Source: a candidate division WWE3 bacterium (GTDB taxonomy: Bacteria; Patescibacteriota; WWE3; 2-01-FULL-39-13). From it: a stretch of 42,506 nucleotides of DNA. The DNA lies in the NCBI GenBank assembly GCA_943354835.1, contig CALRDH010000006.1, positions 1 through 42,506 of the forward strand, in the 5' to 3' direction. The notes under the pieces are model-generated. The model did no database searches, had not been told where the DNA came from, and saw only the letters and a program-made list of their open reading frames with translations. The position numbers and the translations under genes are program-made. Shown one piece after another: positions 1 to 42,506 of this stretch. The first letter of the stretch is position 1. Each line of letters opens with the position of its first letter.

Positions 1-48
1 GAAGAGGTCTTTGAAAAAGTGTTTGGTGATGATATTGTCTCTAAGTAA
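1..48 (+). CDS. C-terminal end of an upstream protein (partial)
   Basis: Frame 1 is open from the first base and stops with TAA at 46-48, one base before the recR start. It encodes 15 residues ending FEKVFGDDIVSK. Genes just upstream of recR are commonly dnaX or ybaB, and this tail would suit a DnaX C-terminus, but 15 residues are too few to decide. The close spacing suggests co-transcription with recR. Confidence 0.45.
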   Translation, partial: EEVFEKVFGDDIVSK

Positions 49-49
49 T

Positions 50-664
50 ATGAATTTGCCAAAATCTCTTCAAAATGTTGTAGATGCGTTTTCTTCTTTG
101 CCAGGTATTGGGCCTAAAAGTGCTCAAAGATTAGCTTTTTATTTACTTCGAATGCCAAAAGATGACGTTTTAAGATTTTCAAAAGCTTTGATTGATCTTA
201 AAGAAAAGACTCAAATCTGTAGTACGTGTTTTAATGTCGGTGATTCTGATTTATGTGAAGTGTGTGGCGACTTTACGCGCGATCGAAAAATGGTTTGCGT
301 CGTCGAATCGCCTCTTGATGTTTTAGCTCTCGAAAAAACAAACTATAAAGGAATTTACCACGTTCTACATGGTGTAATAAATCCTATTGCCGGCATAGGT
401 CCTGAAGAAATTTTTATAGGGCAACTATTTGACCGTCTGTCTGATTCTAATTCAGGCATTACTGAAGTCATTCTTGCAAATAATACTTCACTTGAAGGTG
501 AATCCACAGCAATTTATATTCATAATGAAATTAAAAAGAAACATGGAAATAATATACGCGTAAGTCGAATAGGAAAGGGACTTCCAATTGGCGCTGATAT
601 TGAATATGCTGATGAGGGAACGTTAAACGATGCACTCCGTGGACGAATAAACTATAGTGCCTGA
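50..664 (+). CDS. recR: Recombination mediator protein RecR
   Basis: RecR works with RecO (and RecF) to load RecA on gapped DNA in recombinational repair. The 204-residue protein has the family architecture in order: a helix-hairpin-helix around LPGIGPKSAQRLAFYLL (about 18-34), a four-cysteine zinc finger (CSTC...CEVC, about 57-72), a Toprim domain beginning VCVVESPLDVLAL, and the conserved C-terminal segment GLPIGADIEYADEGTL. I chose the ATG at 50 because homologues begin close to this point (MNLPKSLQ). An upstream in-frame start at 11 would overlap the preceding reading frame and add 13 residues that do not look like RecR. It follows the previous frame by one base, so it is probably translationally coupled. 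Confidence 0.95.
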   Translation: MNLPKSLQNVVDAFSSLPGIGPKSAQRLAFYLLRMPKDDVLRFSKALIDLKEKTQICSTCFNVGDSDLCEVCGDFTRDRKMVCVVESPLDVLALEKTNYKGIYHVLHGVINPIAGIGPEEIFIGQLFDRLSDSNSGITEVILANNTSLEGESTAIYIHNEIKKKHGNNIRVSRIGKGLPIGADIEYADEGTLNDALRGRINYSA

Positions 665-677
665 TTCAAGTTAATTG

Positions 678-707
678 TTGACAGGCGTACGCTATGTACA
701 CTAGACT
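678..707 (+). promoter_or_regulatory. Promoter of the first toxin-antitoxin operon
   Basis: A perfect -35 TTGACA (678-683) and a -10 TAGACT (702-707) are separated by 18 bp. The -10 ends 6 nt before the ATG at 714, so transcription should begin at or next to the start codon and give a leaderless mRNA. No Shine-Dalgarno is visible. Confidence 0.75.
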
Positions 708-713
708 CCACTT

Positions 714-992
714 ATGTCTACAGTAGTAATGAATTCAACTGAAGTAAGAAAGAACTTTTTTGCGATACTTGATCGTGTTGTAAATGACGGTGTTGAAGTT
801 ATTGTCGAAAACAAGAATTTGAATAGTAATGTTCGAATAATTGTTGATAAGCTGAAAGTTAAGAAGAAAAAATCTCAAGCCAATATTCTAGAGGGCCTTT
901 ATGGTTCCTTAAAGTCTGAAATCCCTTATAATCCCGATGAAACTACTTTGGCTCATGAACTTTACGCTAAATCTTTTCTTGACAAAAAATGA
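714..992 (+). CDS. Phd/YefM-like antitoxin
   Basis: This 92-residue protein starts with the pattern of Phd/YefM antitoxins (MNSTEVRKNFFAILDRVVNDGVEVIV at 6-31), the N-terminal DNA-binding fold that represses the operon. A lysine-rich linker and a C-terminal segment that would wrap the toxin follow. Its stop overlaps the start of the PIN-domain gene by four bases (ATGA at 989-992), typical of an antitoxin/toxin pair. The family assignment rests on the N-terminal pattern and the context. The C-terminal half is not recognisable, so it could belong to a neighbouring antitoxin family. Confidence 0.7.
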   Translation: MSTVVMNSTEVRKNFFAILDRVVNDGVEVIVENKNLNSNVRIIVDKLKVKKKKSQANILEGLYGSLKSEIPYNPDETTLAHELYAKSFLDKK

Positions 993-1396
993 AATATTTC
1001 ATAGATGCAAATGTAATTTTAAGATTTTTACTCAAGGATCACGAAGAATATTCACAAAAGGCAAAAGTCATTTTTGAAGAAATAAGAAAAGAGAAAGCTT
1101 TAGGATTAGTTAATTCGCTAGTTATACATGAGGTTTTATATGTTTCAGTCAATGTATATGGATTGGGAAGGACGATTGTCGTTTCTAAATTAATTGCATT
1201 GTTGGAGTTAGAAAATTTAGAGGTTTTAGACTTAGGTAAGGAAGATCTTATTGAAGTATTAAATTCGTTCTCAAAGCTAAAAATTGATTTCCCTGATTTA
1301 GTATATGCAAAGGTTTGCGAAAATAATAAAATGGCGATAATCTCTTTTGATCATCATTTTGATAAATTGAGTGTAAAGCGAGTTGAAAATATATAA
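989..1396 (+). CDS. PIN-domain ribonuclease toxin (VapC-like)
   Basis: VapC-type toxins are Mg-dependent RNases that cut tRNA or rRNA when released from their antitoxin. This 135-residue protein carries the PIN acidic residues: D6 in FIDANVIL, E48 in VIHEV, the aspartate of IDFPDLVYA and that of ISFDHHFD. The start overlaps the antitoxin stop. Its TAA (1394-1396) lies one base before the cysS ATG, so toxin, antitoxin and cysteinyl-tRNA synthetase probably share a transcript. Confidence 0.85.
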   Translation: MKYFIDANVILRFLLKDHEEYSQKAKVIFEEIRKEKALGLVNSLVIHEVLYVSVNVYGLGRTIVVSKLIALLELENLEVLDLGKEDLIEVLNSFSKLKIDFPDLVYAKVCENNKMAIISFDHHFDKLSVKRVENI

Positions 1397-1397
1397 T

Positions 1398-2834
1398 ATG
1401 AAATTTTATAATTCTTTGTCACGAAAAGAAGAAGAATTTGTTCCAATAAATCCTTTACATGTTGGTATGTATACTTGCGGACCAACAATTTACAGCTTTC
1501 CTACAATAGGGAATTGGAGAACTTATACATTATCCGATCTAACTTTCCGTACACTTAAATATTTTGGATATGAAGTTCGTCATGTAATGAATTTGACTGA
1601 TGTTGGACATTTAAGTGGTGATAATCTAGGAGATTCAAGTACTGGGGAAGACCGTATGGCAAAGGCCGCCGAAAAGGAAGGCGTTGATGCGTGGTCTATT
1701 GCAGGTAAGTACGGCCGGGATTTCCTTGATTCGATGAGCCTTTTGAATATTAATATGCCTGATGTTATTGCAAAAGCAACAGATCACGTTCCAGAACAGA
1801 TTGCATTAATCGAATCAATTGAAAAAAAAGGATATGCATACAAAACAACTGACGGCGTTTATTTTGACGTTGCTAAGTATGAGTCAGACGGAAATACTTA
1901 TGGTGAGCTTTCAACTCTAGATGTAATTAAAGAAGGCGCTCGTGTTGAAGCAAATCTTGAGAAAAAGGATCCTCGTGATTTTGCTTTGTGGAAATTTTTT
2001 GCAAAAGGTCAAAAACGTCACAATATGGAATGGGAATCGCCTTGGGGAATGGGTTTTCCTGGTTGGCATATAGAATGTAGCGCTATGAGCATGAAGTATT
2101 TAGGAGATCAATTTGAGGTTCATTTAGGTGGCGAAGATTTAAGAAGCACGCATCATCCGAATGAGATTGCTCAAAGTGAATGTGCGACTGGTCATAAACC
2201 TTTTGTTAAATATTGGATACATGGAGCATTTTTATTAGTCGATGGCGGAAGAATGGGGAAGAGTCTTGGAAATGCATACTCAATTCATGACATTATGAAT
2301 AAAGGTTATGATCCTTTGTCTTTAAGATATTTTTATTTAAGTGGCCATTACCGCAAGCAAATTAACTTTACATGGGAAGCATTAGATAGTGCACAAAATG
2401 GACTCAATCGTTTGCGAAAAGAAGTCGCGAAGTTAGGTTTTTCGGAACTCGACATGGTCGTTGGTGGTGATAATGAGTACAAAAAATCCTTTGAAAAAGC
2501 CTTAAGCGACGATCTAAACATGCCAGAAGCCCTTGCGGTCTTATGGAAATTACTTGGCGACGAAAATGTTTCACTTTCAGATAAAGCATCCCTTGTAATT
2601 TCATTTGATCAGGTTCTTGGTTTAAAACTCGTACAAGAAGAAGTTTCTGATTTAGACGAATCACTTTCTATAGATCAACTTCCAAGTGAAGTTCAACAAT
2701 TAATTAAAGATCGTGAAGAATTTAGGAAACAAAAAAATTGGGAAGAGGCGGATGCAGTAAGAAATAAAATAAGTGATTTTGGTTATGATATCAAGGATAC
2801 TTCTGACGGACTGATTATTAAGCCCCTATCTTAA
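1398..2834 (+). CDS. cysS: Cysteinyl-tRNA synthetase
   Basis: CysRS attaches cysteine to tRNA-Cys. The protein has 478 residues, near the usual length. Zinc ligands are expected at C27 (MYTCGPT), C227 (WHIECSAMS), H252/253 and E256 (GGEDLRSTHHPNEIAQSE). The class I HIGH signature reads TIGN (36-39) instead of HIGN/HIGH, and the KMSKS loop reads RMGKSLGN (285-292). TIGN is the normal form in bacterial TrpRS, so it is probably functional here. The ATG at 1398 fits family starts (MKFYNSL); a TTG at 1383 in the same frame would overlap the toxin gene. The 3' end overlaps ychF on the opposite strand by 17 bp. Confidence 0.95.
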   Translation: MKFYNSLSRKEEEFVPINPLHVGMYTCGPTIYSFPTIGNWRTYTLSDLTFRTLKYFGYEVRHVMNLTDVGHLSGDNLGDSSTGEDRMAKAAEKEGVDAWSIAGKYGRDFLDSMSLLNINMPDVIAKATDHVPEQIALIESIEKKGYAYKTTDGVYFDVAKYESDGNTYGELSTLDVIKEGARVEANLEKKDPRDFALWKFFAKGQKRHNMEWESPWGMGFPGWHIECSAMSMKYLGDQFEVHLGGEDLRSTHHPNEIAQSECATGHKPFVKYWIHGAFLLVDGGRMGKSLGNAYSIHDIMNKGYDPLSLRYFYLSGHYRKQINFTWEALDSAQNGLNRLRKEVAKLGFSELDMVVGGDNEYKKSFEKALSDDLNMPEALAVLWKLLGDENVSLSDKASLVISFDQVLGLKLVQEEVSDLDESLSIDQLPSEVQQLIKDREEFRKQKNWEEADAVRNKISDFGYDIKDTSDGLIIKPLS

Positions 2835-3882
2835 ATTCGATTACGTCGCCGTCTTTGACTATGTATTCTTTGCCTTCTAGGCGAAGTTTTCCTGCATCTT
2901 TTGCACCTAGTTTAGATCCACAAGAAATATAATCATCAAAAGTTATTACTTCAGCTTTTATGAAGTTTTTTATAAAATCAGTATGAATTGCGCCGGATGC
3001 ATTTTGTGCATTTGTATTTGCTTTTATTTCCCATGCGCGAACTTCTTTTTCTCCAGCTGTTAGAAATGTAATTAGACCAAGTTTATGAAATGCGGACTTT
3101 ATTATCTTATCGAGTCCTGCTTCTTTAATTCCAAGATCAAATAGGTAAGCTTTTCTGTCAGTTGGGTCAAGTGATGAAAGTTCAGATTCCAGTTTTGCGT
3201 TTATGAAAATGACTGGCTTATCTTTAAAAGTTTGATCGTTTTGTGATTTTAGTCTTTCATCGGTTTCATCAACATTAAATACATAAACCATTTCCTTGTC
3301 TGTTAAAAGGAAAAGAGGCTTAATTATTTCTTCGTATTTAATCTTGTCTACGTGAGGACGCAATTCAATTGCAAGTTTTCCACTATTAAGGTGATCATAA
3401 TATTTCTGAAGAATTTCACTGGAATTTGATTTTACCTTCAATTGTTTTTCAATGCTTTCTAAATCTTTAATTATGAGCTCGCTATTTATGACCTCTGAAT
3501 CTGTATCTGGGTCTTTGCTGTGTTCTCGAATTATATTCGTATCTGAAAAATCACGGACAACATGCAAAATCATGTCCACTTCGCGAATGTTTGCTAAAAA
3601 TTGATTTCCAAGGCCTTCGCCTTTGCTTGCGCCAGCGACAAGTCCAGCAATATCAACAAACTCAATATTTGCATAAACCTTTGGCGGATTTACACCAGTG
3701 TTTTTTAATATAATTTCCGCAAGCTTTTCGAGTCGTTCATCGTAAACATCGACAACTCCAACATTGGGGTCAATCGTTGCGAATGGGTAATTCGCACTCA
3801 AAGCTTGCTCGCGTTTTAAAATAGCATTAAAAAGTGTAGATTTACCAACATTTGGCAATCCGACTATACCGACTTTTAACAT
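2818..3882 (-). CDS. ychF: Redox-regulated ATPase/GTPase YchF (Obg family)
   Basis: YchF is a universally conserved P-loop NTPase that prefers ATP and binds ribosomes. The 354-residue protein starts MLKVGIVGLPNVGKSTLFNAIL with the G1 loop at 8-16. It has the G3 motif DIAGLVAGASKGEGLGNQFL and the family-specific G4 variant NVDE in place of NKxD. The C-terminus carries the TGS domain, including GAIHTDFIKNFIKAEVI and KEYIVKDGDVIEFK. It converges with cysS and overlaps its last 17 bp. A TATAAT lies exactly 6 nt upstream of the ATG, so the mRNA is predicted to be leaderless. Confidence 0.95.
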   Translation of the reverse strand: MLKVGIVGLPNVGKSTLFNAILKREQALSANYPFATIDPNVGVVDVYDERLEKLAEIILKNTGVNPPKVYANIEFVDIAGLVAGASKGEGLGNQFLANIREVDMILHVVRDFSDTNIIREHSKDPDTDSEVINSELIIKDLESIEKQLKVKSNSSEILQKYYDHLNSGKLAIELRPHVDKIKYEEIIKPLFLLTDKEMVYVFNVDETDERLKSQNDQTFKDKPVIFINAKLESELSSLDPTDRKAYLFDLGIKEAGLDKIIKSAFHKLGLITFLTAGEKEVRAWEIKANTNAQNASGAIHTDFIKNFIKAEVITFDDYISCGSKLGAKDAGKLRLEGKEYIVKDGDVIEFKIGA

Positions 3883-3888
3883 TTTATG

Positions 3889-3894
3889 ATTATA
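3889..3894 (-). promoter_or_regulatory. -10 element of ychF
   Basis: On the minus strand the sequence reads TATAAT, then six bases, then the ychF ATG. No Shine-Dalgarno is present, so transcription should begin at the start codon. No convincing -35 is visible. Confidence 0.6.
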
Positions 3895-3937
3895 TCTTGT
3901 AATTCCAAGATGAAAAAGACTTTTGTTAGTAGTTGTC

Positions 3938-3943
3938 TATAAT
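3938..3943 (+). promoter_or_regulatory. -10 element of the rpsF operon
   Basis: A perfect TATAAT lies 8 nt before an ATG at 3952 that opens a 7-codon reading frame, and 28 nt before the rpsF ATG. Transcription should begin around 3950. Confidence 0.6.
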
Positions 3944-3951
3944 TTTGCTCC

Positions 3952-3975
3952 ATGTTATTATTTCGCTTGTTATGA
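3952..3975 (+). CDS. Possible 7-residue leader peptide coupled to rpsF
   Basis: The frame reads MLLFRLL followed by TGA. The TGA overlaps the rpsF start as ATGA (3972-3975). Because the predicted transcript begins at about the first base of this frame and rpsF has no Shine-Dalgarno, ribosomes may initiate here without a leader and re-initiate on rpsF. This is inference from geometry; the peptide itself has no recognisable feature. Confidence 0.3.
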   Translation: MLLFRLL

Positions 3976-4262
3976 ATACATACGAAGCAATGATCATTTT
4001 TAAGCCAGAGCTAAAAGATGATGAAATCAAGAAAAATATAAAAGATATCAACGGCAAAGTTTCTACTTTTGGTGGAAAAATTTTGACCGAAGATAATTGG
4101 GGAATGAAGAATTTTGCTTATGAAATGGATAAAAAGATAAAAGGTTATTATTACATTTCAACATTTGAATTAGATTCCCTTAAAGTTTCAGATCTTACCA
4201 CATGGATAAATCTTCAAAACGAAGGCGTTTTAAGAAGTATGATAACGGTTATTAGTAAATAA
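3972..4262 (+). CDS. rpsF: 30S ribosomal protein bS6
   Basis: bS6 binds the central domain of 16S rRNA together with bS18. The 96-residue protein starts MNTYEAMIIFKPELKDDEI and has the core GGKILTEDNWGMKNFAYEMDKKIKGYYYISTFEL typical of bS6. I chose the ATG at 3972 because the N-terminus then matches the family; the longer frame from 3933 includes promoter sequence. It leads the rpsF-ssb-rpsR cluster, and bS6, SSB and bS18 are often encoded together. The usual fourth member, rplI, is not present downstream. Confidence 0.93.
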   Translation: MNTYEAMIIFKPELKDDEIKKNIKDINGKVSTFGGKILTEDNWGMKNFAYEMDKKIKGYYYISTFELDSLKVSDLTTWINLQNEGVLRSMITVISK

Positions 4263-4333
4263 GATTCATTTTGGTAATAAAAATTTTAGAAACTTTTAAT
4301 TTTGTTGTGGTAAATTCAGATAAGTACTTTAGT

Positions 4334-4360
4334 TAGAATTTTGAAAGGTAAAGAGGAAGT
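4334..4360 (+). promoter_or_regulatory. Probable -10 and strong Shine-Dalgarno of ssb
   Basis: TAGAAT at 4334-4339 could act as a -10. AAAGAGGAAG (4351-4360) is a clear Shine-Dalgarno 4-8 nt before the ssb ATG. Most other genes here lack one, so ssb is an exception with a conventional leader. Confidence 0.5.
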
Positions 4361-4363
4361 AAA

Positions 4364-4873
4364 ATGGCTACAAGATCATTAAATAAAGTTCAATTGATTG
4401 GTAATTTAACAAGAGATGTTGAATTAAGATACACAGCAGGGGGAGTTCCTGTTGCAACATTTGGAATCGCTACAAATCGTTCATATAATGATGCAAGCGG
4501 AAATGCTGTCGAAACAGCCGAGTTTACAAATTTAGTTGCATGGTCAAAGCTCGCAGAAATTTGTTCGCAATTACTTAAAAAGGGAACAAAGATTTATATA
4601 GAAGGAAGACTCCAAACTTCAAAGTGGGATGACAAAGAAACTGGAAAACCAATGCAAAGAGTCGAAGTTGTTATAAATGATATGATTATACTTTCACAAC
4701 CAGGTGGGGCATCAGCAAATGGGGCAGGTGCAGTAGCAGATACAACAACTCATACCGCAACATCAAATTCAGACGCAAGCGATATGGGCCAGGCAGTTGA
4801 TTTAAATGATTTAGATTTAGGTGATCCAGTAGACAGCTCATCAGTTCAAAATAGTTCAGATACTCCATTTTAA
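4364..4873 (+). CDS. ssb: Single-stranded DNA-binding protein
   Basis: SSB coats single-stranded DNA during replication and repair. The 169-residue protein has an N-terminal OB-fold (about 1-110) with the family pattern LNKVQLIGNLTRDVELRYT, FTNLVAWSKLAEIC and GTKIYIEGRLQTSKWDD. A flexible Gly/Ala/Ser/Asp linker and a short acidic end SDTPF follow. The end corresponds to the protein-docking tip (DDDIPF in E. coli), though with fewer acidic residues. It lies between rpsF and rpsR as in many bacteria and has its own Shine-Dalgarno. Confidence 0.95.
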   Translation: MATRSLNKVQLIGNLTRDVELRYTAGGVPVATFGIATNRSYNDASGNAVETAEFTNLVAWSKLAEICSQLLKKGTKIYIEGRLQTSKWDDKETGKPMQRVEVVINDMIILSQPGGASANGAGAVADTTTHTATSNSDASDMGQAVDLNDLDLGDPVDSSSVQNSSDTPF

Positions 4874-4878
4874 TATAT

Positions 4879-5139
4879 ATGGCAAAAAGTAATAGCTCAA
4901 AAAAACCTGCTGTTAGAAGAGTAATTAGAAAAATTGAAGATTCTTCTGTAATTAATGTTAAAGATATTGATTATAAAAATGTTTCAATTCTAAAGAAATT
5001 TATAGGAGCAAGAGAAAAGATAATGTCTAGAAAAGATTCTGGTTTAAGTGCAAAAAAACAGAGAAAATTACAAGTCGAGATTAAAAAGGCTAGGATAATG
5101 GGTTTATTGCCTTTTACAGATCGACACGCATTGAGTTAA
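4879..5139 (+). CDS. rpsR: 30S ribosomal protein bS18
   Basis: bS18 pairs with bS6 on the small subunit. The 86-residue protein contains the conserved region DIDYKNVSILKKFI, the basic segment REKIMSRKDSGLSAKKQRKLQVEIKKARIMGLLPFT and a short tail. It begins five bases after the ssb stop, with no space for a promoter, so it is co-transcribed. No rplI (bL9) follows. Confidence 0.93.
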   Translation: MAKSNSSKKPAVRRVIRKIEDSSVINVKDIDYKNVSILKKFIGAREKIMSRKDSGLSAKKQRKLQVEIKKARIMGLLPFTDRHALS

Positions 5140-5148
5140 ACTTAGAAC

Positions 5149-6066
5149 ATGATTCTGCCCGTTTATATTTCTGGATATCGACTTCACTGCTTGATTGTTC
5201 AAGAGGAGCCATTTGAAGTTTTAAGTACCTTTGGATATAAATTTCCTTTTGTATCAGACTATTCGAACTCATTTATAACAAGAAACAAACTTGTAGAAGC
5301 GATTTCTTCTATAACAAAGGTTAAAAAACTGGATATTTCTGACCTACTTATTATTTCCGACTCAAAACAAGTAAATAATATTGACGTAAACTTCCAAATT
5401 AGTGATGTTATTTCCGATCTGCCTTATTTATTCTGTGTTTTAGGTCCATATAGTCAATCTGATTTGTCTGGATTATCAAAAGATGAGATTAACCATTTCA
5501 TGACAAAAACCTATCTACGTGAAGACCTTGACGAAGAAATCAGATTAAAGATAGACACATATAAAATAAAAAACTTTTTTAAGGAGAATTCAAAAAAACT
5601 TAAGACGTTCGAGAATGTCGTCGTTTGCAATGATTTTGCAAGTGAGAAATACAAACAAAAACTAAAAGACGTCTTTTTGTCACAGTTTGCTTCAAATATT
5701 GAAACATATGGTTCGTTTGGAATAACTTTCGATTATGACTATAAGGAAGTTTTAAAATTCGGATTTCTTAAAAGTAAAAATACAGATATTAAAAAATATT
5801 TGTCTACAGCTCACGAACTTCCAGAAACCAAAGTCCTTTTTGCGCATGGCGCATTAACTGCCGAAATTTCCATTATAGATATTAAATCAAAAACAAAATT
5901 AGAAGATAGGGAAATCAATATAAAGTCGGATTCTGAGAATATAATAGAAATCCCTACGGAAAGTTATGCAAAGTTAAGGCTGACTGGAAATAAAGTACAT
6001 TTCGCTTGCGAACTTCATGCAGGACAAGATGGAATCATTATTTATAGCAAAGGGGACGCAATATGA
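5149..6066 (+). CDS. Protein of unknown function, coupled to the next gene
   Basis: I do not recognise this 305-residue protein. It has no signal peptide or membrane segment. The C-terminal part has alternating hydrophobic strands (KVLFAHGALTAEISIIDI and KVHFACELHAGQDGIIIYSKGDAI) that suggest a beta-rich domain. Its stop overlaps the next start as ATGA (6063-6066), so the two are translated together and may form a complex. A TAAACT 6 nt before the ATG could be a -10 for a leaderless transcript, but the gene also lies only 9 bp after rpsR. Confidence 0.75.
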   Translation: MILPVYISGYRLHCLIVQEEPFEVLSTFGYKFPFVSDYSNSFITRNKLVEAISSITKVKKLDISDLLIISDSKQVNNIDVNFQISDVISDLPYLFCVLGPYSQSDLSGLSKDEINHFMTKTYLREDLDEEIRLKIDTYKIKNFFKENSKKLKTFENVVVCNDFASEKYKQKLKDVFLSQFASNIETYGSFGITFDYDYKEVLKFGFLKSKNTDIKKYLSTAHELPETKVLFAHGALTAEISIIDIKSKTKLEDREINIKSDSENIIEIPTESYAKLRLTGNKVHFACELHAGQDGIIIYSKGDAI

Positions 6067-6884
6067 TAAAAGAAGGTCAAGTAACATTCAATTCATCAAC
6101 TTTTTATTTGTTTGAAATCCCCTTTGGATATCTGTCAGTCGTAAAAGAAGGCGACAAAGTCAAAAGTGGCGAACAACTTATCGTTTTGGATAAAAAAAAT
6201 GAAACAGTTTTTATCGAAAGTTTTGGCGAGATTGTTGTAAAAAAAGATGATGTTGTTAAACCCGGAGATATTTTGTGTAAACGCAAAGGTGTTTTAAAAA
6301 ACGAGAACATGAAAGCCGAGATTAATGGAACAGTCTCTTCTATAAATGACAATGTCATAGAAATTAAAATGTATAGTGCGGAAACGCAGTTATTAGATAT
6401 TCAAATGCAATCACAATTTGATGCAAAAATTGAAAAAGTAGAAAATGGCAAAATAGTTCTTAGCTTTCCAGCACTACAGCTAAATTTACTTACATCAAAA
6501 GGCGCATCGTCTCTTGGGACTTTTTCATATATTCCTTTACAGGAACTAAGCAAAATAACTAAGACAAAAGGTAAAGACAACGATTTATTTGGGGAATCGA
6601 TAATTCTTACGAGTCATAGTTCAGTTGATTTGTATCCAAAACTTTCAGCTTTGGGTGTAAATGGTTTGATATCAAACTCCGTTGACTTTGAAGTTTATGA
6701 TAAAGCTTCTGTACTTGAAGTGCCGTTTGGTGTAATTAGTGGTTTTGGTGACTTGCTAGAAGACGAGACTCTTGTAAAATGGTTTAAGTCAATTGAGGGT
6801 CAGAAGGTTTGGTTTGATGCAAATTTCAATCGATTAGTTGTTCCTACCAGTAAATGCCCAACTTGGATAAAAGCAAAGGTATGA
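6063..6884 (+). CDS. Unknown protein with tandem barrel-sandwich (lipoyl-like) segments
   Basis: The 273-residue protein begins with two repeats of a lipoyl/biotinyl-like beta pattern: VVKEGDKVKSGEQLIVLDKK (about 27-46) and VVKKDDVVKPGDILCKRKG (about 59-77). A third beta segment follows (KAEINGTVSSINDNVIEIK). None has the MKM/DKA lysine for a cofactor, so it is probably a structural barrel-sandwich hybrid. The C-terminal half (LSALGVNGLISNS, EVPFGVISGFGDLLEDETL) looks like a separate alpha/beta domain. It overlaps both neighbours by four bases (ATGA at each end), so it sits in a tightly coupled operon. The function is unknown. Confidence 0.75.
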   Translation: MIKEGQVTFNSSTFYLFEIPFGYLSVVKEGDKVKSGEQLIVLDKKNETVFIESFGEIVVKKDDVVKPGDILCKRKGVLKNENMKAEINGTVSSINDNVIEIKMYSAETQLLDIQMQSQFDAKIEKVENGKIVLSFPALQLNLLTSKGASSLGTFSYIPLQELSKITKTKGKDNDLFGESIILTSHSSVDLYPKLSALGVNGLISNSVDFEVYDKASVLEVPFGVISGFGDLLEDETLVKWFKSIEGQKVWFDANFNRLVVPTSKCPTWIKAKV

Positions 6885-8227
6885 AAATATTTAAACTCAC
6901 ACAATCTGTTATATCAACGATATTACTAATTCTTATAGGCGTTTTTGCTGGATATTATTTTGGCGTAAGAGGGTATGAGGTCGATATTAAAACCGGAGTT
7001 TCTAATGTAAAAGTATTAAATAAGGAAAACACACTTTCACAGAATGTCGACTTTGCAAGGTTTTGGGAAGTTTGGGAATTGATTAACAGTAAGCATATTA
7101 AAAAACCAATTAATCAGTCTGATTTGGTAAAAGGTGCCATAAATGGAATGATTGCTTCTATTGGCGATCCTTATACTTCATATTTTGACGCACCAGAAAA
7201 CAAAGAAGTAATGAATTCCTTAAATGGATTATATGAAGGAATCGGCGCTCAACTTGGTTTTAACGAGGGTGGGCAACTTATTATTGTTGCTCCACTTGAT
7301 GGATCTCCGGCTCTTAATGCAGGTGTAAAATCTGGCGATCGTATTATAAATATTGAAGGTGTAAGTACAGCAGGTATGTCAATTGAATCAGCAGTAGAAA
7401 AAATAAGAGGGAAGGCAGGAACTACAATCGCACTCCTTATTGGACGAGACGGAACAGAAGAACCATTCGAAATTAAAATTACTAGAGATACGATAAAATT
7501 GGCAAGCGTTACATGGAAAGATAAAGGCGATGGTATTGCTTATATAAGACTTTCTAGATTTGGTGCAGAGACAAACAATGAATGGACAAAGTCAGTTAAT
7601 GAAATTGTTTCTCAAATGCCAAATCTCAAAGGTGTGATTTTAGATGTTAGGGATAATCCAGGAGGATTTTTGGATAGTGCGGTTTTTATTTCTTCAGAAT
7701 TTGTTAATGATGGAATAGTTGTTAAAGAAGATGTTTCAGATGGTACGGCTCAAACTTTTAAAGCTGACCATAAAGGATTATTTGCGGATCAAAATCTAAG
7801 AGTTGTTGTTTTGGTTAATAAAGGATCCGCATCGGCATCTGAAATTGTTGCAGGTGCGTTAAAAGAAAGGCGAGGAGCCGTAATTGTTGGTCAAAGATCT
7901 TTTGGGAAAGGTACAGTTCAAAAATCAGAAGAATTTTCTGATGGAGCATCTTTACACGTTACGATAGCAAAATGGTTGACTCCTGATAATAACTGGATAG
8001 ATAAACACAATTCTGAATTTAAAGACAGTGTTTATAATGAAGTGAAAGACGGCAAAGACATAATTGGTGGTATAAAGCCAGATTTTATTGTTGAAATATC
8101 AGATGAAGACATTAAGGCTGAAAAAGATCCACAATTAGATAAATCAATAGAGGTTGTAAATAATGCTGATTTATTTAAATCAGGCTTACTTTTCAAGATA
8201 CTTGAACAAATAAATGTCCGATATTAA
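6881..8227 (+). CDS. S41 family C-terminal processing protease (CtpA-like)
   Basis: S41 proteases cut unfolded or tagged proteins at the cell envelope with a Ser-Lys dyad. The 448-residue protein has one N-terminal membrane anchor (about 8-28), a PDZ domain (about 115-200, LYEGIGAQLGF...SGDRIINIEG) and the peptidase domain. Visible landmarks are LDVRDNPGG (254-262), the serine loop NKGSASASE (313-321) and the lysine loop QRSFGKGTVQ with K343. The ATG at 6881 overlaps the preceding stop; an upstream in-frame start at 6854 would lengthen the overlap without any match to the family. The next gene is a second envelope protease. Confidence 0.92.
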   Translation: MKIFKLTQSVISTILLILIGVFAGYYFGVRGYEVDIKTGVSNVKVLNKENTLSQNVDFARFWEVWELINSKHIKKPINQSDLVKGAINGMIASIGDPYTSYFDAPENKEVMNSLNGLYEGIGAQLGFNEGGQLIIVAPLDGSPALNAGVKSGDRIINIEGVSTAGMSIESAVEKIRGKAGTTIALLIGRDGTEEPFEIKITRDTIKLASVTWKDKGDGIAYIRLSRFGAETNNEWTKSVNEIVSQMPNLKGVILDVRDNPGGFLDSAVFISSEFVNDGIVVKEDVSDGTAQTFKADHKGLFADQNLRVVVLVNKGSASASEIVAGALKERRGAVIVGQRSFGKGTVQKSEEFSDGASLHVTIAKWLTPDNNWIDKHNSEFKDSVYNEVKDGKDIIGGIKPDFIVEISDEDIKAEKDPQLDKSIEVVNNADLFKSGLLFKILEQINVRY

Positions 8228-9332
8228 AAAGTTCCTCATAATTATTTTGGTCATAACCGCTATTTATGCTGGATACTATTACCAGGGTTCTATTTCATCA
8301 TATTTTTCAAAACAAGAAAATAATATTAGTGATACAAAAGAAACTGTTAAACAGGGAAGTGTATCAATACTTGAAGAACAGGATGCAGTTATAAAGGTTG
8401 TGGAAAAAACTTCACCCGCAGTTGTGTCCGTTGTAAGAAAGGAATCATATTTTGATCCGTTCGTAGGCCCTACATTTGCTGATGACTCAATCGGCACTGG
8501 CTTTGTAGTTGATGGTAAAAATGCAATTGTTCTTACAAATAGACATGTCGTAGATGTCGAAAATGCCAATTATAGTGTTGTTTTTGGCGAAGGTGAAAAA
8601 TCATATGATGTTAAAAATATATATAAAGATCCTGTAAATGATTTCGCGATTCTTAAATTAGACATTACTGATGGATCTTCATTACCTGAATTAACTTTGG
8701 GAGATTCAGAAAATCTTAAAGTGGGACAAACTGTTATTGCTATAGGAAATGTTCTTGGACAATTTGGAAATAGCGTTACCAAAGGAATTGTTTCCGGACT
8801 TGGTCGTGCTATTACAACAAGATCAAGCATTTTTGATGATGGTGAGGTTTTAGAAAATGTAATCCAAACTGATGCTGCGTTAAATCCTGGCAATTCAGGA
8901 GGTCCGCTTTTGGATATTAATGGATATGTCATAGGTATAAACGTTGCAATTTCTGAAGGTGCTAATAATGTAGGATTCACAATTCCTATTAATGCCATTA
9001 AGCCTGTTGTAGATCAATTTAATCAATTCGGGAAAATAACAAGGCCATTCTTGGGTGTTGGAGCTTATATGATTACATCTGATATCGCGAAAAACCAATC
9101 ATTGCCAGTTGGCGCATATGTGCAAGAGGTTGTAAAAAATAGTCCAGCATCTAAAGCTAAAATTAAGCCTGGAGATATCATTTTGAAAGTAGGGAATACC
9201 CGAATTAATGATGAGAACTCATTGCCAAAGGTTATAGCTTCTTCAAAGATAGGTGAAGCAATCGATGTACTGATTCATCGTAATGGTCGAGAATTTACGC
9301 TTTCTGTTACTCTTCAAGACCTTGAAGACTAA
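8214..9332 (+). CDS. HtrA/DegP-like serine protease with PDZ domain
   Basis: HtrA proteases degrade damaged proteins outside the membrane. The 372-residue protein has an N-terminal membrane anchor (about 5-24), a trypsin-like domain with the triad H111 (TNRHVVD), D143 ([10 protein letters not shown]) and S228 ([10 protein letters not shown]), and one PDZ domain (about 275-365, [29 protein letters not shown]). The start overlaps the CtpA-like gene by 14 bases, so both proteases are made from one mRNA. The 3' end overlaps prfA on the other strand by 26 bp. Confidence 0.93.
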
Positions 9333-10272
9333 TCAAAATAGCTAGTATTTCACCCATAAGTATTTTTTCTAGATTATGCCAGCTTTGTTTTATTCTGTGG
9401 TCTGTTAGTCGATCTTGAGGAAAGTTGTACGTTCGAATCTTTTCAGATCTTTCGGCTGATCCTACTTGGTTTGATCTTATGTCATCGATATTTTTTGCAT
9501 TCTGATCTTTCATCATTGTGAAAAGCTTTGATTGAAGCGCCGACATAGCACGCTCTTTGTTTTTATGTTGACTTCTTTCGTCTTGGCATTGAACAACAAC
9601 TCCAGTTGGAAGATGTGTAATTCTGATTGCACTTTCTGTTTTATTTACGTGTTGGCCACCAGCTCCACTTGCCCTAAACGTATCAATTCTTAGATCTTCA
9701 GGTCGAATCGTTATTTCGGTTTTTTCTACAATTGGAAGAACAGCTATAGTTGCTGTTGATGTGTGTATTCTGCCAGAAGATTCTGTGCTTGGAACCCTTT
9801 GTACGCGATGTGTTCCACTTTCATTCTTTAAAAGGCTGTATGGTGTGTTTTCGGTGTCTGATGGTTTAGATTCGCCTGTTGAGATCTCAAACACAACTTC
9901 TTTTATATTTCCGATTCCGCCTTCGTTTTTTGAAAGTACAGATACTTTCCAATTCATTTTTTCTGAAAATCTTTTATATATTGTGTAAAGGTCGCTTGCA
10001 AAAAGGCCAGCTTCATTTCCACCAGCGCCGGCGCGTATTTCCATTATGCAATCGCCAAAAACAGGTGAGGAGGATGTTTCTTCATCCTGTGACTTACCAT
10101 TATCGGAATTGGCATATTGTAATAAGGTGTCTTTTTGTGCGGTTAGTCTTTGTATTTCTTCTATCGCCATTTGTTTTATGGTTTCATCGTTTGATGATTT
10201 GACCAATAAATCAGTTTCTATGATTTTATTTTCTATGTCTTGAATTTGTGTCTGAATGTAAGAATTATCCAT
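9307..10272 (-). CDS. prfA: Peptide chain release factor 1
   Basis: RF1 releases the nascent chain at UAA and UAG. The 321-residue protein has the peptidyl-hydrolysis motif [15 protein letters not shown] and the codon-recognition PxT motif as PST in [18 protein letters not shown], which marks RF1 rather than RF2 (SPF). It is shorter than the usual ~360 residues; the missing part is in the N-terminal helical domain 1. TGA is a common stop in this window, so an RF2 must be encoded elsewhere. It lies 18 bp after rpmE and is probably co-transcribed. Confidence 0.95.
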
Positions 10273-10290
10273 TTTGCTATTTATTGATGC

Positions 10291-10602
10291 TTATTGCATC
10301 GATTTTAGCATTTCTTTGAGGCTTTTTGGGGCTTCTTCTCTTAGCTTTTCGCGCATGATTTTTTCTTTAATAGCTTTTATTCTCTTTTCTCTTTCTGATT
10401 CAGCTGATTTTTGTTTTTTAATGAATTTATCAACACGACCTTCTGTGTCTATAAACTTTACATCTCCAGTCCAAAATGGGTGACATGCACTACAAATTTC
10501 AACTGATATTGTGTCAACTGTTGCACCAACGGTGAATTTATTTCCGCATGCACATGTAACTTCTGCTCTTTCGTTGTATTTTGGATGAATGCCTTTTTTC
10601 AT
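10291..10602 (-). CDS. rpmE: 50S ribosomal protein bL31 with a long helical tail
   Basis: bL31 bridges the large and small subunits. The first ~65 residues are a zinc-type bL31: KKGIHPKY, then [12 protein letters not shown] and [10 protein letters not shown], giving the four-cysteine site, then [14 protein letters not shown]. The protein continues for about 35 more residues as a charged predicted helix ([30 protein letters not shown] in outline), so at 103 residues it is clearly longer than the usual 65-80. The rpmE-prfA order is widespread in bacteria. Confidence 0.93.
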
Positions 10603-10612
10603 AGTCCGCGAT

Positions 10613-10621
10613 ATTCTATCA
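10613..10621 (-). promoter_or_regulatory. Extended -10 element of rpmE-prfA
   Basis: The minus strand reads TGATAGAAT, an extended -10, ending 10 nt before the rpmE ATG. It overlaps the TGA stop of the upstream transporter gene. It could give rpmE-prfA independent expression with a leader of only a few bases. Confidence 0.4.
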
Positions 10622-11707
10622 GTTTTTTTTAAATTCCGCTATATAAATTCCACATAATATTGTAATTGCACCAATTGCAAATATTAATGATAGCTCTTCA
10701 TGTAGAAATATGATTGAAATAGGCACGCCAAATAAAGGTTGAAGATAGTAAAAGATGGCTGATTCAGAGGCTTTTAAGTTTTTTAAACCTTTTTGAAAAA
10801 AGATGTATGCAATTAAGCCTGAAAACATCGCCATGTATATTATGCCGATGATATTTGGATATTTTAAGTACTCACTAATATTTGCTTTAAGGTGATATGA
10901 ATAAGTCGGAATGTTTTTCCTAAGTATGCAGTCGTATTGTGTAGGATCTTTCTTGTTAAAGCATCCAGTTGAATTGCATGAATACTCAAGTGAATATGCT
11001 CCACTGTCTATATCTGAAATAGCACAATTTCTAATATTTCCGTAATTGATGTTTCTATAGTTTTGGTTTTGTTCAAAAAGTCCAAGTGGCGTAAAAATTA
11101 TTGCAGCAATCGCGAAAGATAGTATTGTAAGTGAAATCGGATTTAGGATTTTGTCGCCTGATAAGTATTTTTTAACGTATATAACATAAAGCCCATCAAA
11201 AAGTATTCCTACGAAAAATAACATATTTCCTAAGACCGATGAAGTCGATGAGGAGTAGGAAACAGATGAAAATAGTGGAACTCCGACTAGAATTAATGTC
11301 CCGATGAACGCGATTAATGTGCCTTCGATTTTCTTTTTTACTAAAGTCTCTTTTAGTATTATGAATCCGAGTATTGCAACAAGAAGAGGCGAAAACGCTG
11401 TTAATACTGAGCCTTCAAGTGAAGATGTTTTTGATAAACCCCAAAAAATTAGCGATAGTGAGATAACGTGTCCAAGTATTGATGAAATAAAAATGTGTTT
11501 TGCACGATCTAAATTAATTTTGTTGTGTTTGAGTATATAAATTGACGCTGGAATCGTTACAATGGCTGCTATCCAAAACCTTAACATCAAAAATGTAAAC
11601 GGCGGGACGTTTGTGACAGTCGCTTTTATTACAGGTGTGGCAATTCCCCATATCGCGACGGCAACAAAAAGATAGAATTTAGGCGATATAGATTTCAGAG
11701 ACGGCAT
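10619..11707 (-). CDS. EamA/DMT-superfamily transporter with a cysteine-rich loop
   Basis: EamA-type permeases have ten membrane helices in two repeats and move small metabolites. Typical features are the start [52 protein letters not shown] and the matching second-half pattern [30 protein letters not shown]. Unusually, about 75 hydrophilic residues (211-285) are inserted between helices of the second repeat, with cysteines at 228, 244, 249 and 260 that could form two disulfides. The full length is 362 rather than ~300 residues. The start overlaps the preceding stop by one base (TAATG). The substrate cannot be predicted. Confidence 0.88.
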
Positions 11708-13908
11708 TAAATGTATTCTATCATGTGCTTTTGCCTTTTCTTCTTCGTGTATCTTGCTATTCCGATCATAAATAGTAGTGAAAACGAAAGAGCAGGTGAG
11801 CCATAGTTTATAAGTTGTTTTTGCATGTCTGTTGTTGATTTAAATTGTGAACCAAGTATGTTTTTTGCCGTTATTTGTGAAAAGTTTTTTTCAGACGCGA
11901 GCTTTTCAAAAATGCTTACAGACAAAAGTGAGTTTTCTCTTGATTGTGATATGAATTGATTATCAAATATTCTTGATGTTCCTGTAACTATAATTACGCC
12001 TTTGTCTTTGTTTTTAAGACCGCTCATTGCGATTAATGGAATTTCTTGAAGGTCGTCTTCATCTAATTGTTGTTCAAGACCAATGTTAAATGTGTTTGTT
12101 TGTTTATTTCCGAATATTGATGTTGAGTAAAGTTTTTCCCAATCGCCTGCTGAAATTTCAAGACTGCTTGTCCATGGGAATATTGCTGTTCCTGGAAATT
12201 CTTTTGAATTTTGAGCGGATAGCACTCCAACAGTCCAAAATGGATACGATACGACAATTACTCCTGATTCTGTGCCAACTTGTGTAGGAACGTTTGATCT
12301 TAGGTCATAAACAAGATCTGGATTTATTTTTATTCCGAATTCTGAAAATAAGTCCCCATTTAGCGCTTCATTTTTAGATGCTGATGTTGTTTGCAAATCG
12401 ATTTGCACAAGGTCTGGCATGTACAAGACGTTTCCTCCGTTTTTGATGTATGAAACGATTTCTTTTTCTGCATTTTTTGAATATGCGGTTGTTTGTCCTG
12501 CAAAAACGATTGCCTTGAATATAGATAAGTCTGGGACTTTTTCCTCTTCAGTATTTGGTATTGAGACTGTTGTAATTGTGTAGTCTTGATCAAGTATCGA
12601 TTTTAGTGTTCCGAAGTCTTGATATAGATCTTTTTCACCGTTTCCAATTGCGAATGCTATTGTTGGTTTTCCTGATTCTTTAACTTTATTTATGGCTTTT
12701 GTTAGTTCAAATTCTAGTGAATTAAGATCGTTTACATATGCGATTACTTCTTTTTTGGAACTGTCGGCGTCGTTTGAAATTACAAGGGCCATATATCCTT
12801 GTTTTACTTGGTATTGGTCATTTCCAATTACGTTAAATTGGATAGGGGAAATGCCGTTTGCATTTATTTCTGCCATGTTGTCTTCTGGATCAAGGTATTG
12901 GATTTGAACTTTTTGTCCTCCAAATGCTGAATAGTCGTTTAATATGTTTTTAAGTTCAGTAAAGACTGCTTGGAATTGTTGTGGAAGGTCGCTTGATGCG
13001 TATACGTTTATATTTACTTTATCTCCATTTTTAAGCGTTTCTTTGCTGATTTCTGATAGTGTGTATTTTTTATTTGTTGTTAGATCGATTCGACCTTTTG
13101 CGTATCCTGCAGAATAGACAGTTATTGCGGAAATAGCTAATACGAAGGCAAGGGATTTTGCAAATTTAACAATTCTTGATTTCATTTTTGAGTATCTAAC
13201 TTGTTCTATGTTTGTAATTCCTATATTTATTGATATGTATATGAAAAGTGCAAAGTAAACTATGCTTGGAACTTCTAGAACGCCTCTAATTATAGAGAAG
13301 TAGTTATCAGCAATGCTTAGTTTTGATAGTAAGTTTGAGATTGTGACAGGTATGTTTATTGAGATTAGATCAGTGCTTATTACGTTAAGAAGGAATATTA
13401 CAGTTGCTGATGTTAGAAATGCAGAGATTTGGTTTTTGTAGAAGCTTGAGATTGCAACCCCAAGTGAAGATAGTGCGAATATTAAAACTAATGCTCCAAT
13501 GTATCCTGCGACTGTTTCGCCGATGTCGATTGTTCCTACAGTTGATACTAAGAAGGCGAGAGGAATTGTTAGTAGTATTCCAATCGATGAGAATATCCAT
13601 GCTCCAAGTATTTTCCCGATTATTATGTCTTTTGGTGTTATTGGTTGTGTTATTAGGTATTCAAGTGTTTGTTTGTCTTTTTCGCTAGCAATTGAGCTCA
13701 TTGTTACGGCTGGAACGAATATTGTCATTATCCATGGTAGAAGTTGGAATAGGTTTCTTATTGATGCAGTTCCGATTATGAAAAATGTTCGAAGGAATAG
13801 AAAGTATAAAACAGCCAATAAGATTGAAATCAAAAGGTAGCCTTGTGCGTGGTCAAAGTATGATTTTAGTTCTTTGGTTGTGATTTCTTTTATTCTATTT
13901 AGATTCAT
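11707..13908 (-). CDS. Fused GldF/GldG-like ABC permease and auxiliary protein
   Basis: The first ~235 residues form a six-helix ABC-2 permease with the GldF pattern (KELKSYFDHAQGYLL, SSIASEKDKQTLEYLITQPITPKDIIIGK). After another membrane helix (about 246-266) comes a large extracytoplasmic domain of the ABC-type auxiliary/GldG kind (YTLSEISKETLKNGDKVNINVY, PTIAFAIGNGEKDLY, DLSIFKAIVFAG). A C-terminal helix precedes the basic end. In many bacteria GldF and GldG are separate proteins; here they are one chain of 733 residues. It overlaps the ATPase gene by 14 bases. Such exporters have been linked to gliding in Bacteroidetes, but the substrate here is unknown. Confidence 0.88.
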   Translation of the reverse strand: MNLNRIKEITTKELKSYFDHAQGYLLISILLAVLYFLFLRTFFIIGTASIRNLFQLLPWIMTIFVPAVTMSSIASEKDKQTLEYLITQPITPKDIIIGKILGAWIFSSIGILLTIPLAFLVSTVGTIDIGETVAGYIGALVLIFALSSLGVAISSFYKNQISAFLTSATVIFLLNVISTDLISINIPVTISNLLSKLSIADNYFSIIRGVLEVPSIVYFALFIYISINIGITNIEQVRYSKMKSRIVKFAKSLAFVLAISAITVYSAGYAKGRIDLTTNKKYTLSEISKETLKNGDKVNINVYASSDLPQQFQAVFTELKNILNDYSAFGGQKVQIQYLDPEDNMAEINANGISPIQFNVIGNDQYQVKQGYMALVISNDADSSKKEVIAYVNDLNSLEFELTKAINKVKESGKPTIAFAIGNGEKDLYQDFGTLKSILDQDYTITTVSIPNTEEEKVPDLSIFKAIVFAGQTTAYSKNAEKEIVSYIKNGGNVLYMPDLVQIDLQTTSASKNEALNGDLFSEFGIKINPDLVYDLRSNVPTQVGTESGVIVVSYPFWTVGVLSAQNSKEFPGTAIFPWTSSLEISAGDWEKLYSTSIFGNKQTNTFNIGLEQQLDEDDLQEIPLIAMSGLKNKDKGVIIVTGTSRIFDNQFISQSRENSLLSVSIFEKLASEKNFSQITAKNILGSQFKSTTDMQKQLINYGSPALSFSLLFMIGIARYTKKKRQKHMIEYI

Positions 13909-14821
13909 GTTTGTTTGGAATTGAATGGAATACTTGTTCTAGACCGTCTTGGATTTGCATTTCCCAGATTGTCCATTTTTGTTTTGATGCGATTTTTGAG
14001 ATTTCAGGGCGGAGCTCTCTATTAGAGTATACGAAAACTGTTTTGGCTTTGGCTTTTCCTTCGACTTTGATTTTTTCGTCTTTTTCTTCGATGAGTTTTT
14101 CTAGTGATTCTTTGATTTTTTCACCCTCAATTACTATTCTTAGGATTTTTGTTCCAGCTAATTCTTCTGGAGTACCTTGTGCTATTAGTTTTCCGTCGTT
14201 TATGACAATTACTTTGTTGCACATTGCTTTAACTTCTTGCATAACGTGTGTACTTATTAGAATTGCTTTGTCTTTTGATAGATCTTTGATTAGTTTTCTT
14301 ATATCTTCTCTTTGATTTGGGTCAAGGCCTTCTGTTGGTTCGTCGAGTATTAGAACTTGCGGATTGTGTATTAATGCCGATGCTATTCCAACTCGTTGTT
14401 TGTATCCTTTTGAAAGTTCGCCGATATTTGAGGCTAGTTTGTCTTTTATTCCGACTGAATCTGCAACTTCCTTGATTCTATTTATGATTTTTTTTGAATT
14501 TAGGCCTTGAAGTTTTGCAGTCATGGATAAAAAGTCAAAAACAATCATGTCATTATATAAAGGATTATTTTCTGGCATGTATCCAATTTGCTTTTGAGTT
14601 TGTTGTGTATGAAGTTGAGTTGACCTGCCGTTTATAGTGATTTCGCCTGAAGTAGGGAAGAAATAAGACGTAATCATTCGCATAGTTGTTGTCTTACCGG
14701 CTCCGTTTGGACCCAAAAGTCCAGTAACATCGCCTTTTTCAATTGCAAAAGACAATCCGTCGACTGCTTTTACCCTATCAAAATTTTTAGAAACATTCTT
14801 TAAAACAACCATAGCTGACAT
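13895..14821 (-). CDS. ABC transporter ATP-binding protein (GldA-like)
   Basis: This is the energy-coupling subunit for the adjacent permease. The 308-residue protein has Walker A GPNGAGKTTT, Q-loop IGYMPENNPLY, signature LSKGYKQRVGIASAL, Walker B VLILDEPTEGLD and the H-loop ISTHVMQE. A C-terminal ~80-residue extension, common in ABC-2 ATPases, follows. I chose the ATG at 14821 (MSAMVVLKNVSK) because a strong promoter lies immediately upstream; the longer frame to 14875 would run through that promoter. An ATG at 14812 is an alternative start. Confidence 0.93.
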   Translation of the reverse strand: MSAMVVLKNVSKNFDRVKAVDGLSFAIEKGDVTGLLGPNGAGKTTTMRMITSYFFPTSGEITINGRSTQLHTQQTQKQIGYMPENNPLYNDMIVFDFLSMTAKLQGLNSKKIINRIKEVADSVGIKDKLASNIGELSKGYKQRVGIASALIHNPQVLILDEPTEGLDPNQREDIRKLIKDLSKDKAILISTHVMQEVKAMCNKVIVINDGKLIAQGTPEELAGTKILRIVIEGEKIKESLEKLIEEKDEKIKVEGKAKAKTVFVYSNRELRPEISKIASKQKWTIWEMQIQDGLEQVFHSIPNKHESK

Positions 14822-14830
14822 AATATACAC

Positions 14831-14883
14831 TATATAAAGCAAAAAAGGGAAGAGTGTCAAGGGAAAAGAAAACATGATATTAT
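14831..14883. promoter_or_regulatory. Divergent promoter pair
   Basis: Minus strand: TTGACA (14855-14860), an 18-bp spacer and TATATA (14831-14836), ending 9 nt before the ABC ATPase ATG. Plus strand: TATTAT (14878-14883), ending 6 nt before the ATG at 14890. Neither gene has a Shine-Dalgarno. Both transcripts are predicted to start at or very near the start codon. Confidence 0.65.
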
Positions 14884-14889
14884 TTTTTC

Positions 14890-15870
14890 ATGAATGGTCC
14901 GATTGCTACTATAGCACCACAAATTAAAGATGATATTTATGAAGGACCAGTTGAAGTCGTGTATGACTTGCCACCAAATTTGGTAGATAGTAGGACACGA
15001 GTGACTGAAGGTGGTTTAAGATTTGATAGTTTTACAAATGATCCAAGGGTTAATGCTGTTAGGGCAACGGCTTTAGATCGAATGTATGGCGTACTTACAC
15101 GTCCTGTTGATGGTGTTGTAGCTACTGCTCCACAAGTTCCACCGCATGTTTCATATGAATATTGGTCTTCGATGTTAGTAGCTAAAGTTGAAGATCCTGC
15201 AATAAAAGCAGAGATTGGTAGAATTTGGATTGCTGAAATGGTTGCAGAAGGACGATTTGTAGAAGCAACTGAGGCTTTGACTAAATACGGACTTGATAAT
15301 GTAGATCTTGGAGATATGCAAAGCCTAAAATTTGTTGGTTTTTTGTATAATCAAGCGGTTATAACTGGTGATCATTTTGGCGCTTCTCGTATTGCTGATT
15401 TTGTTGCGAGATTGAAATCAAGAAATGAGGCAAATAAGATATTTAAAGCAGGTACAGATCAAGCCGATGTTCGATACGAGAACGGCTGGGAAGCTCGTAA
15501 AGATACTTCGTTTGAGAAATACAGCGCAGAAGTTTTAGGCATGTCTGCCAGTGTTGAAGGATTCGACTTTAAAACTTTTTCTGAGGTTCAGTTTGCTTAT
15601 AACGCATGGCAATTAAGGGCTGAGGATGGTTTTTATGCAGAAAATATACATCCACTCGCAACTAGGGTTGCACAGGAATATTGTAGGCTACTTGTTTTAA
15701 GCGGTAATCATGCGGCTGCATACAGAGTAGCCCTTGAAGCTAACTTGCCTTACGGTGATGTTATTAAACTTGAAGATAGTATCCCTGGAATTGAAGGAAT
15801 CAAAACCAGAATGGCAAGTCGATTAAAACGTATGTTTGGAACAAATTCGAAACCAAGAAAACCGCAATAA
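14890..15870 (+). CDS. Protein of unknown function, alpha-helical
   Basis: I recognise no family for this 326-residue protein. It has no signal peptide or membrane segment. The first ~75 residues are rich in Pro and Val. The rest reads as amphipathic helices with a repeated small-residue pattern (IWIAEMVAEGRFVEATEALTKYG, LYNQAVITGDHFGASRIADFVARL, EYCRLLVLSGNHAAAYRVALEANL), reminiscent of TPR-like helical pairs. The last ~15 residues are strongly basic. It is followed by another unknown gene and a VirD4-like ATPase, so a role near a secretion or DNA-transfer machine is possible but not shown. Confidence 0.75.
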   Translation: MNGPIATIAPQIKDDIYEGPVEVVYDLPPNLVDSRTRVTEGGLRFDSFTNDPRVNAVRATALDRMYGVLTRPVDGVVATAPQVPPHVSYEYWSSMLVAKVEDPAIKAEIGRIWIAEMVAEGRFVEATEALTKYGLDNVDLGDMQSLKFVGFLYNQAVITGDHFGASRIADFVARLKSRNEANKIFKAGTDQADVRYENGWEARKDTSFEKYSAEVLGMSASVEGFDFKTFSEVQFAYNAWQLRAEDGFYAENIHPLATRVAQEYCRLLVLSGNHAAAYRVALEANLPYGDVIKLEDSIPGIEGIKTRMASRLKRMFGTNSKPRKPQ

Positions 15871-15955
15871 TCATTAATCACAAGCATTTCTACTTGCATA
15901 AAATCAAACAAAACAGTACAATGTGGCCAGTTTTAGTTAATAAGAATTGATCAAT

Positions 15956-16273
15956 ATGAGTTTACCAAGTAGTGAAGTTACAAATCCAGATACTTTAGCA
16001 GGTCCTGTTTATTTGGATCCTGCAAACGAGGGCGGAGTTACTCAAGAGACTCTTTATATATCTCCTGTTGTTGGAATGGCAGTTCAAAATACACCAAAAG
16101 TTGTAGGTCAAGGAATTACTAGTGGTGGTGAAACTACTTTAAAACTAAGTGCAGATGAGCCTATTCCTTCCGATTCCACAGTTTCAAGTAATTCAAATAT
16201 CAAAATAGATCCGTCGGTTGCTTATTACTGGAACGGTCTCTTTAATCGAGACGCTGGTATTGAGCTTCTTTAA
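15956..16273 (+). CDS. Small unknown protein
   Basis: This 105-residue protein (MSLPSSEVTNPDTLAGPVYL...) is rich in Ser, Thr, Pro and Gly with no clear helix or membrane segment and probably is partly disordered; it ends in a short aromatic stretch YYWNGLFNRDAGIELL. I chose the ATG at 15956. A TTG three codons upstream is in frame, but no ribosome binding site supports it. TAAGAA at 15941-15946 could serve as a weak -10. Its position between the helical unknown protein and the VirD4-like gene is the only clue to function. Confidence 0.6.
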   Translation: MSLPSSEVTNPDTLAGPVYLDPANEGGVTQETLYISPVVGMAVQNTPKVVGQGITSGGETTLKLSADEPIPSDSTVSSNSNIKIDPSVAYYWNGLFNRDAGIELL

Positions 16274-16382
16274 CTAACTTAATTCACACTTTTGTTATTA
16301 AGATAATTTTCCGCGTAGAAATACTATATTTCTTGTGGATTTATTTTAGCTTATAGCACAGATTTAACTTCAGCTTTCATTT

Positions 16383-16460
16383 TTATGCTCCCGCGATAGC
16401 TAGTATGTCTTTGGTGTTCTTTAATATCTGTTTTATGTCCATTTGATTTATTGGTTTCAT
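16383..16460 (-). CDS. Possible 25-residue small protein on the minus strand
   Basis: An ATG frame of 25 codons plus stop encodes MKPINQMDIKQILKNTKDI followed by LAIAGA. It is preceded by a near-consensus promoter placed so that transcription would begin at the ATG. The peptide would form one amphipathic helix. It could also be the N-terminal scrap of a decayed gene, or the promoter could drive a noncoding RNA. The frame is short, so the call rests mainly on the promoter. Confidence 0.35.
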   Translation of the reverse strand: MKPINQMDIKQILKNTKDILAIAGA

Positions 16461-16467
16461 AGTCTAG

Positions 16468-16496
16468 ACCATAGGTAATTTGGTAGGAATGGTCAA
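16468..16496 (-). promoter_or_regulatory. Strong minus-strand promoter in an otherwise empty gap
   Basis: On the minus strand TTGACC (16491-16496), a 17-bp spacer and TATGGT (16468-16473) are followed after 7 nt by an ATG. It points away from the VirD4-like gene, whose own -10 lies 22 bp away on the other strand. The rest of the 259-bp gap (16274-16532) shows only a small hairpin, AGAAATA-CTA-TATTTCT. Confidence 0.55.
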
Positions 16497-16514
16497 TTTC
16501 ATTTTATTCCTATA

Positions 16515-16523
16515 TGCTAGAAT
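16515..16523 (+). promoter_or_regulatory. Extended -10 element of the VirD4-like gene
   Basis: TGCTAGAAT (TG, one base, then TAGAAT) ends 9 nt before the ATG at 16533. No Shine-Dalgarno is present. Confidence 0.6.
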
Positions 16524-16532
16524 TCGTTTAGT

Positions 16533-18953
16533 ATGGCTCAGAGTGTTTCAACTATTGATCAAGTTTTATCGATTGCCCAATCTGCCTTAATCGGTGCGCT
16601 TTTTGTTCTCGTTTTTATATTTCTAATTTACTTCGGTGTTAAGTTTTATTTTTGGTATTTACGTTTTAAGAATAGAACTCGTTCTTTGAAGGATAAGACT
16701 TTTTTTAAGATTCAAATTAATGAAGATAATGAAATTGAACCAGCGGCAGGGGAACAGATGTATAGCAGTATGTATGGAATTAAAAAGGGTGGTTTTTTAA
16801 ATTCGTTAAAGGAACAAGATCATATTTCATTTGAAATCGTTGCTAATAACGCCTCTATAGAATTTTATGCCGTTTGCCCAAAGCATTTAGAGAATCTGGT
16901 CGAAAAGCAGATTAATGCTGCGTATCCTTCGGCAGAACTTACTAAAACTGTACCTTGGAATATTTGGGCAAACGGCGGACATGTTGAATTCAAATCCCTT
17001 GCACTTAAAAAAGAAAATTATTTACCTTTAAATACTTATGAAGAGATGAAGGTAGATTCAATGGCTGTTATTACATCCGCCATGAGCAAGCTTCACGAAA
17101 ACGAAGCTTTAGCACTTCAAATATTAGTTCGTCCTGCAGATGATGATTGGCAAAAATTCGGCAAAGAACACATAAAAAGTTATTTCGCAAAACATAATCA
17201 AACAGATAAAGATGGAAAATCAGTTGGTCCAAAAATGTCAAAGATTGATGAAGATTATCTTCAAAAGGTTCAAGACAAAATTTCAAAGGTTGGTTTTGAA
17301 ACCGTTATTAGACTTGTTTCAGTTTCGCCCGATGCGGCTTCTTCCAAAGTTAATCTTTCTAATCTAGAACGCGCTTTTGGCCAATTTAATAGTCCTTCAT
17401 TTAATTCTTTTTCCGGAATTACTGATAGATATCAAAAATATTATGTCCAAAGCTTTATTTCTAGAATGTTCCCAGTTGTAGAGAAAATTAATCTTCCTTT
17501 TGCGATTCCAAAAATATTAAAGAAGCAGTGGTTTAAAGGTTGGTCAATTTTGAATACAGAAGAACTTGCGACAATTTGGCATCTTCCAAATGAGAATGTA
17601 AAAACTCCAAGAATTAATTGGCTTCGAAGTAAAGGTTCAGCAGCTCCAATTGAACTTCCAGAAAGTGGCTTGTATTTAGGTAAGTCTATTTTTAGAAGTG
17701 ATGAAGTGAAGATTTTTATGGAAGACGAAGACAGGCGAAGGCACATGTATATTTTGGGTACAACTGGAACAGGTAAGTCAGAATTCATGAAGTTTATGGC
17801 GATTCAGGATATTAAAAATGGTAAAGGCGTTGCGTTTATTGATCCTCACGGATCGGCCGTTAATGATATTGTTCAGCAAATTCCACCTGAAAGAATTGAT
17901 GATGTCATTTATTTTGATCCTTCAACCGAAAGGCCAATGGGTTTGAATATTTTGGATGTTAAGACTGATAAGGCAAAGGACATGATCATTAATAAATTTA
18001 TTGATATGTTGTATGAGCTTTATGATCCAAATAAGCAAGGTATTATGGGCCCTCAATTAGAAAGAGCTTTGCGTATGTGTATGTTGACGGTTATGAGTAA
18101 GCCAGGTGGAACTTTGATCGAGGTTGTAAGGCTTTTGACGGATGAGAATTTCCACAAAACATATTTCGATGTTATTGCTGATCCGTTAGTTAAAAGGTAT
18201 TGGACAGATGAAGTCGCAAATACGACAAAGAATCGAAAAGGTGAAACGATGGGTTATTTTGTTTCTAAGCTTGATCGTTTTACGACAGAAAAAACGATGA
18301 GGTATATGCTTGGCCAGTCGACTTCTTCTTTTGATTTTCAAGATGTTATGGATAATAAGAAGATTTTGTTGGCTGATTTGTCAAAAGGTAAGTTGGGAGC
18401 AGAAAATTCAAAGTTTTTGGGGCTTTTGATTGTTCCACGTTTGCTTGCTGCTGCTTTTACTAGAATTGAAAAGATCGAAAGGGGAGAAAAGCTTGAAGAT
18501 TTTTACTTATATATTGATGAGTTCCAAAACTACACGACTCCTGATATTGAAACTATTTTGTCAGAGGCTCGTAAATATAGACTTAATCTTATTATTGCGA
18601 ATCAGTTTATAGGTCAGCTTCCAGATAAAATTAAAGATTCGATTTTTGGAAATGTAGGAAGTATGGGAATTTTTAGAATTGGAACCGACGATGCGGAATA
18701 TCTAGAGAAATATTTTGCTCCTACATTTGGACAAGGGGATTTAATGAATAATCCTGTTGGTCGTGCATATATGAAACTACTTGTTCGCAACCAGCCGTCT
18801 CCACCATTTGCCATGACAACCGATTGGAACTTAATGAAAGAATCAAAAAGAGATTTTGAACTTGGCCAAAAAATTAGGGAGCTAAGTCAAGTAAAATTTG
18901 GTAGAAACAGATTCATAGTAGAACAGGAAATAAAGGCTAGGTCGAATTTATAA
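16533..18953 (+). CDS. VirD4/TraD-like membrane ATPase (type IV secretion coupling family)
   Basis: The 806-residue protein begins with a membrane helix (about 15-45), then a ~350-residue region with no recognised fold, then a RecA-like motor. Walker A is GTTGTGKSE (about residue 409), followed by FIDPHGSAVNDIVQQIP. Walker B is LYIDEFQNY (about 658-666), followed by ILSEARKYRLNLIIANQFIGQL, typical of TraD/VirD4 coupling proteins. These ATPases pump DNA or protein through the membrane. No relaxase, VirB4 or pilin genes are beside it, so it may be part of a dispersed system or act alone. A TGCTAGAAT promoter lies just upstream. Confidence 0.85.
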   Translation: MAQSVSTIDQVLSIAQSALIGALFVLVFIFLIYFGVKFYFWYLRFKNRTRSLKDKTFFKIQINEDNEIEPAAGEQMYSSMYGIKKGGFLNSLKEQDHISFEIVANNASIEFYAVCPKHLENLVEKQINAAYPSAELTKTVPWNIWANGGHVEFKSLALKKENYLPLNTYEEMKVDSMAVITSAMSKLHENEALALQILVRPADDDWQKFGKEHIKSYFAKHNQTDKDGKSVGPKMSKIDEDYLQKVQDKISKVGFETVIRLVSVSPDAASSKVNLSNLERAFGQFNSPSFNSFSGITDRYQKYYVQSFISRMFPVVEKINLPFAIPKILKKQWFKGWSILNTEELATIWHLPNENVKTPRINWLRSKGSAAPIELPESGLYLGKSIFRSDEVKIFMEDEDRRRHMYILGTTGTGKSEFMKFMAIQDIKNGKGVAFIDPHGSAVNDIVQQIPPERIDDVIYFDPSTERPMGLNILDVKTDKAKDMIINKFIDMLYELYDPNKQGIMGPQLERALRMCMLTVMSKPGGTLIEVVRLLTDENFHKTYFDVIADPLVKRYWTDEVANTTKNRKGETMGYFVSKLDRFTTEKTMRYMLGQSTSSFDFQDVMDNKKILLADLSKGKLGAENSKFLGLLIVPRLLAAAFTRIEKIERGEKLEDFYLYIDEFQNYTTPDIETILSEARKYRLNLIIANQFIGQLPDKIKDSIFGNVGSMGIFRIGTDDAEYLEKYFAPTFGQGDLMNNPVGRAYMKLLVRNQPSPPFAMTTDWNLMKESKRDFELGQKIRELSQVKFGRNRFIVEQEIKARSNL

Positions 18954-18961
18954 ATCCGTTA

Positions 18962-18967
18962 TATAAT
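18962..18967 (+). promoter_or_regulatory. -10 element of tRNA-Ser
   Basis: A perfect TATAAT lies 11 nt before the 5' end of the tRNA and 8 bp after the VirD4-like stop codon, so the tRNA has its own promoter. Confidence 0.6.
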
Positions 18968-18978
18968 TTACACAGCGT

Positions 18979-19067
18979 GGAGAGGTCGCATAGTTGGTCT
19001 AGTGCGCTGGTCTTGAAAACCGGTACGTCGCAAGATGTCGAGGGTTCGAATCCCTCCCTCTCCGCCA
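18979..19067 (+). tRNA. tRNA-Ser (anticodon TGA)
   Basis: The 89-nt gene has acceptor arms GGAGAGG (18979-18985) and CCTCTCC (19057-19063), discriminator G and an encoded CCA. The anticodon loop is CTTGAAA with TGA at 19014-19016. The long variable arm (ACGTCGCAAGATGTCG) is typical of serine tRNAs, and the T-arm GAGGGTTCGAATCCCTC is canonical. An accessory region begins directly downstream. Confidence 0.95.
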
Positions 19068-19150
19068 GAAAAGTTTGACATTTTAGGAAATTAAAAATAT
19101 CGTTGAGGCGGATATAACGGTAGTGAAGTAGGAATGGTGCAAGGAATAAT

Positions 19151-19172
19151 TAGTCGAGCAAAAACTCGGCTA
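19151..19172 (+). terminator. Hairpin downstream of tRNA-Ser
   Basis: TAGTCGAG and CTCGGCTA form an 8-bp stem (one G-U pair) around the loop CAAAAA, followed by AATTTT. It could terminate the tRNA transcript. Its last two bases overlap a possible -10 (TAAATT, 19171-19176) that ends 6 nt before the next ATG. Confidence 0.4.
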
Positions 19173-19182
19173 AATTTTAAGT

Positions 19183-20937
19183 ATGATTGAAATAGCTCGA
19201 CAACTCTTCGGATTTATTTTATTGCGTCTGCAGGACATCACGGATTTTATTGAGCCGTTTTTGCAAAACCTTGACCCATCATTTTTCCAAAACATCACAT
19301 TGGGGGTATTGGCGATTTTTATTCCTTTTGCAATTGTTTTTCTTACGGACATTTTGAATTCTAAAGAAGAAAGAAGAAGTGAATTTGAAAAAATGGTTTT
19401 AAGTGATGAGGTGCTTGGAACAAAAAAAACCTTTTGGCTTTCAATTTTTGGAATAATCTTTTTTGCATTTTTTTCTGGAACTGATACTCCCTTGTTAGCA
19501 AAAATTTTATCTATAATTGTCGCAATAATTTTAACCTTACTTTTTTGGAAGCCGTTCAAGAATATTTTGAGATTCTCTGAAGGGTATAAACAAGAGTTTG
19601 AAATGCTTTTTTTGAGGAAATTAAGTTTTTCAAAGTTCTTTAGGTTCAAGAATAAAGAAAGGGAGGGAAAATTATTTCGAGCATGGAATTCTTTCTGGTC
19701 TGAAAAATCGGAAATTAACGAAACAGATTTTACAAATATTTTCATATCTCATATTGATGACGCCGTAAATTATGGAAGATTTGAGTTTGCCATGCAGCTT
19801 GGGCAAACTTATGAAAATAACATTGAAAAGCGTGATCGTTTTTCAATAGGTTATGAAATTTTGCCAAAAGTTTTCGAGTGGAATGAGGAATTATTGAACG
19901 AGCAACAACATTGGTTAAGAAGTTTTGATAGGCAAGAAAGAATTCAAAATTTAATTTCACAAAAGCACTTCCCTACATTTAGAACATGGATGCTAAATAT
20001 ATACGAGAAAACTAACTCAAAAAGAGATCGTTTTTGGAATTGGCATTATTTTGGTGGAAAAATTTTTCAAGCAATAATTAAGATATTACTTAAAGACGGA
20101 CAGGATCCGTATCAATTTTTTTCATCATTTAAAAAACATATTGAGGAAAGCGAGAAAAAGTTAGACAAAATTGAAGATGCAAAAGAGAAAGAAAAATATC
20201 TGCACTATTTAACAGGACTTTTTGCAAGTTTTTGTCCAACCTTTTTTAACGAAATAGACAATGAAACATCAAATTATGGAATTTGGGAGAATAATTTTCC
20301 CGCAGAGTGGAAAATAATCATTGCTAACAAAGACAATAGAATATCTCGTGTCATACTGGGTGAATTTTTACAATGGTCAAGGGATCGGATGTTTAAGAAG
20401 GACAGTAAAGATAAGTTTGATAAAGGTTTAACAGAAGTAATAAACGGAATTTTCCCCAATGTACATTCATCGCTATTTACAGCTTTTTTGATGTTATTTC
20501 CCTCAAGTGAAATAAAATATGCACTAGAAAAAGAACCTAATTTTTATATTTTTAGTGTAAGCATGTTAGAGATTGGACCTGTTGAGGAAAATGAAGAAGA
20601 TCGAAATAAAAGACTTGCTGAAATGATGAAGGCAAAAGAAATTTCACAAAAAGAGGAAACTGTTCAAACTATTTTAAAATTTTTCCATTTTTGGCAAAAA
20701 CTTACTTTATATAATGATGACTTATCAGAAGATGAGTCTAAAAAATGGGAAAGTTTTACAGAGGCAGAAAGAAAATCAATAGTAAAAAGGGTGAGAAAAG
20801 AAAAATTGGAAAAAACAAAAGCGGAAATAGAAAGTGGGGAAATTAAAAAGATTTGTGATGATTCTGAACGAAAAGAGTTATACAGGAAAGATTTTTTGGA
20901 GTTGATTGAATTATTAATTTTAGAAATAGAAAAATAA
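19183..20937 (+). CDS. Large membrane-anchored protein of unknown function
   Basis: The 584-residue protein has three predicted membrane segments near the N-terminus (about 38-58, 83-100, 106-123), then a long cytoplasmic part rich in Lys, Glu, Phe and Trp. The last ~110 residues are highly charged and probably a coiled coil (MKAKEISQKEETVQTI, VRKEKLEKTKAEIESGEI). I recognise no family. Its Phe/Lys-rich composition, its place behind a tRNA gene and its neighbours (RhuM-type fragment, toxin-antitoxin pair, gene remnants) suggest transfer. An envelope-linked defence or stress role is speculation. TAAATT 6 nt upstream of the ATG is the likely -10. Confidence 0.7.
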   Translation: MIEIARQLFGFILLRLQDITDFIEPFLQNLDPSFFQNITLGVLAIFIPFAIVFLTDILNSKEERRSEFEKMVLSDEVLGTKKTFWLSIFGIIFFAFFSGTDTPLLAKILSIIVAIILTLLFWKPFKNILRFSEGYKQEFEMLFLRKLSFSKFFRFKNKEREGKLFRAWNSFWSEKSEINETDFTNIFISHIDDAVNYGRFEFAMQLGQTYENNIEKRDRFSIGYEILPKVFEWNEELLNEQQHWLRSFDRQERIQNLISQKHFPTFRTWMLNIYEKTNSKRDRFWNWHYFGGKIFQAIIKILLKDGQDPYQFFSSFKKHIEESEKKLDKIEDAKEKEKYLHYLTGLFASFCPTFFNEIDNETSNYGIWENNFPAEWKIIIANKDNRISRVILGEFLQWSRDRMFKKDSKDKFDKGLTEVINGIFPNVHSSLFTAFLMLFPSSEIKYALEKEPNFYIFSVSMLEIGPVEENEEDRNKRLAEMMKAKEISQKEETVQTILKFFHFWQKLTLYNDDLSEDESKKWESFTEAERKSIVKRVRKEKLEKTKAEIESGEIKKICDDSERKELYRKDFLELIELLILEIEK

Positions 20938-21093
20938 AAAAAGTCCCGCCGTCTCGCTTGCTTCCTTTCCCTTTCCGTTTGAGAAAAGGAAAAGCGAAAG
21001 GGGGTTTTGCTCAAGAAATTTTTGTTAATTTGTCTATCAGAAACAATAAATCTTAATAAAGTTTTTGTTGTCCAATTGTAATAAACTGTATGT
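20938..21093. other. Noncoding gap with an imperfect hairpin
   Basis: TTTCCCTTTCC (about 20967-20977) can pair imperfectly with GGAAAAGCGAAAGGG (about 20988-21002), a possible terminator for the 584-residue gene. Near the end, TAAACT (21082-21087) lies 6 nt before the ATG at 21094 and is a candidate -10. Nothing else is recognisable. Confidence 0.35.
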
Positions 21094-21693
21094 ATGAGCA
21101 AGAAGAGAATAAATCAAAATATTTATAGAGATAAAGAATTAAAAAGATCGGCAACTAGTTCCAAAATGGAACTAGTTCAAAACGAATCGGGACGACAAGT
21201 GCGTAGAGAGGTTGATATATACAATCTTGATATATTGATTGCTACTGGATATCGAATAAATTCTGTCGTGGGAACTAGGTTTAGACAATGGGCGACAAAA
21301 ACACTCCGAAGCTATATTGTTGATGGTTTTGCTATAAATAAAAATCGGATTGCTAAGAATTACGAACATTTTTTAAGTGTTATTTCTGATATCAAAAAAC
21401 TATTGCCAGAAGAGTCTGCGGTTGACCCAAAAGACGCAATAGAACTTGTGTCACTTTTTGCTGATACTTGGCTTTCTCTTGATGCATATGATCGAGATCT
21501 TTTGCCAAAAGGTAAGCTCACAAAAAAGAAAGTTGATATAACAGTACGGAAAATTGTCGATAGTCTGGATGAACTAAAAACAGAACTTGTGCATAAGAAA
21601 GAAGCATCTGAACTCACAATTCTTGTCGCAAGTAGCAATCCAAAAGAAAAAGAAAAGGTTGTATCATTGATCGTCAGTTTAATTTCGAAATAG
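21094..21693 (+). CDS. RhuM-family protein lacking its N-terminal domain
   Basis: Residues 10-80 match the centre of RhuM-type virulence/phage-associated proteins: IYRDKELKRSATSSK, VQNESGRQVRREVDIYNLD, ATGYRINSVVGTRFRQWATKTLRSYIVDGFAINKNR in outline. Full-length members have roughly 60 more residues before this, forming the N-terminal DNA-binding-like part, and are about 330 long; this one has 199. The DNA upstream is full of stops in all relevant frames, so the front is truly gone. It may be a decayed gene or a domain-only version. TAAACT 6 nt before the ATG could still allow transcription. The biochemical role of RhuM is not established. Confidence 0.65.
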   Translation: MSKKRINQNIYRDKELKRSATSSKMELVQNESGRQVRREVDIYNLDILIATGYRINSVVGTRFRQWATKTLRSYIVDGFAINKNRIAKNYEHFLSVISDIKKLLPEESAVDPKDAIELVSLFADTWLSLDAYDRDLLPKGKLTKKKVDITVRKIVDSLDELKTELVHKKEASELTILVASSNPKEKEKVVSLIVSLISK

Positions 21694-22107
21694 TTAATTT
21701 TTAGAAATTTCCTCGTATGCTTTTTGTATTTGTTTAAAGTCTTTGTCAAATGATTCTATTCCAATCTCTAAGTTTTTTGCTCTTGCAAAAAGGATTATAT
21801 CGACTAGGTCTGTGTTTAAGAGGGGACATAGTGCGATTGCCAGTTTCATGTCTTTGTTGTTATCTATAAATTCAATGCAGCTTGTTTGTACTATGGACTC
21901 AAGGTCCTTTGCGATTTCTGAACGTTCAATTGAATAAACCTTTCTTAAAACATATTCAAATTCGACTACAACTTCGACGGGAATATAGAGTTTGTATCCT
22001 TTGGTGTCTGCATTGTTAAGTATTTCTAAAGCCTTTTCATATTGGGCTTGATTATCTTGCATGAAGAGTCGCACAAGTATATTTGTGTCTAGGATTTTAT
22101 TCTCCAT
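21694..22107 (-). CDS. PIN-domain ribonuclease toxin (VapC-like), second pair
   Basis: The 137-residue protein has the PIN acidic residues: D7 in ILDTNILVRLF, E45 or E48 in VEVVVEFEYVL, the aspartate of NTDLVDIILFA and that of ESFDKDFK. It is encoded just after an AbrB-type antitoxin with an 11-base overlap and abuts the RhuM-type gene tail to tail with no spacer. It should act as an Mg-dependent RNase. Confidence 0.88.
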   Translation of the reverse strand: MENKILDTNILVRLFMQDNQAQYEKALEILNNADTKGYKLYIPVEVVVEFEYVLRKVYSIERSEIAKDLESIVQTSCIEFIDNNKDMKLAIALCPLLNTDLVDIILFARAKNLEIGIESFDKDFKQIQKAYEEISKN

Positions 22108-22390
22108 TATTTATTTTACTTGTAGGCTTTTTAAACTTTTCAAATACCGAATCGGCTTGGGCAGCTTCTTCGATTTCTAAAATCTCGTCAAAATTTTTGC
22201 CTTTGATTGCACTTTTTTTGTGTACACCTAATCTTTGAAAAATGTCGTTGGATTTTGTAAAAGTTAATTTTTCACTTTCCATTTTTGCGACAATCATACT
22301 TCCCGGTTTGAAATTTAGTTTTTCTCTAAATTTGGCTGGAATAGTTATTTGCCCTTGGCTTGTTATAGAAACTAATGCGGTATCGTTCAT
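22097..22390 (-). CDS. AbrB/SpoVT-type antitoxin (VapB-like)
   Basis: The first ~45 residues are a swapped-hairpin AbrB DNA-binding domain (ALVSITSQGQITIPAKFREKLNFKPGSMIVAKM). The remainder, to residue 97, would bind the PIN toxin. It is transcribed from a strong promoter whose -10 ends 6 nt before the ATG, with three GCATTA repeats across the promoter that are the likely binding sites of the antitoxin. Confidence 0.9.
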   Translation of the reverse strand: MNDTALVSITSQGQITIPAKFREKLNFKPGSMIVAKMESEKLTFTKSNDIFQRLGVHKKSAIKGKNFDEILEIEEAAQADSVFEKFKKPTSKINNGE

Positions 22391-22433
22391 GCATTAACTA
22401 TATCGTTTCGCATTAGATTTTGTCAATGCATTA
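22391..22433 (-). promoter_or_regulatory. Promoter and repeated operator of the second toxin-antitoxin pair
   Basis: On the minus strand TTGACA (22421-22426), an 18-bp spacer and TATAGT (22397-22402) lead to an ATG 6 nt further on. The hexamer GCATTA (plus-strand reading) occurs at 22391, 22410 and 22428, spaced 19 and 18 bp, so copies fall between ATG and -10, in the spacer, and just upstream of the -35. The first and third copies lie within ATGCAT palindromes. This is the expected layout of an autorepressor operator. Confidence 0.75.
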
Positions 22434-22445
22434 TTTTTTGGTCTC

Positions 22446-22454
22446 TGCTATATT
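22446..22454 (+). promoter_or_regulatory. Extended -10 element of tspO
   Basis: TGCTATATT (TG, one base, TATATT) ends 6 nt before the ATG at 22461. It lies back to back with the antitoxin promoter, whose operator could also influence it. Confidence 0.6.
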
Positions 22455-22460
22455 TTCTGT

Positions 22461-22856
22461 ATGGATTCTTATATTTGGTATTCAAAGTTAATTAAACCAA
22501 GTTGGGCGCCGCCTTCATGGCTTTTTGGCCCAGTGTGGACATTTTTATATGCAATTATTTTTGTTTCATTTGGAACGGTTTTTTTGAAAGTAATTAAGCG
22601 GGAAATCCCTGCGGTTGTTATTCTTCCTTTTATTTTAAATCTGATTTTTAATGCCGTTTTTACGTACTTTCAGTTTGGATTGAGAAATAATTTCTTAGCT
22701 ATGATTGATATCTTGTTAGTTTTAGGAACCTTGATTTGGGCTATGGCTGCAATTTCTCCATACCTAAAATGGGTTGCATATGCACAAATCCCATACTTAC
22801 TTTGGGTCTCCTTTGCAACAATACTGCAAATAACAATTACGTATTTGAATAAGTAA
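22461..22856 (+). CDS. TspO/MBR family tryptophan-rich membrane protein
   Basis: TspO proteins are five-helix membrane proteins that bind porphyrins and similar ligands. The 131-residue sequence has the family landmarks KPSWAPPSWLFGPVWTFLYAIIFVSFG (about 12-38), the loop LNLIFNAVFTYFQFGLRN, and WAMAAISPYLKWVAYAQIPYLLWVSFAT near the end. It is slightly shorter than the usual ~155 residues, mainly at the N-terminus. The next gene remnant begins two bases after its stop. Confidence 0.9.
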   Translation: MDSYIWYSKLIKPSWAPPSWLFGPVWTFLYAIIFVSFGTVFLKVIKREIPAVVILPFILNLIFNAVFTYFQFGLRNNFLAMIDILLVLGTLIWAMAAISPYLKWVAYAQIPYLLWVSFATILQITITYLNK

Positions 22857-22858
22857 GT

Positions 22859-23177
22859 ATGCGTTTTAAGCCGGAATTGACTCCAAAAGAAATGTTAGAG
22901 CTTGGGGTTTTTGGTGGTCTATATTTTTCTGATAAACCAGAAGAATTTCCAAAAGATTGGTTTACTAATGCAAAATTATCTCCAGATAAAAAAAGACACA
23001 AAGAGCTAAATTTTTTTAAAATAAATGCTAGTCAGTCACTTGCGGTATGGAGAGCTAAGGGATGGATTCATCCGCAAGATCCAAGGGGATGGTTTCAATG
23101 GTATTGCCGATATTTCTTGTAGGCCAAGACAAAGGCAAGCTTTGTTACATTGGGCTTATGATTCAAGAAAAATTTAA
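22859..23177 (+). pseudogene. Decayed gene of unknown function with an internal deletion
   Basis: An 87-codon frame (22859-23122) starts MRFKPELTPKEMLELGVFGG and runs to WRAKGWIHPQDPRGWFQWYCRYFL, then TAG. The coding signal resumes at once in another frame: from 23118 the DNA reads RPRQRQALLHWAYDSRKI and then stops at 23175-23177. I recall a conserved family in which a GWFQWYCRYY-like segment and such a basic RPRQRQALL segment lie in one protein some 40-50 residues apart. The simplest reading is a deletion plus frameshift that removed the middle. The shortened frame might still be made. Confidence 0.55.
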
Positions 23178-23284
23178 AATCTCACAAATTAAAAGCGCAA
23201 ATAATCGATTGTTTTTGGCAGGATGTCGGTACTTTTGACGGACTTTTAAACGCAAGCAACTACTTCTACAAACGTAAGCAATAA
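23162..23284 (+). pseudogene. C-terminal remnant of a sugar nucleotidyltransferase-like gene
   Basis: A frame without its own start reads FKKNLKSHKLKAQIIDC and then WQDVGTFDGLLNASNYFYK, ending KRKQ and TAA. This resembles the C-terminal region of glucose-1-phosphate thymidylyltransferase-like enzymes, where a W-x-D-x-GT-x-x-x-LL-x-A-x-x pattern is typical. Only about 40 codons remain, so this is a scrap left by deletion, adjoining the previous remnant. The similarity is judged by eye. Confidence 0.5.
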
Positions 23285-23286
23285 TC

Positions 23287-23295
23287 TGCTAGTAT
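23287..23295 (+). promoter_or_regulatory. Extended -10 element
   Basis: TGCTAGTAT ends 6 nt before the ATG at 23302, the same arrangement as upstream of tspO. Confidence 0.6.
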
Positions 23296-23301
23296 CGGAT
23301 T

Positions 23302-23712
23302 ATGAACAAAAACTTTTCCGAACTAAGCCTTGGTGCGTCGATTTATATAATAATTGCAGTAATTGCAATTGGAATTGGAGTGTATGGCGCTTTTAGAACA
23401 GTCGCTAATTATTTCATATTTGAGAAATACCCAGTATCGGGTGGGGGAATGTCTATGATGATGGGTGGAGGCTACTATCAAACAGAAGCCGATTGCTTAT
23501 ACACAAGAACGTATTACGACGAAAAAGGAGTTGGTTCTAGAACACCTACTCAAGTTGAACTAGCGGCAGAAACAAGTGAGAAAGATAGATGCTTGAATCA
23601 AGTTATGGAATCAAGAAAAATGTCACAAGTAAATGATATTGGAGGTTCTGTACTATCAATGATAATTGGGTTTGGACTTTTATACGTAAGAAAAACTGTA
23701 TTTAAGGACTAA
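23302..23712 (+). CDS. Small two-helix membrane protein of unknown function
   Basis: The 136-residue protein has one hydrophobic segment at about 12-33 and a second at about 112-130, enclosing a hydrophilic loop with a Gly/Met-rich stretch (SGGGMSMMMGGGYY) and two cysteines (CLYTRTYYDEKG and DRCLNQ) that could form a disulfide if the loop is outside. I recognise no family. It is a single-gene unit: its own extended -10 upstream and a strong terminator downstream. Confidence 0.7.
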   Translation: MNKNFSELSLGASIYIIIAVIAIGIGVYGAFRTVANYFIFEKYPVSGGGMSMMMGGGYYQTEADCLYTRTYYDEKGVGSRTPTQVELAAETSEKDRCLNQVMESRKMSQVNDIGGSVLSMIIGFGLLYVRKTVFKD

Positions 23713-23742
23713 GGTAAAGACTCATAACTAGGAATAGAGATC

Positions 23743-23783
23743 AAAAAAGGCGGCCGTAAGGCCGCCCTTTGCGTTTCTTTTTT
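23743..23783. terminator. Strong terminator, probably bidirectional
   Basis: GGCGGCC (23749-23755), loop GTAA and GGCCGCC (23760-23766) form a perfect 7-bp GC stem. It is preceded by AAAAAA and followed by a pyrimidine-rich tract ending in TTTTTTT. It lies between convergent genes and can serve both. Confidence 0.85.
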
Positions 23784-23796
23784 TAATTTCAAAAAA

Positions 23797-23940
23797 TTAG
23801 AATTTAAGATCTAGTCCGTATTGAATTCCTACAAGTAGGAATAATATTGGAAGAATTGCGAATAAAATCGCAGCGAACACTTTCGAGAAACTGGTAACCG
23901 ATGTTACCTCTTTGGGTAGGTTGGATTTGGTTTTTGCCAT
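23797..23940 (-). CDS. 47-residue single-pass membrane protein
   Basis: The frame starts MAKTKSNLPKEVTSVTSFSK, has one hydrophobic helix (VFAAILFAILPILFLLVGI, about 21-39) and ends QYGLDLKF. A promoter-like TTGAAT, 17-bp spacer and TGTGATAGT precede it, with the -10 ending 6 nt before the ATG as in neighbouring genes. The shared terminator lies just beyond its stop. It runs divergently from the RNase P RNA gene. The well-formed helix and signals support a real gene; its function is unknown. Confidence 0.6.
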   Translation of the reverse strand: MAKTKSNLPKEVTSVTSFSKVFAAILFAILPILFLLVGIQYGLDLKF

Positions 23941-23995
23941 GAAGAGACTATCACATATTTTTGAGCCAAATTCAATAATGTGTATTGAATTGTGT

Positions 23996-24001
23996 TAAAA
24001 T
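23996..24001 (+). promoter_or_regulatory. -10 element of rnpB
   Basis: TAAAAT ends 6 nt before the predicted 5' end of RNase P RNA at about 24008. Confidence 0.5.
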
Positions 24002-24007
24002 TTGTGC

Positions 24008-24340
24008 GGAAATCGGCGCATCGCCGTTATTTATTTAACGGAGGAAAGTCCAGACAGCATAAAGCAGGGTGGGCACGTGAAGGCGTGTCGGTCGTGGCGA
24101 AAGCCGGGACACAGTTGCAAATAGGGAAACCTAAAAGCACAGATTGGGAATCGACCCAATTTGAGAGATATAGAGACGAATCATATTCTAAAATCCGCAA
24201 GGATTATGAATGTGAGTGGAACGAACAATCCTCCTCGCTGCAATCTACGAAAGGTCTATACAGCCGCTTGCTGTGACCAAGGATAGAGCATAGATAGATG
24301 ATGTGCTAAAACAGAATCTGGCTTACGGATTTCTACAAAA
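24008..24340 (+). ncRNA. rnpB: RNase P RNA
   Basis: This is the catalytic RNA that matures tRNA 5' ends. Diagnostic segments are GAGGAAAGTCCAGACAGCAT (CR I), AAGCAGGGTG, GGCGAAAGCCGGGACA and the 3' ACAGAATCTGGCTTACGG. Helix P1 closes the molecule through GAAATC (24009-24014) with GATTTC (24328-24333). An open frame of 94 codons across this region is a shadow of the RNA. Confidence 0.92.
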
Positions 24341-24376
24341 AGGGTAGCCCTTATAAAACAAGGGCTGCCTTTTTTT
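24341..24376 (+). terminator. Terminator of rnpB
   Basis: AGGGTAGCCCTT (24341-24352) pairs with AAGGGCTGCCTT (24360-24371) around ATAAAAC and is followed by a run of T. Confidence 0.88.
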
Positions 24377-24377
24377 A

Positions 24378-24386
24378 TGATACGAT
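24378..24386 (+). promoter_or_regulatory. Extended -10 element of the isomerase gene
   Basis: TGATACGAT ends 6 nt before the ATG at 24393, directly after the rnpB terminator. Confidence 0.5.
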
Positions 24387-24392
24387 ATATTC

Positions 24393-25412
24393 ATGACTAC
24401 TCCTTCCTATCTTAAGTCTATTGGTTATTATCATGCTCAATTTAAAGAGGCATGGAATGGCTCAAATAAGGTTAAAATGCCAAAAAATTTCCAAGGTGTT
24501 TCTGAAGTTATTATTGCCGGAATGGGTGGTTCTAGTTTTGGTGCAAGAGTAGTTACTTCCGCATTTATTGACGAGATCGTTTTGCCAGTTCATTTGGTCG
24601 AAGGCTATGATTTGCCGGAATACGCAGATGAAACAACCTTAGTAATAATTACTAGTTATTCAGGAAATACAGAAGAGGCGATTTCGATATTAGAAAAAGC
24701 TCGTGTAAAAGGGTGTAAATTGTTTGCAATTACATCAGGAGGAAAATTAAAAACAGTCATAGATTCAGGCAATATTCCAGGGTACATTTTTGATACAAAC
24801 TATAATCCTTCGGGAAGTCCAAGAACAGGTATTGGGTATATTGTTGGTTCAACATTAGGCGTTTTGTCTTCTCTTAAATTTGTTGAATTCTCTCAACAAA
24901 AAGCTGTAAAGACAGCCTCTTTTATTAAAAGCTTTTCAGAGTTATTGGCAAAGTCTAATGACATGATTTACAAAATGTCATCTAAAATTGATGGCTTTAC
25001 ACCAGTTTTTATTGCTTCAGAACATTTAATATCGGCAAGTTATATTATTCGAAATTTCATGAATGAAACTGCTAAAAACACTGGGTTTATAGCAGAAATT
25101 CCGGCAATGAATCATCATTTTCTTGATGGGCTAGGCTTTCCCAAAGAAGCAAATAAACAATTTATATATATATATCTTATGTCGTCACTTTATAACGATA
25201 GAAATAAAAAGCGTTTTGAAATTACAAGGGGAATATCAAAAAAGCATGGCATAAACGATATTGCAATTACGCTTGGAGCTAAAAATAGACTCGATGAAAT
25301 TTGGGAAGCTATTATAATCGGAAGCTTAGTATCGTATAATCTTGCCATCTCGCACAAAGTTGACCCAAGAACAAACGAAATGGTTGACCTTCTTAAAAAA
25401 GAACTAGGTTAA
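24393..25412 (+). CDS. Bifunctional phosphoglucose/phosphomannose isomerase (SIS domain)
   Basis: These enzymes interconvert fructose-6-phosphate with glucose-6-phosphate or mannose-6-phosphate. The 339-residue protein has two SIS domains. Typical features are VIIAGMGGSSFGARVV (about 39-54), VIITSYSGNTEEAISILEKA (about 89-108) with the phosphate-binding SGNTEE, and in the second half the conserved FIAEIPAMNHHFLDGLGFP with its catalytic His region. This archaeal-type form replaces classical Pgi in several lineages. tRNA-Ala follows 7 bp after the stop and is probably on the same transcript. Confidence 0.88.
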   Translation: MTTPSYLKSIGYYHAQFKEAWNGSNKVKMPKNFQGVSEVIIAGMGGSSFGARVVTSAFIDEIVLPVHLVEGYDLPEYADETTLVIITSYSGNTEEAISILEKARVKGCKLFAITSGGKLKTVIDSGNIPGYIFDTNYNPSGSPRTGIGYIVGSTLGVLSSLKFVEFSQQKAVKTASFIKSFSELLAKSNDMIYKMSSKIDGFTPVFIASEHLISASYIIRNFMNETAKNTGFIAEIPAMNHHFLDGLGFPKEANKQFIYIYLMSSLYNDRNKKRFEITRGISKKHGINDIAITLGAKNRLDEIWEAIIIGSLVSYNLAISHKVDPRTNEMVDLLKKELG

Positions 25413-25419
25413 GACTTTT

Positions 25420-25495
25420 GGGCCTGTAGCTCAGCTGGCAGAGCGCTGCATTCGCATTGCAGAGGTAGAGGGTTCGAATCCCTTCGGGTCCACCA
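25420..25495 (+). tRNA. tRNA-Ala (anticodon CGC)
   Basis: The 76-nt gene has acceptor arms GGGCCTG and CGGGTCC, giving the G3-U70 pair that identifies alanine tRNAs, discriminator A and an encoded CCA. The anticodon loop is TTCGCAT between CTGCA and TGCAG. The T-arm is GAGGGTTCGAATCCCTT. No separate promoter is visible, so read-through from the isomerase gene is likely. Confidence 0.95.
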
Positions 25496-25543
25496 GATTT
25501 CTCCCTTTACATAGGCAGTCATCTATCGTAAATTTCTATAACT

Positions 25544-26008
25544 ATGATAGAAAAAAATATACTAATAACCGCAGGTGTGATCTTGGCTTTAGGAGTTGTC
25601 GGCTTTGTGTACATGAGACCAGCTCCTGTAACCAAGGAAGTTGTAGTAGAGGAGCCGAAAGAAGTTTTGCAAGAGACTCCAACAGAGACTGAAGAGCCGA
25701 TTGTCGAAAATGTTGCTCCTGCAACTAAAGAGTTTTCAGTGGATGCTTATTACGATAGTACAGGTGTATGGTTTTCTGTTAAGGAAATCAGCGTAAATAA
25801 AGGTGACAATGTAAAAATAAAAGTTAAGAATATTAAAGGTATGCATAATTTTAATATCGACGAATACGATGTTAAGAAAGATCTTCCTTTGGATGAAGAA
25901 GTCTCAATAGAATTCGTTGCTGATAAAGCAGGAGATTTTATTTATTACTGCTCAATTCCAGGACACAGAGAAAAAGGCCAATGGGGAACGCTTAAAGTTT
26001 CTGAATAA
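25544..26008 (+). CDS. Membrane-anchored cupredoxin-like protein
   Basis: The 154-residue protein has an N-terminal membrane anchor (about 6-24), a Pro/Glu/Thr/Val-rich linker (26-60) and a cupredoxin domain. Type 1 copper ligands are H101 (GMHNFNID), C136 and H141 (YYCSIPGHREKGQWGTL). At the position where many relatives have the axial Met (GHREAGM), this protein has Gln146. It could carry electrons or copper outside the membrane. No oxidase genes are nearby. It converges with the Rel gene with a 6-bp gap. Confidence 0.85.
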   Translation: MIEKNILITAGVILALGVVGFVYMRPAPVTKEVVVEEPKEVLQETPTETEEPIVENVAPATKEFSVDAYYDSTGVWFSVKEISVNKGDNVKIKVKNIKGMHNFNIDEYDVKKDLPLDEEVSIEFVADKAGDFIYYCSIPGHREKGQWGTLKVSE

Positions 26009-26014
26009 GAAATT

Positions 26015-27409
26015 TTAGTTTTTTAAATATTTCCTTATCTGTCTTTTTGCTTCGGATGTTTTTACGAATTTAAGCCAATCTTGAGAAGGCAAGTGGTTTT
26101 TGCTTACTTGAATTTCTACTGTGTCTCCGCTTGAAAGTGGAGTATTTAGACTTACCATTTTTCCATTGATTAATGCGCCACTGCAACCTTTGCCTATGTC
26201 TGTGTGAAGGGCGAAAGCAAAATCAACAGGAGTCGAGTTTTCGGGCAATGTAATAAGTTGACCTTTGGGAGTGAATACAAAGACGGTACCTTGGAAAGCC
26301 TTGATTTTGCTTTCGCCTGCTATCATTTCATTTATTTTTTCTTTTTGTTCTATAAGCTCTTTAATCCAGCTTGCTTGGGATTTCGCGGAATTCTTTCCAT
26401 ATTTATATGTGAAGTGTGATGCTGGTCCGAACTCATTATGATTATGCATGTCAAACGTTTTTATTTGGACTTCGCAATATTTACCAGGAGACAACTCTAT
26501 CGCAGTTTGCAAAGTTCTGTATCCGTTTGGCTTTGGATTAGCAATATAATCATCAAATTCATTTTGTACGACTTTCCAATTTTCTTGAACAAAGGCTAGA
26601 AGTTCATAGCAGTCTTCTTCTTTTTCAACTAAAACCCGAATTCCTAACAGGTCGTAGATTTGATGGAAGCTATCTTCTGTATCCGCCATTCCGATTTTAT
26701 GTTTGTATGTAGTTTTTTTATCAATTGAATATATCCCTTTAGTCCTAACGGAGATATCTGATTTTGTTTGTTTTTTATCTAAAAATGGTTTTATTTTGTC
26801 TTTTATAAGATTGAGCTCGGATTCTGCGTCTTTTAAGAAATCTCTTGTAAAATCGGTGATTTTTTTGTATCTTTCCGGCTCTAATATTTTTAGGGCTTCT
26901 TCTTCGAGCTCTCTTGTAAAGTAATAGACTCCGACAGCTTTGGCGATTGGCGCGTAAATGTTTAAAGCGCTTTTTGCTATCCATTCTTTTTCATCTTTGC
27001 TGAAGGTTTCTGATGTTTTTATGTTATCAAGCCTATCCGCAAGACGTATTAAAAGAACTCGAATGTCTTTTGCCATGTGGATTATTAGTTTGTGAAGATT
27101 TTCTACGTTGTCTGTGTTGTTTTGGTAGTAAATTGGAGTTGATGCATTAGTTAAAAGTTCAATTATGTAAGCTATTTCTTCGCCAAATTCTTTTGAAATT
27201 TCAGCAAGTGAAATACCGCCTTCTTTTGTACAAGCGTGAAGGAAGGCGGCTGCTAAAGTGTATTCATCTTTGATACCTATTTTTTCTAGGTATTCTTTAA
27301 TTCGAATTGGATGATTAATGAAATCTTCGCCGTTTTTGCGAATTTGTCCTGCGTGAGCAATTTTTGCAAATTCTAACGCTTTATTTATAAGTTCTGTATT
27401 GTTTTCCAT
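26015..27409 (-). CDS. RelA/SpoT-type (p)ppGpp synthetase with degenerate hydrolase domain
   Basis: This 464-residue protein has the order HD hydrolase domain, synthetase domain, TGS domain, and then stops, lacking the helical/zinc/ACT half of long Rel proteins. In the HD domain H33 (NHP) and D125 (LADRLDN) remain, but the HDxxED motif reads H58-A-C-T-K-E, so a metal ligand and both catalytic acids are altered. The synthetase domain keeps RTKGIYSIDKK, D252 (YDLLGIRV) and E312 (EVQIKT). The TGS domain (about 373-436) is GTVFVFTPKGQLITLP... I infer synthesis without hydrolysis. It follows the UPF0173 gene by 3 bp. Confidence 0.9.
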   Translation of the reverse strand: MENNTELINKALEFAKIAHAGQIRKNGEDFINHPIRIKEYLEKIGIKDEYTLAAAFLHACTKEGGISLAEISKEFGEEIAYIIELLTNASTPIYYQNNTDNVENLHKLIIHMAKDIRVLLIRLADRLDNIKTSETFSKDEKEWIAKSALNIYAPIAKAVGVYYFTRELEEEALKILEPERYKKITDFTRDFLKDAESELNLIKDKIKPFLDKKQTKSDISVRTKGIYSIDKKTTYKHKIGMADTEDSFHQIYDLLGIRVLVEKEEDCYELLAFVQENWKVVQNEFDDYIANPKPNGYRTLQTAIELSPGKYCEVQIKTFDMHNHNEFGPASHFTYKYGKNSAKSQASWIKELIEQKEKINEMIAGESKIKAFQGTVFVFTPKGQLITLPENSTPVDFAFALHTDIGKGCSGALINGKMVSLNTPLSSGDTVEIQVSKNHLPSQDWLKFVKTSEAKRQIRKYLKN

Positions 27410-27412
27410 TTT

Positions 27413-28084
27413 CTAAAACGAAAGTGGCATTATTTTTGTTTCTTGTGGTAAATCGCCTTTTGATTTTATTACTAAATTTTTTTCAACAATTGCTTCTGTT
27501 CCTGCTTCAGCTAAGAATTCTTGTAATGTTGCAAGTTCGTCATATGCAGGAATCATATTTTCGGATTTGTAGTGCATTGGGATTACGATTTTAGGCTCTA
27601 TTGATTCGATTATTTGCATTGCGATTTTAGGATCAACTGTAAATTTGCCGCCGACAGGAATCATTAAAATATCGACTTCTTCAAGAAGTTCTAATTGGCT
27701 ACTATCAAGTGTGTGTCCGATATCACCTAAATGGGCAACTGTTGCGTCGGCAAAATCATAAACATACATAACATTATTACCTCGTTCTGCACCATTTTTA
27801 TCGTCGTGAAAGCTTTTAATTCCAAAAACTCTTAAACCTTTTAGTTCGTATTCGCCTGGAGTATCAATCAAAAAATATCCATTATTTGCTTCGCCCTCTA
27901 TATTTTTTAGATAAAAATGATCTGGATGACTATGGCTAATCGTTACAATATCGGCTTTTTGCTTTGAATAAGAAAGGCCTACCGCCTTTGGATCAAAAGG
28001 ATCCGTGACAACAGAAACCTCTTCGCCAGTATTAGTTTTTCCCGTAATTAAAAAAGATGAATGACCTAGATAATTAATTTTCAT
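27413..28084 (-). CDS. UPF0173-type metallo-beta-lactamase-fold hydrolase
   Basis: The 223-residue protein starts MKINYLGHSSFLITG and has the metal motif HSHPDHF (51-57), a second histidine in FGIKSFHD, the aspartate in VAHLGDIGHTL and the C-terminal VIPMHYK, as in UPF0173 metal-dependent hydrolases. The substrate is unknown. It is the first gene of a two-gene unit with the Rel protein and has its own promoter. Confidence 0.9.
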   Translation of the reverse strand: MKINYLGHSSFLITGKTNTGEEVSVVTDPFDPKAVGLSYSKQKADIVTISHSHPDHFYLKNIEGEANNGYFLIDTPGEYELKGLRVFGIKSFHDDKNGAERGNNVMYVYDFADATVAHLGDIGHTLDSSQLELLEEVDILMIPVGGKFTVDPKIAMQIIESIEPKIVIPMHYKSENMIPAYDELATLQEFLAEAGTEAIVEKNLVIKSKGDLPQETKIMPLSF

Positions 28085-28090
28085 ATGAGT

Positions 28091-28099
28091 ATTTTATCA
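28091..28099 (-). promoter_or_regulatory. Extended -10 element of the UPF0173-rel operon
   Basis: The minus strand reads TGATAAAAT, then six bases, then the ATG at 28084. The same nonamer with the same spacing precedes yebC. Confidence 0.65.
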
Positions 28100-28107
28100 T
28101 GTATTTT

Positions 28108-28131
28108 TGGTGCTGAAGGTGGGAGTTACCC
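28108..28131 (-). repeat. Partial copy of a tRNA 3' end (tRNA-Leu-like)
   Basis: The minus strand ends TCCCACCTTCAGCACCA and continues AAAA. The intact tRNA-Leu at 29900-29986, in the same orientation, ends TCCCACCTTCGGCACCA and also continues AAAA: one mismatch in 21 bases. Further 5' a GGGT is shared after a small gap, but no full T-arm or acceptor 5' strand is present, so this is not a functional tRNA. Confidence 0.55.
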
Positions 28132-28204
28132 GAAGTGCGTAGTGGTTTTGAACAAGGTTGTACGTTCGGAGAAGGTCCGCAGGAATGGTTTAAATAGGAT
28201 TTTT

Positions 28205-28470
28205 GCTGACAGCTACGATGCGCTTGCAATGTTTTTTAAAATTTGATAACGTTATAAACGTAAAGGCAATGACGTTGCGACACAACCGAGCCGAGAGAAG
28301 AAAGCCTGAAAGGGCAAGTAGAACTCTCCGGGTAGTACCCGTTATAGTACAATCCGCAAAAAACGGAGCAAGGTTTGGCGAAACGCCAAACGAAATAAGG
28401 TGGCACCGCGACCATATCGCCCTTATAAGCTTATCAATATTTAATTTGGTAGATTTATAGGGGCGATTTT
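28205..28470 (+). promoter_or_regulatory. T-box riboswitch upstream of aspS, probably translational
   Basis: T-boxes sense uncharged tRNA. The signature AAGGTGGCACCGCG lies at 28397-28410. The antiterminator is canonical: AUAAGG (28395-28400) with CCUUAU (28421-28426), bulge UGGCACC, then GCG (28408-28410) with CGC (28418-28420). The competing stem pairs 28416-28428 with 28455-28467 (13 bp, one G-U) and covers the GGGG Shine-Dalgarno; only four U precede the ATG, so control of translation fits best. Stem II is GAGAG (28293-28297) with CTCTC (28324-28328), with AGTAGAA inside. A perfect hairpin lies at 28373-28391. Stem I is unclear; TTGCAAT (28223-28229) with GTTGCGA (28274-28280) could be its base, placing the Asp codon GAC (28271-28273) just above as specifier. 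The 5' end is approximate. Confidence 0.85.
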
Positions 28471-29784
28471 ATGGAAAGAACACACATCTCACAAGTTAAA
28501 GACAAAATTGGACAGCAAGTAAAAATTGCTGGATTTGTTGGTACTGTTCGCGACCAAGGAAGTATAAAGTTTTTAATCATTCGCGACATCACTGGAAGTA
28601 TCCAGGTTGTCGTTACAAAAACCAATGCGGAGGCATTAAAAATTGCTTCGTCTTTAAGTTTAGAATCGGTCGTTGAAATTGTTGGTTCAGTGAAAGAAGA
28701 AAAACAAGCACCTGGTGGAGTCGAAATTCAGATCGAAGAAATAAAAATTTTGTCTTCCTCTATTCCCGAATTGCCTATTCCAGTTGTTGAGAAAAACCAG
28801 GAAGAAACAGATCAGCAAATCCGCTTAGACTGGAGATGGATTGATTTGCGAAAGCCAGAAAAAGCTTTGATTTTCAAAGTGTGGACAGTAATGGAACAAG
28901 CGTTTAGAAATTATTGCATTGAAAATGGATTTATTGAAATTCATTCCCCCAAATTAACAGCAACTGCAACAGAATCTGGCTCTGAATTATTTGAAGTCAA
29001 ATACTTTGAAAAGAAGGCTCACCTGGCTCAATCTCCACAGTTGTATAAACAGATGGCGATGGCGGCAGGTTTTGAAAAGGTTTTTGAAGTGGGACCAGTA
29101 TTTCGCGCAAATCCTTCTTTTACTTCTCGGCACGACACTGAGTTCACAATGTATGACGTGGAGATGTCCTTCATATCTTCGCACCAAGACTTAATGGCAG
29201 AAGAAGAAAGAATGATCGTTGCAATGCTTAAAGCTGTAAAAGAAAAATACGGCGATGAAATACAAAGAGTATATAACCGAGAAGTTATTGTTCCTAAAAT
29301 TCCTTTTCCTATGTTAACAATTAAAGAGGCAAAAGCAATTTTGGGTCGCTTGCATATCCCAAACGAGCGAGGTGATGATATGAGTCCAGAAGAGGAGCGC
29401 GTAATATGTGAACATATAAAGAAAGAAACTGGTAGTGAGTTTTTATTCATTCACGAATTCCCAACTGCCGTTCGCGCTTTTTACAGTATGAGAAAAGAAG
29501 ATGATCCAGCTGTAACAAAGAGCTTTGACTTGTTATGGAATGGTTTGGAAATTACAAGTGGTGCCCAACGAGAACATCGAGTTGAGCAGTTGGAAAAACA
29601 AATAAAAGAGCAGGGGCTAAGCCCAGTGTCTTTTGAGACATACCTAAACTTTTTTAGATATGGCTGTCCACCACACGGAGGTTTTGCTCCGGGTCCTACA
29701 CGAATGTTGATGAAACTCCTTAATATTTCAAACGTACGTGAAGTCACTTATCTTTATCGCGGAGTAAAGCGGTTAACACCTTAA
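28471..29784 (+). CDS. aspS: Aspartyl-tRNA synthetase, archaeal type
   Basis: The 437-residue class IIb synthetase has an N-terminal OB-fold for the anticodon (about 1-105), motif 2 around FEVGPVFRANPSFTSRHDTEFTMYDVEMSF and motif 3 GFAPGPTRMLMKLL near the end. It lacks the ~130-residue GAD insertion of standard bacterial AspRS and matches the shorter archaeal type. Such enzymes are often non-discriminating and charge tRNA-Asn as well, which would require GatCAB; that is not visible here. Translation is probably controlled by the T-box leader immediately upstream. Confidence 0.93.
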   Translation: MERTHISQVKDKIGQQVKIAGFVGTVRDQGSIKFLIIRDITGSIQVVVTKTNAEALKIASSLSLESVVEIVGSVKEEKQAPGGVEIQIEEIKILSSSIPELPIPVVEKNQEETDQQIRLDWRWIDLRKPEKALIFKVWTVMEQAFRNYCIENGFIEIHSPKLTATATESGSELFEVKYFEKKAHLAQSPQLYKQMAMAAGFEKVFEVGPVFRANPSFTSRHDTEFTMYDVEMSFISSHQDLMAEEERMIVAMLKAVKEKYGDEIQRVYNREVIVPKIPFPMLTIKEAKAILGRLHIPNERGDDMSPEEERVICEHIKKETGSEFLFIHEFPTAVRAFYSMRKEDDPAVTKSFDLLWNGLEITSGAQREHRVEQLEKQIKEQGLSPVSFETYLNFFRYGCPPHGGFAPGPTRMLMKLLNISNVREVTYLYRGVKRLTP

Positions 29785-29899
29785 ATTGATGTATTCAGAA
29801 ATTACAAAAAGAATCTAGCCAGCATTTTTTTTAGTATCTCTTGCCAGAGGTCATATCGTCCTACTTTGCTGTCTTTGGGAAAGCTGTTTAGGTTTATTT

Positions 29900-29986
29900 T
29901 GGTGCCGAAGGTGGGAATCGAACCCACATGGAATTGCTTCCACACGATTTTGAGTCGTGCGCGTATGCCAGTTCCGCCACTTCGGC
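29900..29986 (-). tRNA. tRNA-Leu (anticodon CAA)
   Basis: The 87-nt gene has acceptor arms GCCGAAG and CTTCGGC, discriminator A (expected for leucine) and an encoded CCA. The anticodon loop CTCAAAA lies between CACGA and TCGTG. A long variable arm (TGTGGAAGCAATTCCAT) and T-arm GTGGGTTCGATTCCCAC follow. It reads UUG codons. A one-mismatch copy of its 3' end is found at 28108-28131. Confidence 0.95.
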
Positions 29987-30005
29987 ATGTACTCATGCCC
30001 GATGC

Positions 30006-30100
30006 AACGTGCAAAGCACGTTCCTTCGGCTCGCTCACTACGTTCACTCGCCTCGTGGCAACTCCGTTAGGCCACCTTCGGCTCGCTTTTTCACTTCGCA
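30006..30100. repeat. GC-rich patch with hairpins and a repeated 13-mer
   Basis: Between tRNA-Leu and dnaB the sequence is far richer in GC than its surroundings. It holds a perfect hairpin AACGTGC-AAA-GCACGTT (30006-30022), two exact copies of CCTTCGGCTCGCT (30023-30035 and 30075-30087) and a stem GTGGC/GCCAC (30055-30075). It has no T-run and no sensible reading frame. The rest of the 29785-30157 gap apart from the tRNA shows nothing recognisable except a possible dnaB -10. Confidence 0.6.
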
Positions 30101-30157
30101 AATTCTATCATCTCACTTGATTTCTTTCACCTTTTAATAGTATATACTCTATAAAGA

Positions 30158-31471
30158 ATGTCAGACGTTAAACTTCAACCACAAAATATTGATGCAGAAA
30201 AGGCTGTTATTGGAGCATGTTTGCTCGATAAGGATGCTGTAATTAAGGTTGCTGAATTTTTAGTTCCAGAGCATTTTTATGACGAAAAGCATCGTTTAAT
30301 TTTTGAGGCAATTATCGAATTATATGAAGATCGAGATCCTGTTGATATCGTTACAATCCCTGACAAATTAAAAAAGAATGACGCATTAAAAAAGGTTGGC
30401 GGAGTAGCTTATATTACTGATCTTTTAAATCAAACTCCAAGTGCTAGTAATGTTGAAAGTCATGGAAAACTAGTTCGCGATGCATATATAAGAAGGCGCT
30501 TAATTCAAGTTTCAGCTGATATAGCGAATATGGGATTTGATGAAGGCGATAATGTTGAAAATGTTTTAGACAAAGCTGAACAAAAATTATTTGGAATTTC
30601 ACAGCACACACTAAAAGGGGAGTTTGTTTCCTTAAAAAAAGCATTAGAAGAAAGTTTTGATTTACTCGATGAACTTTACAGAAATAAGGGACAACTCCGT
30701 GGTGTTGCAACGGGATTCAAAACATTGGACACCAAATTAAATGGATTTAGACCTTCGAATTTAATAATTCTTGCAGCAAGGCCTTCTATTGGAAAAACAT
30801 CATTAATGCTTAATATTGCTCAAAACACAGCAGTTTTGAATAAAGTTCCAATTGGTATCTTTTCTTTGGAAATGAGCCGTGACGAACTTGTAATTCGTTT
30901 AGTTTCAGCTCAATCTGGAATTGATAGTTTTAAAATAACAAGCGGAAGATTAAGTGATGCAGAGCTTGCCGCATACGGCGAAGCTATGGGAGTTTTGGGA
31001 GACGCACCAATTTATATAGATGACACTCCAAGTATCTCTATTATGGAGCTTCGAACAAAAGCGCGAAGACTTCATGTTGATAAAGGTGTTCAAATGATAA
31101 TGGTCGACTATTTGCAGCTTATGCGTGGAAGAAATACAGAAAACCGAGTTCAAGAAGTAACTGAAATTTCATGGGGTTTAAAAGCATTAGCAAAAGAATT
31201 AAAGATTCCTGTTGTTACAGTTGCACAGCTTAATCGTTCAGTTGAACAAAGAGGGACAGGTCTTCCTCAACTTAGCGATTTAAGAGAAAGCGGAAGTATT
31301 GAACAAGATGCAGATGTAGTTATGTTTTTATATAGGCCTGACGAAGAAAATCGAAATGAAATAAATTTAGTAATAGCGAAACACAGAAATGGTCCGACTG
31401 GCGTTGTGCCTTTGTACTTTAGAGGCGAGCAGACACGATTTTTTGAGCAGTCCCCAAAAGAGTCCGAGTAA
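30158..31471 (+). CDS. dnaB: Replicative DNA helicase DnaB
   Basis: DnaB unwinds DNA at the fork. The 437-residue protein has the N-terminal domain (QPQNIDAEKAVIGACLLDKDAV), a linker and the RecA-like motor with Walker A AARPSIGKTS, FSLEMSRDELVIR, Walker B MIMVDYLQLMRG and LNRSVEQRGTGLPQLSDLRESGSIEQDADVV with the arginine-finger region in outline. There is no intein. TATACT (30143-30148) is the likely -10, 9 nt before the ATG. Confidence 0.96.
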   Translation: MSDVKLQPQNIDAEKAVIGACLLDKDAVIKVAEFLVPEHFYDEKHRLIFEAIIELYEDRDPVDIVTIPDKLKKNDALKKVGGVAYITDLLNQTPSASNVESHGKLVRDAYIRRRLIQVSADIANMGFDEGDNVENVLDKAEQKLFGISQHTLKGEFVSLKKALEESFDLLDELYRNKGQLRGVATGFKTLDTKLNGFRPSNLIILAARPSIGKTSLMLNIAQNTAVLNKVPIGIFSLEMSRDELVIRLVSAQSGIDSFKITSGRLSDAELAAYGEAMGVLGDAPIYIDDTPSISIMELRTKARRLHVDKGVQMIMVDYLQLMRGRNTENRVQEVTEISWGLKALAKELKIPVVTVAQLNRSVEQRGTGLPQLSDLRESGSIEQDADVVMFLYRPDEENRNEINLVIAKHRNGPTGVVPLYFRGEQTRFFEQSPKESE

Positions 31472-31482
31472 TATTGTTGTTG

Positions 31483-31488
31483 TATAAT
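31483..31488 (+). promoter_or_regulatory. -10 element of efp
   Basis: A perfect TATAAT ends 6 nt before the efp ATG at 31495, leaving no room for a Shine-Dalgarno. Confidence 0.65.
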
Positions 31489-31494
31489 ACTTCC

Positions 31495-32055
31495 ATGGTA
31501 AATTCAACAGATTTAAAAAATGGTGCGGTTTTTATTTATTACGGAACTCCATACAGAGTTTTGCAATACGAACATATAAAAATGGCAAGAGGTGGTGCAG
31601 TTGTTAAAGTTAAATGTATTGATCTTATTTCCTCTTCTATAAAAGAAATTTCTTTTAGCAATAATGACAAAGTCGAAGAAGCAGACGTCGAAAATAAAAA
31701 CATGCAGTATTTATATGCCGATACAGAAAAGCTTTATTTTATGGATCCAGTTTCATACGAAGGCGAAGAAGTTCCAATTACAAGAGCAAGTCGTGAAAAA
31801 AAATACTTAATAGAAGGGCGAGAATTCCAAGTCACCGTTTTTAACGGAAAACCATTGGGAGTTATTTTGCCTCCAAGCATTTTTTATAAAGTTACAGAGG
31901 CGGAACCGGCTGTGAGGGGAAATACTTCTAGTTCAGCGACAAAACATGTAATTGTTGAAAATGGTATGTCTGTTGAGGTTCCGCAGTTTATTAAAGAAGG
32001 GGACGTAGTTAAAATAAATACCGAATCAGGAAATTACACCGGCCGTGGTTATTAA
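31495..32055 (+). CDS. efp: Elongation factor P, arginine-tip variant
   Basis: EF-P rescues ribosomes stalled at polyproline. The 186-residue protein has the three beta-barrel domains of the family; the second domain and the C-terminal VEVPQFIKEGDVVKINTESGNYTGRG are typical. The tip loop that contacts the P-site tRNA reads KMARGGAVV with R32 where many bacteria have a lysine (PGKG). I chose the ATG at 31495 (MVNSTDLKNG) because it matches family starts and lies 6 nt after TATAAT; a start at 31474 would include the promoter. The MFS gene overlaps its end by 11 bases. Confidence 0.93.
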   Translation: MVNSTDLKNGAVFIYYGTPYRVLQYEHIKMARGGAVVKVKCIDLISSSIKEISFSNNDKVEEADVENKNMQYLYADTEKLYFMDPVSYEGEEVPITRASREKKYLIEGREFQVTVFNGKPLGVILPPSIFYKVTEAEPAVRGNTSSSATKHVIVENGMSVEVPQFIKEGDVVKINTESGNYTGRGY

Positions 32056-33256
32056 ATTTGTATTCTTTTCCGAAGAGTATGAGTTTGTAAAGCTTTGGTT
32101 AGCCCAAGTCTTTTCTCAATTAGCTCTTAATACTTTCAATTTTGTTTTAGCTATAGCAATTTACGAGTCCACTAAAAGTAATCAATCGGTTTCTTTAGTT
32201 GTAATTTCTTTTGGTCTTGCAGCATTTTTATTTGGAGTCGCAGCTGGTGTTATCGTTGATAATTTAGATCTAAAAAATGTTTTATTTGTAACTACGATAG
32301 CCCGCTTTTTTGTTGTTTTGGCATTTTTATTTTTTACAGGAAGTTTCTGGGGAACACTAATAGTTGCGTTTGCCTTGAATGCAGTTTCACAATTTTTCTT
32401 TCCGGCTGAATCGGCTGTAATTCCATCTATTGTTTCTAAAAAGAACCTTTTGCCTGCAAATTCACTTTATACAATGTCATATTATATTACTCAAGTTATT
32501 GGTTATGTCGGAGCTGGAACGCTTATTGGACTTGTTGGGTATCAAATTTCGATAATCGTACTAGCTATTTTATTTTTGCTATCTGCTTTTTTCATTTTGA
32601 TGGTGAAAATTCCTAAAAAAGTAGTTCCCGATGAAATTCAGTTGATTAAAATAAATAAAAAAATACAAAAAGGTTTTAAAGATTGCTTAGTTTATATAAA
32701 GGGAAATAGGGAAGTCCAAAGAGCTTTAATATATTTAGGCGGTTCGCAAATAATTGTTGGCATGTTTGTTTCGCTTTTGCCTGGATATGCTGTTGAAGTA
32801 CTCAATATTGATGTAAATAAAACAGGTCTTTATCTTGTTGGCCCTTCTATTATAGGTATGATCTCTGCAGGTTTTTTCTTAAGCGTTTTTGGCAAGGATA
32901 AGAATGAAGAGCTAATGATGAAGTGTGGCGTTTTTGGAGCTGCCGTTTCTGTTCTTTTAATGTCGCTAAGTATGAATGTTTTTGCTTCAGGATTGACGAT
33001 GTTCGTTGTAGGTTTTTTTAATTCTATAATAGTAATAATTGGTAATACGATGTTGCAGTCGCAAACAACTGAATCTATGAGAGGTCGAATTTATGGAGTA
33101 CTTCAGACTATTGTTACAATATTCGCTTTGGTTCCTGTTGTGTTAGTTGGTTATTTGGCTGATTCAGTTGGAATAAATATTGTCTTAGTATTCGTATCAA
33201 TTTTCATTTTATTGATCGGGCTACTTGGTAACAAACGTGGTGTTCAATTAGTGTAA
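32045..33256 (+). CDS. MFS transporter
   Basis: The 403-residue protein has about twelve membrane helices and resembles the permease-exporter branch of the major facilitator superfamily. Visible features are LWLAQVFSQLALNTFNFVLAIAIY at the start, AGVIVDNLDLKNVLFVTTIAR (the helix 2-3 loop) and ESMRGRIYGVLQTIVTIFALVPVVLVGYLAD near the end. It starts at a GTG inside efp; no later start preserves helix 1. The substrate cannot be deduced. Confidence 0.85.
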   Translation: MVIKFVFFSEEYEFVKLWLAQVFSQLALNTFNFVLAIAIYESTKSNQSVSLVVISFGLAAFLFGVAAGVIVDNLDLKNVLFVTTIARFFVVLAFLFFTGSFWGTLIVAFALNAVSQFFFPAESAVIPSIVSKKNLLPANSLYTMSYYITQVIGYVGAGTLIGLVGYQISIIVLAILFLLSAFFILMVKIPKKVVPDEIQLIKINKKIQKGFKDCLVYIKGNREVQRALIYLGGSQIIVGMFVSLLPGYAVEVLNIDVNKTGLYLVGPSIIGMISAGFFLSVFGKDKNEELMMKCGVFGAAVSVLLMSLSMNVFASGLTMFVVGFFNSIIVIIGNTMLQSQTTESMRGRIYGVLQTIVTIFALVPVVLVGYLADSVGINIVLVFVSIFILLIGLLGNKRGVQLV

Positions 33257-33259
33257 AAT
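33254..33259 (+). promoter_or_regulatory. -10 element of the membrane/zinc-finger gene
   Basis: TAAAAT ends 6 nt before the ATG at 33266. It overlaps the stop codon of the MFS gene. Confidence 0.5.
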
Positions 33260-33265
33260 CAAATC

Positions 33266-34303
33266 ATGATAGATTTTGAAGCGACTTCCATTGCAATCAT
33301 TCTTTTTGCATTTTTGATTTTTATTTTCGCATATTGGAAAGATGCAACAGCTGAAGGATTTAGTAGCGATAGAATCTTTGATTCTGTATTTATGATTGCA
33401 ATTGGAAGCTTTCTTGGTGGAAAACTTTTATTTCGAAATTTAAGCGTCGATTACATAAAATACCAATTACTAACTTCGCCTTTTATACTTGAAGGCATTT
33501 TAATAGGAGGTGCATTGGCGGTTTTTTTTGCTATCAAAAAAAACCGCTGGGATGGTTGGAAAATAGGCGATATGTTGGCACCAGCTTTGTCAATGTATCA
33601 AGCAATTTTGTTTCTTGGCTTTTTTATAAGAACAGGACAACTATCTATGCTAATTTTGCTTTCTGGTTTTGGATCCTTAACTTTTTTTATACGTTACTTA
33701 AAGACCAATCATAAGTTAGGGTCAAGCACTAGGTATTTCGAATTAAAAAGGTTAAATAGACTTACATTTACTGGCGGTTTATTCGCAACATACTTGACCG
33801 GATCAAGTCTCATTGCTATTCTTTTCTTGCTTACACATCAAAATTTCTCAAATTGGTTTTGGTGGTTCCAGTTTAGTTTTTATTTTTTTATATTAATTTC
33901 ATCGTTGTTTTTAATAAAACGACGATTAAATATAGAGGGAATTAAGATGAATTCGTTCATAGAGAAAATTAAGTCCATTTTGGTTAGAAGATCAAAGCAA
34001 ATCGATAAGGATATTAATGATATTGCCGAGAATGATCCTTTTAATGTTGAGGCTTCTGACGGACATAGAAATGAAGACGAATTAGGAGAAGAAGTTCAAG
34101 ATAATCAGCAACACGGAATTAGTGAAGCAATAAAGGGTGAATTAAATGATGAAAAAGATATGATAAAAAAATCTTTATCGAAATTAGAAAAAGGAACCTA
34201 TGGCTATTGTATTAAATGTGGTAAGGCGATAAGTGAGGATAGGCTAAAAGCCAATCCAACTGCGGAGTATTGTATGGCCTGCGAAAATAAAATTGCAAAA
34301 TAA
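33266..34303 (+). CDS. Membrane protein (Lgt-like fold) fused to a DksA/TraR-type zinc finger
   Basis: The 345-residue protein has about seven membrane helices in its first 230 residues. Their spacing and the segment GILIGGALAVFFAIKKNRWDGWKIGDMLAPALSMYQAILFLGFF recall prolipoprotein diacylglyceryl transferase, but the catalytic signature GRIGNFxN is missing. A charged cytoplasmic linker (about 230-290) leads to a DksA/TraR zinc finger: LSKLEKGTYGYCIKCGKAI with cysteines 315, 318, 336 and 339. DksA-type fingers normally bind RNA polymerase, so a membrane-tethered transcription regulator is conceivable. The domain combination is unusual. Its end overlaps the next gene by 11 bases. Confidence 0.8.
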   Translation: MIDFEATSIAIILFAFLIFIFAYWKDATAEGFSSDRIFDSVFMIAIGSFLGGKLLFRNLSVDYIKYQLLTSPFILEGILIGGALAVFFAIKKNRWDGWKIGDMLAPALSMYQAILFLGFFIRTGQLSMLILLSGFGSLTFFIRYLKTNHKLGSSTRYFELKRLNRLTFTGGLFATYLTGSSLIAILFLLTHQNFSNWFWWFQFSFYFFILISSLFLIKRRLNIEGIKMNSFIEKIKSILVRRSKQIDKDINDIAENDPFNVEASDGHRNEDELGEEVQDNQQHGISEAIKGELNDEKDMIKKSLSKLEKGTYGYCIKCGKAISEDRLKANPTAEYCMACENKIAK

Positions 34304-35057
34304 TCAACAAAACAACCTTGATTTACTTAAAGACATTGGTGTTATATATGAAGATGGCGATCTTGTCGTACTTGATAAACCCGCAGGTCTTGTAATTAAT
34401 GCTGCAGAAACTCAAAAGGATAATGTAACTTTACAAGATTTAATTGCTGTTTCAGATTTAATTGAAGAAGATCCTGAATATTCCGAATTTAGAGATAGAT
34501 CAGGTATTGTTCACCGTTTAGATAAGGATACATCTGGAATTATTATTGTTGCAAAAACAAGAGAAGCTTTTGAGAACCTACAAGATCAATTTAAATCGAG
34601 AAAAGTTCATAAAGTTTATCTTGCACTTGTTTATGGAGTTATAAAAGATTTAGATGTAGGTGAAACATTTGAAATAAATGCTCCTATTGGAAGAAATCCA
34701 AAAAATAGGCAAAGATTCGCAGTAGTTGAAGCAGGCAAAGAGGCCTCAACAAAATTCAAATTAATTAAGGTTATAAATTCAAAAAATGATGGCAAGTTTT
34801 CTCTTTTAGAATGCTATCCAAAAACAGGAAGAACACATCAAATTCGCGTTCACCTTACGGCACTCGGGAATTCTGTTGTTGGTGATTTCTTATATTCCGG
34901 AAAGACTCGTGGAAAAAGAGATCGTCATATTTTCACAAGACAATTTTTACACGCAAATAAAATCGAATTTTTACATCCGATAACAGGTGAACAGATGAAA
35001 TTAGAATCAAAACTCCCAGCAGATTTAGCTAATGTGTTAGACTATTTGAGTAGTTAG
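34293..35057 (+). CDS. RluA-family pseudouridine synthase
   Basis: The enzyme converts uridines in rRNA or tRNA to pseudouridine. The 254-residue protein has VVLDKPAGLVIN, the catalytic motif GIVHRLDKDTSGIIIVAKT with the nucleophilic Asp, and CYPKTGRTHQIRVHLTALGNSVVGDFLY. No S4 RNA-binding domain precedes the catalytic domain, unlike RluC/RluD. The start is taken as the TTG at 34293, which overlaps the preceding gene; no ATG precedes the conserved region. The exact target is unknown. Confidence 0.9.
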   Translation: MQNNQQNNLDLLKDIGVIYEDGDLVVLDKPAGLVINAAETQKDNVTLQDLIAVSDLIEEDPEYSEFRDRSGIVHRLDKDTSGIIIVAKTREAFENLQDQFKSRKVHKVYLALVYGVIKDLDVGETFEINAPIGRNPKNRQRFAVVEAGKEASTKFKLIKVINSKNDGKFSLLECYPKTGRTHQIRVHLTALGNSVVGDFLYSGKTRGKRDRHIFTRQFLHANKIEFLHPITGEQMKLESKLPADLANVLDYLSS

Positions 35058-35072
35058 AATAAAGGTCCTGCC

Positions 35073-36779
35073 ATGGATATTTTTACAGAAATTAGTCTAG
35101 TAATAGTCATTGCCACAATCATTTCCGTTTTAATGAGGATTCTAAAACAGCCGATGCTTATCGGTTATATCTTAACGGGAGTCATCGTTGGGCCTGCTGT
35201 TTTTGGTGTCATGCAATCAGATGAATCCTTTGAAGTTTTTTCACAATTTGGAATTGCACTTCTACTTTTTATTGTCGGTTTAAATTTAAGTCCAAAAGTC
35301 ATACGAGAAGTCGGAAAGGTTGCTGTCATAACAGGACTTGGACAAGTCGTTTTTACGTCCATTATTGGATATCTAATATCAACATTATTGGGCTTTGATA
35401 AAGTCTCATCGTTTTATATTGCAGTCGCTTTGACTTTCAGTAGCACTATCATCATTCTAAAATTGCTTTCAGACAAAGGGGATCTTGATACTTTATATGG
35501 AAAAATTTCAGTTGGATTTTTAATAGTCCAGGATGTTTTGGCGACTATCTTTTTAGTTATCGTTTCAGCATCGGCACTAGGAAACAGCTTTGTCGATATT
35601 TCTATCCAATTAATTTGGAAAAGTTTGCTGGTTGGAGCTTTGTTATATGTAGTAATAAAATTTATTTTGCCTAAATTATCAGCGTTTTTTGCTTCGTCTC
35701 AAGAATTTTTATTTTTATTCTCGATGGGGTGGGGACTTGGGGTTGCTTCACTTTTTCATATACTTGGGCTTTCTGTCGAAATTGGGGCTTTGGTTGCTGG
35801 TGTTACTTTGTCTTTATTCCCGTATCACTATGAAATAAGCTCAAAGATGAAGCCACTTCGAGATTTCTTTTTGATTTTATTTTTTGTCTTACTTGGATCA
35901 AGGTTAATGCTTAGTAATATTTATGCGGTGATAATACCTGCAATTATTTTTTCAACGTACGTATTGATTGGGAATCCCTTAATAGTTATGACCTTAATGG
36001 GTATGCTTGGTTTTAATAAAAAAACTAGTTTTAAATCTGGACTTAATGTCGCACAGATTAGTGAATTTTCATTGATTCTAATTGCTCTTGGATACAAATT
36101 AGGGCATTTTGATGAAACTGTTGTTTCATTAATTACTGTTGTCGGACTTATAACAATTGCAGGATCGTCTTATATGATTATGTATTCTAATAAGTTGTAC
36201 AGTTTATTTTCTAAATATTTGAGTGTTTTTGAAAGGAAAGTAAAAAACAAAACAAGTTCTCAAGAGGAAGTTTTTGACTCAATTTTATTTGGATATAACA
36301 GAATTGGATATGATTTTCTTGGAGTATTTAGGAAAATTGGAGCAAAATATTTAGTTGTAGATTACGATCCTTCTGTAATTAACGAATTGGAATCATCAGG
36401 TATTGAGTGTGAGTATGGTGATGCTTCTGATAATGAATTTCTTGATGGACTTTCATTAAAGAATGTAAAAATGGCTATTTCGACTATTCCTGATTATGAT
36501 GTCACAATCTCTCTTTTAGATAAAATACGATCTGTAAATGAGTTTGCAATAATCATGGTGCTTTCACATAGTATTGATGATACATACAAATTTTATGAGC
36601 ATGGAGCTTCGTATGTTGTTATGCCTCATTTTTTAGGAGGGGCATATGCATCGGAATTAGTTCAAAAGCATAAATTCGATGTGCAAAAGTTTGACTTGGA
36701 AAGGGAAAACCATATGAAAAATTTGAGTAAAAGAAGAGCATTAGGCCATGAACATCCTAAGATCGAGAAGAACGGGTAA
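35073..36779 (+). CDS. CPA2-family cation/proton antiporter with TrkA-N domain (KefB-like)
   Basis: The 568-residue protein has a membrane domain of about twelve helices (EISLVIVIATIISVLMRILKQPMLIGYILTGVIVGP, FGIALLLFIVGLNLSPK, TFSSTIIILKLLSDKGDLDTLYGKISVGFLIVQDV in outline) followed by a cytosolic Rossmann domain from about 410 (SILFGYNRIGYDFLGVFRK, LVVDYDPSVINELE, YGDASDNEFL). This is the K+/H+ antiporter design in which NAD(H) or ligand binding to the TrkA-N domain gates transport. TAGAAT lies 12 nt before the ATG. Confidence 0.92.
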   Translation: MDIFTEISLVIVIATIISVLMRILKQPMLIGYILTGVIVGPAVFGVMQSDESFEVFSQFGIALLLFIVGLNLSPKVIREVGKVAVITGLGQVVFTSIIGYLISTLLGFDKVSSFYIAVALTFSSTIIILKLLSDKGDLDTLYGKISVGFLIVQDVLATIFLVIVSASALGNSFVDISIQLIWKSLLVGALLYVVIKFILPKLSAFFASSQEFLFLFSMGWGLGVASLFHILGLSVEIGALVAGVTLSLFPYHYEISSKMKPLRDFFLILFFVLLGSRLMLSNIYAVIIPAIIFSTYVLIGNPLIVMTLMGMLGFNKKTSFKSGLNVAQISEFSLILIALGYKLGHFDETVVSLITVVGLITIAGSSYMIMYSNKLYSLFSKYLSVFERKVKNKTSSQEEVFDSILFGYNRIGYDFLGVFRKIGAKYLVVDYDPSVINELESSGIECEYGDASDNEFLDGLSLKNVKMAISTIPDYDVTISLLDKIRSVNEFAIIMVLSHSIDDTYKFYEHGASYVVMPHFLGGAYASELVQKHKFDVQKFDLERENHMKNLSKRRALGHEHPKIEKNG

Positions 36780-36857
36780 AAACATAACACCGTTGCAATA
36801 AGATAAATTGTTCAGTACTATGATTATTAGTGTCAGGGCAGGGACGCGTGATTCCTG

Positions 36858-37910
36858 ATGCGAAGAAAAAGAAAGCCGTATAAAAATAAAAAAAGATCAA
36901 ATTTTGCGTTTGCCATCGTTTCTGTAGTTATTTCAACAATTGCTTTGCTAGGTTTTTCATTTTACAAATTCATAAACGCACCTTTTTCGAATGCTTCAGG
37001 CATTGCAAGCCTTGGGGACAAGGGTGTCTGGAAAGAAGATTTTACGAATATCCTTCTAGTTAAACTTGATGATAAGAATGATAAGAACTCGAGTGTTAAT
37101 GCTTTGGCAATTTTGCATATAAATAATGAATCTAAAAGATACGACTTGTATAAATTACCAGTTGATGTCGAAGTGGAATACGGTTTGAATTATGGAAAAG
37201 GAAAGTTAAGTGATGCTTACAAAGTCGGAAATAGCGACCAAGACCGCGGATTTTATCTTTTGACAAAAACTATTTTAAAAAATCAGGCAATAAAAATTGA
37301 CGGTTATGTGGCAGTTGATAATGATGGATTTAATGAATTGACTACTATTGTAGGTAGCGTTGATGAAAATGATCTTTCTGTTGTTTTAAGAGTCAAAAAT
37401 TATATTAAGATTCCCAAATTAATATCTAAGTTTAGAACAGTTTCTATTACTAATTTAACTATTTCTGATATTTTTTCTGTTTTGGGTTTTATAAAAAATA
37501 CTTCTGAAGGGTCTGGATCTGTTTCAGATTTAAATGTTTACCAGGTTTTGGATTTTCAAAATTGGGATGATTTATGGGAAAGTAAAATGGATATCTCGTC
37601 TTTAAAAAAGGAGCCAATTAAAGTATTTATCGCGAATGCGTCAAGGGATCCAAAAATTCCTGGATTAGCAGGTTGGGGATCAAGAGTTATTAAAAATTTA
37701 GGCGCTTCGGTTTTAGATACGCAGAATTCGTTTATTGATTTTGATGAAAATACAATAATTACTGATAATAAGGATTTAGCATTGGTACAAAAGATATCAG
37801 AGACTTTGGGCATTAACAAAATCATATTTGTTTCTGATATTGACCGTGATTCTGGAATTAATCCTCAAGTATTTAGAACTAGCGTGTCTGTAGTTCTTAT
37901 AAACTATTAG
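36858..37910 (+). CDS. Divergent LytR-CpsA-Psr-like protein with LytR C-terminal domain
   Basis: The 350-residue protein has a basic N-terminus and one membrane helix (about 16-38), then an extracytoplasmic part. Residues ~60-180 follow the LCP pattern weakly (NILLVKLDD, ALAILHINNESKRYDLYKLPVDVEVEYG, KLSDAYKVG, IDGYVAVDNDGF). At the place of the conserved P-R-D the protein has P-V-D, losing the key arginine. The last ~100 residues (IKVFIANASRDPKIPGLAGWGSRVIKNLG) fit the LytR C-terminal domain. LCP enzymes attach glycopolymers to the wall; here the activity is doubtful. Confidence 0.7.
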   Translation: MRRKRKPYKNKKRSNFAFAIVSVVISTIALLGFSFYKFINAPFSNASGIASLGDKGVWKEDFTNILLVKLDDKNDKNSSVNALAILHINNESKRYDLYKLPVDVEVEYGLNYGKGKLSDAYKVGNSDQDRGFYLLTKTILKNQAIKIDGYVAVDNDGFNELTTIVGSVDENDLSVVLRVKNYIKIPKLISKFRTVSITNLTISDIFSVLGFIKNTSEGSGSVSDLNVYQVLDFQNWDDLWESKMDISSLKKEPIKVFIANASRDPKIPGLAGWGSRVIKNLGASVLDTQNSFIDFDENTIITDNKDLALVQKISETLGINKIIFVSDIDRDSGINPQVFRTSVSVVLINY

Positions 37911-37919
37911 TGATAAAAT
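37911..37919 (+). promoter_or_regulatory. Extended -10 element of yebC-ruvC
   Basis: TGATAAAAT ends 6 nt before the yebC ATG at 37926; the gap before it is only 15 bp long. Confidence 0.65.
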
Positions 37920-37925
37920 ATTTTC

Positions 37926-38459
37926 ATGTCAGGTCATTCAAAGTGGTCAACCATAAAACGAAAAAAGGGTGCAGAAGATAGTAAAAGAGCCCAAGTTTTC
38001 ACGCGTCTAGCAAAAGATATTACAATTGCAGCCAGAAATGGTGGCGAAGATGTTTCAGCTAATCCAGCACTTCGGGGGGCTATCGAAAAAGCAAAAGCAT
38101 CAAATATGCCGAAGGTTAATGTTGAAAGAGCTATTGCGCGCGGAGTTGGTAAGTTAGATGGTCAGGTTGTTGTTGAAGCTATATACGAGGGCTACGGACC
38201 TTCTGGCGTTGCTGTCTTAATTAAATGTTTAACAGATAATAAAAATAGAACGGTATCAGAAATTAGAAGCCTTTTTAATAAATTCGGTGGATCTTTAGCA
38301 GAGGCCGGTTCTGTTACATATGTTTTTGATTCAAGTATGGATGCAACATTTACAATCCCTTTATCAGGAGAAGCTCGGGGAAGATTTGAAAGCTTATACG
38401 AGGAACTCGAGTCCCTTGATGATGTAGTTAATGTCTACACGAATGTCGACCTAATATGA
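37926..38459 (+). CDS. yebC: YebC/PmpR/TACO1 family protein, shortened
   Basis: YebC-family proteins act in translation of difficult (proline-rich) sequences or as regulators. The 177-residue protein starts MSGHSKWSTIKRKKGAEDSKRAQVFTRLAKDI and continues with NPALRGAIEKAKASNMPKVNVERAI and YEGYGPSGVAVLIKCLTDNKNRTVSEIRSLFNK, all typical. After GSVTYVFD about 60 residues of the usual ~240 are missing, yet the closing segment YEELESLDDVVNVYTNVDL is retained, so the loss is within one domain. Its stop overlaps the ruvC start (ATGA at 38456-38459). Confidence 0.9.
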   Translation: MSGHSKWSTIKRKKGAEDSKRAQVFTRLAKDITIAARNGGEDVSANPALRGAIEKAKASNMPKVNVERAIARGVGKLDGQVVVEAIYEGYGPSGVAVLIKCLTDNKNRTVSEIRSLFNKFGGSLAEAGSVTYVFDSSMDATFTIPLSGEARGRFESLYEELESLDDVVNVYTNVDLI

Positions 38460-38932
38460 TAATCATGGGGATTGATCCCGGAACTGCCAAAACTGGTTAT
38501 GGATTTATAGAAACAGAAATGACTGGTCCTATGACGCTTATAGATTATGGACGAATAATCACATCAAAAGATAATTTAATGTCTGAACGTTTGTTAAAGA
38601 TTTATAATAGTTCAATTGAGCTTATAGAAAAATATTCTCCAGATATACTTGTAATTGAAAGATTGTTTTTTAATACAAACGTTAAGACCGCTTTAAGCGT
38701 TGGTCAGGCAAGAGGAATTCATGTACTTCTTGCTGGGAAATTTAAACTTCCTGTTTTTGAATATACTGCTTTAGAGGCAAAAATGGCATTAACAGGATAC
38801 GGTAGGTCAGAAAAAGAGGTTGTAAGAGACAAAGTGGCTGAATATTTAGGCGAAGATATTTTAAAAAAGAAAGGCATTGATGCTTCAGATGCGTTGGCAA
38901 TGGCAATTTGCCATAGAATAAAAATTAGTTAA
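38456..38932 (+). CDS. ruvC: Holliday junction resolvase RuvC
   Basis: RuvC cuts Holliday junctions bound by RuvAB. The 158-residue protein has the four catalytic acids: D7 in GIDPGTAKTGYG, a glutamate in LVIERLFF (about 68) and two aspartates in GIDASDALAMAICH (about 143 and 146). The start overlaps yebC, an arrangement (yebC-ruvC) seen in many bacteria. ruvA and ruvB are not in the window. Confidence 0.95.
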   Translation: MIIMGIDPGTAKTGYGFIETEMTGPMTLIDYGRIITSKDNLMSERLLKIYNSSIELIEKYSPDILVIERLFFNTNVKTALSVGQARGIHVLLAGKFKLPVFEYTALEAKMALTGYGRSEKEVVRDKVAEYLGEDILKKKGIDASDALAMAICHRIKIS

Positions 38933-38934
38933 AT

Positions 38935-39741
38935 ATGACTAAAAAACTATACTTTCTGTTAATTTCTATCTGCTATTTTGTATCAACCTCTGTATTGTAT
39001 CTTTTTGACTTAAGAGATAACTCATATTTACTTTCAACTTTTGTTTTTGGATTTATTGCCATAATGGCTTACTTTTTTAATGTGGTTTACAAAAAGAGGC
39101 GAGGGGTTTTCTTTAAGATTGTCTTTGTTTCAATATGTGCCTTTTCGAGCATGATGATATTGGACGCTTTCCCAAATCTTGGTCTTTATCCGAAATTGGC
39201 ATATATAGCTTTTTCTTCATTTGGCTTATATCTGTTGTTATTGTCTGTGAATATATATATTGTGTCTGAATCAAGCGACGAGCTAATTCCTTTATTGCAA
39301 CCGGCAAAGTCTGTAGTTTATGCGTATCAGTTAATGAGTGTGTTTTTTTCATCAATTATTATATATAAATTTTCACCAATTGCTGAATCCGCATTGATCA
39401 GTCTTGGATTGCAAGTTATCTGTTTTTTAATTTTTTATTTCCTGTTATTTAGGTCGATACGCTGGTTTTATATGATGGAAGGGAACTTAATCAACCCAGA
39501 AATGAAGGCAAATACGATTACTAGGTTAAGTTTATTTTCTTATGTGTTTTTAGTTGAAGTATCGACACTTCTTATATTTTATCCATTGGAGGATTTCGCG
39601 CGCGCAATGCTTGTTGCTGGAGCACTTTTTATAACGTCTAACGTAATTAACGGTTATTTAATGCATAAAGTTACAACGCGATTGCTTATAGATAGCTTGT
39701 TAATAATGGCTTTTTTGTATCTAATAACGAATTTCCTTTAA
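38935..39741 (+). CDS. Polytopic membrane protein of unknown function
   Basis: The 268-residue protein has about eight predicted membrane helices with short loops and no recognised motif. It begins two bases after ruvC and is probably co-transcribed with yebC-ruvC. Helix pairs are separated by basic loops (KKRRG, RSIRW), which suggests a defined topology. It is the last gene before the long noncoding region. Confidence 0.7.
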   Translation: MTKKLYFLLISICYFVSTSVLYLFDLRDNSYLLSTFVFGFIAIMAYFFNVVYKKRRGVFFKIVFVSICAFSSMMILDAFPNLGLYPKLAYIAFSSFGLYLLLLSVNIYIVSESSDELIPLLQPAKSVVYAYQLMSVFFSSIIIYKFSPIAESALISLGLQVICFLIFYFLLFRSIRWFYMMEGNLINPEMKANTITRLSLFSYVFLVEVSTLLIFYPLEDFARAMLVAGALFITSNVINGYLMHKVTTRLLIDSLLIMAFLYLITNFL

Positions 39742-39788
39742 TATAAAAACAATTTAAGGTAATGAGGTAGGGGAGTTTAGCTGAAAAA

Positions 39789-39879
39789 CTATAGGGTACT
39801 TTGTCATACATTTTGCGACGTCAATTTATGCTCGCAAAGTAAAGACCGCCTTGATAATGCTATAGGGTAGATTGTCATA
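39789..39879 (+). repeat. Pair of 20-bp direct repeats
   Basis: CTATAGGGTACTTTGTCATA (39789-39808) and CTATAGGGTAGATTGTCATA (39860-39879) agree in 18 of 20 bases and start 71 bp apart. A shorter TATAGGG occurs again near 39989, and TTGTCA or its complement recurs near 39882, 39904 and 40084. Between the copies TTTGCG and CGCAAA form an inverted repeat. Confidence 0.7.
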
Positions 39880-39931
39880 GTTTGTCAAGTTATATGTTGG
39901 CGTGACAACGAAATCGCCTTGGTTCGCGGCT

Positions 39932-39940
39932 TGTGGATAA
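39932..39940 (-). promoter_or_regulatory. Perfect DnaA box
   Basis: The plus strand reads TGTGGATAA, the complement of TTATCCACA. Nearby TTATAC motifs at about 40153, 40168, 40232, 40271 and 40275 resemble the first half of a DnaA box but do not match it fully. Confidence 0.5.
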
Positions 39941-40111
39941 GTTGAGTACAAATAATTAAGGGGCTAATTAATTGCTAATTATTAAAAAGTATAGGGATAA
40001 TTTTTTGATAATTAATCTTTAATTCGGTCGAAATTCGAGGGTAATTAATTGCCTCTCCCTATTTTTGCATTTTTGCCAAAATTGTGACAATCGAAGCTTC
40101 TGTCTAGCCCG

Positions 40112-40139
40112 ACGTCGTAAAAGATGCATTTTACGACGT
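40112..40139. repeat. Perfect 11-6-11 inverted repeat (dif-like)
   Basis: Arms ACGTCGTAAAA (40112-40122) and TTTTACGACGT (40129-40139) are exact complements around GATGCA. Xer recombination sites such as dif are 28 bp with two 11-bp arms and a 6-bp centre, which is precisely this size. No T-run follows, so it is not a simple terminator. A tyrosine recombinase gene begins 342 bp downstream. Confidence 0.6.
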
Positions 40140-40198
40140 GTCAGCTGTGTGCTTATACCCTCTCTTTTATACAAAAAAAATTGATTGTATCTGTTGAA

Positions 40199-40226
40199 TT
40201 AATTAGTTGTTTAATTAACTAATTAA
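40199..40226. repeat. Second inverted repeat, 10-8-10
   Basis: TTAATTAGTT (40199-40208) and AACTAATTAA (40217-40226) are exact complements around GTTTAATT. It is also 28 bp overall. It is very AT-rich, so chance is more likely here than for the preceding palindrome. Confidence 0.4.
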
Positions 40227-40460
40227 AAACTTTTATACATAATCCCCTTTTCTTATTTATTTCCTATTTATACCTTATACATGTTTTTATGAATTTATAT
40301 GTCTTAAATCTCCGAAAATTTGATTTTGTCATGTCAGATTTGTGTGCCATCCATCATTGCGATTTAGCACTCTACGCCTGTATATAGCTGGCCCCTGTAA
40401 TGATTTGAGAGACCAGCAAATCCGATAAGTGTCATCTTAATCCTATTGACGTTATATATT

Positions 40461-40477
40461 AGACGTCGTACTTTATA
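40461..40477 (+). promoter_or_regulatory. Half-site of the dif-like repeat at the Xer gene promoter
   Basis: AGACGTCGTACTTTATA overlaps the likely promoter of the Xer gene (TTGACG at 40446-40451, 17-bp spacer, TACTTT at 40469-40474, 7 nt to the ATG). A second copy, AGACGTCGTAAGTTATA, lies inside the gene at 40685-40701 (15 of 17 identical). Both share GACGTCGTA with the left arm of the dif-like palindrome, which suggests that the recombinase or a partner may bind its own promoter. Confidence 0.45.
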
Positions 40478-40481
40478 TTTA

Positions 40482-41501
40482 ATGCCAAATATAACAACAG
40501 AAAGTTCGATAAGCACATTGTCGGAACTCAAACCAACATCAAAGTCTCCATTAACCGTAGAACATCTAGTAAATGATTTTTTGCAGTACTGTGAAGTCGA
40601 AAAAAATCTCTCGCAAGGAACTATCAAGATGTATCATTTTTATTTGAAAGAGTTTGTTGTTTGGGTCAGCGGATCATCGCGATCAGACGTCGTAAGTTAT
40701 AAAGAGATATCTCAAGATGTTATACGCGATTTTAGGTTATACCTGAATCGAAAAATTAGTGGCAAAAGTAACAAGCCAATAAGGTTTAATACTCAAAATA
40801 GATACTTAACCGCGCTACGTTCCTTTCTAAGATATTTGATTGTAGAACGAGGCTTTAATTCGGTTTTAGCGCCAGATAAAATAGTTCTTGGTAAAACTGA
40901 ACCACGAGTTCCGAAATTTTTAAATGAAGCTCAAATTGATGATCTTGTCCGTGTTCAGGATTTAAGCAAAAAAAGCGGTGTTCGCGATCGCGCTATGCTT
41001 GAATTACTTTTTAGCACAGGTATGCGAATTAGTGAATTATCAGGACTAAATAAGGATAATCTTTCACTTCAGATTATTGAAAAACGTGAATTCGCAATTG
41101 TTGGAAAAGGTCGTAAACTTAGAACAGTCTATCTTTCAGATTCCGCATCGAAATGGCTAAAACAGTATTTGGCTACAAGGAAAGATCCTTTTAAACCACT
41201 TTTTGTAAGGTATAGCGGAAAAATTATGGAAGAAAATGATCCAACTGGTGAGTCTTTGCGTTTAACTCCAAGATCAATACAGCGCATGGTTAAAAAATAT
41301 GCAAGAATGGCGGGTTTATCTGTTGATGTAACTCCTCATGTTTTAAGGCATTCATTTGCGACTGATTTATTAATGTCTGGTGCTGATTTAAGGTCTGTTC
41401 AAGAGCTTCTTGGTCATTCAGATGTTTCAACAACGCAAATTTACACACACGTTACAAATAAACATCTAAAAGAGGTTCACGAAAAGTTCCATTCAAGATA
41501 A
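40482..41501 (+). CDS. XerC/XerD-type tyrosine recombinase
   Basis: The 339-residue protein has an N-terminal SAM-like DNA-binding domain (about 28-125, LVNDFLQYCEVEKNLSQGTIKMYHFYLKEF) and a catalytic domain with the R in STGMRISEL, the K of VGKGRKLRT, the HVLRHSFAT box, GHSDVSTTQIYTH and the tyrosine within it. It is longer than typical Xer (~300) through an N-terminal lead and an insertion near FVRYSGKIMEENDPTGES. The ATG at 40482 (MPNITTESS) fits the promoter; an upstream TTG at 40446 would include it. It probably resolves chromosome dimers, perhaps at the adjacent 28-bp palindrome. Confidence 0.9.
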   Translation: MPNITTESSISTLSELKPTSKSPLTVEHLVNDFLQYCEVEKNLSQGTIKMYHFYLKEFVVWVSGSSRSDVVSYKEISQDVIRDFRLYLNRKISGKSNKPIRFNTQNRYLTALRSFLRYLIVERGFNSVLAPDKIVLGKTEPRVPKFLNEAQIDDLVRVQDLSKKSGVRDRAMLELLFSTGMRISELSGLNKDNLSLQIIEKREFAIVGKGRKLRTVYLSDSASKWLKQYLATRKDPFKPLFVRYSGKIMEENDPTGESLRLTPRSIQRMVKKYARMAGLSVDVTPHVLRHSFATDLLMSGADLRSVQELLGHSDVSTTQIYTHVTNKHLKEVHEKFHSR

Positions 41502-41505
41502 AAAT

Positions 41506-42506
41506 TTAAGCTGAAACAATGCTTATTGTATTGTTTGCTTCTGGAACCCCGACATTATTTCCAAATATGGAAATTAATTTATCGCCTTTATCAATCAATT
41601 TATTTTTCTTCAAAACATTGATTGCAGATTTAATGTTATTCACTGGATTTTTGTGAAGTTGCATGTGGTTCGCAACGACACCGTATGATAAAGCCAGTTT
41701 TCTAACTACACTTTGATGAGATGAAAATACATAAATTGGTAATGGTGGTCTAAATCTTGATAATACACGCGCAGATTTTCCTGATTCCGTGAATATTATG
41801 TAACCTTTTATTTCTTCTTCACCGATAGGCGTTTGTCTTGCGAATTTAATTGAGGCTGAAATTACAATTTCCTCAAAACTTGTTGGTTTAAGAACCAAAT
41901 CATCTGTGAATTCGTGAATTTCATTATAACGTGCAATCTTTGACATTGTGTTCACAACTTTTACTGGATGAAGACCCGTTGCTGTTTCTTCGGAAAGCAT
42001 TATGGCATCTGTTTTATCGAAAACTGAATTTGCGATGTCTGCAACTTCTGCTCTTGATGGTGTTGGGTTTTGTACCATGCTAAGAAGCATTTGTGTTGCA
42101 ACGATGACTGGTTTGAAATGAATTCTTGAAGCAAGTATAAGTTCTTTTTGTATTCTTGGAACTTTTTCTATTGGGACTTCGACTCCGAGATCTCCGCGGG
42201 CTACCATTATTCCATCTGAAGCTTCGACGATCTCGTCCATGTTTTCAATTGATTTTAATGTTTCTATTTTTGCGATAATTCCTTGGCTTCCACCAAGTTT
42301 CTTTAGAAGCGCTCGGAGTGTCGTAATATCCGCCGCGTTTCTAACAAATGATAATGCAACAAAATCAAAATTTTCTTTGACTGCAAATGCAACATCTTCT
42401 TTATCTTTTGGCATTAAAGTTGGAACATCTACATCGGCTTGAGGAATACTTACTGATTTTCTGCTTCCAAGTCCCCCACCCTGTTTTACTATTGTTATGA
42501 TTTTAT
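41506..42506 (-). CDS. pyk: Pyruvate kinase (partial, N-terminus beyond the window)
   Basis: Pyruvate kinase makes ATP and pyruvate from phosphoenolpyruvate. The frame stays open to the window edge: before the internal Met at 42414 it reads KQGGGLGSRKSVSIPQADV, a conserved part of the family, so the true start lies outside. The visible 333 residues include FVALSFVRNAADI, IIAKIE with the catalytic Lys, GIMVARGDLGVEVP with metal ligands, and VATQMLLSMVQNPTPSRAEVADIANSVFDKTDAIMLSEETA. The C-terminal regulatory domain follows to the stop. It converges with the Xer gene with a 4-bp gap. Confidence 0.95.
   Translation of the reverse strand, partial: KIITIVKQGGGLGSRKSVSIPQADVDVPTLMPKDKEDVAFAVKENFDFVALSFVRNAADITTLRALLKKLGGSQGIIAKIETLKSIENMDEIVEASDGIMVARGDLGVEVPIEKVPRIQKELILASRIHFKPVIVATQMLLSMVQNPTPSRAEVADIANSVFDKTDAIMLSEETATGLHPVKVVNTMSKIARYNEIHEFTDDLVLKPTSFEEIVISASIKFARQTPIGEEEIKGYIIFTESGKSARVLSRFRPPLPIYVFSSHQSVVRKLALSYGVVANHMQLHKNPVNNIKSAINVLKKNKLIDKGDKLISIFGNNVGVPEANNTISIVSA

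Follow-up and report, generated by a model that had tools for sequence, protein, structure and literature searches.

A probable tRNA-Asp-sensing T-box with an ultrashort Stem I in the leader of an archaeal-type aspS gene of a WWE3 bacterium

The DNA analyzed here, referred to as the window, comprises 42,506 nucleotides from a candidate division WWE3 bacterium. Its plus strand carries aspS (28471-29784), which codes for an archaeal-type aspartyl-tRNA synthetase (AspRS) of 437 aa and has a start codon aligning with those of relatives. The protein scored above the cut-offs of PRK05159 (515.8 bits) and TIGR00458 (414 bits) and passed models for archaeal-type aspartate--tRNA(Asn) ligase, in agreement with the type assigned to it in an initial annotation of this DNA. 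A gap of 386 bases separates aspS from a metallo-hydrolase-like gene on the minus strand (27413-28084). This gap holds the leader RNA, a T-box RNA of about 28265-28470 located directly 5' of aspS. The sequence TATAAA (28253-28258, plus strand), read by eye, is a possible -10 element and would place the RNA start at about 28265, the first base of Stem I; a promoter consensus scan listed no element at 28253-28258. The leader, originally assumed to begin at 28205, thus probably starts near 28265. The host genome has a size of 884 kb, and ribosomal protein uL30, the absence of which is a known trait of CPR bacteria, was missing in 7/7 genomes of the order. Both observations agree with the CPR host that had been considered probable.

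The initial annotation had proposed to run a T-box covariance model on the leader. Using an E-value threshold, Rfam model RF00230 aligned end to end at 28260-28427 with a score of 53.2 bits and an E-value of 5.7e-11; the search of the whole genome gave an E-value of 2.8e-11. The curated gathering cut-off of RF00230 is 93 bits, a curation threshold and not a biological feature. As the leader scored below it, the Rfam scan of the window at default thresholds returned tRNAs only and no T-box, and automatic annotation would therefore miss the aspS T-box. In a control search of 14 genomes, T-box matches were obtained in five (Bacillus, Lactococcus, Corynebacterium, Thermus, and Deinobacterium), all of them from phyla with known T-boxes, and the cut-off was passed in only two of these five; hence, the low score of the aspS T-box is not unusual. 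This score is the only point in favor of a structure that arose by chance, such as a simple hairpin covering the start codon, instead of a T-box. Given the genome-wide E-value, the full-length alignment, the cognate specifier, the discriminator match, the gene context, and the relatives described below, the probability of such a structure is negligible.

Stem I (28265-28292, plus strand) is ultrashort. According to the Rfam alignment, it contains a GGC/GCC lower stem, a K-turn-like element AUGA..CGAG, and an apical hairpin GUUG-CGACA-CAAC, and in order it reads GGC-AAUGAC-GUUG-CGACA-CAAC-CGA-GCC. The specifier GAC (Asp; 28279-28281) is located in the 5-nt apical loop and pairs with the anticodon GUC. 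A Stem I that is ultrashort and presents the specifier in its apical loop, as seen here, distinguishes class II or ultrashort T-boxes; Stem I is thus short, as initially described, but it is of the ultrashort type rather than defective or non-canonical. The apical 4 bp were formed in 11/11 aspS leaders, each position showing two to four types of pair, and pairing amounted to 49-53% after the arms had been swapped among the 11 leaders as compared to 100% for the native combinations. Since the arms were picked by eye, this co-variation supports Stem I without proving it. The genome's own tRNA-Asp has the anticodon GUC, complementary to the specifier GAC, and the 3' end GCCA, complementary to the UGGC of the bulge; specifier, anticodon, and acceptor end all fit the downstream gene aspS. 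The tRNA-Asn (GUU) of this genome likewise has G73, therefore only the specifier separates tRNA-Asp from tRNA-Asn.

Downstream of Stem I, further elements of a T-box follow on the plus strand. Stem II (28293-28328), identified by sequence and Rfam alignment, is formed by GAGAG/CUCUC and contains an S-turn-like internal loop AGUA..GAA. The Stem IIA/B region (28329-28350) carries the motif CGGGUAGUACCCGUUAUAGUAC with the conserved Rfam columns CG..CGUUA, and this motif recurs in relatives; sequence motifs and Rfam columns would thus fit a putative S-turn in Stem II and a putative Stem IIA/B pseudoknot. Stem III (28373-28391), GUUUGGCG-AAA-CGCCAAAC, is flanked by purines and was found in the Rfam alignment as well as in the MFE fold. 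The antisequestrator (antiterminator; 28395-28426) is composed of the A1 helix of 6 bp (28395-28400 / 28421-28426), the T-box bulge UGGCACC (28401-28407), and the A2 helix GCGA/UCGC (28408-28411 / 28417-28420). The A1 helix and the bulge had been described correctly, whereas A2 comprises 4 bp instead of 3 bp. Folded alone, the antisequestrator reached -6.9 kcal/mol; the A1 pairs are kept with changed bases in relatives.

The competing fold is a sequestrator hairpin of 25 bp (28412-28474, plus strand) with a free energy of -29.0 kcal/mol. Among 1000 dinucleotide shuffles with a mean of -11.7 (sd 2.8), none was as stable (0/1000, z -6.2), and the whole leader also folded better than shuffles (z -5.4). 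This hairpin includes the alternative 13-bp stem with GGGG that had been noted before (28417-28429 / 28454-28466), but extends beyond it by an upper helix of 7 bp (28431-28437 / 28446-28452) and a closing helix of 5 bp, CCAUA/UAUGG (28412-28416 / 28470-28474), which takes in the start codon. GGGG (28460-28463), a possible Shine-Dalgarno sequence in the 3' arm 7 nt before the ATG, was paired with a probability of 1.0 in the free leader. The four U described in front of the ATG were located at 28466-28469, the first of them within the stem, and the ATG at 28471. Strand 28417-28426 is used by both antisequestrator and sequestrator, and the two folds are mutually exclusive. In addition, the partner of UAUGG in the competing fold, CCAUA, forms the loop of A2; formation of the antisequestrator therefore removes CCAUA from the start codon. 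The loop CCAUA was not found in the relatives' leaders that were read. A platform of this kind, able to pair with the start codon, was seen in none of the relatives either, and hence the sequestrator itself is without covariation support.

The full-length Rfam match, the cognate specifier, the bulge complementary to the acceptor end, and the competing helices bear out the original T-box assignment, and we have little doubt that the aspS leader is a T-box sensing tRNA-Asp. We infer from these elements that the tRNA is bound, that the leader responds to its charging, and that control is exerted on translation. Uncharged tRNA-Asp would hold the antisequestrator and thereby keep strand 28412-28426 off the downstream arm; GGGG and the aspS AUG would be accessible, and more AspRS would be made. 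Charged tRNA would be unable to hold the bulge, the 25-bp hairpin would form, bury GGGG, and end at most four bases from the start codon, with which it can pair, and aspS expression would decrease. We consider it probable, with some reservation, that this explanation holds as a whole, namely, that an ultrashort-Stem-I T-box sensing tRNA-Asp hides or frees GGGG and AUG of aspS.

Control at the level of translation, rather than of transcription or of both, is what we would rather expect; both the place of the hairpin and the weakness of its U-run favor it. The translational control suggested by the initial annotation is hence plausible, although putative: the start codon lies in the competing helix together with GGGG and a proper U-run is absent, but GGGG as a Shine-Dalgarno sequence constitutes weak evidence for it, since this genome makes little use of Shine-Dalgarno sites. 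Within the window, 3/32 genes have a Shine-Dalgarno-like site; the anti-Shine-Dalgarno end of the 16S rRNA, GGCTGGATCACCTCC, is intact in the genome. A TATAAT-like (-10-like) box ending exactly 6 nt before the ATG was observed in 7/32 window genes, which suggests that many genes look leaderless.

Alternatively, the same tRNA-Asp T-box may act as a transcription attenuator, with the hairpin as an intrinsic terminator followed by a short tail, UUUUAUGG, that overlaps the start codon, or it may act at both levels. U-run terminators exist in the aspS leaders of G003 and G006, two genomes of the same order, where 6-8 U follow the hairpins, as they do in the two other T-boxes of this genome. L068, among the nearest AspRS relatives, shares the hairpin UCGCCC..GGGGCGA, followed there by UUUUAAUUU. 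Rare use of Shine-Dalgarno sites also fits attenuation, and so does the hairpin itself, which at -29 kcal/mol behaves like a one-way decision. When the antisequestrator was forced in the folding model, the cost was about 15 kcal/mol, with the start region then engaged in another weak predicted pairing; we therefore doubt that the finished mRNA switches reversibly, and consider it more likely that the decision falls while transcription is under way. Nevertheless, we regard attenuation as the less probable reading. The 8 bases that follow the stem include only 5 T, and the tail score of 4.37 was the lowest of nine T-boxes compared, with values of 5.5-6.5 in terminator-type relatives and 4.59 in L068. 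Furthermore, a terminator scan does not list the hairpin of the aspS leader, the zone of termination would include the start codon, whose pairing with the A2 loop serves no purpose in a terminator.

Among Actinobacteria, translational T-boxes are known in which Stem I is ultrashort and its apical loop carries the specifier (PMC7583486). The aspS leader shares with these class II T-boxes (Nocardia farcinica, Mycobacterium ileS; PMC7583486, PMC10651847) both features and the K-turn-like base, furthermore Stem II, Stem IIA/B, Stem III, an antisequestrator with a 7-nt bulge, and a helix over the initiation region. It differs from the actinobacterial ileS T-boxes in that, judged from its sequence, it would sense tRNA-Asp and not tRNA-Ile, in its CPR host, and in a competing helix that can pair with the start codon in a genome where Shine-Dalgarno sequences are rare. 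The bulge, A1/A2, Stem III, a mutually exclusive helix, and control of a synthetase are shared with the class I transcriptional T-boxes of Firmicutes (RF00230; Wels et al. 2008, PMC2494555), whereas the long Stem I with its elbow-binding module and a proper U-run are missing. T-boxes acting on transcription depend, as a rule, on a long Stem I (PMC7583486).

Among other CPR aspS leaders, T-boxes were found in L068, G003, G005, G006, and family f12. They share the ultrashort Stem I, the same type of gene, and in most cases the UGGC bulge; in contrast to the leader studied here, most of them carry U-run terminators. Relatives which pair an ultrashort Stem I with a terminator would test the rule that transcriptional T-boxes require a long one. 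The specifier GAC is also present in the aspS leader of L068, and GUGAC was read by eye in the loop of seven family f12 leaders that fell under the Rfam threshold applied. The aspS leaders of G003, G005, and G006, which belong to the same order, have AAC (Asn) instead of GAC. In the leaders L039, L052, and L056, AAC in place of GAC stands before an archaeal-type aspS. T-boxes with AAC may sense tRNA-Asn in cases in which both tRNAs are charged by the enzyme. The idea that the Asp or Asn specifier tracks the presence of an AsnRS was rejected as stated: the asnS cut-off was passed by no genome tested, and the second synthetase of the genome studied here is archaeal-type AspRS-like. The corresponding gene (L207, G000:C2:90604-91908) is without a T-box match and lies, together with its ortholog in G002, on a very long branch.

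In the tree, the AspRS of the window grouped with sequences from Daviesbacteria, Ryanbacteria, Kuenenbacteria, G005, and L068, and not with the family member G003; L068, whose AspRS is closely related, has a T-box of the same plan. A lack of this aspS in G002, a genome of the same genus, would be conjectural, since its contig begins inside dnaB, the neighbor gene. A T-box on an archaeal-type AspRS had been expected to be unusual. This expectation, and with it the idea that T-boxes on archaeal-type AspRS are new, was weakened by a Bacilli genome in which a T-box, a nitroreductase-like gene, hisS, and an archaeal-type aspS are arranged in tandem.

T-box and aspS are flanked by two copies of a 20-base direct repeat on the plus strand, which correspond to the 3' end of a tRNA-Leu. 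The left copy (28105-28124) is 19/20 identical to the right one (29897-29916), which belongs to a tRNA-Leu(CAA) gene on the minus strand (29900-29986); the spacing is 1,792 bases. The GC3 of aspS, 0.317, was the highest of ten genes compared (others 0.20-0.30). Repeat and GC3 therefore suggest that the T-box-aspS cassette may have been acquired at the tRNA 3' end, which stays a suggestion because no integrase was found inside the cassette. Control may have relaxed after such a transfer, since the cassette is flanked by repeats and a second archaeal-type AspRS-like gene exists in the genome. Together with a score under the Rfam cut-off, these observations would fit a decayed, non-functional T-box imported with aspS. 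We consider such decay very unlikely, as none of the elements, neither the specifier nor the bulge nor either of the competing helices, is damaged, they fit the genome's own tRNA-Asp, and CPR T-boxes generally score low.

T-box matches were obtained at three places in this genome, in 6/7 genomes of the order, in 24/45 of the class, and in 125/381 of the phylum at E <= 1e-4; 13 of these 125 genomes had a match over the Rfam cut-off, and for them automatic 'T-box leader' labels may already exist. The genes behind these T-boxes mostly code for aminoacyl-tRNA synthetases, which were assigned by Pfam (Tyr, Arg, His, Leu, Trp, Pro, Asp/Asn, Ile) or read from the sequence (Ser, Thr, Val, Gly); others code for argininosuccinate synthase, ATP sulfurylase, a GCS2-like, and an AstE/AspA-like protein. 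Contamination with Firmicutes DNA is unlikely because many CPR genomes carry T-boxes in front of synthetase genes of their own. According to the prevailing view, CPR bacteria regulate little and take up most amino acids from outside; a sensor of charged tRNA on synthetase genes would be a direct way for them to follow the amino acid supply from a host. Most T-boxes described so far are from Firmicutes and Actinobacteria, and Chloroflexi, Deinococcus, and Proteobacteria contribute few (PMC2494555). Among the freely accessible journal papers searched, none dealing with T-boxes in CPR bacteria was found. The kind of T-box is already known; its host range is broad and apparently new. Its occurrence in about one-third of the sampled CPR genomes provides the phylum with native RNA switches; reviewers of the field have called for inducible expression tools and named riboswitches as candidates (PMC11665869). 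More generally, CPR bacteria may possess, in T-box control, a regulatory layer that is ancient or has been exchanged widely, mostly missed owing to scores below the Rfam cut-off, in which the ultrashort apical-loop Stem I is joined to terminators as well as to start-codon-occluding helices, and in which aspS leaders switch between GAC and AAC on an archaeal-type, possibly non-discriminating AspRS. We rate the chances of this broader picture as even.

Additional T-boxes were observed in the genome studied here (G000) and in related genomes. Tyr-type T-boxes (UAC, UGGU) with a terminator are present in L001 (1501-2732; G000:C1:209788 on), L004, and L010. In G005, a small ORF and tyrS follow the Tyr-type T-box; in G000 and G002, it is followed by a protein of 295 aa found only in that genus. 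For the protein behind L001, no Pfam, NCBIfam, or PDB match was obtained and the AlphaFold model was useless (pLDDT 36.5), and its role as a tRNA-using enzyme was dismissed as a candidate. A tRNA gene with the anticodon UAU lies about 60 bases upstream of the Tyr-type T-box in G000. His-type T-boxes (CAC, UGGG) occur in L002 (1501-3162), L007, and L028, the latter two on the reverse strand; two copies from the same genus have near-identical terminators and precede unrelated-looking unknown proteins (270 and 162 aa versus 423 aa). The L028 protein is weakly similar to that of L007 (E about 1e-3 in a set of 12 proteins). T-boxes of L023, L025, L026, and L033, from several genomes of the class, precede members of a family of about 445 aa, for which Pfam detected a Glycos_transf_3 domain in L023 and L025. 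Finally, two toxin-antitoxin-like pairs, each consisting of a small DNA-binding-like and a PIN-like protein as judged by sequence alone, are located in the window at 714-1396 and 21694-22390.
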